64,000 nucleotides of DNA. Origin: Burkholderiales bacterium (GTDB lineage Bacteria > Pseudomonadota > Gammaproteobacteria > Burkholderiales > Burkholderiaceae_C). Location of the stretch: positions 1 to 64,000 of the forward strand of contig JACPOI010000001.1 of assembly GCA_016185015.1 (NCBI GenBank), written 5' to 3'. Position 1 is the stretch's first letter. Each line of letters opens with the position of its first letter. Shown here one piece after another: positions 1-64,000 of the stretch. The notes under the pieces are model-generated. The model worked only from the letters and a program-made list of their open reading frames with translations, did no database searches and was not told the DNA's origin. Position numbers and translations under genes: made by a program.

Positions 1-28
1 AGGCGGCGTGAGGCCGCAGCCAGGGAGC

Positions 29-66
29 AGATCGCACCGCAAACGGCCTTCGGGCAGGTGCGATCT
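29..66. repeat. Perfect 10-bp inverted repeat at the left edge
   Basis: AGATCGCACC at 29-38 is the exact reverse complement of GGTGCGATCT at 57-66, with an 18-nt loop. It lies in GC-rich DNA that does not read as TnsC in any forward frame, immediately before the recognisable tnsC remnant. It may belong to whatever interrupted tnsC, such as an insertion-sequence end or recombination junction. No integrase or transposase gene is visible beside it. Confidence 0.5.
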
Positions 67-83
67 GGTCCTGCGCGTCGTGG

Positions 84-494
84 TTGCCTTGCGCATCGGG
101 CTGCGCGTGGCAGCTTTATGACTTGTTCAGACCTTCCCTAATGATCAAGGCATTAGAGGCCTGCCAATACATGGATGAACCAGTTCTATTCGATCAAGCC
201 TGGGAGCACAAGCTCTTTGCCCTTTCGCTGGGACTACCTGCTGTGTTAATTGCGGTCTTCACTCATGCTCAGAAACTGGCACTTCGCGAGGGTGCGCGCA
301 GGCTTGAGCTATCCAACTTGGATCGTGCCTTCGATAAAAACTGCGCCATGCTCAAGCCTGCATTGGATGTACTGCGTAGCGATGACCCAAACCGCCACTT
401 GATCTATGAGGATCTGCTACCAGCGAAGACGCAGCTCGATGCAGAGCATGCCCGCATTTTCAAGGCGACCCGCTCATCAGCGTTATCCATGTGA
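84..494 (+). pseudogene. tnsC: 3' remnant of tnsC/tniB-like transposition ATPase
   Basis: The protein from about residue 20 resembles the C-terminal helical part of the TnsC/TniB AAA+ regulators that link target selection by TniQ/TnsD to the transposase. The segment with IKALEACQY, then LFALSLGLPAVLIAVFTHAQ and LREGARRLE fits the family. No Walker A or B motif is present, and the frame is closed by a TGA at 9-11. The roughly 110 bases upstream are GC-rich and do not translate to TnsC-like sequence. The gene therefore looks truncated or interrupted, and any start (a TTG at 84) is nominal. It overlaps the next gene by one base in a TGATG arrangement, so the 3' operon structure is intact. Confidence 0.55.
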
Positions 495-1825
495 TGGGAG
501 ACAGCTACCAACACTTGGAGGAAGCGCGGCAGACCCTGTGCGCGCATTTCCCGATGCCCCTACCAGGAGAAACGCTTTACAGCGTATGCGCTCGATTCCA
601 CAGCCTTACCGCTGTCCGACGTCCGGCCCTGACCGGCTTACTGCTTTTCGGGTCGCATCGAGCCAGCGCCAAACGGTGCGTCCCTGTGGGACTTACCACC
701 CTTGTAAGCTGCTTGCCTCATCTGTTCGCGTCCGAGTTGTCGGCGCTACAACAACACACGCACGCCTGTCTGTACCTCCGCTTCATGGCGCCTGACCAGG
801 CGGCGTGTGCAGCGGCAGTATGTGCGGGTCCCATTCATCTACGCGAGCGACATCCGTTCAACTGGGCCAGTGCACAATTCGAACGACAACATCCGCTGAG
901 AATCTGCCCAGCTTGCGTCATTGCCGATCACGATCAAATTGGGTATGCCTACTGGCATCTTGGCCACCAATTGCCTGGCGTCTGGGTCTGTCCTGACCAC
1001 GGAGAAGCGCTCCACTTAGCCGCGCCAGGCAAGACCCAGTCTTCGTGGGTTCTTCCCTCGTTGGTCGGCAGCTCAAAGCCATCCGGTTTGAACCGCTCCG
1101 AGCGCGAGCTTCTGAAATATCTGGCGGACGTAGTCAATCAGCTTTGTAGCGATCAATCAGCTGATCTGGCCAGCCTACGTGAACAGATCTGCCAGTACCT
1201 TGAGCAGGCCGGCGTGACGCAGGCAAGTCGCGCGCTCAATGCGCCTAAAGTGAACCGCTGGTTGTCCAGCCACCTTGGCAGGTTGCCGCAGACACATTTT
1301 CAAACGTTTGATGCGGCGTCGAAATGTGAGTGCATCGTTGGGGCACTCGGAAAGCGAAAATCACATCATCCCTTGCGCTGGGCGATCCTCATGGCCTGCC
1401 TCCGCAAGGAAGGGGCGCCGCTTGAGGGGATGCTCCGAGCATTGGATGGGCCAGCCCAACCTGCGCTCCCAGGATTTCCAATGCAGAGAGTCCCGACGGC
1501 ACCATCCCATGCTTATACGTTCATGCGTTCTGGCGAGGATATCGTCAAAGTCGCCCAAGCCGCCGGCGTAACGCGCGCCGTCGTGCAGCGATGGTTGATG
1601 GATCCACAGTTGCACGCTCTCTGGACGTCGACTCGGCTTGAGCAGCTGCGTACGAAGCATACAGACGCGATCCAGGCCGCGTTAGCAACTGGAATCAAAA
1701 GTCGCCAGGAACTGCGCCAGAGAGCTAACGCGGCCTATCTCTGGTTTCAGAGAAATGCGCCGGAAGCGCTGAGGACTCTTCTACCTCGTTCTCGGGAAGA
1801 CAAGCAGCTTCTTCTTTGGAATTAG
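494..1825 (+). CDS. tniQ: TniQ/TnsD-family transposition protein, copy 1
   Basis: A 443-residue protein of the TniQ/TnsD family, which selects the insertion target and recruits TnsC. The N-terminal FPMPLPGETLYS segment is typical of TniQ. A zinc-finger signature, CPAC at residues 138-141 and CPDH at 166-169 with 24 residues between the pairs, lies around a conserved YWHLGHQLPGVWVC stretch. A helix-turn-helix-like segment near residue 355 (VAQAAGVTRAVVQRWL) may contact DNA. ATG 494 overlaps the TGA of the upstream remnant; a GTG at 491 is an alternative start. The family call is firm, while the specific target site is unknown. Confidence 0.85.
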   Translation: MGDSYQHLEEARQTLCAHFPMPLPGETLYSVCARFHSLTAVRRPALTGLLLFGSHRASAKRCVPVGLTTLVSCLPHLFASELSALQQHTHACLYLRFMAPDQAACAAAVCAGPIHLRERHPFNWASAQFERQHPLRICPACVIADHDQIGYAYWHLGHQLPGVWVCPDHGEALHLAAPGKTQSSWVLPSLVGSSKPSGLNRSERELLKYLADVVNQLCSDQSADLASLREQICQYLEQAGVTQASRALNAPKVNRWLSSHLGRLPQTHFQTFDAASKCECIVGALGKRKSHHPLRWAILMACLRKEGAPLEGMLRALDGPAQPALPGFPMQRVPTAPSHAYTFMRSGEDIVKVAQAAGVTRAVVQRWLMDPQLHALWTSTRLEQLRTKHTDAIQAALATGIKSRQELRQRANAAYLWFQRNAPEALRTLLPRSREDKQLLLWN

Positions 1826-1827
1826 CC

Positions 1828-3177
1828 ATGCGACATCCCCATATCCAAGTTCCCAACCCAGAACCAGACGAGTCGCTTCACAGTCTATTGATTGCCTCAT
1901 TCAGACTTTCGGGCCATACAAGTTTTCGCGATTTCACGCAGTTGATCTTTGGTAGGCCATCTGATGGGAGGGGATGGTCTTGGCGATACAAATCCATCGG
2001 ACCCTATCTGGACCCCTGCCGAAAGACGGGCTGGGCTCTTTTGCAGGGCACCCTTCTACTCCCCTATCTCATGCCATTTATGTCTCCAGAGGCAGCACAC
2101 GTTGGAGGCCACCTACTCGATGGTGACTTTCGCATTCACCGCGAAGCACTTCGTTCTAACTGGCACGTTTTCAACGTACGTCCACTACGTTACTGTCCTA
2201 TATGCGTGAAATCGAATGTTCATCGCCTTGGACGATCTCTTTGGCTTCGTAGCCACCAGCTTGGTGATGTCAACGTCTGCTGGCGGCATGCGGTGCGTTT
2301 GATCACTGTGCGGCAGGAGTTTACTTTTCCATTGCTGCCGCACGAGTTTGAGGATCAGCGGGTCGAGTATTCTTTTAATAAGCCGGACCTCTGGTTGGCC
2401 CAGCAGGCACGAGAACTTCTTACGGCCAGTTATAGTCCGTCACTACCCCAGCACCGCAGCGAGATCTATCAAGCCCGGGCAATTCGACTGGGATATATCA
2501 CTTCCGGGAGAATCGATTCTTGGGCGATTGCGTCTCATCTCGGGCAGCGCTTAGACCGAGCGTTTCTTTCCCGCGTCTGCGGCGGCGCCACACGTAACTG
2601 CCTTACGAGCTTTGTTCACAGGGTCATATCAGGACAAGGCGTGGGTATCCGACCAAACCACCATCTCTTGTGTATTGAAGCGCTGTTTGGCGCGCAACGA
2701 CCTTTCTTCCAGCAACTTCGGCTTTTAGGGATGGGCCAAGAACCCCCGAGAGACTTGCAAAGTCGCTTGTCCAGCGGTAACGATGGAAGCGGACTCGTGC
2801 ATAGAGAAATCTTTTTGCATGGGCTTCAGGCGAACGGGCGCGATGTCATGCTTCACTTGGAAGAACGGTATCCATTTACGCATAGCTGGATCCTGAAGCA
2901 TGCATTGCCTTGGTCGCGGCGCAAGATTGCCGAACTGGTACCACCAAGCCCAGATCGCAAGAGCATCCTGCGCGCCGCCGCGCGAGACAGGCAGTCTGAA
3001 GAGGCCGCCGTCCGCGAACGACAACGCCGGGCCATGTCTGCGATTGGTGGCCAGCCAACTCAGACTGATGTACCAGCAAATAGCAGCAAGTCGGCGGAGC
3101 ATGTCTTCCATGGCATGTCGAAGCTCTTACCGCGCGCCTCCTGGGTATCGCCCGCAACCCGACGTTCAAATGGCTGA
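1828..3177 (+). CDS. tniQ: TniQ/TnsD-family transposition protein, copy 2
   Basis: A 449-residue second TniQ/TnsD homologue two bases after the first. It has an N-terminal PNPEPDESLHSLL motif equivalent to the P.P.E.L.S motif of TniQ. Its zinc finger, CPIC at residues 123-126 and CWRH at 151-154, has the same 24-residue spacing as copy 1, around LWLRSHQLGDVNVC. The C-terminus diverges from copy 1 and has a basic Arg/Glu-rich tail. Two TniQ-type genes in one element are known in some Tn7-like transposons, where they can serve different target pathways; that role is inferred here. Start chosen at ATG 1828; the in-frame TTG at 1816 would overlap copy 1. Confidence 0.82.
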   Translation: MRHPHIQVPNPEPDESLHSLLIASFRLSGHTSFRDFTQLIFGRPSDGRGWSWRYKSIGPYLDPCRKTGWALLQGTLLLPYLMPFMSPEAAHVGGHLLDGDFRIHREALRSNWHVFNVRPLRYCPICVKSNVHRLGRSLWLRSHQLGDVNVCWRHAVRLITVRQEFTFPLLPHEFEDQRVEYSFNKPDLWLAQQARELLTASYSPSLPQHRSEIYQARAIRLGYITSGRIDSWAIASHLGQRLDRAFLSRVCGGATRNCLTSFVHRVISGQGVGIRPNHHLLCIEALFGAQRPFFQQLRLLGMGQEPPRDLQSRLSSGNDGSGLVHREIFLHGLQANGRDVMLHLEERYPFTHSWILKHALPWSRRKIAELVPPSPDRKSILRAAARDRQSEEAAVRERQRRAMSAIGGQPTQTDVPANSSKSAEHVFHGMSKLLPRASWVSPATRRSNG

Positions 3178-3336
3178 GCTAAGACGAGATGGCCATGTCG
3201 TGCTAGCCCATGTGGGCGTCCATGTTTTGCAATGCAAGCGGCAAATAGTGAATGCTTACTTTTATTAGGAGGCTTTTGCAGTCAACAGGTTAGAGAACTG
3301 TTGTCAGTCATATATTCAGGCAGCGGGAAAATTAGG

Positions 3337-3405
3337 TTGGACATCAATACTTATATCCAACTTGCATATTAATTGAAGTTGGATTTTAATATCAACATCT
3401 AACTT
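3337..3405 (+). promoter_or_regulatory. Promoter and palindromic operator of the AbiE-like pair
   Basis: A perfect 9-bp inverted repeat, ATCCAACTT at 3355-3363 and AAGTTGGAT at 3376-3384, sits inside a plausible sigma70 promoter: TTGCAT at 3362-3367, a 17-bp spacer, and TTTAAT at 3385-3390. A second, imperfect pair of related half-sites (GGTTGGACATC near 3335 and ATCAACATCTAAC near 3391) flanks it. AbiEi-type antitoxins are known to repress their own promoter through inverted repeats, so this is the expected autoregulation site. The rest of 3178-3336 shows no gene or clear terminator. Confidence 0.55.
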
Positions 3406-3417
3406 TCGAGTGCGGTC

Positions 3418-4515
3418 ATGCCGATACAGCGCAGCCACATTGATGACTACACACCAGACGGCCGTTATGCGAACTGGCTGATCGAGGTGTTTCCTGGGAG
3501 CAGCCTGCGCGACCTGCGCCTGGCGGTTCTGCAACTAGCCTACCGACTGAGCCAGGAAGACGCACAAGACCTGCGCGGCATGGTGGTGCTGGTGGATAGC
3601 CGCATCCGACCCAGCTCCGTCAACAACGAGATGCGCCGCCTGCGCGCCGTGCTGCTCCCTGACCTGGTCGATCGCCTCGTCATCTACAACGAGGCCGACG
3701 CGCTGGCCGGCGCCCTCAGGTCCTATGATGCTCCGCCAGAGCTCCTCACCCAGAAGTTCAACGACTACCTAAAGAGTCTCATCACCAGCGAGGCAAGCGC
3801 GCTGCGCCCCTACGGCACCGCGCCTGGAAGCGGCAAAGACGTTGTGCTGGAGTTCCTCATTCTGAGCTGGCTGCGCGCCGACGGTCCGATATCGGCTGCC
3901 GAGCTGCAGCGCCAGGTAGGCGTGAGTTATCCAACAGCCGCTGCGGTCATCAAAGAGCTGGAGGCTTCGGGCGAGCTGCGCCGGGGATACAACCGCTCGG
4001 TCGAGCTGGCGCGCTTCCCGTGGGCCGAATGGCGCGGCTGGCTGGCCAGGACGGTGGCCAACCGCAAAACCGTGCTGTATCGCTCCGTGACCAACCTTCC
4101 CCGCCCGCCGGTTTGGACCTACAGCCGGCTCGAACGCCTAGAGCGCGACGACATCGGGGTCGGCGGCACGCTGGGCGCAACCAAGCACTTCCCGAAGTTC
4201 GATATCGTGGGCACGCCGCGCGTAGATCTCGTGGTGCTGGGCGAGCCCAAGGATCTGGGTGACAGCGAGGTGGCCCGTATCGATCCGAGTCTAGAACGCT
4301 TCAAAGGTCGGGCGGCTGAGGCGACTGTTGTCGTGCACTTCGTCGGCCGACGCAAGACCTCCCCCTTCACCCTGGAGAACAACGTGCGTTATGCCGACCC
4401 ACTGAATTGCATGGCGGACCTGTACGACGTAGGACTAGAGAATCAGGCCAATGAGATGCTGCGGCATTTGGTGGACCAGCGATCAACTTCCCCAGCAAAG
4501 GTACCGACCTCATGA
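3418..4515 (+). CDS. AbiEi-like antitoxin / transcriptional repressor
   Basis: A 365-residue protein with a winged helix-turn-helix at about residues 143-200 (ISAAELQRQVGVSYPTAAAV). Its C-terminal domain ends in a YADPLNCMADLYDVGLENQA segment, typical of the regulator paired with AbiEii-type nucleotidyltransferases. About 140 residues precede the wHTH, whereas classical AbiEi begins with it, so this is a divergent form. It overlaps the next gene by 4 bp (ATGA), the usual translational coupling of toxin-antitoxin pairs. It likely represses its own promoter through the palindrome just upstream. It is probably defence cargo of the transposon. The pairing is well supported; the exact AbiE subfamily is inferred. 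Confidence 0.65.
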   Translation: MPIQRSHIDDYTPDGRYANWLIEVFPGSSLRDLRLAVLQLAYRLSQEDAQDLRGMVVLVDSRIRPSSVNNEMRRLRAVLLPDLVDRLVIYNEADALAGALRSYDAPPELLTQKFNDYLKSLITSEASALRPYGTAPGSGKDVVLEFLILSWLRADGPISAAELQRQVGVSYPTAAAVIKELEASGELRRGYNRSVELARFPWAEWRGWLARTVANRKTVLYRSVTNLPRPPVWTYSRLERLERDDIGVGGTLGATKHFPKFDIVGTPRVDLVVLGEPKDLGDSEVARIDPSLERFKGRAAEATVVVHFVGRRKTSPFTLENNVRYADPLNCMADLYDVGLENQANEMLRHLVDQRSTSPAKVPTS

Positions 4516-5420
4516 GCTACCTCCAACCCGCCCAAGTCCTGCAGCAGCTGGCCGAGACGCTGACACCCGAGCAGCGCGACAAGGTGATCATCGTTGGCAG
4601 CCTGGCGGCCGCGTACAGCCTCGGCGGCGGACGTGGCGTGTACACGAAGGACGTGGACACCATGATCGCGCCGCACGCTGCGGCCATCGTGACCGGTGAG
4701 GAGGTGGCCAACCAGCTCATGGGTGGAAAGTGGACCCTGCGTAGGGACGAACGATGGGGCCAACCCGCCTCGGCCGACGTCCCTCCCGACCGGCGCCCAC
4801 TGGTACGCCTGCACCCACCCGATAACGATCAATGGTTCATTGAGCTCATGGCTGCGCCCGACCAGGCGCAGGCTCCGAAACTGGAGCGCGACTTCTACCC
4901 CATCGCCACCAAGCACGGGCATTTCAGCCTGGTGAGCTTCGGCTATTTGGGGCTGGTCCAGCATGATGCGGTTGCGAGCGAGTTCGGCGTGCGGGTGGCG
5001 ACCCCGGCCATGATGGCCATGGCCAATATGCTGCACCACCCCGCAGTGGGCCCAGACCTTATCAATGGCGAGGACTTCGGCCGCCCGATAAAGCGCTCAA
5101 ACAAGGACCTGGGCCGCGTGGTCTCTCTGGCAATCCTGGGCGACACCGCAGAAGTCGAATCCTGGGCGCCCAGGTGGTGGGAAGCACTGCAGGCGATGTA
5201 TCCGGATCTGGCGCCAGAGCTGGCCGGGCGGGCCGGGACCGGCTTTCGTCAGATGCTAACCAGCGTCGAGGATGTGGACCAGGCGCTGCACACGTGCAAT
5301 GTCGGCCTGCTCGCCAGCATGGGCATAGACCATGAAGCCTTCAAACGCTACGCCATTGTCGTTATCGAAGAGGCGCTGAAGCCGCTTGAGGATCTGGCGA
5401 AACGAGGTAGTGTTTCATGA
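4512..5420 (+). CDS. AbiEii-like nucleotidyltransferase toxin
   Basis: A 302-residue protein with a nucleotidyltransferase-fold signature near the N-terminus: GSLAAAYSLGG at residues 29-39 followed by TKDVDTM, giving the two acidic metal ligands Asp47 and Asp49. In AbiE and related type IV toxin-antitoxin systems such enzymes modify tRNA or other targets to arrest growth during phage infection. The gene starts inside the stop codon region of the upstream winged-helix gene. A long helical C-terminal half follows, as in AbiEii. The NTase call is good; the tRNA target and anti-phage role are inferred from the family. Confidence 0.65.
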   Translation: MSYLQPAQVLQQLAETLTPEQRDKVIIVGSLAAAYSLGGGRGVYTKDVDTMIAPHAAAIVTGEEVANQLMGGKWTLRRDERWGQPASADVPPDRRPLVRLHPPDNDQWFIELMAAPDQAQAPKLERDFYPIATKHGHFSLVSFGYLGLVQHDAVASEFGVRVATPAMMAMANMLHHPAVGPDLINGEDFGRPIKRSNKDLGRVVSLAILGDTAEVESWAPRWWEALQAMYPDLAPELAGRAGTGFRQMLTSVEDVDQALHTCNVGLLASMGIDHEAFKRYAIVVIEEALKPLEDLAKRGSVS

Positions 5421-5582
5421 GGCGCGGGTATCCCCTGATGGAGAACAGCGGCCAGTGCCTACGGCAAAATAGAGGTCTCACCTGCATAACAGCCCTGTTG
5501 TTTTTCGACATGTAGAGCGGAATCAAAGGAAGTCAGGCAGTGGCGAGAAACGAAGCCCGCGCCTTTACCCGCAATAGAAGAA

Positions 5583-5718
5583 GCAATTGTCTAAAAGGCA
5601 GCCTGACAAGTGATTTGCAATCAAAATTGCATACTCATCGTAGCGTCTGGCAAATTTTAGTGCGCCATAAGTATTTGAATTGCATAGCGCTGAATTGCAG
5701 ACTCAATTGTCAGCGACA
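5583..5718. mobile_element. Putative Tn7-like transposon terminus with repeated transposase-binding sites
   Basis: Read on the minus strand from 5718 inward, the sequence begins TGTCGCTGACAATTGAG and contains TGCAATTCA twice, 15 bp apart (5677-5685 and 5692-5700). It also holds a TGCAAT/ATTGCA palindrome at 5616-5631 and a second GACAATTGnnTCT copy at 5578-5592. A TGT-starting end followed by several short internal repeats is how Tn7-like ends are built. ACGGA at 5719-5723 would be the 5-bp duplication to look for at the other end. The rest of 5421-5582 shows no gene. Confidence 0.45.
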
Positions 5719-5782
5719 ACGGAACCAAACAAGTGAAATGGGGCTCCCCCCCCATGTCGGGCGTCTGCCCATGGAGAGAATG

Positions 5783-6709
5783 ATGAGTGCCGTCTGGATA
5801 GACAATGAACCGGTCGTCAGCAATGACAAGGCCCTGAAGATCGAGCGCGAAACGCACAAGCTCGAAAAGCGCCTGTGCCGCAACGTCGGCCAGGCCATCA
5901 TGGACTACAACATGATCGAGGAAGGCGACCGTGTCATGGTCTGCATGTCCGGCGGCAAGGACAGCTACGGCATGCTGGACATCCTCATGAAGCTCAAGGC
6001 CCGTGCGCCCATCGACTTCACGCTGGTGGCCGTCAACCTGGACCAGAAGCAGCCCGGCTTCCCCGACCACATCCTGCCCGAGTACCTGAAGAACCTGGGC
6101 ATCGAGTTCCACATCGAGACGCAGGACACCTATTCCATCGTCAAGGACAAGGTCCCCGAGGGCAAGACCATGTGCAGCCTGTGCAGCCGGCTGCGCCGCG
6201 GCATCCTGTACAGCGTGGCGCGCCAGCTCAAGTGCAACAAGCTCGCGCTGGGCCACCACCGCGACGACATGCTGCAGACCTTCTTCCTCAACATGTTCTT
6301 CGGCGGCAAGTTGAAGGGCATGCCCCCGAAGCTCACCAGCGACAACGGCGAGTTCATCGTGATCCGTCCCATGGCCTATGTGGTCGAGAAGGACCTGATC
6401 CGCTGGGCCGAGCACAAAGCTTTCCCCATCATCCCCTGCACCCTGTGCGGCAGCCAGGAAAACCTGCAGCGCAAGCAGATCGGCAACCTGCTGCGCGAGT
6501 GGGACAAAAAGTTCCCCGGCCGGCTGGAGACCATGTTCACCGCGCTGCAGAACGTGGTGCCCTCGCACCTGATGGACGCGAAACTGCACGACTTCAAGCA
6601 TCTCAAAGCCACCGGCGTGCCCGACGCCAACGGCGACCTGGCCTTCGACGAGGAAGAGCTGCCCGCTGCGCCCGCCCTGCCCGGCGGCGTGCAGGTGGTG
6701 ACGCTCTGA
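5783..6709 (+). CDS. ttcA: tRNA 2-thiocytidine(32) synthetase TtcA
   Basis: TtcA thiolates cytidine 32 of tRNA, using ATP and an iron-sulfur cluster. The PP-loop [12 protein letters not shown] lies near residue 55, with the two CxxC motifs CSLC (followed by SRLRRG) and CTLCGSQ that hold the cluster. Length of 308 residues is normal. The start was set at ATG 5783 because the SD-like GGAGAG at 5773-5778 precedes it; the frame stays open to 5540, but that extension is AT-rich, unlike TtcA, and lies partly inside the putative transposon end. If the transposon boundary is right, the native promoter has been displaced to within 65 bp of the gene. Confidence 0.95.
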
Positions 6710-6720
6710 GACCACGCACC

Positions 6721-7341
6721 ATGCGTCGCATCGTTCCCCTCCTGCTGCTTTCCCTGCTGCTTTCCCTGCTGCTTGGCGGCTGCTCCGGCATGCGCCTGGT
6801 CGAATCGCAGGTGCGCTCGACAGCGGTGGCCGCCACCGAGCGCCCGATCGAGGCCGGGGCGCGCTACCGCTTCGAGCGGCTGCCCTCGCAGACCGATCCG
6901 GTCGAGACCGATTCGGTGGAAGCCATCGCCGAGGCCGAGCTGGCCGAGGTAGGCCTGGTACGCGACGACGCGGCGGCGCGCTACAGCGTGCAGCTCACGA
7001 CCCGCATGGAGTCCTATGTGGTCGACGACTGGGGCCGTCCCTACATCGGGCCACGCGTGGGCGGCTCCATCATGATCGGCAGTGGCAACGTGGGCATAGG
7101 CATGGGCAATGTGGTGGGCATGGGCATGCGCTTCCCGCCACCCAGCCAGTACCGTCATGAAGCCACCCTGCTGCTGCGCGACCTGGGCAGCAACCAGGTG
7201 GTCTACGAGACCAGCGCCCAGCACGAGGGCCCCTGGAACGACCGCTACAACATCCTGCGCGCGGTGCTGGCCGCCGCCCTGAAGGATTTTCCCCTCCCGC
7301 CGGCGGGCTCGCGCCGCGTGAAGGTGGAAATACCGCGTTGA
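6721..7341 (+). CDS. DUF4136-type outer-membrane lipoprotein
   Basis: A 206-residue protein with a lipoprotein signal peptide (MRRIVPLLLLSLLLSLLLGGC): a Leu-rich core ending in a lipobox LGGC with Cys21 as the lipidated residue. The mature part has the layout of DUF4136 lipoproteins (RYRFERLPSQ, later an AIAEAELAEVGL segment) and a glycine-rich middle. Function is not known for the family. It lies 11 bp after ttcA and abuts the next gene, suggesting a ttcA-lipoprotein-phosphatase operon. The signal peptide is encoded by nearly three copies of a 12-bp repeat (6742-6774). Confidence 0.75.
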   Translation: MRRIVPLLLLSLLLSLLLGGCSGMRLVESQVRSTAVAATERPIEAGARYRFERLPSQTDPVETDSVEAIAEAELAEVGLVRDDAAARYSVQLTTRMESYVVDDWGRPYIGPRVGGSIMIGSGNVGIGMGNVVGMGMRFPPPSQYRHEATLLLRDLGSNQVVYETSAQHEGPWNDRYNILRAVLAAALKDFPLPPAGSRRVKVEIPR

Positions 7342-7986
7342 ATGGATAAGACCACCCGCATCCTCGCGATCCGCCACGGCGAAACCGCCTGGAACGTCGA
7401 CACGCGCATCCAGGGCCACCTGGACATCCCGCTCAACGACACGGGCCGCTGGCAGGCCCAGCGTCTGGCGCGCGCCCTGGCCGTGCGCGACACGATCCAC
7501 GCCGTCTACAGCAGCGACCTGCAGCGCGCCCACGAAACCGCCAGTGCCATCGCCACGGCCACCGGCGCGCCCCTGGCCACCCACACCGGCCTGCGCGAGC
7601 GCGGCTTCGGCATCTTCGAAGGCAAGACCTACGTCGAGATCGAGCAGACCTGGCCCGAAGAATCCGAGCACTGGCGTAAACGCACACCTCACTGGGCCCC
7701 CGCCGGCGGTGAATCGCTGCTGCAGGTGCGCGAACGCATCACCCGCACCCTGCACGAACTGGCCGCGCGCCACCCGGGCCAGCAGATCGTGCTGGTGGCC
7801 CACGGCGGCGTGATGGACCAGCTTTACCGCGCCGCCACCGGCCAGGACCTGCAAGCGCCGCGCACCTGGCAACTCGGCAACACCGCTGTCAACCGCCTGC
7901 TCTGGACACCCGAGGGCCTGTCCCTGGTGGGTTGGGCCGACACCTCACACCTGGAAGACAACTCGCTCGATGAAATCAGCACCTGA
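7342..7986 (+). CDS. Histidine phosphatase (phosphoglycerate mutase-like)
   Basis: A 214-residue member of the histidine phosphatase superfamily, branch 1. The catalytic RHGE motif is at residues 11-14, followed by TAWN and QGHLDIPLNDTG, and the second catalytic His is in LVAHGGVMDQL. Such proteins are often annotated as phosphoglycerate mutase, but this GpmB/CobC-like size and sequence is more consistent with a cofactor-independent phosphatase of unknown substrate. The start codon directly follows the TGA of the lipoprotein gene, and the 3' end overlaps the next gene by 17 bp. Confidence 0.85.
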   Translation: MDKTTRILAIRHGETAWNVDTRIQGHLDIPLNDTGRWQAQRLARALAVRDTIHAVYSSDLQRAHETASAIATATGAPLATHTGLRERGFGIFEGKTYVEIEQTWPEESEHWRKRTPHWAPAGGESLLQVRERITRTLHELAARHPGQQIVLVAHGGVMDQLYRAATGQDLQAPRTWQLGNTAVNRLLWTPEGLSLVGWADTSHLEDNSLDEIST

Positions 7987-9130
7987 GCATCTGCACGCCC
8001 GCCTTCATAGCCTGATCGGCCAGAGCGTGGCGACCATCGACACCCCTGCCCTGGTGGTGGACCTCGACGCCATGGAGCGCAACCTGCAGAAGATGGCGGA
8101 TTACGCGAAGGCGCACGGCGTGAAGCTGCGCCCGCACGCCAAGATGCACAAGAGCGCGGCCTTGAGCCTGCGCCAGATGCAGGCCGGTGCCGTGGGCATG
8201 TGCGTGCAGAAAACCTCCGAGGCCGAAGCGCTGGCCGCGGCAGGTGTCCACAACCTCTACATCAGCAATGAAGTCATCGCGCCGCCGAAGCTGCAGCGCG
8301 TGGCGGCCTTGGCCCGCAACCTGCAGGCACGCGGCGGCCGACTGGCCATCGCGGTGGACAGCCTGCTGGGCATCGAACATCTGGCCCAGGCCATGGACAG
8401 CGGCGCGAACCTGATCGACGTTTTTGTCGAACTCGACGTGGGCCAGAAACGCTGCGGTGTGGCCGAACCCGCCGACGTGCTGCCGCTCGCACAAGCCATC
8501 GCAAGTCATCCGTCCCTGCGCCTGGCCGGCCTACAGGCCTACAACGGCCGCGCCCAGCATCTGCGCACGGTCGCCGAGCGCCGCGCTGCGCTGGACGAGG
8601 TGATCGCGCGCGTGCAGGAAGCACGCCGCATCGTCGAGGCCGCGGGCTTGAGCCTGCCCCTGGTCACCGGCGCGGGCAGCGGCACCTTCGGCCTGGAGGC
8701 CAGCAGCGGTGTCTTCGGTGAACTACAGGCCGGCTCCTACCTCTTCATGGACGCCGACTACGCGCGCAATGAAGCCGACCCGGCCCAGCCCGCTTTTGAG
8801 CACGCACTCTTCGTCAAGAGCCAGGTCATGAGCGTGAGCCCTGGTCATGTGGTGGTGGACGCGGGCCACAAGAGCCACGCCATCGAATCGGGCCTGCCGC
8901 GCGTGCACGGCGAAGCGCTGGAAGCCACGGGCTGCAGCGACGAGCACACCACCCTGCGCGCCACCTCATCGGCACCGCTGCCGACGCTCGGTGCCACCCT
9001 GTGGCTCATCCCCGGCCATTGCGATCCCACGGTCAACCTGCACGACTGGATCGTCGGCGTGCGCGGCGGGCTGCAGGCGGGCAGCGTGACGGAATTGATC
9101 CGGGTCGATGCCAGGGGCTGCCTGGACTGA
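7970..9130 (+). CDS. DSD1-family PLP-dependent enzyme (D-threonine aldolase-like)
   Basis: A 386-residue fold-type III PLP enzyme with an alanine-racemase-like N-terminal barrel: TPALVVDLDAMERNLQKMA followed by LRPHAKMHKS, where the Lys binds PLP. The C-terminal part contains GHKSHAIESG and the metal-binding IPGHCDPTVNLHD stretch of D-threonine aldolase and D-serine dehydratase (DSD1) enzymes. It probably cleaves or dehydrates a D-hydroxy amino acid in the cytoplasm. Which D-amino acid is used cannot be told from sequence. It overlaps the phosphatase gene and is probably cotranscribed. Confidence 0.85.
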   Translation: MKSAPEHLHARLHSLIGQSVATIDTPALVVDLDAMERNLQKMADYAKAHGVKLRPHAKMHKSAALSLRQMQAGAVGMCVQKTSEAEALAAAGVHNLYISNEVIAPPKLQRVAALARNLQARGGRLAIAVDSLLGIEHLAQAMDSGANLIDVFVELDVGQKRCGVAEPADVLPLAQAIASHPSLRLAGLQAYNGRAQHLRTVAERRAALDEVIARVQEARRIVEAAGLSLPLVTGAGSGTFGLEASSGVFGELQAGSYLFMDADYARNEADPAQPAFEHALFVKSQVMSVSPGHVVVDAGHKSHAIESGLPRVHGEALEATGCSDEHTTLRATSSAPLPTLGATLWLIPGHCDPTVNLHDWIVGVRGGLQAGSVTELIRVDARGCLD

Positions 9131-9151
9131 TCCCGGGCACAAGGTCTAACC

Positions 9152-10624
9152 ATGCCCACAGCCGCCCAGCGTCATCGAATCCTCTGGTTACTCGGCGGCG
9201 TGGTGCTCGCGGCCGCAGGTGCCGTGGTCCTGGCGCGCCTGGAGCTGGCCCGCCAGTTCGAGGCCTTCGAGACCAACGCGCGCATCGTGCACCGCCTGCT
9301 GAGCCAGCGCGTGGTGCAGCACGACGCCATCATGGACACGCTGGCCCTGCTGCAGCCCCCGGCTGACGGCCCCCGTGCCGGCGCGCCCGAGCAGCGCCTG
9401 CCCGCGCTCTACCCGCAGATCCTTTCCGTGCAGCGGCGCAACCCCGGCCAGTCCTGGGTGGACACCAAGCTCGACACCATCGAAGCCGAATCGCGCCGGC
9501 TCAAGCGCCCGAGCCTGGGCGCGGTGGACTTCAGCGCCGGCCAGTACCAGCTGCTGATGGCCGCCACGCCGAGCAGCTTTGTGCTGACCCTGGACCTGCG
9601 CGCGCTGGCGCCCTGGAACGACTGGCCCATGGAACGCGAACGCAGCCCCGTGCGCGTGGCGCTGGAACATGGCGGGCAGCAGATGGTGCTGCAGCCGGGT
9701 ATCAATGTCGACCAGTCCTCGGGCTGGTTCTTCGAATTCCGCAAGCAACTGGCCGCCGAGAGCCAGCCCTTTGAAGTCGTGGCCCAGTTGCGTGTGGGCT
9801 GGGCCGAGCTGCCCTGGGGCCGCATGCTGCTGTGGACGCTGGCCGTGACCGCGGTGCTGGCCCTGCTGCGCCAGTTCCTGCAGCAACGCGCCGAACAGCA
9901 GCGCAGCCAGGCCCTGCTGCGCCTGGGCCAGGTGGCCCGGCTCAACACCCTGGGTGAACTCGCCGCCGGCATGGCCCATGAACTGAACCAGCCGCTCACG
10001 GCCGTTCTGGCCAATACCCAGGCCGCGCAACGCCTGCTGGCCGAAGACCCGCCCGAGCTGGCCACCGCCCGCGGCGCCATGGAACAAGCCAGCGCCCAGG
10101 CCCGCCGCGCGGCCGAGGTGCTGGGCCGCCTGCGCCGCAGCGTGGAACGCCCCGACCCCGGCGCGCATGTGCTGCCCCTGAGCCTGAACGAGGCGGTGCA
10201 CCGCGCCCTCTACCTGCTGGAGCCCGAATGCCAGCGCCGTGGGGTCACGCCCGAAGTGCAGGCCAGCGCCAATGTGCAGGTGCTGGCCGAACCGGTGGCG
10301 CTGGAACAGATCGTGCACAACCTGCTGATGAACGCGCTGCAGGCCCTGGAGCAGGTGCCCGCCGGCGAACGCCATCTGACGCTGAGCCTGCGGCAGCAGG
10401 ACGGCAAAGGTGAACTGGCCGTGGCCGACAGCGGGCTGGGCATAGCCCCCGACGTGCTGCCGCACATCTTCGAACCCTTCTACACCACGCGCAAGGACGG
10501 CCTGGGCCTGGGGCTCAGCCTCTGCGAGAGCCTGGCCACCGGCATGGCCGGCCGGCTCGGCGTGAGCGCAGTGGCCCCGCGCGGCACGCGCTTTTGCCTG
10601 CATTTGCCCCTGGTCAGCGCATGA
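9152..10624 (+). CDS. Membrane sensor histidine kinase
   Basis: A 490-residue two-component sensor. A transmembrane segment near residues 8-28 and another near 225-245 (MLLWTLAVTAVLALL) bracket a periplasmic sensing region. A HisKA domain follows with the phospho-acceptor His276 in GMAHELNQPLTAVL, then an HATPase_c domain with N-box NLLMNALQAL, G1 box VADSGLGIAPD and G2 box DGLGLGLSLC. The architecture resembles FixL/DctB-type kinases of the HELNQPL class. It overlaps the response-regulator gene by 4 bp (ATGA), so the two form a cognate pair. The signal is unknown. Confidence 0.9.
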   Translation: MPTAAQRHRILWLLGGVVLAAAGAVVLARLELARQFEAFETNARIVHRLLSQRVVQHDAIMDTLALLQPPADGPRAGAPEQRLPALYPQILSVQRRNPGQSWVDTKLDTIEAESRRLKRPSLGAVDFSAGQYQLLMAATPSSFVLTLDLRALAPWNDWPMERERSPVRVALEHGGQQMVLQPGINVDQSSGWFFEFRKQLAAESQPFEVVAQLRVGWAELPWGRMLLWTLAVTAVLALLRQFLQQRAEQQRSQALLRLGQVARLNTLGELAAGMAHELNQPLTAVLANTQAAQRLLAEDPPELATARGAMEQASAQARRAAEVLGRLRRSVERPDPGAHVLPLSLNEAVHRALYLLEPECQRRGVTPEVQASANVQVLAEPVALEQIVHNLLMNALQALEQVPAGERHLTLSLRQQDGKGELAVADSGLGIAPDVLPHIFEPFYTTRKDGLGLGLSLCESLATGMAGRLGVSAVAPRGTRFCLHLPLVSA

Positions 10625-11241
10625 ACGCACCGCAATCTCCGCTGATCCATTTGATCGACGACGACGCGGCCGTGCGCGAGAGCCTGGCCCTGCTGATCTC
10701 CACCGTGGGCCTGCGGGTGCAGACCTGGGACCGGCCCGATACCTTCCTGGCCCAGTTCGACCGCCAGGGCATCGGCGCCATCGTGCTGGACGTGCGCATG
10801 CCCGGCATCAGCGGCCTGAGCGTGCTGGACACGCTGATCGCCCAGGGCGTGGACCAGCCCATCCTCATGCTCACGGGCCACGGCACCGTGGAGATGTGCC
10901 GCCGCGCTTTCAAGGCCGGCGCCGCCGAGTTCCTGGAAAAACCTGTCAATGACGAGCAGCTGCTCGAAGCCCTGCAACAGGCCGTGCGGCAGCACGTGAA
11001 GTCGCGCGAGCGGCACCAGGCCGACCGCCTGGCGCGTGAACGTTATGTCCAGCTGTCCGAGCGCGAGCGCGAGGTGCTCGGGCTGATCGTCGCGGGCCTG
11101 ACCAACAAGGAAATCGGCCGCGCGCTGGACCTGTCCCCGCGCACGGTCGAGACGCACCGCGCCCATCTCTTCGCCAAGCTGCAGGCCGAGTCCCTGGCCC
11201 AGCTGATCCGCGCCTACGCGGCGCTGGTCGAGGCCGAATAA
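10621..11241 (+). CDS. FixJ/NarL-type response regulator with LuxR DNA-binding domain
   Basis: A 206-residue response regulator. The receiver domain has the acidic pocket LIDDD at residues 11-15, phospho-acceptor Asp57 in VLDVRMPG, a conserved Thr in LTGHGT and Lys in EKPV. A C-terminal LuxR-type helix-turn-helix follows (LSEREREVLGLIVAGLTNKE then ALDLSPRTVETHRAHLFAKL). The FixJ/TodT-like layout suits an activator of a few nearby promoters. The 18-bp palindrome immediately downstream, before the HbpS-like gene, is the obvious candidate binding site. Confidence 0.92.
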   Translation: MNAPQSPLIHLIDDDAAVRESLALLISTVGLRVQTWDRPDTFLAQFDRQGIGAIVLDVRMPGISGLSVLDTLIAQGVDQPILMLTGHGTVEMCRRAFKAGAAEFLEKPVNDEQLLEALQQAVRQHVKSRERHQADRLARERYVQLSEREREVLGLIVAGLTNKEIGRALDLSPRTVETHRAHLFAKLQAESLAQLIRAYAALVEAE

Positions 11242-11247
11242 GTACCA

Positions 11248-11265
11248 CTCCGTAGTTCTACGGAG
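11248..11265. promoter_or_regulatory. 18-bp palindrome, candidate response-regulator operator
   Basis: CTCCGTAGTTCTACGGAG is a perfect inverted repeat: 8-bp arms around a 2-bp TT centre. It starts 7 bp after the response-regulator stop codon and lies about 45 bp before a TACAGT -10-like hexamer near 11311, in front of the secreted HbpS-like gene. Short-spaced dyads of this type are common sites for LuxR-domain response-regulator dimers. There is no T-tract, so a terminator is less likely. Confidence 0.55.
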
Positions 11266-11372
11266 CCCCGCGCGTAACCGACCGCATGGCGGCGCGCGCC
11301 TTGTTTTCCTACAGTGCATCCATGGTTCGGCGGGCGCCGGGCCAGACCCCAAAACCTTCACAGGAGCACTGC

Positions 11373-11864
11373 ATGTCCACCCTCACCAAGTCCTCGGTCC
11401 TCGTCCTGAGCCTCGTCGCCGGCCTCGCCAGCGCGCAATCCGTGCGCACCGAAAAGAACATGTCCCTGGAACTGGCCAACCAGATCGCCAGCGCCAGCGT
11501 GGCCGCCTGCACCGCCGCCGGCTACAACGTCGCCGCCACCGTGGTGGACCGCGCCGGCACCGTGCGCGCCGTGCAACGTGCCGACAATGCCGGCCCCCAC
11601 ACCCTGGAAGCCAGCCGCCTGAAGGCCTATACCTCGGCCTCGGCCAAGAACACCACGCTGGCCATCATGGAAGCCTCGCAAAAGAACCCGGCCGCGGCCA
11701 ACCTCGTGCACATCCCCGGTTACCTGCTGCTCGGCGGCGGCGTGCCCGTCAAGGTAGGCAATGAAGTCATCGGCGCCGTGGGCGTGGGCGGTGCACCCGG
11801 CGGCCATCTGGACGAACAATGCGCCGTGGCCGCCATCGCCAAGGTGCAGGACCAGCTGAAGTAA
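11373..11864 (+). CDS. Secreted GlcG/HbpS-family (DUF336) protein
   Basis: A 163-residue protein with a signal peptide (LTKSSVLVLSLVAGLASAQS) and one GlcG/HbpS domain. Recognisable segments are ACTAAGYNVAATVVDRAG near residue 45 and IPGYLLLGGGVPVKVGNEVIGAVGVGG-type sequence towards the end. HbpS relatives bind heme or act as extracytoplasmic sensors or accessory proteins; the role here is unknown. The start has a clear SD (AGGAG at 11362-11366). It is followed after 28 bp by an ankyrin protein, and the palindrome upstream suggests control by the adjacent two-component system. Confidence 0.8.
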   Translation: MSTLTKSSVLVLSLVAGLASAQSVRTEKNMSLELANQIASASVAACTAAGYNVAATVVDRAGTVRAVQRADNAGPHTLEASRLKAYTSASAKNTTLAIMEASQKNPAAANLVHIPGYLLLGGGVPVKVGNEVIGAVGVGGAPGGHLDEQCAVAAIAKVQDQLK

Positions 11865-11892
11865 ACACAAGGCACAGCAGAGGAGATCTCCC

Positions 11893-12606
11893 ATGACCAC
11901 CCTACGTCACATCCTCGGTATCTCCCTGCTGGCCCTGGCAGGCCTGGCGACTGTCGCCAGCCTGCCGGCGCAGGCCCAGGTGCCCCCCTCGCCGGCCGAG
12001 GCCGCGGCCTATACCGGCCTGCATGCGGCCGCCTTGGCGGGCGACCTGCCGCGTCTGCAGCAGCTCATCAGCGCTGTGGACAAAGCCAAGCTCAACGCAC
12101 GCGACCCCTATGGCCGCACGCCCCTGCACGTGGCCACCTACGCACGCCAGCGCGCCGCCATCAAGGCACTGGCCCAGGCCGGCGCCGACCTGAACCTGCT
12201 GGAGAGCGACCGTTACGACGCCGTCACCATCGCCTCCGTGGCGGACGACGAAGACACCCTGCGCCTGCTGCTGCAACTCGGTGCCAAGGCCGGCCAGACC
12301 ACCAGCCGTTACGACGGCACGGCCCTGATCGCCGCCGCCCACCTGGGCCACGACGGCGTGGTACGCCAGCTGATCGCTGCCGGCGCGCCGCTGGACCATG
12401 TGAACAATCTGCACTGGACAGCCGTGATCGAATCCATCGTGCTCGGTGATGGCGGCAAGCGTCACCAGGCCACGCTGCAGGCCTTGATCCAGGCCGGCGC
12501 CAACCTGCAGCTCAAGGACCGCATGGGGCAGACACCGCTGGCCCTGGCGCGTGCGCGAGGTTATGGCGCCATGGAAAAGATGCTGTTGGCGGGTGGCGCC
12601 AAGTAG
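11893..12606 (+). CDS. Periplasmic ankyrin-repeat protein
   Basis: A 237-residue protein with an N-terminal signal peptide ending near PAQAQ, then about five ankyrin repeats. Repeat landmarks are YGRTPLHVATYARQ, QAGADLNLLE, LGAKAGQTTSRYDGTALIAAAHLGH, LHWTAVIESIVLG and MGQTPLALARARGY. Periplasmic ankyrin proteins in proteobacteria often accompany catalases or heme proteins as protein-binding partners. Its position directly after an HbpS-like gene, with SD GGAG before ATG 11893, suggests the two are coexpressed and may interact; that is inferred. Confidence 0.82.
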   Translation: MTTLRHILGISLLALAGLATVASLPAQAQVPPSPAEAAAYTGLHAAALAGDLPRLQQLISAVDKAKLNARDPYGRTPLHVATYARQRAAIKALAQAGADLNLLESDRYDAVTIASVADDEDTLRLLLQLGAKAGQTTSRYDGTALIAAAHLGHDGVVRQLIAAGAPLDHVNNLHWTAVIESIVLGDGGKRHQATLQALIQAGANLQLKDRMGQTPLALARARGYGAMEKMLLAGGAK

Positions 12607-12711
12607 ACACTGGCATCAGGGTTCTTGCAAAGGGCGGTCTAGCCCCTTCTCCTTGGCCCATCAAATGCGTTCTCCTGAATGACCCCGCTTTCCTGAAAGT
12701 CCAACCGAGGA

Positions 12712-13437
12712 CTATTTGGACTTGCAGTCGCGCAGGCACCTGCCTCTTGGGTCCAGCACTGGGCGGGGCGGGTCGGAGAACAGACCGATGGCGCAGAAGT
12801 CGCCGGCTTTTTTCAAGCTGGCACAGTTCTCGTCCAATGCTGTGCGGGGATTTTTGATATCGAACCAGAACGGCTCGGTCGTGACGCCCCATGCAGAGAT
12901 GCGATCCGGAAAGCGAAGCTGATACCTCCCGTCGCTGCCGTACACCTGCCCATTGAGCCGATAGGTTTTGCCGTCGTATCCGCTGTGCCGTACTAATTTG
13001 AAGTTGCCATCGGGAGAAAAATCAATTAACAACCTTGCCTCACCTGTATCGAAATAGTAGTAGCGCACTGGCCAGTCGCCTGAAAACCGGGGAATATCTG
13101 AATAGAAAACAACGAATCTTCTGGGGATCCACCAGTTGGCGGCATCGAGAGTCGAAGGAATCCGCACCCAGCTATCAGCCCTGAGTTGTGCCTCCGTTCG
13201 GCTACGGTCCAGAAGCGGCCGTTGCGCTCCACGGTGAATGGGACGGCAATCCGAGCCTTCCTGAGGTGCAGAGCAAACGTATGCGCCCTCCACCGCGACC
13301 ATGGCTTTCCTGGTGGTTGTCACGTCCCGCTGCAGGATTTCCTCATCCGTCGCCGCCGCACAGGGCACCGCCGCGCCCAAGGCGGCCAACAGCAGGAAAC
13401 AGAAAGAGTAAGCGCGTAGGGTCGATGTTCTGCTCAT
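12712..13437 (-). CDS. Secreted protein of unknown function, Cys-containing
   Basis: A 241-residue protein with a signal peptide (AYSFCFLLLAALGAAVPCAAA). The mature part contains seven cysteines, in AYVCSAPQEGSDC, DENC, GDFC and a C-terminal GRCLRDCKSK, suggesting periplasmic disulfides. It is rich in Tyr, Trp and Phe in the middle and may be a small beta-rich domain. No family was recognised. Start chosen at ATG 13435-13437; an upstream extension to 13491 lacks the signal-peptide start context. It stands alone, convergent with the ankyrin gene. The 211 bp to the next gene contain no recognised element. Confidence 0.6.
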   Translation of the reverse strand: MSRTSTLRAYSFCFLLLAALGAAVPCAAATDEEILQRDVTTTRKAMVAVEGAYVCSAPQEGSDCRPIHRGAQRPLLDRSRTEAQLRADSWVRIPSTLDAANWWIPRRFVVFYSDIPRFSGDWPVRYYYFDTGEARLLIDFSPDGNFKLVRHSGYDGKTYRLNGQVYGSDGRYQLRFPDRISAWGVTTEPFWFDIKNPRTALDENCASLKKAGDFCAIGLFSDPPRPVLDPRGRCLRDCKSK

Positions 13438-13648
13438 GATTTTCAATTCTAGATACCTACCTGCAGGATGCTCGGGATCAGGTAGTGCCAATTGCCTTTC
13501 ATCAGCTTCCTCTACCGTCGCTCTCCCCCATAGACTTGCGAGTAACTGGCCTTACATTTGACCCCGCCTGCACCCGCCTTGGCAATAGCCCACACATCAG
13601 GGTAGACACGCAGTTGTCCAAAGGCCACTAACCCTTAGCATCAGCGGC

Positions 13649-15367
13649 ATGAGCCCCAGCCAGATCATCGTCCTCGCTACCCCCGTCTTCCTGCTGCTGA
13701 TCGCGATCGAATACGCCTGGGGCGTTGCGAAGGGCCGCAACACCTACCGCCTCAACGACGCCATCAACAGCATCGGCCTGGGCATGCTGAGCCAGATCAG
13801 CGCGGTGCTCACGCGCCTGCTGCGGGTGGGCATCTACACCGCGGTCTACAGCTGGCTGGCGCTCTGGCACAACGACGCCTTCTGGATGAGCTGGTATGGC
13901 TGGGTCATCGCCCTGGTGTTCTACGACTTCTGCTACTACTGGCTGCACCGCGCCGGCCATGAGGTGGCGGTGTTCTGGGCCGCGCACGTGGTGCACCACC
14001 AGAGCCAGGACTACAACCTCTCCACCGCGCTACGGCAAACATCGAGTGGCGCGCTGCTGGGCTGGGTCTTTTACCTGCCCATGGCCCTGGCCGGTGTGCC
14101 GCCCCTGGTCTTCGGCATCGTGGCGCTGATCGACCTGCTTTACCAGTTCTGGGTGCACACCGAACACGTGGGCAAGCTGGGCTGGTTCGACCGCTGGTTC
14201 TGCAGCCCCTCCAACCACCGCGTGCACCACGCCGTGAACGACCGTTATGTAGACCGCAACTACGGCGGCATCCTCATCGTCTGGGACCGGCTCTTCGGCA
14301 GCTTCAAGGAAGAAGACGAGCGCTGTGTCTACGGCACGCGCAGCCCGCTGGACAGCTGGGACCCGCTCTGGGCCAATGCCGAGGTCTACTGGGACCTGCT
14401 GCGCACGAGCTGGCACGCGCGCCGCTGGAGCGACAAGCTGCGCGTCTGGTTCAAGCCGCCGGGCTGGCGCCCGGCCGATGTGGCGGAGCGTTTTCCCAAG
14501 CCCGCCTTCGACATCGCCCGCCTGCAGCGTTACGACCCGCCGGCCCCGCGCGCCGTGTTGTGGTTCGGCGGCCTGCACTTCCTGGCCTTGCTGGGCGGTG
14601 TGGTGCTGTTCCTCTGGCATGCCGACCGCCTGCCCCTGGCCGAATCGGTCGTCTGGCTGGCCGCCTTGAGCACCGTGCTCTGGTGCACCGGCGCCGTGCT
14701 GCAAGGGCGCCTGAGCATGGGCGAGGTGCTATTCATTGAAGCCGCGGCCCTGTCCACGGCCTGCTCGGCCACCGGCCTGCTGGAACTGCACCGCATCTTC
14801 AAGCCCATGACGATGCTGATTGCTATTATTTTGGTAGCGAACGTGATGCGCCGCTCACCCACCGGCCTGCGGGGCACCAGCCTTTTGCTGCTCGCCCTGG
14901 CCGGTTCGCTGGCGGGCGACGTGTTCCTGATGGTCCCGGGCTATTTCATCCCCGGCCTGGTGAGCTTCCTCTGCGCCCACCTGGCCTACATCGCCGTCTT
15001 CAAACGCGGCCAGACCTGGTTCCCGAGCCGGCGTGCGCTGTTCATTCCCCTGGGCTTCGGTGCGCTCATGTACGCCGTGCTCTGGACCGGCGGCCTACCG
15101 GTGGGCCTGCGTGGGCCGGTGGCAGCCTATGTGCTGGTGATCGCGCTGATGGCGGCACAGGCCATCGGCCGCGCGACGGTGCTGGGTGACAAGCCGGCCG
15201 TCTGGGTTGCCGTGGGTGCGGGTTTTTTCATGCTCAGCGACACGCTGCTGGCACTCAACAAGTTCGTGTCACCGCTGCCGCTCTCGCAACTATGGGTGCT
15301 GTCCACCTACTACGTCGCGCAGGTGCTGATCGTGCGCGGCCTGCTGACCACGCTCAGTCGTCGCTGA
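13649..15367 (+). CDS. Fatty-acid hydroxylase / YhhN fusion membrane protein
   Basis: A 572-residue polytopic membrane protein with two domains. The N-terminal half is a fatty-acid hydroxylase/sterol desaturase superfamily domain with the di-iron histidine boxes HRAGH, HVVHH and NHRVHH plus a distal HTEH. The C-terminal half, from about residue 350, is a YhhN/TMEM86-like eight-helix region with the marker stretches SLAGDVFLMVPGYFIPGLVSF and FFMLSDTLLALNKF. Eukaryotic relatives of both halves (alkylglycerol monooxygenase, lysoplasmalogenase) cleave ether lipids, so a role in ether-type lipid breakdown is plausible but unproven. Its 3' end overlaps the convergent MipA gene by 14 bp. Confidence 0.82.
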   Translation: MSPSQIIVLATPVFLLLIAIEYAWGVAKGRNTYRLNDAINSIGLGMLSQISAVLTRLLRVGIYTAVYSWLALWHNDAFWMSWYGWVIALVFYDFCYYWLHRAGHEVAVFWAAHVVHHQSQDYNLSTALRQTSSGALLGWVFYLPMALAGVPPLVFGIVALIDLLYQFWVHTEHVGKLGWFDRWFCSPSNHRVHHAVNDRYVDRNYGGILIVWDRLFGSFKEEDERCVYGTRSPLDSWDPLWANAEVYWDLLRTSWHARRWSDKLRVWFKPPGWRPADVAERFPKPAFDIARLQRYDPPAPRAVLWFGGLHFLALLGGVVLFLWHADRLPLAESVVWLAALSTVLWCTGAVLQGRLSMGEVLFIEAAALSTACSATGLLELHRIFKPMTMLIAIILVANVMRRSPTGLRGTSLLLLALAGSLAGDVFLMVPGYFIPGLVSFLCAHLAYIAVFKRGQTWFPSRRALFIPLGFGALMYAVLWTGGLPVGLRGPVAAYVLVIALMAAQAIGRATVLGDKPAVWVAVGAGFFMLSDTLLALNKFVSPLPLSQLWVLSTYYVAQVLIVRGLLTTLSRR

Positions 15368-16196
15368 CCTCGACCAGCTTGTCCGACTTCGAGAACACCC
15401 AGGCCACCAGAAAGCCGGCAGAGGTGTCCTCGCGGCGCTGCACCAGCGGGCTGCCTTCGAACACGGCCCCTCGCAGGTCGTCGTACTTGATGAAGGCCCC
15501 CATCCACATATCGCCGTATTTGCGGCCCAGCGAGACGATGTACTGCGAGCCCGAAGCCCCGCCCGAGGCGCTATAGCTCGGGCGCTGGGTGGTGGCGTAC
15601 TGCGGCGCCACATCGTAGAAATAGCCGTGGTACCCACGGTCGCCGTAGATCCAGCCGCCCTGCAGGCCCAGGTTCCAGCCACCGGCCAGCACATTGCGCA
15701 GGTCCAGGTTGAGCTTGGGGTGGAAGATCCAGCCCACGTGCTCGAAGCGGCCGAAGTTGACGGCGAACACCGAACGCAGGGGCAGGCGCAAGTCCAGGTT
15801 GTTGTGCTTGCGCTGGTCGTAGTAGAGATGGACCTGCACCTCAGGGCCGATCTCCAGCGTGGGGTCCAGGTCGGGCATGTTCTGGCGCGCGCTGCTGTCC
15901 TTGCTGCTCACCGGCACCGAGCCGTTGACGCTGATGTCCATTTCCACGCGCTCGCTGCGAAACAGCAGGCCGCGCACGCGGTCGCGGTCCACCTGCAGGA
16001 ACTTGCCGCGGTACTGCACATAGGGCGTGGGCAGCACATAGGTGCGCCGCTCGGCCGCACCGCGATAGAGCGGGAAGTCGATGGCGGCCACACCCGCGCC
16101 GAGCTCCCACTCGGGTTTGAGTTCGGCCCGGGCGGACAGGCCCGGCAGGACGAGCAACAGGCCCAGCAAGGTGCGAAAGATCATGGGCTTGTTCAT
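15354..16196 (-). CDS. MipA/OmpV-family outer-membrane protein
   Basis: A 280-residue protein with a signal peptide cleaved after about LSARA. The mature start is WELGAGVAAIDFPLYRGA, typical of MipA/OmpV beta-barrel scaffolding proteins (YRG, YVLPTPYVQYRG). It ends with alternating hydrophobic strands and a terminal segment LVAWVFSKSDKLVE. In E. coli MipA links murein synthase and hydrolase. Here it is the last gene of an efflux operon, 21 bp after the ABC ATPase gene, so it may act as an outer-membrane component or envelope sensor for that pump; that is inferred. Confidence 0.82.
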   Translation of the reverse strand: MNKPMIFRTLLGLLLVLPGLSARAELKPEWELGAGVAAIDFPLYRGAAERRTYVLPTPYVQYRGKFLQVDRDRVRGLLFRSERVEMDISVNGSVPVSSKDSSARQNMPDLDPTLEIGPEVQVHLYYDQRKHNNLDLRLPLRSVFAVNFGRFEHVGWIFHPKLNLDLRNVLAGGWNLGLQGGWIYGDRGYHGYFYDVAPQYATTQRPSYSASGGASGSQYIVSLGRKYGDMWMGAFIKYDDLRGAVFEGSPLVQRREDTSAGFLVAWVFSKSDKLVEVSDD

Positions 16197-16217
16197 ACGG
16201 TCAGTTGCCGGCAGGTG

Positions 16218-16931
16218 TCATCCGTGCGTCACCACTTCATCGCGTGCGATGCGCCCGTCCACCAGCTCCACGGTGCGATCGCAGCGCGCGGCCAGGCGCG
16301 GGTCGTGGGTGACCACGATGAAGGAGGTGCCGCGCTCGGCGTGGATGCTGCGCAGCAGGGCAAAGACCTCGTCGGAGGAAGCCGTGTCCAGGTTGCCGGT
16401 GGGCTCGTCGGCCAGCACCAGGGCCGGGTTCATGACCAGGGCGCGCGCAATCGCCACGCGCTGCTGCATGCCGCCGGAGAGTTCGGAGGGCCGCTTGTCC
16501 ATGGCGCGGCTCAGGCCCACGGCGGCCAGCAGTTCGCGCGCGTGCTGCTCGTGCCTGCTGCTCACGCGCCCCTCGGCCATGAGCACGGGCAGCGTGACGT
16601 TCTCCACCGCGCTGAAGGCCGGCAGCAGGTGGTGGAACTGGAAGACAAAACCCAGGGTGCTGCGCCGGCGCAGCGTAAGGCCGCCGTCGTCCAGCGACTG
16701 CACCTCCTCACCCTGCAGCAGGTAACGACCGGTGCTCATGCGTTCGAGCAGGCCGACGATGTTGAGCAGCGTGCTCTTGCCCGAACCCGAGGGCCCGATC
16801 AGGGCCATGAAGTCGCCGCGCCGCACGTTCAGGTCCAGGCCGTGCAGCACCTCGGTCTCGTTGGGCTGGCCCACGTTGTAGCTCTTGCGGACGTTGTCCA
16901 GCTCGATGAGCAGATCGGCGCCGTTACCCAT
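16218..16931 (-). CDS. ABC transporter ATP-binding protein (MacB/LolD type)
   Basis: A 237-residue ATPase with Walker A GPSGSGKST near residue 43, signature LSGGMQQRVAIARAL and Walker B LADEPTGNLD. These are the markers of the MacB/LolD/FtsE subfamily that powers type VII ABC systems working across the periplasm. It lies 2 bp after the FtsX-type permease gene and downstream of a membrane-fusion protein. The whole set therefore resembles a MacAB tripartite exporter with ATPase and permease on separate chains. The substrate is unknown. Confidence 0.92.
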   Translation of the reverse strand: MGNGADLLIELDNVRKSYNVGQPNETEVLHGLDLNVRRGDFMALIGPSGSGKSTLLNIVGLLERMSTGRYLLQGEEVQSLDDGGLTLRRRSTLGFVFQFHHLLPAFSAVENVTLPVLMAEGRVSSRHEQHARELLAAVGLSRAMDKRPSELSGGMQQRVAIARALVMNPALVLADEPTGNLDTASSDEVFALLRSIHAERGTSFIVVTHDPRLAARCDRTVELVDGRIARDEVVTHG

Positions 16932-16933
16932 GG

Positions 16934-18169
16934 TCAGATCCGTATGGCTTGCGCCGGGTCCATGGCGGCGGCACGCCGCGCCGGGGCGATCGCGGCCAGC
17001 ACGCCGCAGGCGGTGGCGATGCCTGCCACCTTGAGGGCGGTGGCCAGCGGCAGGGTGATGAAAAACAGGGGCAAGCCGTCCGAGCCGCGCACGAAATGGG
17101 TGAACAGCCAGATCAGCGCCACGGCCAGCACGATGCCCAGCGCCGAGCCGATGGCACCGACCACCGCCCCCTGCACCAGGAAGATACGCAGCACCTGGCC
17201 GCGCGTGGCACCCATGGCGCGCAGGATGCCGATCTCGCGGCGCTTCTGCACCACCGACACCACCAGCACGCTGGCAATACCCAGCACCACCACGACCATC
17301 ACCACGCCGCGGATCAGCGCCGTGCTGACCGACTGCGCGTTGAGCGCCGAGACCAGCTGGGCATTGTTCTCCTGCCAGCTCTCGACCTTGTAGGGGTAAC
17401 GCTGGCGCAGCTGTGCGGCGAGCTCACTGGCGGTCCACACGTCCTTGAGTGTCATGTCCAGCACGGTGGCGCCGCCGGGCAGGCCCAGCAGGCTTTGCGC
17501 CGCGCGCAGCGGCACGATGACGGTGCGACGGTTCAGGTCGCGCACGCCCAGGTCCACCAGCGCGGTCACGCGCAGGGCGTCGCTCACGTTGCGGCCGCCC
17601 ACCGTGGTCTGCAGGGTCACGCGGTCGCCCACGCGCACACCCAGGTCGGCCGCGAGGTCGCGCCCGAGGATGGCCTCGCCCGGCTCCAGCCGCGCCGTGC
17701 CGCTGACCACCTTGCTGCGCAGGCCGACGATGCGGTCGTAGCGGTCGAGTTCCACGCCCATGAGGGCGATGGCCTGCGTGGCCTCGCCGCGCAGCGCCAG
17801 GCCCGAGCCCGAGACCATGGGTGAGACGGCGGCAATCGCGTCCATCTGTTCCAGCAGTGGCAGCAGGGCCTGCCAGTTGGCCACCGAGCGCAGGCGCTGC
17901 ACACGCGGCTGCGTTTCGGTCAGGGCCGGGGTGCCGTCGGCCAGGCGGGCCGGCGTCACCGCGTCGTCCAGCGAGCGCAGGGTGATGTGGGCCTGCGCGC
18001 CCAGGGTCTTGGTCAGGGTGCTGCCCTGCAGGCCGGAGATGAGCGCCGAGATATAGGCCACCACGGCCACGCCGGCGGCGACGCCGACGATGATGAGCAG
18101 GGTCTGCATGCGGCCCTCGCGCAGGAAGCGCAAGGCAACGCGGAGTTCGAAGCCGAGCCAGGACACCAT
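16934..18169 (-). CDS. MacB/FtsX-type ABC transporter permease
   Basis: A 411-residue permease. An N-terminal transmembrane helix (LLIIVGVAAGVAVVAYISAL) is followed by a large periplasmic MacB-PCD-like domain, then three C-terminal helices of the FtsX domain (VVMVVVVLGIASVLVV, FLVQGAVVGAIGSALGIVLA, ATACGVLAAIAPARRAA). The QKRREIGILRAMGATRGQVL segment is the conserved coupling loop of this class. Together with the upstream adaptor and downstream ATPase it forms a mechanotransmission-type exporter rather than an importer. Confidence 0.92.
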   Translation of the reverse strand: MVSWLGFELRVALRFLREGRMQTLLIIVGVAAGVAVVAYISALISGLQGSTLTKTLGAQAHITLRSLDDAVTPARLADGTPALTETQPRVQRLRSVANWQALLPLLEQMDAIAAVSPMVSGSGLALRGEATQAIALMGVELDRYDRIVGLRSKVVSGTARLEPGEAILGRDLAADLGVRVGDRVTLQTTVGGRNVSDALRVTALVDLGVRDLNRRTVIVPLRAAQSLLGLPGGATVLDMTLKDVWTASELAAQLRQRYPYKVESWQENNAQLVSALNAQSVSTALIRGVVMVVVVLGIASVLVVSVVQKRREIGILRAMGATRGQVLRIFLVQGAVVGAIGSALGIVLAVALIWLFTHFVRGSDGLPLFFITLPLATALKVAGIATACGVLAAIAPARRAAAMDPAQAIRI

Positions 18170-18181
18170 GCGTCCCCGGGC

Positions 18182-19348
18182 TCAGCGCCCCATGGCGTTG
18201 GTCAATGCCGAACCGGCGCTGCCCGCCCCATCGGCGCCGCGTGCAGCGGGCGATCCAGACGGTAACCAGGGGACCACCAGCACGGTGACGCGCTGGCCAG
18301 GCTTGAAGGGGGTGCCGGTCAGCACCACATCACCCACGCGCAGGCCCTCCAGCACCTCCACCGCGGCCAGCGTGCGCAGGCCCAGGCGCAGCTGGCGTTC
18401 CTGCACCAGGCCATCCACGGCCACCCAGACGCTGGCGCTGTCGGCACCGACCTTGCGCAACACACCCAGCGGCAGGGCCAGGGCCTGCTCTCGGCGGGCG
18501 GTCTCGACTTCCACCGACAAGGTCATGTCCTCGCGCAAGAAAGCCGGGGGCTCCTGCGTCACGGTGAACTTGACCTCGATGGCACCGCGCTGCGCATCGA
18601 CCACGGGGGCGATGCTCAGCACCTTGGCCGCAAAGCGCTGGCTGGCAAAGGCGTCGGCCACCACGGTGGCACCCTGCCCCACCTGCAGCTGGTCGAGGAA
18701 ACGTTCGTCCACCTGGGCCACGAGCTGCGTGGGCCCGGCCAGGGCCAGGTTCAGCAGGGCCTTGCCCGGCTGCACGATCTGGCCCGGCTCCACCATGCGC
18801 GCCAGCACCCGCGCGTTGGCCGGCGCCTCGATACTGGCCTGCTCCAGGCGCGCGCGCGCGGCGGTGACGGCGGCGTGCGCCGCGCCCTGCTGGGCCACGG
18901 CCACGTCGACCGCGCGCCGCGCTTCATCGAGCTGCGCGGCACTGTAGAAATTCTGCTTGACCAGTTGCTCGGCACGGGCCAGCGTGGCGCGCGCGGCCTG
19001 CAGCGTGGCCTCGGCCTGGCGCTCAGAGGCCACGGCCTGGGCCTCGGCGGCCTTGAGCTCGTCCGTCTCCAGGCGCACCAGCACCTCGCCGCGCTTCACC
19101 TGGGCGCCCTCGCGCACCAGCACCCGCTCGACCCGGCCGGTGACGGTGCTGCCGACCTCGACACGCGAGAGCGTGGCCACGCGGGCCGAGAACTGCAGGG
19201 TGCGCACCAGCGGGCCGGGCTGCATGAGCAGCGCCTCGGCGCGCGGTGCGCGCAGGGCCAGTGCCGTCATGCCCAGCAGTGCCAGCACCAGCAACACGGC
19301 GAAGAGAATCCAACGGGTCTTGCCGGAGAGCTTGAGAAACTTGAGCAT
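18182..19348 (-). CDS. Periplasmic adaptor (MacA-like membrane fusion protein)
   Basis: A 388-residue HlyD/MacA-type adaptor. It has an N-terminal membrane anchor (ILFAVLLVLALLGMTALAL), then a lipoyl half-motif VTGRVERVLVREGAQVKRGE, a long alpha-hairpin (about residues 100-170), the second lipoyl half (NARVLARMVEPGQIVQPGKA) and beta-barrel and membrane-proximal domains (LRVGDVVLTG). It starts the operon with the permease, ATPase and MipA genes. Its start codon is only 2 bp from the end of ruvB on the same strand, so it may be read through from ruvB. Confidence 0.9.
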   Translation of the reverse strand: MLKFLKLSGKTRWILFAVLLVLALLGMTALALRAPRAEALLMQPGPLVRTLQFSARVATLSRVEVGSTVTGRVERVLVREGAQVKRGEVLVRLETDELKAAEAQAVASERQAEATLQAARATLARAEQLVKQNFYSAAQLDEARRAVDVAVAQQGAAHAAVTAARARLEQASIEAPANARVLARMVEPGQIVQPGKALLNLALAGPTQLVAQVDERFLDQLQVGQGATVVADAFASQRFAAKVLSIAPVVDAQRGAIEVKFTVTQEPPAFLREDMTLSVEVETARREQALALPLGVLRKVGADSASVWVAVDGLVQERQLRLGLRTLAAVEVLEGLRVGDVVLTGTPFKPGQRVTVLVVPWLPSGSPAARGADGAGSAGSALTNAMGR

Positions 19349-19349
19349 G

Positions 19350-20408
<1,059 letters not shown>

Positions 20409-20487
20409 GGCCGGAATGGGAAAAGCTGAGGAAAGTAAGTCAACGCTATGCCAGTCTGGGAAGGCTGTTCCGACTATAGCCGACCCC

Positions 20488-20541
20488 GAGGATGGGCTCA
20501 GCGTGTGCGTCATGCGCGGCGCACACGCTGAGCCCATCCTC
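20488..20541. repeat. 22-bp perfect inverted repeat between ruvB and cah
   Basis: The arms 20488-20509 (starting GAGGATGGGCTCAGC) and 20520-20541 (ending GCTGAGCCCATCCTC) are exact reverse complements, separated by a 10-nt loop. The element lies between the divergent starts of ruvB and the carbonic anhydrase gene, so neither gene ends here, and there is no T-tract. It could form a strong hairpin in the leader of one or both transcripts, be a dispersed palindromic repeat of the genome, or be a protein-binding site. Confidence 0.85.
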
Positions 20542-20597
20542 AAGTAATTCGCCCGTATTGCCGATAGGATGGAAAGACGAAAACCCCGAGACTGCCC

Positions 20598-21752
20598 ATG
20601 AAGCCCATCGCCAGCCCCCTGCCCACGGCACGCCTCACCCTGCTGGCCCTCTTGCTGGCCGGCGGCATCGCCAGCGTGCGCGCCGCCGACCCTGCCCCGC
20701 CCCCCGCCGCACCGACGCCGGTGCCTGCCGTGGCCCCGCCCCGTGCGCCGGCCGCCTCGGCACCGGCCTCAGCCCCGGCGCGCGTGGAAGGCACGCGCAC
20801 GGACATCGAATCCCAGCTGCGCGACGCCATGAGCCGGGGCGACCCCAAGACCAAGCGCCTGAACCTCATCGTCGACGGCAAGAGCAGCAACGCCGGTCTG
20901 GCCGCCACGCCCGGCGCCGCCCCGCCTGTCAACCCCGTGGACAACAAACCGCCCGCCGTGGTCGGCCCGCGCCCGCGCGAACCGGGCCTGGTGATCCGTC
21001 AGCAGCGCCCTGCTGCAGCGGCCGCAGCACCCGCGCCGCACAAGGACGTCCACTGGAGCTACGAAGGCGAAGGCGCCCCGACGAACTGGGCCAAGCTCAA
21101 GCCCGACTACGCCACCTGCGCCAGCGGCCAGCGGCAGTCACCCATCCACATCGAGGACAGCGAAACGCTGCGGGGCCCGGCCGAGGCCATCGAGTTCCGC
21201 TACGCGCCCAGCAAGGGCACGGTGCTCAACAACGGCCACACCGTCGAGGTCAAGGTCTATGGCGAGAACAGCCTGACCGTGCGTGGCAACAGCTACCAGC
21301 TGGTGCAGTTCCACTTCCACCACCCGGCGGAAGAGCGCATCAACGGCCAGGGTTACCCCATGGTGGCGCACTTCGTGCATCGCAACGAACAGGGCCAGCT
21401 GGCCGTGCTGGCCGTGCTGCTGGAGCCGGGTGAGGCCAACCCCCTGATCCAGAAGGTCTGGACGCATATGCCGCTGGACGTGAACGACAGCGTACGCCTG
21501 CCGCCGGACCTGATCCACGTGGGCGAGATCCTGCCGCGCGACCAGCGTTATTACCAGTACATGGGCTCGCTGACCACGCCGCCCTGCACCGAGGGCGTGC
21601 TCTGGCTCATCCTCAAGCAGCCGGTCAGCATCAGCCGCGAGCAGCTGCGCCTGTTCGGCCAGCTCTATGCCAACAACGCGCGCCCGGTGCAGCCGCGCCA
21701 CGACCGGCCCGTGCGCGACGCCGTGCTGATCGCCCCGGGCGGGCGGCCTTAG
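20598..21752 (+). CDS. cah: Periplasmic alpha-carbonic anhydrase
   Basis: A 384-residue exported enzyme that interconverts CO2 and bicarbonate. It has a signal peptide ending near VRAA, a Pro/Ala-rich linker to about residue 150, then an alpha-class domain: [25 protein letters not shown], zinc ligands in QFHFHHPAE and VAHFVH, and the C-terminal [14 protein letters not shown] signature. The N-terminal linker of about 120 residues is longer than in typical bacterial alpha-CAs. The gene sits between ruvB and ruvA on the opposite strand and is convergent with ruvA, with only 2 bp between stop codons. Confidence 0.93.
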
Positions 21753-21754
21753 TC

Positions 21755-22330
21755 TTACTTCGCCAGCGCCTTGAGCGCGAGCTTGATGCCCTCGCTCACG
21801 CCCACGTCCTTCGGGAGCGCCTTGAGCGCCGCGGCCGCTTCCTTGTCGCTGTAACCCAGGGCCAGCAGGGCTTGCAGGATGTCGGCCTGCGCGTCGCTGC
21901 CGGGCTGCGCGCCGGGCTGGGCCAGGTCGGCCCCCAGCTTGCCCTTGAGCTCCAGCAGCAGGCGCTCGGCCGTCTTCTTGCCGATGCCCGGCACCTTGAC
22001 CAGGCGCCCGGCCTCCTGCAGGCTGACCGCCTGGGCCAGCTCGCCCACGCTCATGCCCGAGAGCACGGCCAGCGCGGTGCGCGGGCCCACACCCGATATC
22101 TTGATGAGTTCACGAAAAGCCTCGCGCTCGACGGCCGTGCCAAAGCCGTAGAGCAGTTGCGCGTCCTCGCGCACCACGAAATGCGTGAGCAGGGCCACCT
22201 TCTCGCCCAGCTGCGGCAGGTTGTAGAAAGTGCTCATGGAGACCTGGACTTCGTAACCCACGCCGTTGCAGTCCACCAGGACCTGGGGGGGATTTTTTTC
22301 GAGGAGGGTGCCGGAGAGCCTGCCGATCAT
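21755..22330 (-). CDS. ruvA: Holliday junction-binding protein RuvA
   Basis: A 191-residue protein with the three RuvA domains: the OB-fold ([20 protein letters not shown]), tandem helix-hairpin-helix motifs ([19 protein letters not shown] and [19 protein letters not shown]), and the C-terminal RuvB-contacting domain ([23 protein letters not shown]). Length is normal. RuvA tetramers hold four-way junctions while RuvB drives branch migration. The expected ruvAB adjacency is broken by the carbonic anhydrase gene; ruvC is not in the window. Confidence 0.96.
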
Positions 22331-22370
22331 GGGGCGCCTATCATTGAGGAAAATTTGAAGGAATTATCAG

Positions 22371-23315
22371 TTGATTCTGCGCCACCTCTTCTCGCCGCCC
22401 AACAATGCGCGCCTGGCCCGCCTGTGCGGCCCCGCCGACGAACACCTGCGCATCATCGAGACGGCGCTGAACGTCAAGATCGCCCACCGCCACGAGCAGT
22501 TCAAGGTGGAAGGCCCCAAGAAACAGGCCCAGCGCGGCATGGAAGTGCTGCAGGCGCTGTACGAGATGGCGACCAAGCCCATCGACGATGCCATCGTGCA
22601 GCTGCTGCTGGCCAGCGACAGCTCCATGCCGCTGACCGAAGACGGCGAAGCGCTGCAGACGCGCCGCCACGAGCTGCGCGCACGCACGCCCAACCAAGCC
22701 CATTACCTGGAGAGCATCGCCGGCAACGACATCACCTTTGGCATCGGCCCGGCCGGCACCGGCAAGACCTATCTGGCCGTGGCCTGCGCCGTGGACGCGC
22801 TGGAGCGCAGTGCGGTGCAGCGCATCGTGCTCACGCGCCCGGCCGTGGAAGCCGGCGAGCGCCTGGGTTTCCTGCCCGGCGACCTGACGCAGAAGATCGA
22901 CCCCTATCTGCGCCCGCTCTACGACGCGCTCTACGACCTGATGGGCTACGAGAAAGTGCAGAAGGCCTTCGAGCGCAACGCGCTGGAGATCGCGCCGCTG
23001 GCCTTCATGCGCGGGCGCACGCTGAACAACGCCTTTGTCATCCTGGACGAGGCGCAGAACACCACGCCCGAGCAGATGAAGATGTTCCTCACGCGCATCG
23101 GCTTCGGCTCGCGTGCGGTGGTCACGGGCGACGTGAGCCAGATCGACCTGCCCAAGACGCAACTCAGCGGCCTGATCGACGCCGAACGCGTGCTCAAGCG
23201 CATCAAGGGCATCGCCATCTGCCGCTTCACCAGCGCCGACGTGGTGCGCCACCCGCTGGTGGCGCGCATCGTGGACGCCTACGACAAGCAGCGCAAGCCG
23301 GGAGAAAGTGCATGA
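22371..23315 (+). CDS. ybeZ: PhoH-like ATPase
   Basis: A 314-residue PhoH family protein (YbeZ type), a predicted RNA-linked ATPase that partners YbeY. An N-terminal KH-like region precedes Walker A GPAGTGKTYLA near residue 128 and Walker B FVILDEAQNTTPEQ; the sensor stretch is VVTGDVSQIDLP. The start is TTG 22371, preceded by SD GAAGGA at 22357-22362 with 8-nt spacing. It overlaps ybeY by 4 bp, the conserved phoH-ybeY order, and is divergent from ruvA with 40 bp between starts. Confidence 0.92.
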   Translation: MILRHLFSPPNNARLARLCGPADEHLRIIETALNVKIAHRHEQFKVEGPKKQAQRGMEVLQALYEMATKPIDDAIVQLLLASDSSMPLTEDGEALQTRRHELRARTPNQAHYLESIAGNDITFGIGPAGTGKTYLAVACAVDALERSAVQRIVLTRPAVEAGERLGFLPGDLTQKIDPYLRPLYDALYDLMGYEKVQKAFERNALEIAPLAFMRGRTLNNAFVILDEAQNTTPEQMKMFLTRIGFGSRAVVTGDVSQIDLPKTQLSGLIDAERVLKRIKGIAICRFTSADVVRHPLVARIVDAYDKQRKPGESA

Positions 23316-23764
23316 GCGTGCCGGAACTCGACCTCTCGCTGCAGTTCGGTGCCGCCGTGCCCGACCGCCACAAGAAGCTGCTCATCAAAGCGCGTGTCAC
23401 GCGCTGGATGCGTATGGCCCTGCTGCGCAACGCGGAAATCACCGTGCGCGTCGTCGGCCCCGCCGAAGGCCGCCAGCTGAACCGTGAATACCGCCACAAG
23501 GACTACGCCACCAATGTGCTGACCTTCGACTACGCCATTGAACCGGTGGTCAGTGCCGACCTGGTGCTGTGCGCGCCCGTGGTGGCGAAGGAAGCCAAGG
23601 AACAGGGCAAGACCCTGGAAGAGCACTACGCCCACCTGCTGGTGCACGGCACCCTGCATGCGCAGGGTTACGAGCACGAGACGAACGAGGTGGATGCGCT
23701 GGAGATGGAGGCGCTGGAAGTGCTGATGATGGAAGCGATGGGATACGGGAATCCGTACGAGTGA
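23312..23764 (+). CDS. ybeY: Endoribonuclease YbeY
   Basis: A 150-residue metal-dependent RNase needed for 16S rRNA 3'-end maturation and ribosome quality control. The zinc-binding motif HGTLHAQGYEH near residues 111-121 matches HGxLHxxGYDH, with the usual Asp replaced by Glu. LNREYRHKDYATNVLTF is the conserved substrate-binding segment. The ATG overlaps the phoH stop (ATGA), so the two are translationally coupled. Confidence 0.95.
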   Translation: MSVPELDLSLQFGAAVPDRHKKLLIKARVTRWMRMALLRNAEITVRVVGPAEGRQLNREYRHKDYATNVLTFDYAIEPVVSADLVLCAPVVAKEAKEQGKTLEEHYAHLLVHGTLHAQGYEHETNEVDALEMEALEVLMMEAMGYGNPYE

Positions 23765-23788
23765 GTTACTCAACGTTGGAACGATAAA

Positions 23789-24259
23789 TCAAAGACCCTT
23801 AGGGGCTTTTTTGAGCGTTTCATCGCATGCAGAAATCAGCTTCGTGAAGCCATCTGAGACATCGGAACGCGCCTTTTCGTATTCAGCCTTGCTTCCGTGC
23901 TTCATGTCTTCGCGAATATACCAACCGGCAGCATTTTCTAAATCGCGAAGCGCACTAGCAACCGATTTGTACCGCAAAAATCGACCTGTTGCCGTGCGAA
24001 GAAATTGAACCCTCTCATATGCTTGCCTACGTTCTTCGTCGCCTCGAATATTAAAACGCAACAGATCTTCGACTAGCCGCCCAGCTACATCCTCAAGCTC
24101 CGAAAAACGAACCAGCTCGCGCTCCCAAAGCACTTTGCGGCGCTCTCTCCCCTCAGTGAGGCGCGTCGTCAGAACGAGCGTTACGACTGACACTGCTGCC
24201 GCCACACAAGCCACAACTATGGCGGCATAGTCCCTAAGCACTAAAAAGATCTGATCCAT
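23789..24259 (-). CDS. Unknown membrane-anchored helical protein
   Basis: A 156-residue protein with one N-terminal transmembrane helix (DYAAIVVACVAAAVSVVTLV) and a mostly helical, charged soluble part (GRERRKVLWERELVRFSELE; later DLENAAGWYIREDMKHG). No catalytic motif or known family was recognised. Start taken at ATG 24257-24259, just before the hydrophobic helix. It follows a second small membrane protein with 17 bp between and shares the lower GC content of this patch, suggesting a two-gene acquired unit. Confidence 0.5.
   Translation of the reverse strand: MDQIFLVLRDYAAIVVACVAAAVSVVTLVLTTRLTEGRERRKVLWERELVRFSELEDVAGRLVEDLLRFNIRGDEERRQAYERVQFLRTATGRFLRYKSVASALRDLENAAGWYIREDMKHGSKAEYEKARSDVSDGFTKLISACDETLKKAPKGL
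23791..23812 (+). terminator. Probable terminator of phoH-ybeY
   Basis: AAAG-A-CCC TTA GGG-G-CTTT followed by further T residues gives a hairpin with one mismatch and a T-tract, 26 bp after the ybeY stop. It overlaps the last codons of the convergent minus-strand gene. Confidence 0.5.
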
Positions 24260-24276
24260 AGGTTCTGGCGTTTTTG

Positions 24277-24759
24277 TTAAGTCTGTTCGACGCCGGGGAA
24301 GTGTTGCCTTAGTAACTGCCAATTGCTTTCGCCTGAGACAGTGAACCTCCGGGATATTTCTTTGCATTCGATATTGATGAGGGCGTTTGGCTGAATGATC
24401 TCGGCAGGTTGAAGCTTTTCAATTCTGACTGAAACGACCTCACCAACGGGCCTAGAGCGGAAAATCTTGGAGCCATAGCCATCGCTGGATATCAGGTACG
24501 CCGTTCTGTTCTTCGGATTGAAAACGAGTGCAGCTGGGTCATGATGGTCGGCATCTTGTAGGCGGATAGTCACCCAATCTTCTCCAAGCTCACGATTCAA
24601 CCTCTTGCTATAAGTTGAAAAAGACGAATCCCGTTGGAATTTCTCAATGAGCTTGTACACCCAAATTGCGACTAGCACACAGGCGGCGATTGTGAGTGCT
24701 AACGGAATGTTGCCTTGCAGAAGAGACACGACAAGCGCCATGCCGATGATGTATCGCAT
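24277..24759 (-). CDS. Unknown small membrane protein
   Basis: A 160-residue protein with two closely spaced N-terminal transmembrane segments (IIGMALVVSLLQ and ALTIAACVLVAIWVYKLI). A soluble domain of about 120 residues follows (TIRLQDADHHDPAALVFNPKN, then GYGSKIFRSRPVGEVVSVRIE) that looks beta-rich. No family was recognised. It lies between the BrnA antitoxin gene (20 bp upstream on the same strand) and the other unknown membrane gene. Codon use is less GC-biased than in neighbouring housekeeping genes. Confidence 0.5.
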   Translation of the reverse strand: MRYIIGMALVVSLLQGNIPLALTIAACVLVAIWVYKLIEKFQRDSSFSTYSKRLNRELGEDWVTIRLQDADHHDPAALVFNPKNRTAYLISSDGYGSKIFRSRPVGEVVSVRIEKLQPAEIIQPNALINIECKEISRRFTVSGESNWQLLRQHFPGVEQT

Positions 24760-24779
24760 ATTCTTTACGGGCGTTGGAG

Positions 24780-25076
24780 TCAGGTCTTGCTTTTTGCCTG
24801 AGCACTCTGTGTTCGCCCCCGGTTCGCGGGTCGAGCTGTACTCGCGGCCGCATGCCCCTCCACATACGCATCCACCAGCCGCCGGATCATGCGCTGGTAC
24901 TGCGTGTGGTGTTTCTCGGCCTCGGCCTTGAAAAAATCCACACTCTTCTTGCTCAAGGCTAGCGTGACCTTGACGCCTTCTTCGCGGTAAGCCAGTTCTT
25001 CGGGCGGCGGCAGAAAGTCGCGGACCACGCGGACATCGCCCAAAGGTTCATTGCTGTATTTGATTTTCGCGTTCAT
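24780..25076 (-). CDS. brnA: BrnA-like antitoxin
   Basis: A 98-residue protein whose C-terminal half is a ribbon-helix-helix/CopG-like domain (VKVTLALSKKSVDFFKAEAE, then YQRMIRRLVDAYVEGH). An N-terminal toxin-contacting segment precedes it (IKYSNEPLGDVRVVRDFLPP). BrnA neutralises the BrnT RNase and with it represses the operon. The ATG at 25074-25076 lies inside the 3' end of brnT, a 29-bp overlap, giving the toxin-first order typical of brnTA. Confidence 0.85.
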   Translation of the reverse strand: MNAKIKYSNEPLGDVRVVRDFLPPPEELAYREEGVKVTLALSKKSVDFFKAEAEKHHTQYQRMIRRLVDAYVEGHAAASTARPANRGRTQSAQAKSKT

Positions 25077-25338
25077 AAATAGCCTTGCCTTTGCGCCAGT
25101 AACCGGCGCCAAAAATGCGGATCACGCCATCCCTCCAGGTGAAGCGCACCGTCAGGATGCCGCCGTCCACCTCACCGAAGCAGTAGTGACGCGGCTCGTC
25201 CTGGCTGTGCGTCAGGTCTTCCGCGATCACACGACGAGGGTCAGCAAACGCGTACTGCGCAAGCGCAAACCTCACCCCATGCTTACGCTGGTTTTCGGCA
25301 TCCTTGCTGATATCCCACTCAAAACGAGTTCCGCTCAT
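25048..25338 (-). CDS. brnT: BrnT-like ribonuclease toxin
   Basis: A 96-residue BrnT family toxin, a RelE-fold RNase that inhibits translation. Family landmarks are FEWDISKDAENQRKHGVRF at the N-terminus, the YAFADP and EPRHYCFGEVDGGILTVRFTW segments, and IRIFGAGYWRKGKAIYE at the C-terminus. The normal BrnT ending reads RxISAR/RxAxxxER; here it is IRIFGAGYWRKGK, a modest deviation near the expected active-site Arg. It is followed by the overlapping brnA. Role as a stress or mobile-element stabiliser is inferred. Confidence 0.85.
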   Translation of the reverse strand: MSGTRFEWDISKDAENQRKHGVRFALAQYAFADPRRVIAEDLTHSQDEPRHYCFGEVDGGILTVRFTWRDGVIRIFGAGYWRKGKAIYERENQIQQ

Positions 25339-25375
25339 GGAAGCCTCAGGCTAGCATGCCCTGCGATTCAAGGCA

Positions 25376-25399
25376 ATATAAAAATATGGCTTTTTATAT
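25376..25399. promoter_or_regulatory. AT-only 9-bp dyad between dtd and brnT
   Basis: ATATAAAAA at 25376-25384 and TTTTTATAT at 25391-25399 are exact reverse complements around a 6-nt centre. It follows the dtd stop by 8 bp and precedes brnT on the same strand. It could be a weak terminator for dtd or a site for the BrnTA repressor complex; a TTGCCT hexamer (-35-like) begins just downstream on the minus strand. Confidence 0.4.
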
Positions 25400-25406
25400 G
25401 GAGTTT

Positions 25407-25847
25407 TTAGCGCAATGTCATCGGTATCGTCACCGGCCCATCATTGACCAGATGCACCTGCATGTCCGCCGCAAACTGCCCGGTCTGCACCACCGGATGT
25501 GAAGCCCGCGCCTGCGCCACGAAGTAGTCATAGAGCCGCCGCCCCTCGTCCGGCGGCGCGGCGTTGGTGAAGCTGGGGCGGTTGCCGCCCGAGGTGTCGG
25601 CGGCCAGGGTGAACTGGCTGACGATCAAGAGGCCACCACCCACATCCTGCACGCTGCGGTTCATCTTGCCCGCCTCGTCGCTGAAGATGCGCAGCTTGAG
25701 GATCTTGGCCAGCAGCTTGTCGGCTATGGCTTCGGTGTCGCCGCGTTCGGCGCATACAAAAACGAGCAGGCCCGCGTCGATCTGGCCGATGGTGTGACCA
25801 TCGACCTCGACACGGGCCTGTTTGACGCGTTGGAGCAGGGCGAGCAT
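25407..25847 (-). CDS. dtd: D-aminoacyl-tRNA deacylase
   Basis: A 146-residue DTD enzyme that removes D-amino acids (and glycine) mischarged onto tRNA. The conserved [17 protein letters not shown] stretch contains the SQFTL motif, and NDGPVTIPM near the C-terminus is the second cross-subunit motif. Length and start ([17 protein letters not shown]) are typical. It lies 34 bp after the rhodanese gene on the same strand and may be the last gene of the sulfur operon, though functionally unrelated. Confidence 0.95.
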
Positions 25848-25880
25848 GCGGCGTTTATACCGCGAGCTGCCTCTGGCGAT

Positions 25881-26864
25881 TTACTTAGGGCGTGCGACCG
25901 ATTCCAGCGGGCGCTTGGCCATGGTCCACTCGTGCATGGAGCCGTCGTAGAGCTTGACCTGCTTGTTGCCCAGCAGTTCGGACATCACGAACCAGGTGCC
26001 CGAGGCTTGGTGGCCGGTGTTGCAGTATGCGATGGTCTGGGCCTGCGGGTCGGTGCCGCTCATCTTGAAGATGTCGCGGTAGGTGTCGGCACCCATGATG
26101 CGGGCGGCGTCGCCACCCTGGCTGGACATCAGCGTGGTGGGCACGTTGCGCGCGCCCTGCAGGTGGCCGAAGGCGCTCACGGAGCCGGGCTTGCTCAGGC
26201 CCAGGAAGGTGGCCGGGTCGCGCGCATCGATGAGCTGGGTCTTGGCGACCAGGGCCTTTTCCACATCGTCGGCCGTGGCGGCCAGCTCGGCGCTGCGGTC
26301 GGCCTTGGCCACCCAGTTGCCTTCGGCCGGCTTGGCGGCAGCGGTGCTGACCTCACGGCCTTCGGCGATCCAGCCGGCGGTGCCGCCGTTGAGCACGGCG
26401 ATGTTGTCTTCACCGTAGACCTTGAACTGCCAGTACAGGCGGGCGGCATCGTTGAAGTCGATCGGCTCCATGCCGGCCGACACGAGCACGACCGGGCGGC
26501 CAGCCTGTACGCCCCAGCCACGCACGAGTTTCTCGAAGTCGGCGCGCTCGGGGATCATGCCGCTGAGCTTGAGGCCGTTGAGGGTGCGCGTAACACGCAC
26601 GGTCTTGTTGTCCACGGGCACGGCGCCGTCGATGTGGCCGCCCAGATCCACCAGCGTCTTCTTGCCGGTCTTCTTGTCGGTCTCGAACTCGGGCGTGAGC
26701 GTGAAGGTCTTCTGGTTGCCGCGCACGTCGAGGATGGTGACGTCAGCGCGGTTTTTCGCGAGCCATTCTCCATCGACCACGGGGCCGGGCACGTTCAGGG
26801 CCAGGGCCCACTGGGACAGGCCCAGCAAGGCGGCGCCTGCGAGGTAACGGATTTGAGTCTTCAT
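25881..26864 (-). CDS. Periplasmic two-domain rhodanese (sulfurtransferase)
   Basis: A 327-residue exported sulfurtransferase with a signal peptide (LAGAALLGLSQWALA) and two rhodanese domains. The catalytic Cys is near residue 281 in TIAYCNTGHQAS, in the C-terminal domain; the N-terminal domain (VTILDVRG, later VVLVSAGMEP) lacks the cysteine, as in thiosulfate and 3-mercaptopyruvate sulfurtransferases. A GDAARIMGADTYRDIF loop precedes the active site. Start set at ATG 26862-26864 because SD AGGAG lies 6 nt upstream. In this context it probably moves sulfane sulfur between the locus proteins. Confidence 0.88.
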   Translation of the reverse strand: MKTQIRYLAGAALLGLSQWALALNVPGPVVDGEWLAKNRADVTILDVRGNQKTFTLTPEFETDKKTGKKTLVDLGGHIDGAVPVDNKTVRVTRTLNGLKLSGMIPERADFEKLVRGWGVQAGRPVVLVSAGMEPIDFNDAARLYWQFKVYGEDNIAVLNGGTAGWIAEGREVSTAAAKPAEGNWVAKADRSAELAATADDVEKALVAKTQLIDARDPATFLGLSKPGSVSAFGHLQGARNVPTTLMSSQGGDAARIMGADTYRDIFKMSGTDPQAQTIAYCNTGHQASGTWFVMSELLGNKQVKLYDGSMHEWTMAKRPLESVARPK

Positions 26865-26883
26865 CTGCATCTCCTGGTAGAAA

Positions 26884-27552
26884 TTATTGAGTCATAGGCC
26901 CGGCTGCCGACAAGGCATCCTGCGGCCAGTTCACGGGAAGGGAACTCCAGACGGCCACGCGCCGGTCGACCCTGGCCTGGGCCGGGGTCTGGTCATGGCG
27001 CGCGCAATGCCGCGCCAAGGCCGCATCACGCTGCAGCAGCATCTGGCGCAAGGGCTTGGCATAAACACGCACCATGTCGGCCAGCCACAGGCCGGCGCCA
27101 GCCAGCGGGCCGCGCAGGCGCAGCTCGAAGTGGGCCAGCTCGCGCACCAGCGAGCTGGCGGCCGCCCAGCGTTCGCCGGTGACCCACTGGTTGGTGGTGA
27201 ACCAGCACAGGGGCAGGCCGCGTGCGTCCAGCGCCAGGCCGGCGAAATGGGTCAGCTTGCCCTGCGGGCTGCGGCGGAACAGGTGGATGTGGCCATGCTC
27301 CTGCGGATGGCGCGCGCTGTCTTGCTCGGTGCGGTCATGCGCATGGAAATAGAACTGCCAGCGGCCGCTGCTGTCGATGGCGTCGTGACGCGGGTAGTGC
27401 GCCCAGACCTCGAAGCGTACGCTGCGCCCGATGAAGGGGAACAGCATGGAGCGCCCCTGGCGCGCCAGGCGCAGCTGCCGCGCGAGCGCACCGTGCGCGG
27501 CGCGCGCGGTGAGGTCAGGCGAGGCGGCTGCGGCCACGACAACTCCGATCAA
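26884..27552 (-). CDS. DUF6969-like protein
   Basis: A 222-residue protein of unknown function resembling DUF6969. Landmarks are WAHYPRHDAIDSSGRWQFYFHAHD and the histidine-rich EHGHIHLF near residue 90, then LALDARGLPLCWFTTNQWVTGE. The clustered His residues could bind metal, but no activity is established. It has no clear signal peptide and probably starts at TTG 27550-27552, overlapping the stop of the Cys-repeat gene by 4 bp, so the two are translationally coupled. That links it to the sulfur operon. Confidence 0.6.
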   Translation of the reverse strand: MIGVVVAAAASPDLTARAAHGALARQLRLARQGRSMLFPFIGRSVRFEVWAHYPRHDAIDSSGRWQFYFHAHDRTEQDSARHPQEHGHIHLFRRSPQGKLTHFAGLALDARGLPLCWFTTNQWVTGERWAAASSLVRELAHFELRLRGPLAGAGLWLADMVRVYAKPLRQMLLQRDAALARHCARHDQTPAQARVDRRVAVWSSLPVNWPQDALSAAGPMTQ

Positions 27553-27860
27553 CGGCTCTTCTTGTCAGCCTCGGGCGCGTTGTCGTCACCACTGCGACGG
27601 CGGCTCTTGCCGGCACAGGGGTTGCCCGCGCAGGGGTTGTCGGCACGGCTGCGGCGCTTGGAACCGGCGCAGGGGTTGCCGCTGCAGGGGTTGTCGGCGC
27701 GGCTGCGGCGTTTGCTGCCGGCACAGGGGTTGCCCGCGCAGGGATTGGCGGCACGCGCCGGAGTGTCGGCCGACTGCGCCACGGCGGCAACCGGCACGGC
27801 GCCCAGGGCGAGGGCCAGGGCCGAGACCAGCGGGGCCAGGGTGTTGCGGGGATGTTTCAT
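27549..27860 (-). CDS. Secreted NPCxG-repeat cysteine protein
   Basis: A 103-residue protein with a signal peptide (LAPLVSALALALGAVPVAAVAQ) and three tandem 18-residue repeats at 39-56, 57-74 and 75-92. Each has the form NPCxGNPCAG followed by a basic SKRRSRAD-like spacer. The six cysteines (41, 46, 59, 64, 77, 82) are paired five residues apart; there are no others. An acidic/basic tail follows. It may bind a metal or carry persulfide in the periplasm, but no function is established. It lies between two yeeE genes and the coupled DUF6969 and rhodanese genes. Confidence 0.7.
   Translation of the reverse strand: MKHPRNTLAPLVSALALALGAVPVAAVAQSADTPARAANPCAGNPCAGSKRRSRADNPCSGNPCAGSKRRSRADNPCAGNPCAGKSRRRSGDDNAPEADKKSR
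27585..27746 (-). repeat. Three 54-bp coding repeats (NPCxGNPCAG units)
   Basis: Three in-frame copies of about 54 bp encode residues 39-92 of the Cys-rich protein. The units are similar at DNA level, sharing a CAGGGGTTG core (plus strand) twice per unit. Slippage between units could vary the number of Cys pairs among strains. Confidence 0.75.
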
Positions 27861-27885
27861 GGAAAGTTCTCCTGAAAAAATTCGT

Positions 27886-28446
27886 TCAGACCTGACCGGC
27901 CGCACGCGCGCGGCGCTCGAACCAGCCCCCGAGCACGAACACACCCACGGCTGCGCCCACCATGGCGGCCAGCACCAGCCACTCGGGCACACCCAGCGCC
28001 TCGGGCAGACGGTCCCCCTTGGTGAATTCGCCGGCGGTCGTGAGCGCGTCGAACTGCGGGAAGAAACCGGCAAAGATGAAGGTACCGATGAACAGGCCAA
28101 CGAAGAACACCAGCGCGTCCAGACGGCCCGTCATCAGGCCCACGGCCGAGGTGCCGGGGCAATAACCGCCCACGGCAAAACCGGCGCCGATCAGCGCGCC
28201 GCCGGCGGCGATGGCCCACAGATAGGGGATGGGCACGTAGAGGCCTGCGGCTTCCACCAGGCCGGCCAGCTCCAGCACGTAGAGGCCGACCGCCGTGAAG
28301 ACGATGGCGCCGAACATGACCTTGAAGACCGACCAGTCGGTCAGGCGGAACTGGGCGGTGAGCTTGCAGCCGCTGCCGAAACCGGCGCGCTCAAGCACGA
28401 AACCGAAACCGAAGCCCAGCAGGATGGCGATGAAGGTCTCGATCAT
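27886..28446 (-). CDS. YeeE/YedE half-transporter, second subunit
   Basis: A 186-residue integral membrane protein of the YeeE/YedE sulfur-transport family with about four to five helices. Cysteines sit in the typical positions: GFGSGCKLTAQF near residue 27 and VGGYCPGTSAVG near residue 95. Half-size YeeE proteins usually work as pairs and move thiosulfate-like or sulfane-sulfur species across the inner membrane. It overlaps the upstream partner by 4 bp (ATGA) and is followed by the Cys-repeat gene. Substrate and direction are inferred from the family. Confidence 0.85.
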   Translation of the reverse strand: MIETFIAILLGFGFGFVLERAGFGSGCKLTAQFRLTDWSVFKVMFGAIVFTAVGLYVLELAGLVEAAGLYVPIPYLWAIAAGGALIGAGFAVGGYCPGTSAVGLMTGRLDALVFFVGLFIGTFIFAGFFPQFDALTTAGEFTKGDRLPEALGVPEWLVLAAMVGAAVGVFVLGGWFERRARAAGQV

Positions 28447-28979
28447 TTGACACCTCCACCACTCAGACGTGCGGCGATCAGGCCAGCGGCGAAAAACGCG
28501 CCGAGGAAAACGAAACCCGCCACGCTGAGCACGGCCGCGCCCGACAGGCCCACGCCGCTGGTGCAGCCGGCGGCGATGCGCGCGCCGAGGCCGGCCAGGA
28601 TGCCGCCGGCCAGCGCCTTGAGCAGGCGGCCGGTACGGCCGGCGCTGGCGGCGCCTTCGATGCGCCAGGCCAGACGGCCAGCCAGCCAGGCCGAGACCAG
28701 CGCGCCCAGGAAGACCCCCAGCACCTGCCAGCTGATCCACGAGGACAGCACGGCGCCGTCTTCGACCATGGGGCCGAGGTAATCATTGGCCAGCGTCCAC
28801 TGCGGCGCGGCGATGTCGCCCAGCCAGGCGGTGAGCCGGGTGGTGAAACCGGTGGCGCCCAGGCCATGGCCGGTCAGGATGAAGGTCAGCAGCAGCACCA
28901 CGCCCAGCGCGAGCGCGGCCAGCCAGGCCGGCCAGTAGGGCTTGCTGCCCGGCAGTTCACATGCATTGGAAATTTCCAC
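28443..28979 (-). CDS. YeeE/YedE half-transporter, first subunit
   Basis: A 178-residue membrane protein, partner of the downstream half-transporter. A signature IAAGCTSGVGLSG segment carries the conserved transport cysteine. Helices include WLAALALGVVLLLTFILTG, VLGVFLGALVSAWLAG and VAGFVFLGAFFAAGLIAA. GTG 28977-28979 is chosen as start because a full AGGAGG lies 4 nt upstream; ATG at 28997 is an in-frame alternative with no SD. It heads the operon downstream of a promoter with an embedded CsoR/CstR-like palindrome. Confidence 0.83.
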   Translation of the reverse strand: MEISNACELPGSKPYWPAWLAALALGVVLLLTFILTGHGLGATGFTTRLTAWLGDIAAPQWTLANDYLGPMVEDGAVLSSWISWQVLGVFLGALVSAWLAGRLAWRIEGAASAGRTGRLLKALAGGILAGLGARIAAGCTSGVGLSGAAVLSVAGFVFLGAFFAAGLIAARLSGGGVK

Positions 28980-29014
28980 TCGACCTCCTGCAACCATAGA
29001 TGATTCGACCCGCG

Positions 29015-29043
29015 AGGATATACCCCCAGGGGCTTATTGACAA
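29015..29043 (-). promoter_or_regulatory. yeeE operon promoter with embedded CsoR/CstR-like operator
   Basis: On the minus strand, TTGTCA (29038-29043) and TATCCT (29015-29020) are spaced by exactly 17 bp. The spacer holds an AT-flanked C-tract/G-tract dyad; on the plus strand it reads ATATACCCCCAGGGGCTTAT (29018-29037). This is the form of operators bound by CsoR-family repressors, including the persulfide sensor CstR. Repressor binding would block RNA polymerase directly. No CsoR-family gene is present in the window. Confidence 0.6.
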
Positions 29044-29104
29044 GCGAAGTATAGGCCGAATCGGCGCCGCTGCCGAGGGTGATGACCCGCGGGAAACGCC
29101 CGGC

Positions 29105-29575
29105 TCAGCGCAAGGTGGCGCGCGCCTGCGCCAGGCGCTGGTCGAGGTAGGCGCCGTAGAAATCGGGGATGTAACCACCCACCAGGCGCTCGGCCACCTC
29201 GGCACCATCTCGCCCGAAGAAGAGCACGGTGGGCGCGATGCGGATCTTCCATAACCGCACCAGGTCGTCGTGTGTCACGGCCTTGCCGCTGAAATCCAGC
29301 ACCCGGGTGCGGCTGCGCATGTCCACCTGCGCCACGTGCAGGCCTTCCTGCTCATGCATCGGCGCCAGATAGTTGTTGCGCGCGATCTTGCAGAAAGGGC
29401 AGCCCTCCAGGCTCACCATGACCACCAGCGGTTCCCGCCGGGCCAGCGCAGAGGCCAGCTCATCCTTGAGGTCGTGCGCCGCCGGCAACTCGGCCGCCTG
29501 CGCCGTGCCCAGGGCCAGCGGCAGTGCAGCCGCCGCCAGCAGCAGGTCGCGCCGTGCGAAACCCGGGCGCTTCAT
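29105..29575 (-). CDS. SoxW-like periplasmic thioredoxin
   Basis: A 156-residue thioredoxin-fold protein. The N-terminus has a Tat-like signal (FARRDLLLAAAALPLALG). The redox motif CPFC at residues 59-62 follows VVMVSLEG, and the cis-Pro loop is IAPTVLFFG. It resembles SoxW/thioredoxin-like proteins that keep sulfur-oxidation thiols reduced in the periplasm. It overlaps the SoxH-like gene by 4 bp, so the two are coexpressed. It ends 62 bp from the yeeE operon promoter and could be cotranscribed into it. Confidence 0.82.
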   Translation of the reverse strand: MKRPGFARRDLLLAAAALPLALGTAQAAELPAAHDLKDELASALARREPLVVMVSLEGCPFCKIARNNYLAPMHEQEGLHVAQVDMRSRTRVLDFSGKAVTHDDLVRLWKIRIAPTVLFFGRDGAEVAERLVGGYIPDFYGAYLDQRLAQARATLR

Positions 29576-30540
29576 TTGTCGCCCTCCTGCTCCAGCAGCA
29601 GGTAGGTGTTGTAGGCGTTCATGCGGTTGGCCACGCGGAACAGGGGCAGGTGCTCGAACTCGCTCCAGTCGGTGTTCTTGTAGGCATCGTCGAAGGGCTC
29701 CAGGTTGGCGGCGGCCTTGCCCATGCTGGCACGCAGGTAGCGCAGGTAGTCACGCGTGAGCTGCATGTCCTTGCGCGCCTCATGCGAGAGCGGGCCGTGT
29801 CCGGGCACGATGACACCGGCGTCGAAGGTCAGCAGTTTTTCCAGCGCGAGGATCCAGTGCCGGCTGTCGGCCTTGCCCACATAGGGAATGCGGCTGCGAA
29901 ACACCAGGTCGCCGGCGAACAGCACTTTCTCGCCGGGCAGGTAGACGACCAGGTCTTCCGGGGTGTGCGAGGGACCGACGATCCTGATCTGGAACTCCAC
30001 ACCGCCGATTGTCAGCGTCTTGTCGCCCGCCAGCCACTCGTCGGCCTCGACCAGGCGGGTCTCGTCGTTGACCCAGGGGGCCAGCTCGACACGCGAGGCC
30101 TCCAGCCGCAGGCGGGCGGTCTCGGAATTCATGTACTCCCTGGCCGCGCCATGGGCGATGATGCGCGCGCCCTGGGCCTTGAAGGCCTGCAGGCCATAGA
30201 TGTGGTCAGCGTGGTAGTGGGTGACGATCACGTGCGTGACGGGCCGGGGGGTGACCTTGCGGATCTCGGCCAGCAGCCGCTCGGCCAGTGCCGGCGAGCC
30301 CAGCGCGTCGATCACGACCACGCCGGCCGGCGTGACCACAAAAGCCGCGTTGGAGATGAAGTTCTGGTTGGCGGGCGAGCCCAGGGCCGAGACGCCCTCG
30401 ACATACCAGGCCGAGGGCGACACCTGCTGCGCCACCATGGCCGGCCCTTCGGCCCGGGCCCCGGCCGCCAGCGACAGGGCCAGCGCGGCCACCATCAGCC
30501 TCGCAGCCCAGCGGGCCGCATCCATTCCACGTGTACGCAT
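29572..30540 (-). CDS. SoxH-like periplasmic metallo-beta-lactamase-fold hydrolase
   Basis: A 322-residue protein with a signal peptide (LMVAALALSLAAGARA) and a metallo-beta-lactamase domain. The metal motif THYHADH is at residues 107-113, with further ligands in GPSHTPEDLVVYLPGEKVLFAGD and VIVPGHGPLS. Relatives sit in sox and quinoprotein-relay gene sets and are described as SoxH-like; thiol-sulfonate or glyoxalase-II-type hydrolysis is suspected. Start at ATG 30538-30540 with GGAG 5 nt upstream. It is divergent from a full-length YeeE gene. Confidence 0.82.
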   Translation of the reverse strand: MRTRGMDAARWAARLMVAALALSLAAGARAEGPAMVAQQVSPSAWYVEGVSALGSPANQNFISNAAFVVTPAGVVVIDALGSPALAERLLAEIRKVTPRPVTHVIVTHYHADHIYGLQAFKAQGARIIAHGAAREYMNSETARLRLEASRVELAPWVNDETRLVEADEWLAGDKTLTIGGVEFQIRIVGPSHTPEDLVVYLPGEKVLFAGDLVFRSRIPYVGKADSRHWILALEKLLTFDAGVIVPGHGPLSHEARKDMQLTRDYLRYLRASMGKAAANLEPFDDAYKNTDWSEFEHLPLFRVANRMNAYNTYLLLEQEGDK

Positions 30541-30631
30541 TCCAACTCCAAAACGGGGTCGCAGGCCCTGTCCCAAGCCACCTTGCCTTGAGATGGGTCA
30601 AGCCCTTAGGATGCAATTATGTTTAGCATCC

Positions 30632-30655
30632 AATATAAGCATTTACTAAATTATG
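30632..30655. promoter_or_regulatory. AT-rich ArsR-type box 1 (SoxH-like/YeeE divergent region)
   Basis: AATATAAGCATTTACTAAAT, ending in TATG, lies 11 bp before the YeeE start codon. It matches the box in front of the arsR gene (34484-34507) at about 15 of 24 positions, consensus AATATAAGnAnnTnCTnAnTT. ArsR-family persulfide sensors bind imperfect AT-rich dyads of this size. Assignment to the local regulator is inferred. Confidence 0.5.
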
Positions 30656-30665
30656 ATGCAGCTTC

Positions 30666-31772
30666 ATGAACCTGGCAACACTTCTTGAGCAGCATGGCGA
30701 AAGCCTGGCGCTCGCCATCGGCGGCGGCGTGATCGGCGTGCTGTTCGGCTTTTTCGCCCAGCGCTCCAAGTTCTGCCTGCGCGCCGCCACCATCGAGTTC
30801 TGGCACCGCAAGTTCGGCGAGAAGCTCTCGGTCTGGCTGCTGGCCTTCTCCACCGCCGTGGTGCTGGTGCAGGGGCTGATCGTGCTGCACGCGCTGGACA
30901 CCAGCACGGCACGCCAGATCGCCGCGCGCGGCAGCCTGTCGGGCGCGCTGATCGGCGGCCTGCTGTTCGGTGCCGGCATGATCATGACGCGCGGCTGCGC
31001 CAGCCGCCTGCTGGTGCTGTCGGCCAACGGCAACCTGCGCGCCCTGCTCTCGGGCCTGATCTTCGCCGTCACGGCCCAGGCCGCACTATCGGGCGCGCTG
31101 GCGCCGCTGCGTCTGCACATCAGCAGCTGGTGGACGGTGGAAGGCGGGCCGACCCGCGACCTGCTGGCCATCACCGGCATCGGTCATTGGGGTGGCTTGG
31201 CCTTCGGCCTGCTGTGGTTCGCCGCCGCGCTCTACTTCGCCATGCGCAGCGGCTGGGGCCTGTGGAAATGGGTGGGCGGTATCGGCACCGGCCTGGCAGT
31301 GGCCGCGGGCTGGTGGTACACCTACCTGATCTCGTCCAACAGCTTCGGCGTGGTGCAGGTGCAGGGCCTGACCTTCAGCGGGCCCTCGGCCGAGTGGCTG
31401 ATGCGCGTGCTGTCCGCGCCGGCGCCGCACATCGGCTTCGACTTCGGCCTGCTGCCCGGTGTGTTCGCCGGCTCCTTCATCGGCGCCCTGGTGGGCCGGG
31501 AGTTCAAGCTTGAAGGCTTCAAGGACGGCTACAGCATGCGCCGCTACATCGCGGGTGCCATCCTCATGGGCTTCGGCTCCATGCTGGCCGGCGGCTGCGC
31601 CGTGGGTGCGGGCATGACGGGTGGCTCGGTATTCGCCCTCACGGCCTGGCTGGCGCTGATCGGCATGTGGGCCGGTGCCGGCCTCACCGACCGGTTGATG
31701 GACAGCCAGAGCACCACGCACCAGACCAGCGAACGGGTGACCGGTACACAGGCCAATATGAAGGCGCCCTGA
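30666..31772 (+). CDS. Full-length YeeE/YedE (TsuA-like) sulfur transporter
   Basis: A 368-residue polytopic membrane protein containing both halves of the YeeE/YedE fold. Conserved cysteines are Cys37 in QRSKFCLRA, the MTRGCASRLL Cys in the first half, and LAGGCAVGAGMTGG in the second. TsuA of this family imports thiosulfate through a chain of cysteines. Here uptake of thiosulfate or a related sulfur species is likely. It is divergent from the SoxH-like gene and carries an ArsR-type box at its promoter. Its presence beside a split pair suggests two transport routes. Confidence 0.88.
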   Translation: MNLATLLEQHGESLALAIGGGVIGVLFGFFAQRSKFCLRAATIEFWHRKFGEKLSVWLLAFSTAVVLVQGLIVLHALDTSTARQIAARGSLSGALIGGLLFGAGMIMTRGCASRLLVLSANGNLRALLSGLIFAVTAQAALSGALAPLRLHISSWWTVEGGPTRDLLAITGIGHWGGLAFGLLWFAAALYFAMRSGWGLWKWVGGIGTGLAVAAGWWYTYLISSNSFGVVQVQGLTFSGPSAEWLMRVLSAPAPHIGFDFGLLPGVFAGSFIGALVGREFKLEGFKDGYSMRRYIAGAILMGFGSMLAGGCAVGAGMTGGSVFALTAWLALIGMWAGAGLTDRLMDSQSTTHQTSERVTGTQANMKAP

Positions 31773-31835
31773 AATCTGCATGCGGCTCCTGGGTCTCTGA
31801 GGGTAAACACCCGGGATAATCAAGCTGACGACTCG

Positions 31836-31858
31836 CTAAATTAGTTGTCATTGATATT
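31836..31858. promoter_or_regulatory. AT-rich ArsR-type box 2 (fccAB promoter region)
   Basis: Read on the minus strand this is AATATCAATGACAACTAATT, ending in TAG. It shares AATATnA and ACTAAnTTA with box 1 at the same spacing, in inverted orientation. It lies 22 bp before the fccA-like start codon. It is the weakest of the three boxes on the AATATAAG half. Confidence 0.4.
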
Positions 31859-31880
31859 TCTTCAGTCAGAGGAGCACTTC

Positions 31881-32207
31881 ATGCGATTCACTCCATTCCT
31901 GGCGGCCCTGCTGCTGCTGGGCAGCTACGCCGGCAGCGCCACCGCTGCCACGCCGCAGGACACCGTCAAGCTGCACCAGCGTGCACTGGCCGCCACCTGC
32001 GCCAACTGCCACGGCACCGAAGGCCGCACCACCGAAGGTTCGGCCATCCCCTCGCTGGCCGGCATGCCGCGTGAATACATGGTGGCGCAGATGAAGGCCT
32101 TCCGCGAAGGCACGCGTCCGGCCACCGTGATGCACCAGCTGAGCAAGGGACTGACCGACCAGCAGATCGAGACCGTCTCCACCTATTTCTCGACCCTCAA
32201 GCGCTGA
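31881..32207 (+). CDS. fccA: Cytochrome c subunit of flavocytochrome c sulfide dehydrogenase
   Basis: A 108-residue exported cytochrome c with a signal peptide ending near GSATA. It has a single heme site CANCH at residues 40-44. It is monoheme, smaller than the diheme FccA of Allochromatium. A Met-rich C-terminal part (EYMVAQMKAF, VMHQLS) supplies the likely axial Met. SD AGAGGAG precedes ATG 31881. Its position 16 bp before the flavoprotein gene indicates that it accepts electrons from FccB during sulfide oxidation. Confidence 0.85.
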   Translation: MRFTPFLAALLLLGSYAGSATAATPQDTVKLHQRALAATCANCHGTEGRTTEGSAIPSLAGMPREYMVAQMKAFREGTRPATVMHQLSKGLTDQQIETVSTYFSTLKR

Positions 32208-32223
32208 GCAGGAGACCAGAACC

Positions 32224-33507
32224 ATGAAACGACGCAGTTTTGTACAAGCTTCGCTGGCCCTCGGCACCGTGGGCTCCCTGTCGATGGTGGGTTGCGCCAG
32301 CACCGCCACCCTGCCCGCCAAGGCCAAGGTGGTGGTGATCGGCGGCGGCTACGGTGGCGCCACCGCCGCCAAATACGTGCGCATGCTCTCCAACTACCAG
32401 ATCGACGTGGTGCTGGTGGAGCCCAACGACAGCTTCATCTCCTGCCCGATCTCCAACCTGGTGATCGGTGGCTCCAAGACCATGGGCGACATCACCACGC
32501 CCTATGACAACCTCAAGAGCAAGCATGGCGTGATCCACGCGCGCGACCGTGTCACGGACATCGACCGCAGTAAGAAGACGGTCACGCTGGCCGGCGGCGC
32601 CACCCTCGGCTACGACAAGCTGATCGTCTCGCCCGGCGTCGACATGATGTGGGGCAGCATCGCCGGCCTGAAGGACGCCAGCGCCTCGGGCCAGATCCTG
32701 CAGGCCTGGAAGGCCGGCCCCGAGACCGCAGCCCTGCGTCGCCAGCTCGAAGCCATGCCCGACGGCGGCGTCTACGCCATCACGGTCCCGCTGGCGCCCT
32801 ACCGCTGCCCGCCCGGCCCCTACGAGCGCGCCAGCCAGGTGGCCAGCTACTTCAAGAAGGCCAAGCCGAAATCCAAGGTGCTGATCCTGGACGCCAACCC
32901 GGACGTCACCTCCAAGGGCCCGCTGTTCAAGAAGTTCTGGGCCGAGAACTATGCCGGCATGCTGGAGTTCCGCGGCAACCACAAGGCCATCGCCGTGGAT
33001 GCGAAAACGAAGACCGTCAAGTTCGAAACTTCGGATGACGTGAAAGCCGATGTGCTCAACGTGCTGCCGGACATGAGCGCGGGCCTGATCGCCATGCAGT
33101 CGGGCCTGGCCAATGCCAACGGCCGCTGGTGCAGCGTGAACTACCAGACCTTCGAGTCCACCGTTGCCAAGGACGTCCACGTCATCGGCGACTCGGTGCT
33201 CGCCGCACCGGCCATGCCCAAGTCCGGCCACATGGCCAACTCGCACGGCAAGGTGGTGGCCGCGGCCGTGGTGGCCCAGCTCTCGGGCCTGGAGGTGAAC
33301 CCGCAGCCTCTGCTGACCAACACCTGCTATAGCTTCGTCAATGACAAGCTGGTGGTGCACGTGGCCTCGGTCCACCAGTACGTCGCCGAGGAAAAGACCT
33401 TCAAGACCGTCCCCGGTTCGGGTGGCGTGTCCAGCGCCCCCAACGAGCTCGAGGGTATCTACGCCATGAACTGGGCGCAGAACATCTGGGCGGATACACT
33501 GCTTTGA
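32224..33507 (+). CDS. fccB: Flavoprotein subunit of flavocytochrome c sulfide dehydrogenase
   Basis: A 427-residue FAD-dependent enzyme that oxidises sulfide to sulfane sulfur. A Tat-type signal (RRSFVQASLALG) precedes the FAD-binding GGGYGGATAAKY near residue 40. Cys74 in SFISCPISNL lies where FccB binds FAD covalently, and Cys195 (APYRCPPGPYERA) and Cys368 (NTCYSF) match the active-site disulfide pair. The C-terminal FCSD domain extends to residue 427. The signal also carries an MVGCA lipobox-like stretch. It is the catalytic core of the sulfur locus. Confidence 0.92.
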   Translation: MKRRSFVQASLALGTVGSLSMVGCASTATLPAKAKVVVIGGGYGGATAAKYVRMLSNYQIDVVLVEPNDSFISCPISNLVIGGSKTMGDITTPYDNLKSKHGVIHARDRVTDIDRSKKTVTLAGGATLGYDKLIVSPGVDMMWGSIAGLKDASASGQILQAWKAGPETAALRRQLEAMPDGGVYAITVPLAPYRCPPGPYERASQVASYFKKAKPKSKVLILDANPDVTSKGPLFKKFWAENYAGMLEFRGNHKAIAVDAKTKTVKFETSDDVKADVLNVLPDMSAGLIAMQSGLANANGRWCSVNYQTFESTVAKDVHVIGDSVLAAPAMPKSGHMANSHGKVVAAAVVAQLSGLEVNPQPLLTNTCYSFVNDKLVVHVASVHQYVAEEKTFKTVPGSGGVSSAPNELEGIYAMNWAQNIWADTLL

Positions 33508-33514
33508 CACTGCC

Positions 33515-33565
33515 GGGCCCGGTGGCACACCGGGCCCCTCCCTGCCGGCGCTGGCCGGCTTTTTT
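33515..33565 (+). terminator. Tandem-hairpin terminator after fccB
   Basis: GGGCCCGGTG at 33515-33524 pairs perfectly with CACCGGGCCC at 33528-33537 (3-nt loop). A second hairpin, GCCGGC-GCTG-GCCGGC at 33544-33559, is followed by six T residues. The second is a standard intrinsic terminator; the first may protect the 3' end or reinforce it. Confidence 0.8.
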
Positions 33566-33591
33566 CTTGCCAACGAATTCAGGAGTTGCTC

Positions 33592-34029
33592 ATGTACAAA
33601 TTCATCACCCCCCTGCTGCTGGGTCTGGCCGGTCTGTTCGGCCTGCAAGGCGCCGCCCAGGCCCAAGCCACCCCACAGGTCAAGGCCGTGTACCACATCA
33701 ACACCGACGTGAACACCGTGCCGGCCATCCTGAACAACATCCGCAACCACATGAGCGCGGATCCCAAGGCCAAGATCGTGGTGGTCACGCACGGCGCGGG
33801 CATCAACTTCCTGCTGCAGGACGCCAAGGACAGCCAGGGCCGCGAGTTCAGCGGCGCGGTCAGCGACCTGGCCGGCAAGGGGGTTGATTTCCGCGTCTGC
33901 AACAACACGCTGACGGTGCGCAACATCAACCCGGACCGCCTGTTGATGGAAACCAAGATCGTGCCCTCGGGCGTGGCCGAGGTGGCACGTCTGCAAGCGC
34001 ATGAGGGCTACGTCTACCTGAAGCCCTGA
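33592..34029 (+). CDS. Exported DsrE-family protein
   Basis: A 145-residue protein with a signal peptide (LLGLAGLFGLQGAAQAQ) and a DsrE/DsrF-like fold: VVVVTHGAGINFLL near residue 65 and a single Cys103 in VDFRVCNNTLTVR. Cytoplasmic DsrE proteins relay persulfide sulfur through a conserved cysteine; exported versions are common beside sox and fcc genes but little studied. SD AGGAG (33581-33585) and a terminator before it suggest independent expression. It could take over sulfane sulfur made by FccAB; that is inferred. Confidence 0.82.
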   Translation: MYKFITPLLLGLAGLFGLQGAAQAQATPQVKAVYHINTDVNTVPAILNNIRNHMSADPKAKIVVVTHGAGINFLLQDAKDSQGREFSGAVSDLAGKGVDFRVCNNTLTVRNINPDRLLMETKIVPSGVAEVARLQAHEGYVYLKP

Positions 34030-34046
34030 GCGCAGGGAAGCTCAGC

Positions 34047-34073
34047 AAAAAGGGGCCCGTCAGGCCCCTTTTT
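34047..34073. terminator. Bidirectional terminator between dsrE-like and arsR genes
   Basis: AAAAAGGGGCC-CGTCA-GGCCCCTTTTT gives a GC-rich stem flanked by A and T tracts, so it can end transcripts from both the plus-strand DsrE-like gene and the convergent minus-strand arsR gene. Confidence 0.88.
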
Positions 34074-34093
34074 CTTTGGTCGTGTCCCGGCGC

Positions 34094-34468
34094 TCAGGCC
34101 GCTGGTGAGGCCGAGGGCTCGGCCATCGGAGAATCGAAATTCGCATCCATGGCGATCTGGGTGCAGACGGCACGGCACAGCGATGAAACGCGGTCGTCGA
34201 TGATGCGGTAGTAGATCTGCACGCCTTCGCGCCGCTTGCCCAGCACGCCAGCCTGGTACAGCGTGGTCAGGTGCTGCGACATATTGGGCTGGGTGGTGTC
34301 GATCTTGCTCAGCAGATAGCTCACATTGCGCTCGCCATCACAGAGGTGGCTGATGATCTTGAGCCGCATGGGCGCCGACATGACACGAAAAACCTCCGCG
34401 GCCAGTTCGAAAACCTGGTCTGGCTCGGTCACGGTGGACGGGGTCGCCTGGATGGAACGCTTGCTCAT
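34094..34468 (-). CDS. ArsR-family repressor, candidate persulfide sensor (SqrR/BigR/SoxR-like)
   Basis: A 124-residue winged-helix regulator. The recognition helix is in TQPNMSQHLTTLYQAGVL and the wing in RREGVQIYYRI. Cys43 (HLCDGERNVSYLL) is in the early helix and Cys98/Cys102 (LCRAVC) in the last helix, the general positions of the two cysteines that form a polysulfide bridge in SqrR and BigR. No ELCVCDL metal site is present. It is convergent with the sulfur genes and has an AT-rich box at its own promoter matching one before yeeE. A role as sulfane-sulfur-responsive repressor is a strong inference. Confidence 0.75.
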   Translation of the reverse strand: MSKRSIQATPSTVTEPDQVFELAAEVFRVMSAPMRLKIISHLCDGERNVSYLLSKIDTTQPNMSQHLTTLYQAGVLGKRREGVQIYYRIIDDRVSSLCRAVCTQIAMDANFDSPMAEPSASPAA

Positions 34469-34483
34469 GACGTGGCGAATCCT

Positions 34484-34507
34484 AATATAAGAACATTCTC
34501 ATTTTAT
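34484..34507. promoter_or_regulatory. AT-rich ArsR-type box 3 (arsR promoter)
   Basis: AATATAAGAACATTCTCATT, followed by TTAT, lies 15 bp before the arsR start codon, where it would allow autorepression. It shares the AATATAAG half and the CTnAnTT half with box 1 at the same spacing. Confidence 0.5.
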
Positions 34508-34539
34508 ACAACTGCCCCCTGATGAATAGGCGGGGCAGC

Positions 34540-36171
34540 CTATTTCGGCTCATGACGCCCCCGCAATGTGCGGCTGAGCAACAGTACCGGAATCAGACCC
34601 ACCAGCACCAGCGCCAGCGAAGGCAACGCGGCCTCGCCCAGGCGCTCGTCGCGCGCCAGCTGGTAGGCCACCACGGCCAGGGTGTCGCTGTCGAAGGGCC
34701 GCAGCACCAGGGTGGCGGGCAACTCCTTCATCACATCCACGAAGACCAGCAGCGTAGCCGCCACCACCGAGCGGCGCAGCAGCGGCCAGTGCACCCGGCT
34801 CAGCAGGCCCCAGCCCCCACTGCCCAGCATGCGCGCGCTGTCGTCCAGGCTGGCTGGTATGCGGGCGTAGCCGCTCTGCACCGACTGCAGGGCCACCGCC
34901 ACGAAGCGCACCAGGTAGGCCCAGACCAGGCCCAGCGAGGTGGCCGTGACCCAGTAGGCCGCGCCGGCCTCGGGCCAGCGGGCCTGTACCCAGCCCACGG
35001 GCAACAGCAGGCCCACGACGATGACGGCGCCCGGCACGGCATACCCCAGGCCGGCCAGCCAGACCACGGCACGCGTCAGCACGTCGGGCAGGCGGCGCAG
35101 GGCGTAGGCCAGCAGCAGGGCCAGCGCCACGGCCAGCACGGCACTGAGCAGGCCCAGGCGCACGCTGTTGCCAGCCCATCCGAGGAAACGATCCCAGGGC
35201 AGCGCCCCCCAGTCCGCCAGCAGCGGGCGGAACATGAAGAGCACCGGCGCCACGAAACCCATCAGCAGCGGCAGGCCGCACACGAGCCAGGCCGCGATCA
35301 GGCGCGCGCCACGCAGCGGCACCGGCCGCGCCTCGGCCCCGGCCTGGCGAGCCGTGCGCGAACTGACGAAGCGCAAGCGTTGGCGCGAGCGGTGCTCCAG
35401 CCACAGCAGCACGGCCACCAAGGCGAGCAACAGCGTGGCCAGCTGGGCGGCGGCGACGCGGTTGTCCATGGCCAGCCAGGCCTTGTAGATGCCGGCCGTG
35501 AAGGTCTGGATGCCGAAGTAGCTGGCCACACCGAAGTCGGCCAGGGTCTCCATCAGGGCCAGCGCCACACCGGCGGCCACGGCCGGACGCGCCAGCGGCA
35601 GCGCCACCTCGCGGATGCGGCGCGACAAGGGTGCGCCCAGCAGGCGCGCCGCCTCCATGAGGTGGCTGGCACGCTCGGCCAGGGCCGTGCGCGCCAGCAG
35701 GTAGACGTAGGGATACAGCGCGAAGGTCAGCACCCAGGCCGCCCCGGCGGTGTTGCGGATTTCGGGGAAGACCCGCCCCTGCAGGCCGGTGATCGCACGC
35801 AGCCAGGTCTGCAACGGGCCGCTGTACTGCAGGAAGTCGGTATAGGCATAGGCCACCACATAGGCCGGCATGGCCAGCGGCAGCAGCAGCGCCCATTCGA
35901 AAAAGCGCCGACCCGGGAAGTCGAACAGCGTCACCGCGGCAGCCGACGAGAGACCGACAGCGATCACACCCAGCGTCACCAGCAGGCAAAGCCAGAACGT
36001 GGTGGCCAGGTAATCGGGCAAGACAGTGCGCGCCATCTCCAGCAGGATGTCCGTGGCCTGCGTACCGGGCGCACCGCCGGGCAGCCAGGCCCCCAGCAGG
36101 GCCAGCACGGGCAACATGAGCGCGGCGGTGAAGAGCAGCAGGAAGAGATGACGGAGCCGTCGCAGGGGCAT
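34540..36171 (-). CDS. FbpB-type ABC transporter permease (iron/thiamine class)
   Basis: A 543-residue permease made of two fused BPD_transp domains (about 12 helices), as in FbpB, SfuB and ThiP. The EAA loops are recognisable around HLMEAARLLGAPLSRRIREVALPLARP and SLDDSARMLGSGGWGLLSRVHWPL-type segments. It probably imports ferric iron or a small organic cation. Its ATPase is the divergently encoded next gene; no periplasmic binding protein gene is in the window. Start at ATG 36169-36171. Confidence 0.85.
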   Translation of the reverse strand: MPLRRLRHLFLLLFTAALMLPVLALLGAWLPGGAPGTQATDILLEMARTVLPDYLATTFWLCLLVTLGVIAVGLSSAAAVTLFDFPGRRFFEWALLLPLAMPAYVVAYAYTDFLQYSGPLQTWLRAITGLQGRVFPEIRNTAGAAWVLTFALYPYVYLLARTALAERASHLMEAARLLGAPLSRRIREVALPLARPAVAAGVALALMETLADFGVASYFGIQTFTAGIYKAWLAMDNRVAAAQLATLLLALVAVLLWLEHRSRQRLRFVSSRTARQAGAEARPVPLRGARLIAAWLVCGLPLLMGFVAPVLFMFRPLLADWGALPWDRFLGWAGNSVRLGLLSAVLAVALALLLAYALRRLPDVLTRAVVWLAGLGYAVPGAVIVVGLLLPVGWVQARWPEAGAAYWVTATSLGLVWAYLVRFVAVALQSVQSGYARIPASLDDSARMLGSGGWGLLSRVHWPLLRRSVVAATLLVFVDVMKELPATLVLRPFDSDTLAVVAYQLARDERLGEAALPSLALVLVGLIPVLLLSRTLRGRHEPK

Positions 36172-36200
36172 GGAATGGTTCCGTAGAGGGTAGCAGGGCG

Positions 36201-36221
36201 TAATGAGAATTGTAAGCATCT
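36201..36221. promoter_or_regulatory. Fur-box-like AT-rich site between permease and ATPase genes
   Basis: TAATGAGAATTGTAAGCATC partly matches the Fur consensus (GATAATGATAATCATTATC), mainly in the AATGAGAAT half. It lies between the divergent starts. It fits an iron transporter, but the second half is degenerate. Confidence 0.35.
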
Positions 36222-36234
36222 ACAATAAGCCATT

Positions 36235-37371
<1,137 letters not shown>

Positions 37372-37375
37372 CGTC

Positions 37376-38155
37376 TCAGCGCGGCGCCGGCGGCTGGCGC
37401 AATTGCACGATGGTCTCGCGCAGGCCGGCCGCCCAGGCCCGGCGTTCGCGCCCCTCGGCCCTCTGCAACTCACCAAAGACGATGCGCACCGTGATGCCAC
37501 GGGCGCGCACCGTGCGCCAGACCGAACCCACCAGGGTGTCGTCTCCCACGTAACAGGGTGCCAGGCTGCGATCGCCGCTGTGCGTGTCGATGAACTGCAG
37601 AGCCACCGGCTGCACCGGCGCGTCCGCGGCGATCGCCGCCTGCAGCAGGTTGGCGTGGAAGGGCAGCAGCTCGACGCCCTCGCCGGTCGTGCCTTCGGGA
37701 AACACGGCAAGCACATCACCTGCGCGCAGGCTGTCGGCCATGTGGTGCACCACGCGCATGGCGTCGCGCCTTGACTCACGCTCGATGAACAAGGTGCCCA
37801 CGCCGCTGGCCAGCGCACCGATCAGCGGCCAGGCCTTGACGTCGGCCTTGGAAACGAAACGGCAGAAACGTGCGGCGTGCAGCGAAGTGATGTCCAGCCA
37901 AGAGATGTGGTTGGATACCAGCAGCAGGGGGCCGGGCAGCGTTGCGTCACCCTGCACCTCCAGCCGGATGCCCAGGCGCGCGATCATTTCACGCGACCAG
38001 ACCTGCACCCGTATTTCGCGTTGCTCGGGGCTGAGGCGCGGAAAACGCAGCAAGACGGTCAGCAAACCCGCGACGATGTGCGTGCAGGCCCGCAGCAGCC
38101 GCCAGACGGCGCGCCAGATCGAGACTCTAGGCGGCCTGGTATGCAATCTGCCCAC
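37376..38155 (-). CDS. 1-acyl-sn-glycerol-3-phosphate acyltransferase (PlsC family)
   Basis: An acyltransferase of about 259 residues that esterifies the sn-2 position in phosphatidic acid synthesis or a related lysolipid. The catalytic HX4D-type motif is NHISWLDI, followed by KADVKAWPLIG, IERESRRDA and the FPEGTTGEG block. One N-terminal membrane helix (THIVAGLLTVLL) is present. The start lies inside the 3' end of the dihydroorotase-like gene: GTG 38153-38155 or TTG 38144-38146 are possible, no ATG fits. Translational coupling is likely. Confidence 0.85.
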   Translation of the reverse strand: MGRLHTRPPRVSIWRAVWRLLRACTHIVAGLLTVLLRFPRLSPEQREIRVQVWSREMIARLGIRLEVQGDATLPGPLLLVSNHISWLDITSLHAARFCRFVSKADVKAWPLIGALASGVGTLFIERESRRDAMRVVHHMADSLRAGDVLAVFPEGTTGEGVELLPFHANLLQAAIAADAPVQPVALQFIDTHSGDRSLAPCYVGDDTLVGSVWRTVRARGITVRIVFGELQRAEGRERRAWAAGLRETIVQLRQPPAPR

Positions 38156-39422
38156 CCACGATGGTGCAGCGCACGCGCGCGGGCAGCTCGTAGCCGGCAA
38201 AAGGCGTGTGCTTGCCCTGGCTGTGCAAAACCTCGGGCAAGACCGTCCACTCGGCCTGCAGGTCGAAGACGCAAACGTCGGCCACGCCGCCCACCACCAG
38301 TTGCCCGGCGCTGGCCTGCAGCGTGCCCAGGGCACTGCCCAGCACGCGCGCCGGCTCGCTGGTCAGCACGGCCAGGGCGCGCGTGAGGCCCACCCCGCTT
38401 TCCTGGCCCCACTTGAGCGCCAGGCTCAGCAGCAGCTCGACACCGGTGGCGCCGGGTTCGGCTTCGGCGAAAGGCAGCATCTTGGCGTCCTCATCGACGG
38501 GCGTGTGGTCGGAGACCAGGGCGTCGATGGTGCCGTCGGCCAGGCCTTCGCGCAGGGCTTCGCGGTCGGCCTGCTGGCGCAACGGCGGATTGAGGCGCAT
38601 GCGGCTGTCGAAGTAGCCGATGTCGTTGTCGGTCAGGTGCAGGGAATTGATGCTCACGTCACAGGTGACCGGCAGGCCCGCGTCCTTGGCCTGGCGCACC
38701 AGGGCCAGGCCGGCGGCGCTGCTGATGCGGCACAGGTGCACGCGGGCACCGCTGGCACGCATCAGCTCAAAGATGGTGTGCAGGGCGACGGTCTCGGCCG
38801 CCACCGGCACGCCGGACAGGCCCAGGCGCGTGGCCAGCGCACCGCTGGCTGCCACACCCTGGCCCAGGTAGTGGTCGTTCGGACGCAGCCAGACCGCGTA
38901 ACCGAAGGTGCTGGCGTACTGGAAGGCGCGCTGCAGGATCTGGGTGTTGACCAGGGGCACGTCGGCCTGGCTGAAGGCCACACAGCCGGACTCGGTGAGC
39001 TCGGCCATCTCGGTCAGGATCTCGCCCTGCAGGTTGCGCGTGAGCGCGCCGATGGGGAAGACACGCGCCTGATGCAGCTTCTCGGCGCGGAACTTGAGCA
39101 TCTCGACCAAGCCCGGCTCGTCGAGCACGGGGTCGGTGTCGGGCGGGCAGGCCAGGCCGGTGACACCACCGGCCACAGCGGCGGCCATCTCGGATTCGAG
39201 CATGCCCTCGTGCTCATGGCCAGGCTCGCGCAGGCGCACGGCCAGGTCCAGCAGGCCCGGGGCAACAACGCACCCTGCCGCCTCAACCACGCGGTTGGGG
39301 GCGAAGTCGGCCGGCACCTTGCCGATGGCCACGATGCGTCCGGCGGCGATGGCCACGTCGGCGATCTCGTCGCGATTGCTGGCGGGGTCGATGACGCTGC
39401 CGCCCTTGATCAACAGTTTCAT
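38127..39422 (-). CDS. pyrC': PyrC', inactive dihydroorotase homologue
   Basis: A 431-residue dihydroorotase-family protein encoded immediately after pyrB (1 bp between stop and start). The N-terminal metal motif, normally DxHxHLRdPG, reads DLAVRLREPG, so both zinc-binding histidines are missing. The later VSDHTPVDEDAK block is retained. Catalytically dead PyrC' proteins are known to form a structural complex with aspartate transcarbamoylase in Pseudomonas-type PyrB. A separate active dihydroorotase gene should exist elsewhere. Confidence 0.88.
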   Translation of the reverse strand: MKLLIKGGSVIDPASNRDEIADVAIAAGRIVAIGKVPADFAPNRVVEAAGCVVAPGLLDLAVRLREPGHEHEGMLESEMAAAVAGGVTGLACPPDTDPVLDEPGLVEMLKFRAEKLHQARVFPIGALTRNLQGEILTEMAELTESGCVAFSQADVPLVNTQILQRAFQYASTFGYAVWLRPNDHYLGQGVAASGALATRLGLSGVPVAAETVALHTIFELMRASGARVHLCRISSAAGLALVRQAKDAGLPVTCDVSINSLHLTDNDIGYFDSRMRLNPPLRQQADREALREGLADGTIDALVSDHTPVDEDAKMLPFAEAEPGATGVELLLSLALKWGQESGVGLTRALAVLTSEPARVLGSALGTLQASAGQLVVGGVADVCVFDLQAEWTVLPEVLHSQGKHTPFAGYELPARVRCTIVGGQIAYQAA

Positions 39423-39423
39423 C

Positions 39424-40386
39424 TTATGCCTCGTTCCCTGCAACGATGCTCATGACCGCCATGCGCACCGCGATACCGAAGGTGACCTGCGGCAGGATCA
39501 CGCTCTGCTTGCCGTCCACCACGTTGGAATCGATCTCGACGCCGCGATTGATCGGGCCCGGGTGCATGACGATGGCGTCAGGCTTGGCCAGCTGCAGCTT
39601 CTCGGGCGTCAGGCCAAAGCTCTTGAAGTATTCCTGGCTGGAGGGCAGCAAGGCCCCGCTCATGCGCTCGTTCTGCAGGCGCAGCATGATGATGACGTCG
39701 GCGTCCTTGATGCCTTCTTCCAGCGTGTGGCAGACGCGCACACCCATGGGCGCCATGGTGGATGGCACCAAGGTCTTGGGTCCGACCACCCGCACCTCGG
39801 CGCAGCCCAGGGTGGTGAGTGCATGGATGTCGGAGCGCGCCACGCGCGAGTGCAGCACGTCACCGACGATGGCCACGGTGAGGTTGCTGAAATCCTTCTT
39901 GTAGTGCCGGATGGTGTACATATCCAGCAGGCCCTGCGTGGGGTGTGCGTGGCGCCCGTCGCCGGCGTTGATCACGTGCACGTGCGGCGCCACGTGCTGG
40001 GCGATCAGGTAGGGCGCGCCCGATTCGCTGTGGCGCACCACAAAGAGGTCAGCCGCCATGGCGCTCAGGTTGGCGATCGTGTCAAGCAGGCTCTCGCCCT
40101 TGGAGGCCGAGGAGCGCGCAATGTCCAGGTTGATGACATCGGCACTCAGACGCGTGGCCGCGATCTCGAAGGTGGTACGTGTCCGCGTGGAGTTCTCGAA
40201 GAACAGGTTGAACACGCTTTTGCCGCGCAGCAGCGGCACTTTCTTCACTTCGCGGTCGCTGACGCTGACGAAGTTGGCCGCCGTGTCCAGGATGTGCGTG
40301 AGGATCTCGCGCGGCAGCCCTTCGGTGGACAGCAGATGGATGAGCTCGCCGTGCTTGTTGAGTTGGGGGTTGCGTTTGTAGAGCAT
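39424..40386 (-). CDS. pyrB: Aspartate carbamoyltransferase catalytic chain
   Basis: A 320-residue PyrB that condenses carbamoyl phosphate with aspartate in pyrimidine synthesis. The carbamoyl-phosphate loop [13 protein letters not shown], the HPTQGLLD motif and the [13 protein letters not shown] block are present. It lies in a minus-strand operon yqgE-ruvX-pyrR-pyrB-pyrC'-acyltransferase, after pyrR (29 bp) and before the inactive pyrC', as expected for the dodecameric PyrB/PyrC' type. Confidence 0.96.
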
Positions 40387-40415
40387 GGTGTGGGCCTTGT
40401 GTTCGGTCGCCGCGC

Positions 40416-40913
40416 TCAGGCGGCCTCCACCCGGAAGTGGAAGCGGTCGTCCGCATCGCGCGCCAGTTCCAGCAGCTGGTTGGTCGGCAGGGCGACACGC
40501 GCGGCGGCAAAGTCAGCCTGGATGGGCAGCTCGCGGCCACCGCGGTCGACCAGCACCGCCAGCTGGATCGAGGCCGGGCGGCCATAGTCGAACAGCTCGT
40601 TAATGACGGCGCGGATGGTGCGCCCGGTGTAGAGCACATCGTCAAGGATGATGATCTGCGCCGCGTTGACATCGAAAGGCAGCACCGTCTGACCGCCGCT
40701 GGCCAGGCCGCGCTGCGCGAAATCATCGCGGTGCATGGCGGAGGAGATCGTGCCGTGCTCGCCCTCGAGCTTGAGTTCACGCTGCAGGCGCTCGGCCAGC
40801 CAGGCCCCGCCCGAGGTCACGCCGACCAGGCGGGTTTCTGCGGTGCAAAGGCCACGCACGCCGCGCAGCAGTTCGCCGTAGAGGGCTTCGGCATCCAGGG
40901 TGAGTACGCTCAT
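40416..40913 (-). CDS. pyrR: PyrR bifunctional regulator / uracil phosphoribosyltransferase
   Basis: A 165-residue phosphoribosyltransferase-fold protein with the PRPP-binding [16 protein letters not shown] and the downstream [23 protein letters not shown] block. In Gram-positives PyrR attenuates pyr operons by binding mRNA; in proteobacteria its regulatory role is less clear. It overlaps ruvX by 4 bp and precedes pyrB by 29 bp, too short for an attenuator, so regulation would have to act further upstream. Confidence 0.93.
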
Positions 40914-41335
40914 TCCAGGTTCCTCAAGAATTGTTCCAGGATCACGCAGGCCGCACCTGCATCGGCATCGGCCGCGCCATCGGCCAGGGCCTCGGTGGTG
41001 CTGTAGCGTTCGTCGACCTCGTAGACCGGCAGGCCGAAACGCCCGCGCAGCTGGCGCGCAAACTTCTGCGCCCGCGCCGTATTCTCATGCGGCGCGCCAT
41101 CCGGATGGAAAGGTACGCCCACAACCAGGGCATCGGGCTGCCATTCCTTGATGCGTTCGGCAACACGCTCGAAACGCGCGTCTCCCTCGGCCCGGATGGT
41201 GGGTTGGGGCTGGGCCTGGCGCAGCAGGCGGTTGCCCACGGCCACGCCGGTGCGCTTGAGACCGAAGTCCAGAGCGAGAAAGCTTTGCTGTGCAGCGGGT
41301 ACGGACGTCACGGCAGGCGCATGCAGGGCGCTCAT
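40910..41335 (-). CDS. ruvX: RuvX/YqgF Holliday-junction-resolvase-like nuclease
   Basis: A 141-residue RNase H-fold protein with LALDFGLKRTGVAVGN at the N-terminus, VVGVPFHPDG in the middle and DERYSTTEA near the C-terminus, supplying the catalytic acidic residues. YqgF is linked to 16S rRNA processing and possibly recombination. ATG 41333-41335 overlaps the yqgE stop, and its stop overlaps pyrR; both are ATGA overlaps. Confidence 0.94.
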   Translation of the reverse strand: MSALHAPAVTSVPAAQQSFLALDFGLKRTGVAVGNRLLRQAQPQPTIRAEGDARFERVAERIKEWQPDALVVGVPFHPDGAPHENTARAQKFARQLRGRFGLPVYEVDERYSTTEALADGAADADAGAACVILEQFLRNLE

Positions 41336-41931
41336 GCATGCCCCGCATCGGGTGAGAGCATCCAGGACTGCAGGCCCAGCAGTGCGAGGGCCTTGTCGTA
41401 GCGCTGAGCCACCGGCGTCTCGAAGATCACGATTGGGTCGGCATGCACTGTGAGCCAGCTGTTTTCGCCGATCTCCGATTCGAGCTGGCCCTGGCCCCAG
41501 GCCGAATAGCCCAGGGAGACCAGCACGCGGCTCGGACCGGCACCGGTGGACAGCGCTTCGAGTACGTCGCGCGAAGTGGTCATCTCCAGGCCCCCGGGGA
41601 TCATCATGGTGGAGGCGTAGACCGGCTCGGGCTTCTCGGGGGCCGGCTCCTGCAGGGCCTCGTGCAGCACAAAACCGCGCTCGGTCTGTACCGGACCGCC
41701 GTGAAAGACCGGGGCATCCTTGAGGTCGGCGCGCCCCAGCGGCAGCTCCACCTTGTCGAACAGCCCCTGCAGCTTGATGTCGGTCGGCTTGTTGATCATG
41801 AGGCCAAGCGCACCCCGCTCGCTGTGCTCGCACAGGTAGACCACGCTTTTGGCGAAAGTCTCGTCGGCCAGACCGGGCATGGCGATCAGGAAATGATTCG
41901 TCAGGTTGATGGGTGCAGAATCATTGGCCAT
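41332..41931 (-). CDS. yqgE: YqgE/AlgH family protein
   Basis: A 199-residue member of the UPF0301/YqgE family. The N-terminal NHFLIAMPGLADETFAKSVV and YLCEHSERGALGLMINKP signatures are clear, with GGPVQTERGFVLH following. Biochemical function is unsettled (AlgH was linked to alginate control in Pseudomonas). It begins the yqgE-ruvX-pyr operon and is only 19 bp from the divergent photolyase start codon. Confidence 0.94.
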   Translation of the reverse strand: MANDSAPINLTNHFLIAMPGLADETFAKSVVYLCEHSERGALGLMINKPTDIKLQGLFDKVELPLGRADLKDAPVFHGGPVQTERGFVLHEALQEPAPEKPEPVYASTMMIPGGLEMTTSRDVLEALSTGAGPSRVLVSLGYSAWGQGQLESEIGENSWLTVHADPIVIFETPVAQRYDKALALLGLQSWMLSPDAGHA

Positions 41932-41950
41932 TATTCAATTTTAGCGTTTC

Positions 41951-43432
41951 ATGAGCAAAGCTTTCGATTCCGGCCTGGTCTGGTTCCGCCGTGACCTGCG
42001 GGTAGACGACCACGCCGCCCTCCACCTGGCGCTGCAACAGTGCCGGCGGGTCTATTGCGCCTTCATTTTCGACCGCGACATCCTCGACCCCTTGCCGCGC
42101 GCCGACCGCCGGGTGGAGTTCATCCGCAGCAGCCTGGTCGAACTGGATGCAGACCTGCGCGCCCTGGCCGGCCAGCAAGAAGCCGGCCTCATCGTCCAGC
42201 ACGGCCACGCGTCCGACGCGCTACCCGCCCTGGCCCAGACTCTGGGCGTACAGGCCGTCTACGCTGCGCACGATTACGAGCCGCAAGCCCAGGCGCGCGA
42301 TGCACGCGTGCGCGGCACCCTGGCCAGCCTGGGCATCGCCCTGCACACCTGCAAGGACCATGTGATCTTCGAGGGCCGCGAAATCCTCACGGGCGGCGGC
42401 ACACCCTACACCGTCTTCACGCCCTACAAGCGGACCTGGCTGGCGCGGCTGCAGGCCACACAGTTGCCGGTGTTCGACTGCGCACCGCTGGCCGGCGGGC
42501 TGGCCCCACGGCCCGAATCGCTGCGCCACACCGTGCCCACCCTGGCCGAACTCGGCTTCGAGCCCAGCAACCTGAGCCAGCTCAAGATCCCCACGGGCAG
42601 CAGCGGCGCGCGCCAGCTGTTCGAGGAGTTCTTCAGTCGCATGGACCAGTACCATGCCACGCGCGATTTCCCCGCCCTCAAAGGCCCGAGTTATCTGGGG
42701 GTGCACCTGCGCTTTGGCACGGTCTCGCAGCGCCGCCTGGTGACCACGGCGCAGCAACGCAGCGGGGAAGGCAGCCCGGGGGCGACCACCTGGCTCAGCG
42801 AACTGGTCTGGCGCGAGTTCTACTTCCAGATCCTGGCCAATTTTCCGCATGTGGCGGCGCAGTCCTTCAAACCGGCCTACGACGCGATCGCCTGGGAGCA
42901 GGGTGCCCACGCCCAAGCGCTCTATGCCGCCTGGTGCGAGGGCCGCACGGGCTACCCCATCGTGGATGCCGCCATGGCCCAGCTCAACCAGAGCGGCTAC
43001 ATGCACAACCGCCTGCGCATGGTGGCGGGTAGCTTCCTGGTGAAGGATCTGGGCATCGACTGGCGCTGGGGTGAACGTTACTTCGCCGAACAGCTCAATG
43101 ATTTTGACCTGTCAGCCAACAACGGCGGCTGGCAGTGGGTGGCCTCCAGCGGCTGTGATGCCCAGCCCTGGTTCCGCATCTTCAACCCGATCAGCCAGAG
43201 CAAGAAATTCGACCCGCAGGGCCGTTTCATCCGCCGCTACCTGCCGCAGCTGGCCGCCCTGCCCGATGCGGCCCTGCATGCCCCCTGGCTGGCCAGCCCG
43301 GTCGAGCTGGTCGCCGCCGGCGTGACGCTGGGCAGCGGCTACCCGCTGCCGCTGGTGGCACACGATGAAGCGCGCGCACGCACGCTGGCGCGTTACGCGG
43401 TGGTCAAGAAGCCGGGAGAAAAAGAGGACTGA
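41951..43432 (+). CDS. phrB: Deoxyribodipyrimidine photolyase (CPD class I)
   Basis: A 493-residue light-driven enzyme that splits cyclobutane pyrimidine dimers. The N-terminal antenna-binding domain begins LVWFRRDLRVDDHAALHLAL. The FAD-binding domain includes SELVWREFYFQIL, RMVAGSFLVKDLGIDW and NNGGWQWVASSGCDAQPWFRIFNP, the class I signature. It is transcribed divergently from yqgE with just 19 bp between start codons, so its promoter must overlap the other gene's 5' region. Confidence 0.95.
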   Translation: MSKAFDSGLVWFRRDLRVDDHAALHLALQQCRRVYCAFIFDRDILDPLPRADRRVEFIRSSLVELDADLRALAGQQEAGLIVQHGHASDALPALAQTLGVQAVYAAHDYEPQAQARDARVRGTLASLGIALHTCKDHVIFEGREILTGGGTPYTVFTPYKRTWLARLQATQLPVFDCAPLAGGLAPRPESLRHTVPTLAELGFEPSNLSQLKIPTGSSGARQLFEEFFSRMDQYHATRDFPALKGPSYLGVHLRFGTVSQRRLVTTAQQRSGEGSPGATTWLSELVWREFYFQILANFPHVAAQSFKPAYDAIAWEQGAHAQALYAAWCEGRTGYPIVDAAMAQLNQSGYMHNRLRMVAGSFLVKDLGIDWRWGERYFAEQLNDFDLSANNGGWQWVASSGCDAQPWFRIFNPISQSKKFDPQGRFIRRYLPQLAALPDAALHAPWLASPVELVAAGVTLGSGYPLPLVAHDEARARTLARYAVVKKPGEKED

Positions 43433-43457
43433 ACCCTGCAGGCCGGGCCTGCAGGGT
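43433..43457. terminator. GC-rich hairpin between convergent phrB and chpA
   Basis: ACCCTGCAGG at 43433-43442 pairs exactly with CCTGCAGGGT at 43448-43457. It begins right after the photolyase stop and 10 bp before the end of chpA. There is no T-tract, so it may act as a structural transcription end or RNA stabiliser for both genes. Confidence 0.55.
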
Positions 43458-43466
43458 GGTCTGAAC

Positions 43467-46400
43467 TCAGGCCGGGACGGCCTGGGTGCAATAGTGCTTC
43501 ACGAGGGCGAGCAGCTCGTCTTCGCCGTAAGGCTTGCCCAGGTAGTGGTCGACGCCCAGTTCCCTGGCATGCTCGCGATGCTTTTCGGCGATGCGCGAGG
43601 TGATCATGATGATGGGCAGGTCGCGCAGCTTGGCGTCGGCGCGGATGTTGCGCGCCAGGTCGAAGCCGTCCATGCGCGGCATCTCGATGTCGGACAGCAC
43701 CACCGCCGGACGTTCCTCGGCCAGGCGTTCGAGCGCCTGCAGGCCGTCGGCGGCCATGGCCACACGATAACCTTCGCGGCGCAGCAGGCGCTGCGTGACC
43801 CGACGCACGGTGATGGAGTCGTCCACCACCAGCACGAGCGGCAATTCTCCACCGGTGCTCGGGAGCACCTGCTCGGTCACGGGGACGAGCGGCTTGCCGG
43901 ATACCGGTTCGCTGCTGGCCTGCTGCAACTCATAGGCCTTGTCGCCGAACACGGTCGCCAGAGCCACCGGGTTGTAGATCAGCACCACGGCACCCGAGGC
44001 CAGCACCGACATGCCCGCCAGACCCGGCATGCGCGCCAGCTGCGGGCCGAGGTTCTTCACCACGACTTCCTGGTTGCCCAGCACTTCGTCAACGTGGATG
44101 GCCAGGCGCTGGCCAGCGCTGCGCAGCAGCACCACCGGCTGGGTCTTGCCCACATGCTCGCGGCTGCGCGTCGAGGCTCGCAAGAGCGCGCCGGACCAGA
44201 AGAAGGGCACGGCCTCTCCGCCAAAGTCGATGCTGCCCTTGGCATAAGCCTGCTCGAGTTCGGCGTAGGTCAGACGACGCACGATCTCGACCAGGTTGGC
44301 AGGCACGCCCACACTCAGTTCACCCATGCGCAGCATGATCACCTGCGTCACGGCGGTGGTCAGGGGCAGCACCAGCTTGAAGCTGGTGCCGGCGCCGGCC
44401 GTGGTCGCGGTTTCGATGCGGCCGCCCAGGGCCTGCACCTCGGAACGCACCACGTCCATGCCGATACCGCGTCCGGCCAGTTCGGTCACGCTGGCCGCGG
44501 TGGAGAAGCCGGGCATGAAGATCATGTTGGCGGCATCGGCATCGCTGAGCGGCTGGCCCGGCGCCACCAGGCCCTGGGCCAGTGCCTTCTCGCGGATGCG
44601 AGGCAGGTTGAGGCCGGCGCCGTTGTCGCTGAACACGACCGAGACGTCATTGCCTTCCTGGTGCAGGCCAATGGTGATGGTGCCAGCCGCGGGCTTGCCG
44701 GCGGCTTCGCGCTGCTGCGGGCTTTCGATGCCGTGTGCGACGGAATTGCGCAGCATGTGCTCGAAGGCTGGCGTCATGCGGTCCAGCACGCCACGGTCGA
44801 TTTCCATGGTACCGCCGGTGATGTCGAGCTTGACCTGCTTGCCGGCGTCCTTGGCCGCCTGGCGCACCACGCCATAGAGGCGCTCGGAGATACCTTCGAA
44901 TTCCATCATGCGCGTGCGCAGCAGGTCGCGCTGCAATTCGCGCGTCTGGCGAGCCTGGGCGATCAGGTCGTCCTCGGTGCCGCTGATGGTCTGCTGCAGG
45001 TTGCGCTGCACGGTGGCCACGTCGTTGACCGACTCGGCCATCATGCGTGTGAGCTCCTGCACGCGTGTGAAGCGGTCGAACTCCAGCGGGTCGAATCCTT
45101 GCGCCGTGTCCTTGGCCTGGGCCAGACGCGACTGCATCTGCGACTCGGCCTGGAGTTCGACGTCACGCAGGTGGGTGCGCAGACGGTCCAGGTTGGCCGT
45201 CAACTCACCGAGCGAGCCGTTGAGCTGGCCCAGCCGCTGGTCCAGTCGGCTGCGGGTGATCATGACCTCACCGGCCTGGTTGACCAGACGGTCGAGCAGT
45301 TGCGAGCGGACCCGCACGGTCTGGCCCGAGGTAGACCGGGCCGAGGCCGACGGCACCCTGGCGGGCACAGGTGCCGCCACCGCAGGGCGCGCCGCGACCA
45401 CGGGACGTTGGGCTGTCTTGGCAACGGGTTCGGGGGCAGGTACGGGGGCCGGAGCGACAGAAGCCGCTGCGGGGGCCGGAGCAGCCACGGCGGGCTGGGC
45501 CGGTTCCTCGGGCACGTAGGCGTCTTCCACCGGCGCCTGGCAGAGTTCGTCAAAAACCTGCTGCAGACGGTCATAGCGCGTGAGCATGGGCTCGATCTGC
45601 GCGGCCTGGATGAACTCGCTGCCCATCTGCTCGATGGCCGATTCCATGCGGTGCGTCATCTCGCCCAAGCGCATGGCACCCGCCAGGCGGGCGCTGCCCT
45701 TGAGGGTGTGCAGCACACGCAGCACGTCCAGGCGGGCGCCGGCGTGATCGGGCCGTTCCGACCACTGGCGCAGTGCCGCCGCCATCTGGGGCATCAGTTC
45801 GGCAGCCTCTTCTTCGAAGATTGGGAACAGATCGGGATCGATCACGTCGACGGCGTCGATCTCCTCGTCGCTGTCGTCCACCACGATCTTGGCCGCGCCA
45901 GGCAAGGCCGCTGCAGGCGGCCTGGGTGTGGCGGCCGGCACCACCGGGGCTGCAACCGCCGCCGGCATGGGCTTGGGCGCCGGGGCGGCGACAGGTGCTG
46001 CCGGCTTGACCGGTTCGAAGTCGAAGGTCAGATCGCCCAGATCAAACTCGGGTCCCTCGTTGACCGTGAGCGCCTCGTGGCCGCGCCGGCCGTCTGACTC
46101 GAGGGCGTCGAGCTGGGCAAATTCGGTGCTGTGGATCGCATTCAGCGCTTCGACCAGGCCCGGTTCCGGAGCCTTCAGGAAACCAGCGGCGAACTGATGC
46201 AACAGGTGACGGATATTGTCGGCAGCGGCCACGAAGACCTGGGCGTGCTCGGACTGCCCCTGGCCGTGGAGCTGCACGTGCTGCATGGCCTGCTCCAGCG
46301 CACGGGCAATCTCGGACAGCGCGGAAAAACCGACCGTCGCGGAACTGCCGCCCAGCGAATGGGCCAGCGCAATGGCGGTGTCAGGGACCGGATTGTGCAG

Positions 46401-49400
46401 CTCTAGCGACCACTCGTTGAGTTCGGTGAGCAGACGACGCGACCACTCGTCGGCCTCGTTGAGGAAGACGTTGTACAGCGGGATGCCGATGCGCAGCGTG
46501 CCGATCACCTTGACCTGCTCGTCCGCTGTTTCGACCGGCGTTGAGACCTCCGGCAGGTCGAGTTCGAAGCCCTCGATCGCACCCGGACGGGTGTCGGGCA
46601 CCTCGGGCAGATCGTGGATGGCGCCGGTCGCCGTGTCAGCCCAGTTGTTCTGCAATTCCGGCAGATCGAGGGCGGGCAGTTCGTCCGGCCCGGCCATGCG
46701 GGTCGCTGCCCAATCCTGGGCCCCGCCTTTTTTGGGCGGTGGCAAATCCTCAGGGCCGGCCAGGCTGGTGGGAGCCCAGTCCTGGCTTGCGCCCTTGCCC
46801 GTCAGGGAGAGCATGTCCTCGGGGCCCGCCATACTGGTAGGCGCCCAGTCGATGGACAGATCACTGCGCTTGTCAGCCACTGCCTCGGCAGCACGCGCGG
46901 GCGGAGCCGCCGCCGGAGGCACGCTGGCCAGGCTGCTGAAGTCAATGTCGCCGACATCGCCAAAGTCGGGGGCAGCTGGCGCCGCCGGCTGACCTGGGGC
47001 CTTGGCATCGCTCAGATCGAAATCGAACATCTGGGTCGATTCGAAGTCGATGGGCGGTGGTTCTACGGACAACGCGGGCAGTTCGGGAGCGGCGACGGGC
47101 GCTGCCGCAGGGGCATGCGCGGCCAGGCCGGGCAAGTCCAAGGCAAGGAACTTGCCGTCCAGGCGCATGGCATCGGCCGACTGCCGGAAAGGCACGGCAC
47201 TCCAGCCGGCATCGCTGCCGGCAGCGATGTCCTCGACCCACTGCGCCAGGCCTTGCAAGGCGGCATTGGAGATCTGCAGCAGTTCAGGCCGGGCCGGCTT
47301 CTGCTCGGCCAGCCAGCTGTTCATCATCTGCTCCATGGCCCACGCCGCTTCGCCGAACTCGTTGAAGCCGACCATGCGCGAACTGCCCTTGAGGGTGTGG
47401 AAGGCTCGGCGCAGCGTGGTCTGCTGGGACAGGTCCGCCGGATCCCCGAGCAGGGCCGACACGGCATCCAGGCCGTTGCGCGCCACTTCGCGCGCTTCAT
47501 CCAGGAAGATGTCCCGCAACTCGGCGCCATCGTCCTCGGCGGAGGCCGGTACAGCGGCAGGCGGCGGCGCGGCGACGGTCGGGCGGGGGGCCACGGCCAC
47601 AGTAGCAGCCACCGGCGCCGGCATCGGCGGCGGTTCAGGCGCCACCGCGGCGACCTCGCGTTCGCGACCCATCAGGGGCTTGAACTCACCCAGTTCCTCG
47701 TCATAGACGAACAGCTTCTTGGCCAGGGCGCGCTGATAGCTCAGCATGTCGATCAGGAATCCCAGGGCGCCCAGGCTGTTGCCAAATTTCTCGAACACGC
47801 CGGTCCGGGCAGTGTCTTCATCGATGTTGTCGATCAGGAACTTCTCGACGGTATCGCGCATGCGCACGGTAGCGAGCGACGCCTGGTCCAAGCCCAGCAC
47901 CGAGAACACACCGCGCATCTGCGCCAGCTGGTTGGGCACGTCGTTGAGCGGAGCCTTGTCCTTCGGATTGCGGAAGAAGGTGTCGAGTGACTTCTCGATC
48001 TCGGTCAGGCTGGTGCGCAGTTCCTCGACCACGCTGCCCATGGTCTGACGGTCGCTGACGCGGCGGTACAGCTCCTCCATCCAGGATTCGAGCGCCTCGG
48101 GCTGGCCGCCAGCCACGACATGATCGAGCCGGCGCGCCAAGCGATCGCTGCGCTGGCTCATGCCGGACTCGGTCGGGTCCATGTCCTCGTAGGCCGCATC
48201 CAGGTAAAGAATGGAGGTGGCCACTTCCATGGCCACCGGCGTGGTCGGCGGCTCGCCGGAACGCACCGTGCCGTCCACAGCCTTGAGCAGGGCACGTGCC
48301 AGCTCCTTGTTCTCGGGATGCAACTTCAGCAGCGACTCGCCCACCAGGCTGAACTGTTCGGACACGACCTTGAGTCGATTGGTGTCGCCACCGGAGAGGG
48401 CCGACCAGGTTTCGGTGGCAGTCGCAATGCGCTTGCGCGCCTGCACCAGCACCGCCGGATCGAAACGGCCGTACTGCGGCGTGTCGTAATTGACGGGCTT
48501 GGTCTGCGCCAGGCCGTAGGCCTGCCTGACCGCGGTCAGGACCGGAGCCGCCTGGGCATCGGCCGGAGCCGCCTGGGCACAGAAGAACAGCAAGTCCTGC
48601 GCCAGACGGTCCGACACTTCATTCTTGCCGCGTGCCAGGGTGGTGAACTGCATCAGTACACGCGAAGCCGCGCGCTTGACGTAGACATCCGAAGGGCACA
48701 ACTTCAGCGACAGGGCTTCGAAGTAGGCCGCACAGATCTTCCAGAAGGAGCGCTCCTCCAGCGTCTGCTGGCCGGCCGCCAGCCCCAGGCAGATGTCACG
48801 CAGCGCCTTGGCCGACGAGACACTGCCCGTCTTGACCACCTTGAGCACGGACGAATCCAGTTGCGCGCGCACGGCCGGGTCATAGCCCAGCGCTTGCGCC
48901 GGCGCAGGCGTATCGGCATCAATCCAGCGCCAGGCGTGGCCCCACAGTTCGGCCGGGTGCACACGCTCCTCGCCGACCAGTTCCAGGACATCGCGGTACT
49001 GCGGAAACAGGGCCACCGCCGAAGCCGACTTGCCGCGCAGCACGCTCTCCAGGTACTCGATCAGGGCAAAACTGGCACGTTCGACCTTGGTGGCAGCGTC
49101 CTCGCTGCAGGACTCGGGGCGTTCGACGAATTTCTGCGCAAGCGCTTCCATGGCGCGCAGCACCTTGGCCGGCTCGGGCAGACCCACCATCTCGAGGGCG
49201 CCGACGGCCTGGTGCAATTGCTGGCGCGCGATGCGCAGCTGGCTGGCATCGAGCGACTCCAGATCGGAACCACGCGCGAGTTCGGCGTCACGCACGAAAC
49301 GGCGAATGGCCTTGCTGGCGCCATCGAGCGACTTGCGCAGCTCGTCCAGCACCCACGCCAAAGGGCCCAGGTCGTTGACTGGCTGATCGTCGTTGCCGCT

Positions 49401-49421
49401 AGCGGCTGCGAGGGCTTGCAT
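43467..49421 (-). CDS. chpA: ChpA/PilL, CheA-type hybrid histidine kinase of twitching motility
   Basis: A 1984-residue kinase of the Chp system that controls type IV pili. In order: an N-terminal Hpt-like degenerate region; a canonical Hpt (HTLKGSSRMVG, about residue 675); an Ala/Pro linker with DWAPTSMAGPED repeats (about 855-940); an Hpt-like domain with HSLGGSSATVG (about 1025); a third Hpt with HTLKGSARLAG (about 1240); dimerisation, HATPase (MLRNSVAHGIESPQQRE) and CheW domains; and a C-terminal receiver with Asp in VVLSDIEMPRMDGF. It is smaller than Pseudomonas ChpA with its eight phosphotransfer domains. It is the last gene of pilGHIJ-chpA. Confidence 0.93.
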   Translation of the reverse strand: MQALAAASGNDDQPVNDLGPLAWVLDELRKSLDGASKAIRRFVRDAELARGSDLESLDASQLRIARQQLHQAVGALEMVGLPEPAKVLRAMEALAQKFVERPESCSEDAATKVERASFALIEYLESVLRGKSASAVALFPQYRDVLELVGEERVHPAELWGHAWRWIDADTPAPAQALGYDPAVRAQLDSSVLKVVKTGSVSSAKALRDICLGLAAGQQTLEERSFWKICAAYFEALSLKLCPSDVYVKRAASRVLMQFTTLARGKNEVSDRLAQDLLFFCAQAAPADAQAAPVLTAVRQAYGLAQTKPVNYDTPQYGRFDPAVLVQARKRIATATETWSALSGGDTNRLKVVSEQFSLVGESLLKLHPENKELARALLKAVDGTVRSGEPPTTPVAMEVATSILYLDAAYEDMDPTESGMSQRSDRLARRLDHVVAGGQPEALESWMEELYRRVSDRQTMGSVVEELRTSLTEIEKSLDTFFRNPKDKAPLNDVPNQLAQMRGVFSVLGLDQASLATVRMRDTVEKFLIDNIDEDTARTGVFEKFGNSLGALGFLIDMLSYQRALAKKLFVYDEELGEFKPLMGREREVAAVAPEPPPMPAPVAATVAVAPRPTVAAPPPAAVPASAEDDGAELRDIFLDEAREVARNGLDAVSALLGDPADLSQQTTLRRAFHTLKGSSRMVGFNEFGEAAWAMEQMMNSWLAEQKPARPELLQISNAALQGLAQWVEDIAAGSDAGWSAVPFRQSADAMRLDGKFLALDLPGLAAHAPAAAPVAAPELPALSVEPPPIDFESTQMFDFDLSDAKAPGQPAAPAAPDFGDVGDIDFSSLASVPPAAAPPARAAEAVADKRSDLSIDWAPTSMAGPEDMLSLTGKGASQDWAPTSLAGPEDLPPPKKGGAQDWAATRMAGPDELPALDLPELQNNWADTATGAIHDLPEVPDTRPGAIEGFELDLPEVSTPVETADEQVKVIGTLRIGIPLYNVFLNEADEWSRRLLTELNEWSLELHNPVPDTAIALAHSLGGSSATVGFSALSEIARALEQAMQHVQLHGQGQSEHAQVFVAAADNIRHLLHQFAAGFLKAPEPGLVEALNAIHSTEFAQLDALESDGRRGHEALTVNEGPEFDLGDLTFDFEPVKPAAPVAAPAPKPMPAAVAAPVVPAATPRPPAAALPGAAKIVVDDSDEEIDAVDVIDPDLFPIFEEEAAELMPQMAAALRQWSERPDHAGARLDVLRVLHTLKGSARLAGAMRLGEMTHRMESAIEQMGSEFIQAAQIEPMLTRYDRLQQVFDELCQAPVEDAYVPEEPAQPAVAAPAPAAASVAPAPVPAPEPVAKTAQRPVVAARPAVAAPVPARVPSASARSTSGQTVRVRSQLLDRLVNQAGEVMITRSRLDQRLGQLNGSLGELTANLDRLRTHLRDVELQAESQMQSRLAQAKDTAQGFDPLEFDRFTRVQELTRMMAESVNDVATVQRNLQQTISGTEDDLIAQARQTRELQRDLLRTRMMEFEGISERLYGVVRQAAKDAGKQVKLDITGGTMEIDRGVLDRMTPAFEHMLRNSVAHGIESPQQREAAGKPAAGTITIGLHQEGNDVSVVFSDNGAGLNLPRIREKALAQGLVAPGQPLSDADAANMIFMPGFSTAASVTELAGRGIGMDVVRSEVQALGGRIETATTAGAGTSFKLVLPLTTAVTQVIMLRMGELSVGVPANLVEIVRRLTYAELEQAYAKGSIDFGGEAVPFFWSGALLRASTRSREHVGKTQPVVLLRSAGQRLAIHVDEVLGNQEVVVKNLGPQLARMPGLAGMSVLASGAVVLIYNPVALATVFGDKAYELQQASSEPVSGKPLVPVTEQVLPSTGGELPLVLVVDDSITVRRVTQRLLRREGYRVAMAADGLQALERLAEERPAVVLSDIEMPRMDGFDLARNIRADAKLRDLPIIMITSRIAEKHREHARELGVDHYLGKPYGEDELLALVKHYCTQAVPA

Positions 49422-49454
49422 GGATACGTCGCTCCTGCGGATGGCGGGCGGTGA

Positions 49455-51710
49455 TCAGGAAATCTTGAATCGCGCGACCGACTGGCGCAGCTCTTCAGCC
49501 ATGCGCGAGAGTTCACGCACCTGGGCCGCGGTGGCCCGCGTACCTTCACCCGTCTGCTCGGTCACCGCAAAGATGTGCTGGATGTTGTCGGCCACCACGC
49601 TGGCCATGGCGGCTTCCTTCGAGGTGGAGTCGGAAATCTGCTCGATCAGCTCGGCCAGTCGGCGCGACACGCGGTCAATTTCGGACAGCGCGGTACCGGC
49701 GTTGTCGGACAGTCGCGCCCCTTCCACCACACCCTGCGTGGAGCGCTCCATGGCGGCCACGGCGTCCTGAGTATCGGTCTGAATCGCCTTCACCAGCGCC
49801 GAGATCTGGCGCGTAGCGTCTGCAGAACGTTCAGCCAGTCGCTGCACTTCTTCCGCCACCACCGAGAAGCCGCGGCCGGCTTCACCGGCGGAGGCTGCCT
49901 GGATGGCAGCGTTCAGGGCCAGCACGTTGGTCTGCTCGGTAATGTCCGAGATCAGCTCGGTGATTTCACCAATCTCCTGCGAGGATTCGCCCAGGCGCTT
50001 GATCCGCTTGGAGGTGTCCTGGATCTGGTCGCGGATGGAGTTCATACCGCCGATGGCGTCCTGCACGGCCTTGAGGCCGGACTCGGCAGCCTGCAGGGAC
50101 TGACGCGCCACCGCGGCCGATTCCTGCGCCTGATGCGACACCTGGTTGATGCGGGTCGACATGTCCACCACGGAGCGACCGGTTTCGCGAATCTCGTGCA
50201 GCTGTTCGTTCGAAGCGGCCAGCAGTTCGGTGGATGTCTGGTCCACCTCGGCCGTCGTCTGCGCCACCTGGGCCGCCGTGTTCTGCACGTTACCCACCAG
50301 CAAGCGCAGCTCTTCCACCGTGTAGTTCACCGAGTCGGCAATGGCACCCGTGATGTCCTCGGTCACCGTGGCTTCCTGCGTCAGATCGCCCTCGGCCACC
50401 GTCTGCAGTTCGTTCATCAGTCGCAAAATGGCGGCCTGGTTGGCGTCGTTGACGCGCTTGGCCTCCTGCTCCTGACGCTCGGCTTCCAGTCGCTGCGCTT
50501 CGGCCATCACCTGGCGGCGACGGCTGTCCATCAGCTGCACGCGCGCCAGACCGGCGGCGCAGATCAGCGCGAAGATGGCGGCGCCGACCAGAGCCAGCAG
50601 GGAAGTCGGGCCCAGGCCGGTGCGGGTGGCCAGTTGGCCCTGCAACTCTTCCAGGTCGCGACGCATCGGCTCGGAGTCGTTGATGATGGTGATCTGGGCG
50701 CTACGCGCGGAGACCAGACCCTGCAGATTGCCCAGAATGGCGCCAGCCTGCGTGCGGGTCAACTCGTAGAGCTTGATCAGCGCCTCGATCTGCTCACGGG
50801 TCTGCGCATCCTTGGAGGCATTCAGGCGCAGCTCGGGGCTGCCGTCGAGCAGACCCTGGGCGATTTCCTTGAAGGAGTTCAAGTCCTTGCCCAGCAGGAA
50901 CACGGCCTCCGGGCTCACGCCTTCGGCGGTCAGGAATTCGTTGGACGACTTGCCGATACGCTGGGTCAACATCACCAGCTGGCCGGCCGCGGAAATTTCC
51001 GCAGCGCTGGCGTTCTGCTGCAGCTTGAGCGAGGACACCGTCTCGGCGATTTCCAGCAGGTCGGAGGACTGGCGGTTGATGGTGCGCAGGGCGGCGCCCA
51101 CCTGGGTCAGGATCTTCTCCTGCGCCACGATGGCACCGGCACTCTTTTCGGCACGCTCCATCAGCGGGATGATCTTTTCGAGCTGCGGCAGCAGGTCGGC
51201 ATCGATCGGCTCCAGGCGCAGGGCGTAGTCGCTGTCACGCAGACCCTTGACGGAACGCACCAGGTAGCTGGAACTTTCCTTGACCTCGGCGAAGGCCTGG
51301 GGCACACCCACCAGGGCCTGCGACACCGATTTGGCCAGGCGTTGCGACTGCATCAGGGACTGACCGGTGGCGTTCAGCTGCTGCGCCACGCGATCGGCAG
51401 CGGTCAGCGCCACGAAGGCGATCGCACCCAGCACGACCAGGGCCAGACCCAGCAGCCACCACAGCAGTCGCTGCTGCTCGGCAATCGGCCGGCGCCCCAG
51501 CAGGGGCACGTTGACCATCTCGTCCTGATCCAGCGCCACCGGCGCGGGCAGGTCCTGCAGCTGGGTGTCGGCCGACTTACCCGGAGCCGATGCACGTTGC
51601 GGCTGCAGGCCGGACAGGTCGTCAGGCATGGCCAGGCTCAGACCGACGCTCTGCTCCGAGTCGGGCGTCTTTTTGGCAAAGAGATGGGTCAGTTTGTTGA
51701 GGACGGACAT
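49455..51710 (-). CDS. pilJ: PilJ methyl-accepting chemotaxis protein
   Basis: A 751-residue receptor of the Chp pathway. A long cytoplasmic N-terminus of about 85 residues precedes the first transmembrane helix (LLWWLLGLALVVLGAIAFVAL). A periplasmic helical PilJ-type sensor domain follows, then a second helix (SLLALVGAAIFALICAAGLA), a HAMP-like region and a signalling hairpin with the conserved tip EITELISDITEQTNVLALNA. It lies upstream of chpA and downstream of pilI, as in the pseudomonad cluster, and signals pilus attachment state. Confidence 0.93.
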   Translation of the reverse strand: MSVLNKLTHLFAKKTPDSEQSVGLSLAMPDDLSGLQPQRASAPGKSADTQLQDLPAPVALDQDEMVNVPLLGRRPIAEQQRLLWWLLGLALVVLGAIAFVALTAADRVAQQLNATGQSLMQSQRLAKSVSQALVGVPQAFAEVKESSSYLVRSVKGLRDSDYALRLEPIDADLLPQLEKIIPLMERAEKSAGAIVAQEKILTQVGAALRTINRQSSDLLEIAETVSSLKLQQNASAAEISAAGQLVMLTQRIGKSSNEFLTAEGVSPEAVFLLGKDLNSFKEIAQGLLDGSPELRLNASKDAQTREQIEALIKLYELTRTQAGAILGNLQGLVSARSAQITIINDSEPMRRDLEELQGQLATRTGLGPTSLLALVGAAIFALICAAGLARVQLMDSRRRQVMAEAQRLEAERQEQEAKRVNDANQAAILRLMNELQTVAEGDLTQEATVTEDITGAIADSVNYTVEELRLLVGNVQNTAAQVAQTTAEVDQTSTELLAASNEQLHEIRETGRSVVDMSTRINQVSHQAQESAAVARQSLQAAESGLKAVQDAIGGMNSIRDQIQDTSKRIKRLGESSQEIGEITELISDITEQTNVLALNAAIQAASAGEAGRGFSVVAEEVQRLAERSADATRQISALVKAIQTDTQDAVAAMERSTQGVVEGARLSDNAGTALSEIDRVSRRLAELIEQISDSTSKEAAMASVVADNIQHIFAVTEQTGEGTRATAAQVRELSRMAEELRQSVARFKIS

Positions 51711-51743
51711 GATGCAACCTTCAGGATTGTTGGGGCGGCCTCG

Positions 51744-52271
51744 CTAGGCACTGATGCTCAAAAACTCGCTCATCTGCGACAGCTGCTGGAGATTGATCTC
51801 CTGCCAGCGGCTGCCGTCAGCATCGACATAGCGGTTACCGAAATAGGGTGGTGCGCCTTCCGGCGGCGGCTCGGAGCCCGAGAACGCCCCGACGTGGCGC
51901 AAACCCGCCAGTGAATCGATCAACAAGGAACAATTGAGCTCCAGAGCGGCGTTGAGCGTGACGACACTGGCCTCGGACCAGTACTGCTCGGTCCGCACCG
52001 GCGCCTTGCCGGCAATGAAGGCGGCCAGGTCCACCACACCATACAGGCCGCCACGCAGATTCACGACCCCCAGAAACCAGGGCTGCGAGTAAGGCACCGT
52101 CTGCACCGCCGGCAGCGGGAAAATTTCACCCGACTGGGCCAGGGGCAACAGGTAATCGAGCCCCCCTGCGCGCACCGCCAGCCACGAAATGGAGAGACCT
52201 TCGGCCTTGGCCGCTTGCAATCGGCTAGCAAGTCGTGACTGCAGGTCCCTGAGAGCTTCGCGATTGGCCAT
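51744..52271 (-). CDS. pilI: PilI CheW-like adaptor
   Basis: A 175-residue CheW-domain protein that links PilJ to the ChpA kinase. Typical segments are GLDYLLPLAQSGEIFPLPAV and QPWFLGVVNLRGGLYGVVDLAAF. Order and spacing (10 bp after pilH, 33 bp before pilJ) match the Chp operon. Confidence 0.93.
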   Translation of the reverse strand: MANREALRDLQSRLASRLQAAKAEGLSISWLAVRAGGLDYLLPLAQSGEIFPLPAVQTVPYSQPWFLGVVNLRGGLYGVVDLAAFIAGKAPVRTEQYWSEASVVTLNAALELNCSLLIDSLAGLRHVGAFSGSEPPPEGAPPYFGNRYVDADGSRWQEINLQQLSQMSEFLSISA

Positions 52272-52281
52272 GGGATGCGAA

Positions 52282-52647
52282 TCAGCCCAGCGCCTTGATC
52301 TTGCCCAACAATTCGGCTTCGTCCACCGGCTTGGTCACGTAGTCACGCGCGCCCTGGCGCATGCCCCAGACGCGGTCGGTCTCCAGGTTCTTGCTGGTGC
52401 AGATGATGATCGGAATCTCGGCGTACTCAGGCGTGCGGTTGATGGCGCGCGTGAGCTGAAAACCGTTCTGACCCGGCATCACGACATCCATCAGGATCAG
52501 GTCCGGCTTGTCTTCGGCCAGGCGGCGGAACGCATCGTCAGCATCCTCGGCGGTCTTGACGGCCATGCCGTTTTTCTGGAGCAGATCCGTCAGAAACATC
52601 AATTCCGTCTTGGAATCGTCCACGATCAAAACTTTGCGTATCGGCAT
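52282..52647 (-). CDS. pilH: PilH response regulator
   Basis: A 121-residue stand-alone receiver domain with phospho-acceptor Asp54 in LILMDVVMPG, an acidic pair after VLIVDDSK and Lys in YVTKPVDE. In the Chp system PilH balances PilG and tunes pilus retraction. ATG 52645-52647 follows SD AAGGAG and overlaps the pilG stop by one base (TGATG); an upstream TTG is not needed. Confidence 0.93.
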   Translation of the reverse strand: MPIRKVLIVDDSKTELMFLTDLLQKNGMAVKTAEDADDAFRRLAEDKPDLILMDVVMPGQNGFQLTRAINRTPEYAEIPIIICTSKNLETDRVWGMRQGARDYVTKPVDEAELLGKIKALG

Positions 52648-53045
52648 CAATTCACTCCTTGCGAGACTATGCCAAACTGCTGCACGGCCTGCAACAGCTG
52701 GTCTTTGGTAAACGGTTTGGTCAGGTAGTCCTGCGCGCCCACCATGCGGCCACGCGCCTTGTCGAACACCCCATCCTTGGACGACAACATGACCACCGGC
52801 ACCGAGGCAAACTTGGCGTTGCGCTTGATGATGGCGCAGGTCTGGTAGCCATCGAGGCGCGGCATCAGGATGTCGCAGAAAATCAGATGCGGCTGGTAGT
52901 CGTTGACCTTGGCCAGGGCATCGAAGCCGTCTTCAGCCAGCATCACCTCATGCCCGCCCTGCTTGAGAAATATCTCGGCGCTGCGGCGGATCGTATTACT
53001 GTCATCGATCACGAGGACCTTGAGGGGCGATTCTTGCGTGCTCAC
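52647..53045 (-). CDS. pilG: PilG response regulator
   Basis: A 132-residue stand-alone receiver with Asp58 in LIFCDILMPRLDGYQT, VLVIDDSNTIRRS at the N-terminus and YLTKPFTKDQLL near the end. PilG promotes pilus extension through PilB. It is the first pil gene after the rubredoxin gene (63 bp gap), and starts the pilG-pilH-pilI-pilJ-chpA operon. Confidence 0.93.
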   Translation of the reverse strand: MSTQESPLKVLVIDDSNTIRRSAEIFLKQGGHEVMLAEDGFDALAKVNDYQPHLIFCDILMPRLDGYQTCAIIKRNAKFASVPVVMLSSKDGVFDKARGRMVGAQDYLTKPFTKDQLLQAVQQFGIVSQGVN

Positions 53046-53108
53046 TGAACGCTACTCCTGATTACGGCCGGATGAAACGATGACAGACACCATCATTCAG
53101 ACCGGGCC

Positions 53109-53282
53109 TCAGATCTGGACCATTTCGAAATCTTCCTTGCGTGCACCGCACTCAGGACAGGTCCAGTTCATGGGCACATCGGCCCATGCCGTCCCCGGCG
53201 CTATGCCGTGCTCCGGATCGCCGGCCGCCTCATCATAGATCCAGCCACAAATCAGACACATCCAGGTTTTCTTATCGCTCAC
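53109..53282 (-). CDS. rubA: Rubredoxin
   Basis: A 57-residue rubredoxin, an electron carrier with one iron bound by four cysteines. Two CxxC pairs are visible, CLICGWIYDE at residues 9-12 and WTCPECGARKEDFE at 42-45, around the usual AGDPEHGIAPGTAWADVP core. The start is GTG 53280-53282 (MSDKKTWMC); no nearer ATG except at residue 8. It lies just upstream of pilG, a common neighbour order in betaproteobacteria, and is divergent from the thiD-like gene. Confidence 0.93.
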   Translation of the reverse strand: MSDKKTWMCLICGWIYDEAAGDPEHGIAPGTAWADVPMNWTCPECGARKEDFEMVQI

Positions 53283-53375
53283 AGCTTACGGGACCTTCGA
53301 ATAGAATGCAACATTGTACAAAGCGAAAACCTCTCTCGAACGGCTTTCGCGCAACGACTTGTCGTATTCTGCCTG

Positions 53376-54317
53376 ATGACCACAACAGGCCAGCCCATGC
53401 AAACCCCAGCCCCCGAGGAAACAGCGCACGACCCGAGCCAGCCGCCGTGCGTGCTGGTGTTCAACGCCAACGACCCCAGCGGCGCGGGCGGCCTGTCCAG
53501 CGACGTGTCTGCCATCGCCTCGGCCGGCGCCCACGCATTGCCCGTTATCACCGGCACCTACGCCCGCGACACCGCAGAGACTTTCGACCATTTCCCCTTC
53601 GATGAAGAGGTGGTGGCAGAGCAGGCGCGCGGCCTGCTGGAAGACGTGACCGTGCAGGCCATCAAGGTCGGATTTGCCGGCACACCCGAGAACCTCAGCA
53701 CCATCGCCGGGATCGCCACCGATTACCCGGACATCCCGCTGATCGCCTACATGCCCAACCTGTCCTGGTGGAGCGAAGTGCAGATCGACCTCTACCTGGA
53801 CGCCTTCCAGGAGCTGGTTTTGCCCCAGACAACAGTGTTGGTCGGAAACCACAGCACCCTGTGGCGCTGGCTGCTGCCGGACTGGAACGGCGAGCGCAGC
53901 CCCAGCGCGCGCGATATCGCCCGCGCGGCTGGCGAGTATGGCGTGCCCTATACCCTGGTCACCGGCATCCCGGCACCCGATCAGTACATCGACAACGTGC
54001 TGACGTCGCCGCAAACCGTGCTCGCCAGCGAAAAATTCGAGCGCTTTGAAGCGGTTTTCTCCGGCGCCGGCGACACCCTGGCGGCCACGCTGACCGCGCT
54101 GATCGCCAGCGGCTGCGACCTGAGCGAGGCCTTCACCGAGGCCCTGGACTACCTGGACCACTGCCTGGACGGCGGCTTTCGCCCTGGCATGGGCAACGTG
54201 ATCCCCGACCGCCTGTTCTGGGCCCAGGCCGACCTCGACGACAGCGATGACACCGACGACGGGCCGCAGGGCCCGGCCTCCCAATTGGAACTTCCCCCGC
54301 ATGACATCCAGCACTGA
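53376..54317 (+). CDS. thiD: ThiD-like hydroxymethylpyrimidine kinase family protein
   Basis: A 313-residue ribokinase-fold protein related to HMP/HMP-P kinase of thiamine synthesis. The substrate loop [15 protein letters not shown] replaces the usual GSDPSGGAG order, and the anion hole [10 protein letters not shown] with its catalytic Asp is intact. A C-terminal acidic tail ([10 protein letters not shown]) is present. It is a divergent subfamily typical of Burkholderiales beside hemL, so true thiD activity is likely but not certain. Starts at ATG 53376 or 53397 are possible. It overlaps hemL by 17 bp. Confidence 0.8.
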
Positions 54318-55611
54318 CCGTAACGAGACCTTGTTCGAGCGCGCCAAGCGCGTCATCCCCGGCGGCGTGAATTCGCCCGTGCGCGCCTTTCGCGCCGTCG
54401 GCGGCACGCCGCGCTTCGTGCAACGGGCGCAGGGCGCCTACTTCTGGGATGCCAACGACCGCCGCTACATCGACTACATCGGCTCCTGGGGCCCCATGAT
54501 CCTGGGCCACGGTCACCCGAACGTGGTTGCCGCCGTCCAGAAGGCCGTGACCGAAGGCTTCTCCTTCGGCGCACCGACCGAGCGCGAGATCGAACTGGCC
54601 GAGGAAATCCTGAAGCATGTGCCGTCCATGGAGATGGTGCGACTGGTCAGCTCGGGCACCGAGGCTGGCATGAGTGCCATCCGCCTGGCGCGCGGCGCCA
54701 CGGGCCGCAGCAAGATCATCAAGTTCGAGGGCTGCTACCACGGCCACGCCGATGCCCTGCTGGTCAAGGCCGGTTCGGGCCTGGCCACCTTCGGCAACCC
54801 CACCAGCGCCGGCGTGCCGGCCGAGGTGGTGCAACACACCCTGGTGCTCGAGTACAACAACATCCACCAGCTGGAAGAGGCCTTCGCCTTGCACGGCAAG
54901 GAGCTGGCCTGCCTGATGATCGAGCCCATTGCCGGCAACATGAACTTCGTGCGCGCCTCCGCGCCTTTCATGCAGCGCTGCCGCGAGCTCTGCACGCAGT
55001 ACGGCGCCCTGCTGGTGTTCGACGAAGTCATGACGGGTTTTCGTGTGGCCCTGGGCAGCGCGCAAAGCGTCTATGCCCAGGCCATCCCCGGTTTCAAGCC
55101 GGACATCACGGTGCTCGGCAAGGTCATCGGCGGCGGCATGCCGCTGGCAGCGTTTGGCGGGCCGCGCGCCCTCATGGAACAGATGGCCCCGCTGGGCCCG
55201 GTCTACCAGGCCGGCACGCTCTCGGGCAACCCGGTGGCCACGGCCTGTGGCCTGGCCACACTGCGGGAGATCAGCCAACCCGGCTTCTTCGATGCGCTGT
55301 CGCGCAAGACGCGTAGCCTGGTCGACGGGCTCCAGGCCGCCGCCTCTGCTGAAGGCGTGCCCTTCAGCGCCGACTGCCAGGGCGGCATGTTCGGCTTCTT
55401 CCTGCTGCCCGAGTTGCCACAGAACTACGCCACGGTCATGAAAACCGACAGCCCGCGCTTCAACACCCTGTTCCACGGCCTGCTGGATCGCGGTGTCTAC
55501 ATCGCACCAGCCCTCTACGAAGCCGGTTTTGTCAGCGCTGCACACAGCGAGGAAGACATTGCGCAGACCGTGGCTGCGGCGCGCGAGGTGTTCAAGCTGC
55601 TGGCGAAGTAG
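54301..55611 (+). CDS. hemL: Glutamate-1-semialdehyde 2,1-aminomutase
   Basis: A 436-residue PLP enzyme that makes 5-aminolevulinate for heme and tetrapyrroles by the C5 pathway. The PLP lysine is in [18 protein letters not shown], with [37 protein letters not shown] and [13 protein letters not shown] also matching. It starts inside the thiD-like gene and ends before a strong terminator. Confidence 0.96.
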
Positions 55612-55628
55612 TTGGCGATGCCCCAAAG

Positions 55629-55654
55629 AAAAAGCGGCCTCAGGCCGCTTTTTT
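55629..55654. terminator. Intrinsic terminator between hemL and purH
   Basis: AAAAAGCGGCC-TCA-GGCCGCTTTTTT: a GC stem with A and T tracts on both sides. It serves hemL and, on the other strand, the convergent purH transcript. Confidence 0.93.
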
Positions 55655-55673
55655 CATGTCTGTCGCGTGGGAT

Positions 55674-57254
55674 TCAATGGCGAAAATGACGTACGCCTGA
55701 GAACACCATGGCCACGCCGCGCTCGTCGGCCGCATCGATGACTTCCTGGTCACGCATGGAGCCACCGGGCTGGATCACGCAGGTCGCGCCGGCATCCACC
55801 ACCACGTCCAGGCCATCGCGGAAGGGGAAGAAGGCATCGCTGGCCACGGCTGTGCCCTGCAGCGTCAGGTTCGCATGCTGGGCCTTGATGCTGGCGATGC
55901 GCGCCGAGTCCAGGCGGCTCATCTGGCCCGCGCCCACGCCCATGGTCATGCCGTCCTTGCAGAAGACGATGGCATTGCTCTTGACGAACTTGGCCACCTT
56001 CCAGGCAAACATCAGGTCTTCAAGCTGTTGTGCGGTCGGCGCCTTCTTCGTGACCACCTTCAGGTCACTGCGCTGCAGCTCGTGGTTGTCGGCCGTCTGG
56101 ATCAGCAGGCCCGAACCCACGCGCTTGACGTCGTGCGAGTTCTGGCCCCGCTCCCAGGCGTTCTTGCCATCGCGCTTGATGCCGTCGAGCGAGATCTCGA
56201 GCACACGCACATTGGCCTTGGCCTTGAACACGGCCAGCGCCTCGGGTGTGTAGCCGGGCGCCATCAGCACCTCGACAAACTGCTTACCCACGGCCTGGGC
56301 GGCGGCGCCGTCCACCACACGATTGAAGGCGATGATGCCGCCGAAGGCCGAGGTCGGATCGGTCTGGAAGGCCTTGCTGTAGGCCTCCAGCGCGTCCTCG
56401 CCAACGGCCACGCCGCAGGGGTTGGCGTGCTTGACGATGACACAGGCCGGCACCTCGAAGCTCTTGACGCATTCCCAGGCGGCATCCCCGTCGGCGATAT
56501 TGTTGTAGCTGAGCTCCTTGCCCTGCAACTGTCTGGCTGTCACCAGCGAGCCGGGGGCCGGATACAGATCGCGGTAGAAGGCCGCCGACTGGTGCGGGTT
56601 CTCGCCGTAACGCAGATCCTGCAGCTTGACCATATTGCTGTTGGCCTGGGCCGAGAAGGCGGCGTGCGTGCCGTCCTCGTTGATGGCCGAGAGGTAGTTG
56701 CTGATGGCCGCGTCGTAATTGGCAATGCGGTTGAAGGCCGCCACGGACAGCGCGAAACGCAGCTTGTCCGAGAGCTTGCCGTTTTGCTTGAGCTCGGCCA
56801 GCACCGCCGGGTACTGCGAGGCGTCGGTCAGCACGCCCACGTCCTTCCAGTTCTTGGCCGCGCTACGCACCATGGCCGGGCCGCCGATGTCGATGTTCTC
56901 GATCGCATCTTCCAGCGTGCAGCCGGGCTTGGCCACCGTGGCTTCAAAGGGATAGAGGTTGACCACCAGCAGGTCGATGGTGTCGATCTGGTGTGCCTTG
57001 AGCGCGGCCATGTGCTCGGGCACATCGCGTCGGGCCAGCAGGCCGCCGTGCACCTTGGGGTGCAGGGTCTTGACCCGGCCGTCCAGCATCTCGGGGAAGG
57101 CGGTGACTTCGGCCACTTCGGTCACGGGCAGCTTGGCATCGGCCAGGAGCTTGGCGGTGCCGCCGGTGGAGATCAGCTTGATGCCCAGCGCATGCAGGGC
57201 CCGGGCGAATTCGACGATGCCGGTCTTGTCGGAAACGGAGAGGAGTGCGTTCAT
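55674..57254 (-). CDS. purH: Bifunctional AICAR formyltransferase / IMP cyclohydrolase
   Basis: A 526-residue enzyme for the last two steps of IMP synthesis. The N-terminal IMP cyclohydrolase domain starts [22 protein letters not shown] and includes [17 protein letters not shown]. The C-terminal formyltransferase domain contains [18 protein letters not shown] and [25 protein letters not shown]. It follows fis by 7 bp in a dusB-fis-purH operon. Confidence 0.96.
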
Positions 57255-57261
57255 GCCTTGC

Positions 57262-57498
57262 TTACTTGAGTAGTTTGTGTTCGACCAGCTTCTTGCGCAG
57301 GGTGTTGCGGTTCAGGCCCAGCCAGAGCGCGGCGCGCGACTGGTTTTGCTCGGCCTGCTGCATCACCACTTCCAGCAGCGGCTTCTCGACGATGCGCACC
57401 AGCATGTCGTACATGCCGTCGGGTTCGGTGCCGCGCAAATCCTTGAAATAGCCTTCCAGGCTGGTGCGCACGCATTCTTCGATCTGTTTTTTGCTCAT
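57262..57498 (-). CDS. fis: Nucleoid protein Fis
   Basis: A 78-residue Fis family DNA-bending protein. The C-terminal helix-turn-helix [20 protein letters not shown] is diagnostic; the N-terminal [14 protein letters not shown] forms the dimer core. Proteobacterial fis typically follows dusB, and here the two overlap by 4 bp. Fis activates rRNA promoters and shapes the chromosome during fast growth. Confidence 0.94.
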
Positions 57499-58547
57499 GC
57501 GGCAAGCTCCATCTGTTCCTCGTCCCTGTCTTCGGGGGCATCCATTCCGGCGGCCGGCATGCGGTCCATGTGGAGGCCCAATTCATCAAAAAAATCAGCA
57601 ACCGCCTGGACCTGGGCCCGGCTGTCTTCCAGCGTGTTCATGCGGGCACGGAAAGCCTCGCCTCCCGGCAAGGCCTTGACGTACCAGCCGATGTGCTTGC
57701 GCGCGCTGCGCACGCCCGTGTACTCACCGTAGAGCGCATAGTGGTCTTCCAGGTGCTCCAGCAGCAGGCGCCGCACCTCCACCACCAGCGGCGGCGCCAG
57801 CTGCTCGCCCGTGGCGAGGAAGTGGGCGATCTCGCGAAAGATCCAGGGTCGCCCCTGGGCCGCGCGGCCGATCATCAGCGCGTCGGCCCCCGTGGCGCGC
57901 AACACGGCCAGGGCCTTTTCGGGGGAGTGGATGTCGCCGTTGGCCACGACCGGGATACGCAGCGCGGCCTTGACGGCGGCGATCGTGTCGTATTCGGCCG
58001 CGCCCTTGTAGCCCTGCTCGCGCGTGCGGCCGTGCACTGTGACCATCTGCACGCCGGCGCTCTCGGCTGCGCGCGCGATGGTCAGGGCATTCTTTTCGGT
58101 CTGGCACCAGCCGGTGCGCATCTTGAGCGTCACCGGCACGTTGCGCGGCGCGCAGGCGGCCACCACGGCTTCGATGATCTCCAGGGCCAGCGTCTCGTCC
58201 TGCATCAGGGCCGAGCCGGCCCATTTGTTGCAGACCTTCTTGGCCGGGCAACCCATATTGATGTCGATGATCTGGGCGCCGCGGTCGATGTTGTAGGCCG
58301 CGGCCTCGGCCATCATGGGCGCGTCGGTGCCGGCAATCTGCACGGCGATCGGCCCGGCCTCGCCCTCATGGTTGGCGCGGCGCGAGGTCTTCAGGGTGTT
58401 CCACAGGTCCTTGCGCGAGGTCACCATCTCGCTGACCGCATAACCTGCCCCCAGGGCCTTGCACAGGCGGCGGAACGGCCGGTCCGTCACGCCCGCCATC
58501 GGGGCCACGAACAGGGTGTTCGGCAGTTCGAAGGAACCGATGTGCAT
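57495..58547 (-). CDS. dusB: tRNA-dihydrouridine synthase B
   Basis: A 350-residue FMN enzyme that reduces uridine in the tRNA D-loop. The FMN barrel begins NTLFVAPMAGVTDRPFRRLC. The catalytic cysteine is in NMGCPAKKVCNKWAGSALM, and VTVHGRTREQGYKGAAEYD plus ANGDIHSPEKA bind the flavin. Start taken at ATG 58545-58547. The DusB subtype is supported by the downstream overlapping fis. Confidence 0.95.
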   Translation of the reverse strand: MHIGSFELPNTLFVAPMAGVTDRPFRRLCKALGAGYAVSEMVTSRKDLWNTLKTSRRANHEGEAGPIAVQIAGTDAPMMAEAAAYNIDRGAQIIDINMGCPAKKVCNKWAGSALMQDETLALEIIEAVVAACAPRNVPVTLKMRTGWCQTEKNALTIARAAESAGVQMVTVHGRTREQGYKGAAEYDTIAAVKAALRIPVVANGDIHSPEKALAVLRATGADALMIGRAAQGRPWIFREIAHFLATGEQLAPPLVVEVRRLLLEHLEDHYALYGEYTGVRSARKHIGWYVKALPGGEAFRARMNTLEDSRAQVQAVADFFDELGLHMDRMPAAGMDAPEDRDEEQMELAA

Positions 58548-58690
58548 GCGGATGTGGAAAAGTAAGGCGCCAATGAAAGATGCCACCGCCAGAACTGGCA
58601 GCAGCCGGGCCGGCTATTCTAGCTGCACAAAATTTCAGCAATTGAAATCAGACGCCGCCACTCGCCAGCCGCTGCCTATACTGCCCCTCT

Positions 58691-59173
58691 ATGGAGAACT
58701 GGATCACCCAGCTGCTGACGCTATTGGCCCTGCCTGAATACGGCCTGGTCACGCTGTTCCTGATCGCCTTTGTCTCGGCCACCCTGCTGCCGCTGGGCTC
58801 GGAACCGGCCCTGTTCGGCCTGCTCAAGCTCAATCCGGAGCTGTTCTGGCCCGCCATCCTGGTCGCCACGGCCGGCAACACGCTGGGGGGTGCCGTCAGC
58901 TGGGCCATGGGCTGGGAATCGCACAAGCTGATCGACAAGTACCGGCACTCGAACACCCACTTGCGCGCACTCGACTGGCTGGAGCGCATCGGCCCCCGGG
59001 CCTGTCTGCTGAGCTGGCTGCCGGTGATCGGCGACCCGCTGTGCGCTGTGGCGGGTTGGCTGCGCCAGCCCTTCTGGCCCTGCCTGTTCTACATGGCCAT
59101 CGGCAAGCTGGGGCGCTACCTCACGATGACGATAGCGCTGCTCTGGCTCTTCCCGGGCGGCTTCAGCTTCTAG
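58691..59173 (+). CDS. yqaA: YqaA-like (DedA/SNARE-associated) membrane protein
   Basis: A 160-residue inner-membrane protein with four or so helices. Conserved features of the YqaA/DedA fold are [33 protein letters not shown] and [26 protein letters not shown]. DedA relatives are implicated in lipid-carrier flipping and envelope homeostasis; the YqaA branch is uncharacterised. Its 3' end overlaps the convergent tctA by 11 bp. Confidence 0.88.
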
Positions 59174-60656
59174 CCCGACGCCAACGCCGCACCAGCGGCG
59201 GCAGCAGCAGCAGCAGCATGGCCACGGCCATCAGCGAACCCGACAAGGGGCGCGTGAAGAAGGTGAACCAGTCACCCTGGCTGATGGTGAGCGCCTGCCG
59301 CATGGACTGCTCGGCCATGGGCGCCAGAATCATGCCCACGATCAGCGGCGCCGCCGGAAAGTCGAAACGCCGCATCAGAAACCCGATCAGGCCAAAGAAG
59401 AACAGCAGGCCCACGTTGAAGATCGAGTTCCCCGCGCCATAGACCCCGGCGGTGGAGATCACGATGATGCCGGCGTAGAGCCAGGGCGGCGGGATCTTCA
59501 GCAGCTTGACCCACAGGTGCACCAGCGGCAGGTTGAGCACCAGCAGGATGACGTTGCCGATATAGAGGCTGGCGATCAGCGTCCAGACCAGGGCGCCCTG
59601 CTGGCTGAACAGCTGCGGGCCGGTCTGGATGCCGTAGCCCTCAAAGGCCGACAGCATGATGGCCGCCGTGGCCGAAGTGGGGATGCCCAGCGTCAGCAGG
59701 GGCATGAGGACACCGGCGGCGGCGGCGTTGTTGGCCGCCTCGGGACCGGCCACGCCCTCGATCGCACCGTGGCCGAACTCCTCGGGGTGCTTGGAGAGTT
59801 TCTTCTCGGTGTAGTAGGACAGCATGGTGGGCAGCTCCGCGCCACCCGCCGGCAGCGCGCCGATCGGAAAACCGAACAGCGAGCCGCGGATCCAGGGTTT
59901 CCAGGAGCGCGCCCAATCCTGCCTGCTCAGCCACAGGCTGCCCGACATCTTCATCACTTCGCCGCTGCGCGACTCACGCCCCTGCCAGGCCAGGTACAGG
60001 GCCTCGCCCACGGCAAACAGACCCACCGCCACCACCGTGATTTCCAGCCCATCCAGCAACTCGGCGCGACCGAAGGTGAAACGTGGCTGACCAGTCTGCA
60101 GATCGATGCCCACCAGACCGCAAAGCAGACCGGCGGTCAGGCTCAGCAGCCCGCGCAGCACGGAACTGCCCAACACGGCCGACACGGCCACCAGGGACAG
60201 CACCATGAGGGCGAAGTATTCCGCCGGCCCGAAGGCCAGGGCCGCCTCCACCACCCAGGGGGCGAAGAAGGTCAGCGCCAGCGTGCCGATGGTGCCCGCC
60301 ACGAAGCTGCCGATGGCCGCTGTCGCCAGGGCCTGGCCGGCGCGACCACGCCGCGCCATCTTGTTGCCCTCCAGCGCGGTCACCACCGAACCGGATTCGC
60401 CGGGCGTGTTGAGCAGGATGGAGGTGGTCGAACCGCCGTAAGCAGCCCCGTAGTAGATGCCGGCGAACATCACGAACATGCTGGTGGCCGGTACCTGGTA
60501 GGTCAGGGGCAGCAGCAGGGCGATGGTCAGCGCGGGACTGATGCCCGGCAAGACCCCTACCAGGGTGCCGATCAGGCAGCCCGCAAAGCCCCACATCAGG
60601 GTCAGGGGTTGCAGGGCGCTGCCGAAACCGGTCAGCAGGGCGTCAAAGGCTTGCAT
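59163..60656 (-). CDS. tctA: Tripartite tricarboxylate transporter large permease TctA
   Basis: A 497-residue permease with about 11-12 helices. Diagnostic blocks are [25 protein letters not shown] near the N-terminus, [21 protein letters not shown], and [26 protein letters not shown]. TctA works with TctB and a periplasmic TctC to import citrate or other carboxylates. It follows tctB (27 bp), in a tctC-tctB-tctA order on the minus strand, opposite tctDE. Confidence 0.95.
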
Positions 60657-60683
60657 GCTCGCTCCACTCGCAGAAACAGGGAA

Positions 60684-61148
60684 TCAGAAAGGCCAGCGCA
60701 GCGCCGGCCCCAGGCCGATGCCCAGCAACTGGGCGAACACCAGCCAGAACACGGTGGCGATGGCGCCGCAGACCAGCGCCGAACGCCAACCCAGCGGTGC
60801 GTCGAAGGCACGTGCCACGCCCATGCCGCAAAACGTGGCCGGCAGCACAAAACCCAGCGGTCCCACCAGGGCCATGAAGACAGCGCCACCACCAAGCAGG
60901 CTGGCCAGCCGCCGACCACTGCCGGGCAGGGGCTCCTGATCGGGCGCGTGGCTCACGTCGACCTGGCGGCCCCGCCAGGCGCTCACGCCGTAGAGCAGGG
61001 CCAGCACCGCCAGCCCTCCCACCACCACGGCCGGGGCCAGCACCGGCCCGACCGTCATCTGCATCAGGGACTCGGGGATGACCGTCACCTGCCAGATGGC
61101 GGCGGCGGCGATGGCCAGCAGCAGGACAGCCAGGCGCAGAGGCGTCAT
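60684..61148 (-). CDS. tctB: Tripartite tricarboxylate transporter small permease TctB
   Basis: A 154-residue four-helix membrane protein of the TctB family. Helices include LRLAVLLLAIAAAAIWQVTVI and LLGGGAVFMALVGPLGFVLPATF, and a C-terminal GIGLGPALRWPF follows. Sequence conservation in this family is low, so the call rests largely on size, topology and its place between tctC and tctA. Confidence 0.9.
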   Translation of the reverse strand: MTPLRLAVLLLAIAAAAIWQVTVIPESLMQMTVGPVLAPAVVVGGLAVLALLYGVSAWRGRQVDVSHAPDQEPLPGSGRRLASLLGGGAVFMALVGPLGFVLPATFCGMGVARAFDAPLGWRSALVCGAIATVFWLVFAQLLGIGLGPALRWPF

Positions 61149-61209
61149 GGAGAGGCCTCCAAGCTTCGCACTGCGGCGCGAGCCCCCTTCGGAACGGCCG
61201 TGCGGGGAC

Positions 61210-62184
61210 TCATGCCAGCCCCAGGTCCTTCATGACCTCTTCGGTGTCACGAATGTTGGCTTCGATCTCGCGCTCGAAAGACTGGGCGGCCAGGAACACA
61301 TCAGTCCACTTGCGCGTCTCCAGTTCCTTGCGCCAGGGCTCGGAGGCATGCACCTTGCTCATGAACTCCACCAGCGCCTCGCGCTGCGCGGCGTTGATGC
61401 CCGGGGGCGCGAACACACCGCGCCAGTTGGCCGCTGTGACACGCACCCCCAGCTCGGTCAGGGTCGGCACGTTGACGCCAGGGATGCGCTTGTTTCCCGA
61501 CACGGCCAGCGGGATGAGTCGGCCCGCCTTGATCTGCTCCTCGAACTCGGAGTAGCCGGAAATGCCCGCGACCACCTGCCCGCCCAGCAGGGCTGCGTTG
61601 GCCGGCCCGCCGCCGGAGAAAGCGACGTAGGCCGCGTCGCGCGGGTTGCGGCCCAGCGCCTTGATGATGAGACCCAGCAGCACGTGGTCGGTGCCGCCGG
61701 CGCTGCCACCGGCCACGGACACCGCCTTCGGCCCGGCCTTGATCGCGGCTTCCAGTTCGGCCCAGGTCTTGATCTTGCCGCCGGCCGGCACGGCCACTAC
61801 ACCGGCCTCTTCGGTCAGACGCGCGATCGGCGTCACGTTGCGCATGGTGACCGGGCTCTTGTTCGCAATGGCCGCGCCCACCATGACCGAACCGCCGACC
61901 ATCAGGCTGTTGCCTTGGCCCTTGCGCTGGTTCACATAACGGGGCAAGCCCACCATGCCGCCGGCCCCGGCCACGTTCTCGAAGGCCATATTGCCCACCA
62001 ACCCTGCCCCCTTGGCCGCACGCTCGATGGCGCGCGCCGTGCCGTCCCAGCCGCCACCGGGCGCCGCCGGCACGAACATGTTCAGGGTCTCGAACAGGGG
62101 CTTGCCTTGCGCCCAGGCCGGCACCGCCAGGGCGGCACCCGCAGCAGCGCCCAGGCCCAGAAACTCACGCTTGTTCATCTTCAT
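61210..62184 (-). CDS. tctC: TctC/Bug-family periplasmic substrate-binding protein
   Basis: A 324-residue Bug-type binding protein with an export signal ([21 protein letters not shown]). Family markers are NMFVPAAPGGGWDGTARAIE near residue 40, VAGAGGMVGLPRYV and GVFAPPGINAAQREALVEFM. ATG 62182-62184 is chosen because SD AGGAG lies 6 nt upstream; the ATG at 62190 abuts the SD. Likely substrate is a tri- or dicarboxylate. It is divergent from the tctDE regulators. Confidence 0.93.
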   Translation of the reverse strand: MKMNKREFLGLGAAAGAALAVPAWAQGKPLFETLNMFVPAAPGGGWDGTARAIERAAKGAGLVGNMAFENVAGAGGMVGLPRYVNQRKGQGNSLMVGGSVMVGAAIANKSPVTMRNVTPIARLTEEAGVVAVPAGGKIKTWAELEAAIKAGPKAVSVAGGSAGGTDHVLLGLIIKALGRNPRDAAYVAFSGGGPANAALLGGQVVAGISGYSEFEEQIKAGRLIPLAVSGNKRIPGVNVPTLTELGVRVTAANWRGVFAPPGINAAQREALVEFMSKVHASEPWRKELETRKWTDVFLAAQSFEREIEANIRDTEEVMKDLGLA

Positions 62185-62225
62185 CGCCATCTCCTGTGTA
62201 AGAATCAAATGCAGGCACCAGCCCG

Positions 62226-62240
62226 CCAGATGCATTCTGG
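62226..62240. promoter_or_regulatory. Short dyad in the tctC/tctD divergent region
   Basis: CCAGA-TGCAT-TCTGG has 5-bp complementary arms. It lies 41 bp before tctC and 85 bp before tctD; a related ATGCA occurs at 62210. It is a candidate site for phospho-TctD, by analogy with TctD activating tctC in Salmonella. Confidence 0.35.
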
Positions 62241-62325
62241 TCACGGGCCAAGGCGCCGGCTTTCAAACGGCTGTCAATCCGGTTCAGTAGAAACCCTAAG
62301 CGCCTGTTCACCATCGGTCAATCAA

Positions 62326-63048
62326 GTGTCAACCGGCCCTAGCCCCCACATCCTGCTGGTCGAGGACACCCCCGATCTCGCGCTCTGGCTGGGCACCGCC
62401 CTGCGCCAGACAGGTCTGGCCGTGAGCTTCGCGCGGGACGGACATGAGGCCCTGGCGCAGCTGGCGGCGGGCCATGGCTTTGACGCCGTGCTGCTGGACC
62501 TGCAGCTGCCCGGCCTGGACGGGCTGTCCGTGCTGCAAAACCTGCGCGAGCGCGGCGATACCGTCCCCGTGCTGGTGCTCACCGCGCGCGTGAGCGTGCC
62601 CGACCGCGTGCTGGGCCTGAACCTGGGCGCGGACGACTACCTGCCCAAGCCTTTCGACCTGAGCGAACTCGAAGCCCGGCTGCAGGCCCTGCTGCGCCGG
62701 CCCGGTCGTACCAGGAACACCCGGCTGCGCCTGGGCGCCCTGGAGATGGACCGCAGCTCCAGCCAGGTCAGCCTGTTTGACCAGCCCCTGGCCCTGACCC
62801 CCAGGGAAGCCGCCGCCCTGCGGGTGCTGCTGGAAGAGGCCCGGCGCACCGTGAGCAAGGACGATCTGCACCGCGCCGTCTTCGCCGACGAGGCCGTGGA
62901 ACTGGAAGCGGTCGAGGTGCTGATCCACCGCCTGCGCAAGAAGCTGGAATCCGCCCCCGTCCCGCCGGGACAGGCCGGGTCGCCCGTCGTCCATACCATC
63001 CGGGGCCTGGGCTACATGCTGATGCCACCGGCCGGGCCGGGGCACTGA
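62326..63048 (+). CDS. tctD: TctD-like OmpR-family response regulator
   Basis: A 240-residue regulator. The receiver domain (ILLVEDTPDLALWLG, phospho-Asp in AVLLDLQLPGLDG, YLPKPFDLSELEARL) is followed by an OmpR/PhoB winged helix (LTPREAAALRVLLEEARRTV, VEVLIHRLRKKLE, TIRGLGYML). GTG 62326 is the only suitable start near the receiver domain; its SD is weak. It is paired with the following kinase and is divergent from the tctCBA transporter it probably activates. Confidence 0.87.
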   Translation: MSTGPSPHILLVEDTPDLALWLGTALRQTGLAVSFARDGHEALAQLAAGHGFDAVLLDLQLPGLDGLSVLQNLRERGDTVPVLVLTARVSVPDRVLGLNLGADDYLPKPFDLSELEARLQALLRRPGRTRNTRLRLGALEMDRSSSQVSLFDQPLALTPREAAALRVLLEEARRTVSKDDLHRAVFADEAVELEAVEVLIHRLRKKLESAPVPPGQAGSPVVHTIRGLGYMLMPPAGPGH

Positions 63049-63049
63049 C

Positions 63050-64000
63050 ATGGCAGCGACCGCCGCCTCGCTGAGAACCCGCCTGCTGGGCTGGATCCTG
63101 CCGCCGCTGGCCGGGCTCATTGCCATCAATGCCTGGGTGGCCTATGGCAACGCCACCGAAGCCAGCAACGAGGCCTACGACCGGGCCCTCTACCTGGCGA
63201 GCCGGGCCCTGGCCGAAGAACTGGTCTGGCGCAACGATGCGCTCCAGGTCAACGTGTTGCGCGCCGCCGGGTATCTGCTGGAGAACCACACGGGCGCGCG
63301 CCTGTATTACCGCATCAGCGACGTCAACGGCCAGCAGCTGGCCGGCGAGGCCACCCTGCCCACCGCCACACCCGGACCGGCCGCCAGCGTCAAGTACTAC
63401 GCGCTGGTGCAGTTCGAGGATGGGCACTTCCGGGAACGCCCCGTGCGACTGGCCCACCTCACCCACGTGCTGGAGGACGAACAAGGCAGGTCGCACATCC
63501 TGAAAGTCAGCGTGGCCGAGACCCTGGAAACGCGCCAGCAGATGGTGCAGCTGCTGCTGCGCGAAACACTCGTCAGCCAGACGCTGCTGCTGCTGGCGGC
63601 AGCGCTGCTTGTGATTGCAGGCGTGCAGCACGGCATCCGCCCCCTGGAGAATTTCCGCCAGCGCCTGGCCCAGCGGGGTGACGACGATCTGTCCCCCATC
63701 CATCCCCCGGACCTGCCCCGCGAACTGCGTCCGCTGGTGCAAACGCTGAACAGCTACCTGGCGCGCCTGGGCCGTCTCATCGATATCCGCAAGCGCTTTC
63801 TGGACAATGCCGCGCACCAGCTGCGCACGCCGCTGACGGTGCTCAAGACCCAGTTGGCACTGGCCGACCGGGAGAGTTCGGCACTGGCCGCAGCGCGCAA
63901 AACGACCGATGAGGCCGTGCGACTCACCGAGCAGCTGCTGGCCATGACTCGCGCCGAACACGCCGGCGAAATGCATGCGCCCTCCGCAGGCACGTCCGTG
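63050..64000 (+). CDS. tctE: TctE-like sensor histidine kinase (truncated by window end)
   Basis: The first 317 codons of a sensor kinase. An N-terminal transmembrane helix (LLGWILPPLAGLIAINAWVAY) leads to a periplasmic domain of about 135 residues typical of TctE (2CSK_N). A second helix (LLLLAAALLVIAGVQHGI) and a HAMP-like linker follow, then a HisKA domain with phospho-His in FLDNAAHQLRTPLTVLKTQL. The ATPase domain lies beyond the window. It starts 1 bp after the tctD stop. It probably senses a tricarboxylate. Confidence 0.9.
   Translation, partial: MAATAASLRTRLLGWILPPLAGLIAINAWVAYGNATEASNEAYDRALYLASRALAEELVWRNDALQVNVLRAAGYLLENHTGARLYYRISDVNGQQLAGEATLPTATPGPAASVKYYALVQFEDGHFRERPVRLAHLTHVLEDEQGRSHILKVSVAETLETRQQMVQLLLRETLVSQTLLLLAAALLVIAGVQHGIRPLENFRQRLAQRGDDDLSPIHPPDLPRELRPLVQTLNSYLARLGRLIDIRKRFLDNAAHQLRTPLTVLKTQLALADRESSALAAARKTTDEAVRLTEQLLAMTRAEHAGEMHAPSAGTSV

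Follow-up and report, generated by a model that had tools for sequence, protein, structure and literature searches.

A cysteine-repeat protein and its DUF6969 neighbour beside YeeE and rhodanese genes of a Burkholderiales bacterium: a candidate two-gene module reminiscent of known precursor and partner systems

The step in which MNIO and DUF2063 proteins modify exported cysteine-containing peptides is cytosolic, RiPPs of the HvfA/oxazolin kind bear a thiooxazole or oxazolone-thioamide on cysteine, and in the periplasm SoxYZ serves as a cysteine-based sulfur carrier. Bufferins are signal-bearing, cysteine-containing, copper-buffering RiPP precursors (PMC12452194), and the EGKCG precursors carry 17-residue repeats with two motifs each and are modified by an MNIO together with a DUF2063 partner (PMC12452194, PMC13097082). 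For thiooxazoles, a mass change of -4 Da per motif is reported (PMC13097082). PmpA and PmpB are half-size relatives of the sulfur transporter family YeeE, and no cysteine-repeat peptide is named with them in the accessible part of their description (PMC11582611). A further point of comparison is CdeC of C. difficile, whose sequence includes a 6-NPC repeat; this cysteine-rich protein of the exosporium self-assembles, and its authors suggest that disulfide bridges may be involved (PMC7677010). Cysteine-rich exosporium proteins of this species are also the subject of a second report (PMC6101409).

The gene analysed here lies in a window of 64,000 nucleotides (the whole stretch of DNA studied) from a Burkholderiales bacterium. 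An earlier note had read it as a secreted protein with paired cysteines, coupled to DUF6969 and following two YeeE genes, and had proposed it as a periplasmic persulfide or metal carrier within a sulfur locus. Its account of the gene itself is borne out. In translation, the repeats span residues 39-56, 57-74 and 75-92, with two NPC motifs in each; the cysteines, six in total (41, 46, 59, 64, 77 and 82), stand in pairs 5 apart with a period of 18; the spacers are basic, SKRRSRAD twice and KSRRRSGD once; and the N-terminus appears Sec-like by eye, with the cleavage motif after residue 28. The stop codon (27549-27551) overlaps the TTG start given for DUF6969 in the list of open reading frames (27550-27552), with an alternative in-frame GTG (27535-27537) visible by eye behind a GGAG, and two half-size PF04143 genes are indeed found upstream. 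On the minus strand the order is metallo-beta-lactamase-fold hydrolase, thioredoxin-like protein, YeeE pair, NPC-repeat protein, DUF6969 and rhodanese, and a divergent set comprises YeeE, cytochrome c and FccB-like genes (Table 1).

Table 1. Coordinates of the NPC-repeat gene, its DUF6969 partner and the surrounding genes in the window.
Feature	Position	Strand	Basis or remark
NPC-repeat protein, 103 aa, candidate exported precursor peptide	27549..27860	-	ATG start
Putative Sec-type signal peptide, residues 1-28, AVA/Q	27777..27860	-	read by eye
Three repeats of 18 residues, NPC[A/S]GNPCAG with a basic spacer in each	27585..27746	-	translated sequence
DUF6969 (PF22308, E 5.3e-45), candidate maturation or loading metalloprotein	26884..27552	-	alternative GTG start at 27537
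Half-size YeeE, PF04143, PmpA/PmpB-like	27886..28446	-	Pfam, scanned as 27886-28437
Half-size YeeE, PF04143, PmpA/PmpB-like	28443..28997	-	Pfam
Two-domain rhodanese-like protein	25881..26870	-	PF00581 E 2.9e-21, 2 stretches
Thioredoxin-like protein, below Pfam cut-off	29105..29575	-	tblastn match in 13/80 named loci
Metallo-beta-lactamase-fold hydrolase	29572..30576	-	SoxH-related quinoprotein-relay models TIGR04559/TIGR04558, below NCBIfam cut-off; 13/80 named loci
Full-length YeeE, PF04143, divergent	30666..31772	+	Pfam
Small cytochrome c	31845..32207	+	PF00034 E 3.7e-07
Flavocytochrome c sulfide dehydrogenase flavoprotein, FccB-like	32224..33507	+	PF21706 E 2.8e-43, PF09242 E 2.4e-23

None of the six cysteines is lost in the window copy or in nine close orthologues (L054-L062), 10 of 10 sequences in all, where the earlier note had named cysteines not conserved between copies as evidence against its proposal, and dN/dS of the gene against the same nine is 0.05-0.34. 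On these two grounds we take the gene to be real and under purifying selection and reject the possibility that the open reading frame is a low-complexity accident. Seven of the nine orthologues have an extra C-terminal NPCAG, which is missing from the window copy and from L054 and L055. AlphaFold2 predicts no fold for the protein (mean pLDDT 51.9) and in Pfam it has no match at E <= 1, features that, along with its six repeated cysteines, set it apart from SoxYZ.

The closest likeness is to the HvfA/oxazolin/fontiphorin group (Buf_EGKCG), which shares with the NPC protein repeats of paired-cysteine 5-mers, a dedicated partner gene and an occurrence mostly in Pseudomonadota, with repeats of 17 residues as against 18 (PMC12452194); the signal peptide of that group has a putative counterpart in the Sec-like N-terminus seen here. 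The two differ in motif, NPC[A/S]G here instead of EGKCG, and in partner, DUF6969 having no detectable similarity to MNIO or to DUF2063-type proteins. Membership of the HvfA family was rejected given a sub-threshold NCBIfam score (NF050188, 17.6 bits vs a cut-off of 95), the motif, and a cluster without MNIO or DUF2063, neither MNIO (PF05114) nor DUF2063 genes being found among the 10 window proteins scanned by Pfam. The bufferins BufA1 and BufA2 were rejected likewise, with no DUF2282 match and a BufA2 model score of 11.7 bits vs 60. An exported cysteine-repeat peptide with a dedicated partner is a known kind of system, and this peptide family and its partner are undescribed in the PMC literature covered, a library with few subscription journals, where no description of DUF6969 (PF22308), of these Pseudomonadota repeat proteins or of the pair was found.

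The sole MNIO match (PF05114) of the window's 96%-complete genome lies on another contig (C4, locus L006, G000:C4:263299-264141). This locus is a bufferin-type operon, with DUF2063-, DUF2282- and DoxX-like neighbours of the MNIO gene recognized by eye, and it could act in trans on the NPC peptide.

The motif itself invites comparison with CdeC, which is larger, belongs to the spore coat of a Gram-positive bacterium and is not linked to DUF6969 in the accessible part of its description (PMC7677010); the likeness is one of motif, and the presence of NPC repeats in so unrelated a setting indicates that the NPC motif alone may arise independently. By analogy with the self-assembly and suggested disulfide bridges of CdeC (PMC7677010), the cysteines of the NPC protein could be structural, cross-linking the repeats into an envelope or matrix protein. 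We give this reading hardly any weight, since there is no spore or exosporium setting here and it leaves both the histidine-rich partner and the metal and sulfur neighbours idle.

That partner belongs clearly to PF22308, the only Pfam family matched by the product of 26884-27552 (153.9 bits, gathering cut-off 27). Its AlphaFold2 model is confident (mean pLDDT 89.6, pTM 0.87), and neither a Foldseek search of the PDB with this model (none at E <= 0.001, best E 0.29) nor a PDB sequence search (best E 0.35) returned a significant relative. Eight residues, H52, H70, H72, H88, H90, H102, D57 and D60, are invariant across 81/81 sequences of the named set and all 20 rows of alignment A1; E85 is kept in 81/81 of the former and not in L050-L052 of the latter. 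In the predicted model, H70, H88/H90 and H102 fall on three successive strands and H72 just past the first; a clustered metal site is plausible. Two assignments to known modification enzymes were considered and rejected. For MNIO, Pfam returned PF22308 only, hhalign against the genome's own MNIO (as a single sequence) gave a probability of 0.16%, and no MNIO-like fold was matched in the PDB; for DUF2063/PME-type 1 (PF09836), Pfam was negative and hhalign against the genome's BufC-type protein (as a single sequence) gave 0.09%.

It is DUF6969, rather than the sulfur genes, that is the steadier partner of the repeat protein, a point on which the earlier note is silent. A scan of named genomes with a DUF6969 alignment yielded at least 583 relatives, the best 80 of which form the named loci and are biased towards the window's clade. 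In 63 of these 80 (best 80 of at least 583), DUF6969 is preceded on the same strand, within 700 b, by an ORF that carries three or more xPC motifs in a stretch of 60 residues, a criterion that was set after the peptides had been seen and that misses other motifs. Six such ORFs occur elsewhere in the 80 loci, five of them (in L090, L109, L125 and, twice, L128) farther off or on the opposite strand in loci counted as lacking an upstream ORF. In L082, NPCGP motifs are present in an ORF that fails the criterion, and no xPC-type peptide was found in the examined sequence of 12/80 loci, which for L111 and L112 covers just 0.6 and 1.2 kb upstream. A looser criterion, a signal-like start plus clustered cysteines, also set after the first peptides were seen, gives 48/80 for the named loci and 13/20, compared with 22/337 control ORF starts; it misses peptides with fewer or wider-spaced cysteines, such as the Polynucleobacter type, and leaves the NPC proteins of L047, L048 and L053 uncounted. 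By this criterion no upstream peptide is present at three order-sample DUF6969 loci (L035, L042, L043), and none of this kind lies beside an Azospirillum plasmid copy of DUF6969. The peptides themselves vary in motif (NPC, KPC/KC, APC and CC-type), repeat number and spacers.

At the level of whole genomes, DUF6969 is present in 20/300 genomes of the order, the window's own included, and the window's NPC protein used alone as query finds matches in 7/300, again counting its own; at three of the loci so matched (L008, L010, L011) a script scan found no NPC-type ORF. In a 398-genome sample of the phylum, a repeat profile matches 30 genomes, DUF6969 20 and both 14. The profile is thus found in 14/20 genomes with DUF6969 vs 16/378 others (Fisher p 1.9e-13, uncorrected for kinship), a result favoured by the origin of the profile, A3, 19 of whose 20 rows were drawn from DUF6969 loci, so that the test is biased. 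Repeat and DUF6969 lie at different places or on different contigs in G315 and G379. Four of the six DUF6969 genomes without a profile match have another cysteine-rich, exported-looking ORF just upstream of DUF6969 (L180, L181, L182, L184), and none was found upstream of it in the remaining two, at the phylum-sample loci L170 and L178. Among the 13 non-window genomes with both repeats and DUF6969, 8 have no PF05114 match, by which the DUF6969 module is, there, independent of any MNIO in the genome.

Lipoprotein-like cysteine-rich peptides lie directly upstream of DUF6969 in L180, L181 and L182, all of family f85, with GCCAAE or CAAGC repeats in the first two and sparser cysteines in the third.

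A conserved putative metalloprotein beside hypervariable, unfolded and exported-looking cysteine-repeat peptides is an arrangement also seen in precursor-enzyme pairs, and on this likeness we propose that DUF6969 would modify or load the cysteines before export. From the pairing of the genes we infer a two-gene module of repeat protein and putative modifying partner. Our preferred reading, held with somewhat less than even confidence, is that the NPC protein may be an HvfA- or bufferin-like precursor, matured or loaded by DUF6969 as a candidate metalloenzyme unrelated to MNIO, that would become a periplasmic binder of soft metal or sulfane sulfur. We take DUF6969 to be cytosolic, as inspection by eye shows no signal peptide. 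Its invariant histidines and aspartates would hold one metal ion or several, and the protein may act on the unfolded peptide at its cysteines, by modification or by metal loading, ahead of Sec export, in parallel to the action of HvfB-HvfC on HvfA. The ligand of the exported product in the periplasm would be a soft one: at bufferin- and mer-type loci, metals of the Cu(I) type; for the window's clade, possibly sulfane sulfur, or else a metal encountered as YeeE, rhodanese and FccB handle thiosulfate or sulfide.

The sulfur setting proposed by the earlier note holds for the window's clade, where the order YeeE-YeeE-NPC-DUF6969-rhodanese recurs and where the NPC-DUF6969 module of the window is inserted beside genes of the PmpAB/SoxT/TsuA type of YeeE-family sulfur transport. 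In tblastn searches with the window proteins, YeeE_b (27886-28446) matches 51, YeeE_a (28443-28997) 53 (two of them weak) and the rhodanese 55 of the best 80 of at least 583 loci, a few of these matches being weak or elsewhere in the locus; with wider seeds, the counts for the same 80 nearest loci are 56 for YeeE and 59 for rhodanese. In a quick tree, a 60-row set around the window's clade has an SH-aLRT of 92 and is not starred, some rows being domain matches with unchecked start codons and L042, L118, L112 and L041 carrying a long-branch warning. The arrangement is not general, however: YeeE is found in 9/20 non-window DUF6969 loci of the order sample and in the loci of 5/20 DUF6969 genomes of the phylum sample (G000, G076, G225, G653, G531; a sixth, G609, gives a weak match of 43 bits), the latter count a lower bound as several loci are only ~3.6 kb long. 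Within these short loci, homologues at the phylum level appear to lie mainly outside sulfur loci, an outcome that the earlier note had named as contrary to its proposal.

The same contexts bear on the possibility of an unmodified NPC protein that carries sulfane sulfur in the periplasm, its cysteine thiols accepting persulfide from FccB or rhodanese chemistry and passing it to the YeeE pair, with DUF6969 as an accessory. Besides the gene order of the window's clade, the sequence rhodanese, YeeE, APC repeat, DUF6969 on pSymB of S. meliloti 1021 and in Devosia (L123/L133) points this way, as do SoxA/TsdA-type cytochromes c with fused NPC tracts and an ArsR-family gene nearby in 18 of the 80 named loci (best 80 of at least 583; PF01022 confirmed for L044), which, we assume, resembles BigR/SqrR. 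We nevertheless think this carrier unlikely, if worth keeping in mind, since YeeE was not found in most DUF6969 loci of the phylum sample (which are short), since it assigns no role to DUF6969, the more constant partner, and since mer and bufferin contexts are left unexplained. A single, sulfur-only role for the whole family we reject, as bufferin, mer, cation-ATPase and cytochrome-fusion contexts speak against it.

Metal-related neighbours are found at several loci. In L037, genes for MerT, a heavy-metal-associated protein, MerR and a flavin disulfide reductase lie close, with MNIO/BufC/BufA1 matches ~8 kb off; in L051, a cation ATPase gene is near the DUF6969 copy; and in L201, the module stands directly behind a BufA1-type operon, in the order DUF2282 precursor, MNIO, DUF2063, DoxX, AKCGA-repeat peptide, DUF6969. 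An NPC protein is also found beside a BufA1-like gene and an MNIO in L007/L212, with no DUF6969 nearby and in a genome outside the 20 DUF6969-positive genomes of the order. Seeds for MNIO, BufC and BufA1 matched 0/80 named loci (best 80 of at least 583). The mer, cation-ATPase and bufferin neighbours, the six cysteines with basic spacers and the invariant histidines of DUF6969 are what one would look for if the NPC protein were an unmodified, metallothionein-like, thiol-rich metal buffer and DUF6969 a metallochaperone or a sensor of metal, loading or regulating that buffer without covalent chemistry. This we consider decidedly unlikely, given that a metallothionein has no obvious need for a dedicated partner kept across very different peptides and that the sulfur-locus clade would go unexplained.

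NPC motifs also occur as parts of cytochromes. They precede a SoxA/TsdA cytochrome c domain (PF21342) in L146, L150, L155, L165, L039 and, with two NPC only, L053, and NPC tracts are fused N-terminally to cytochrome P460 (PF16694) in L109:4656-5729, L128:4033-5100 and L149:754-1899, the last below the cut-off. A module serving cytochrome or redox maturation, with the cysteine-repeat tracts as redox or docking tails of periplasmic c-type and P460 cytochromes, would account for both kinds of fusion; it appears very improbable in view of the DUF6969-adjacent peptides compared, which are mostly free-standing and without a cytochrome domain, the window's included.

Repeats without DUF6969 are found in 16/398 genomes, and a single family, f79, accounts for 14 of the 16. 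Seven loci of this family (L193-L199) have genes for NPC and NPC-SoxA/TsdA-cytochrome proteins in genomes without a DUF6969 match. In several f79 loci the NPC gene adjoins a multihaem-cytochrome-like, a radical-SAM/DUF3641 or a methyltransferase gene (one of each confirmed by Pfam), and the latter two may correspond to ArsM/ArsS. The setting of the f79 loci could be arsenic or sulfur.

Beyond the window, the preferred reading of DUF6969 as a modifying or loading partner may extend further. It is quite possible, although short of probable, that DUF6969 represents a new class of peptide-modifying or -loading metalloenzyme whose fold has no match in the PDB copy searched, and that the NPC, KC, APC and CC proteins form a large, undescribed group of MNIO-independent, RiPP-like periplasmic metallophores or sulfur carriers across Pseudomonadota, S. 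meliloti included. If so, a second, evolutionarily separate enzyme family would stand beside MNIO in the maturation of cysteine-repeat metallophores, a Pfam domain of unknown function would gain a function, and metal-buffering peptides would be linked with periplasmic sulfur oxidation. The module is open to study in a model organism, as S. meliloti 1021 has an APC-repeat/DUF6969 pair on pSymA besides the copy on pSymB.

Two further kinds of neighbour were observed. Genes of the sulfatase-modifying-factor (FGE) type lie near DUF6969 in L108, L109, L111, L114, L120, L125, L207 and L208; FGE-sulfatase-type genes were counted in 6 of the 80 named loci (best 80 of at least 583), with PF03781 confirmed for L120 and for an order-sample gene in L035. 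L108 and L109 also encode an exported-looking cysteine-containing protein, that of L108 weakly cupredoxin-like (Pfam E 0.0062, below the cut-off). DUF3179 proteins, matched with a seed from L203, are encoded near DUF6969 or NPC genes in L203, L202, L201, L123 and L038, with PF11376 confirmed in L203 and L123.
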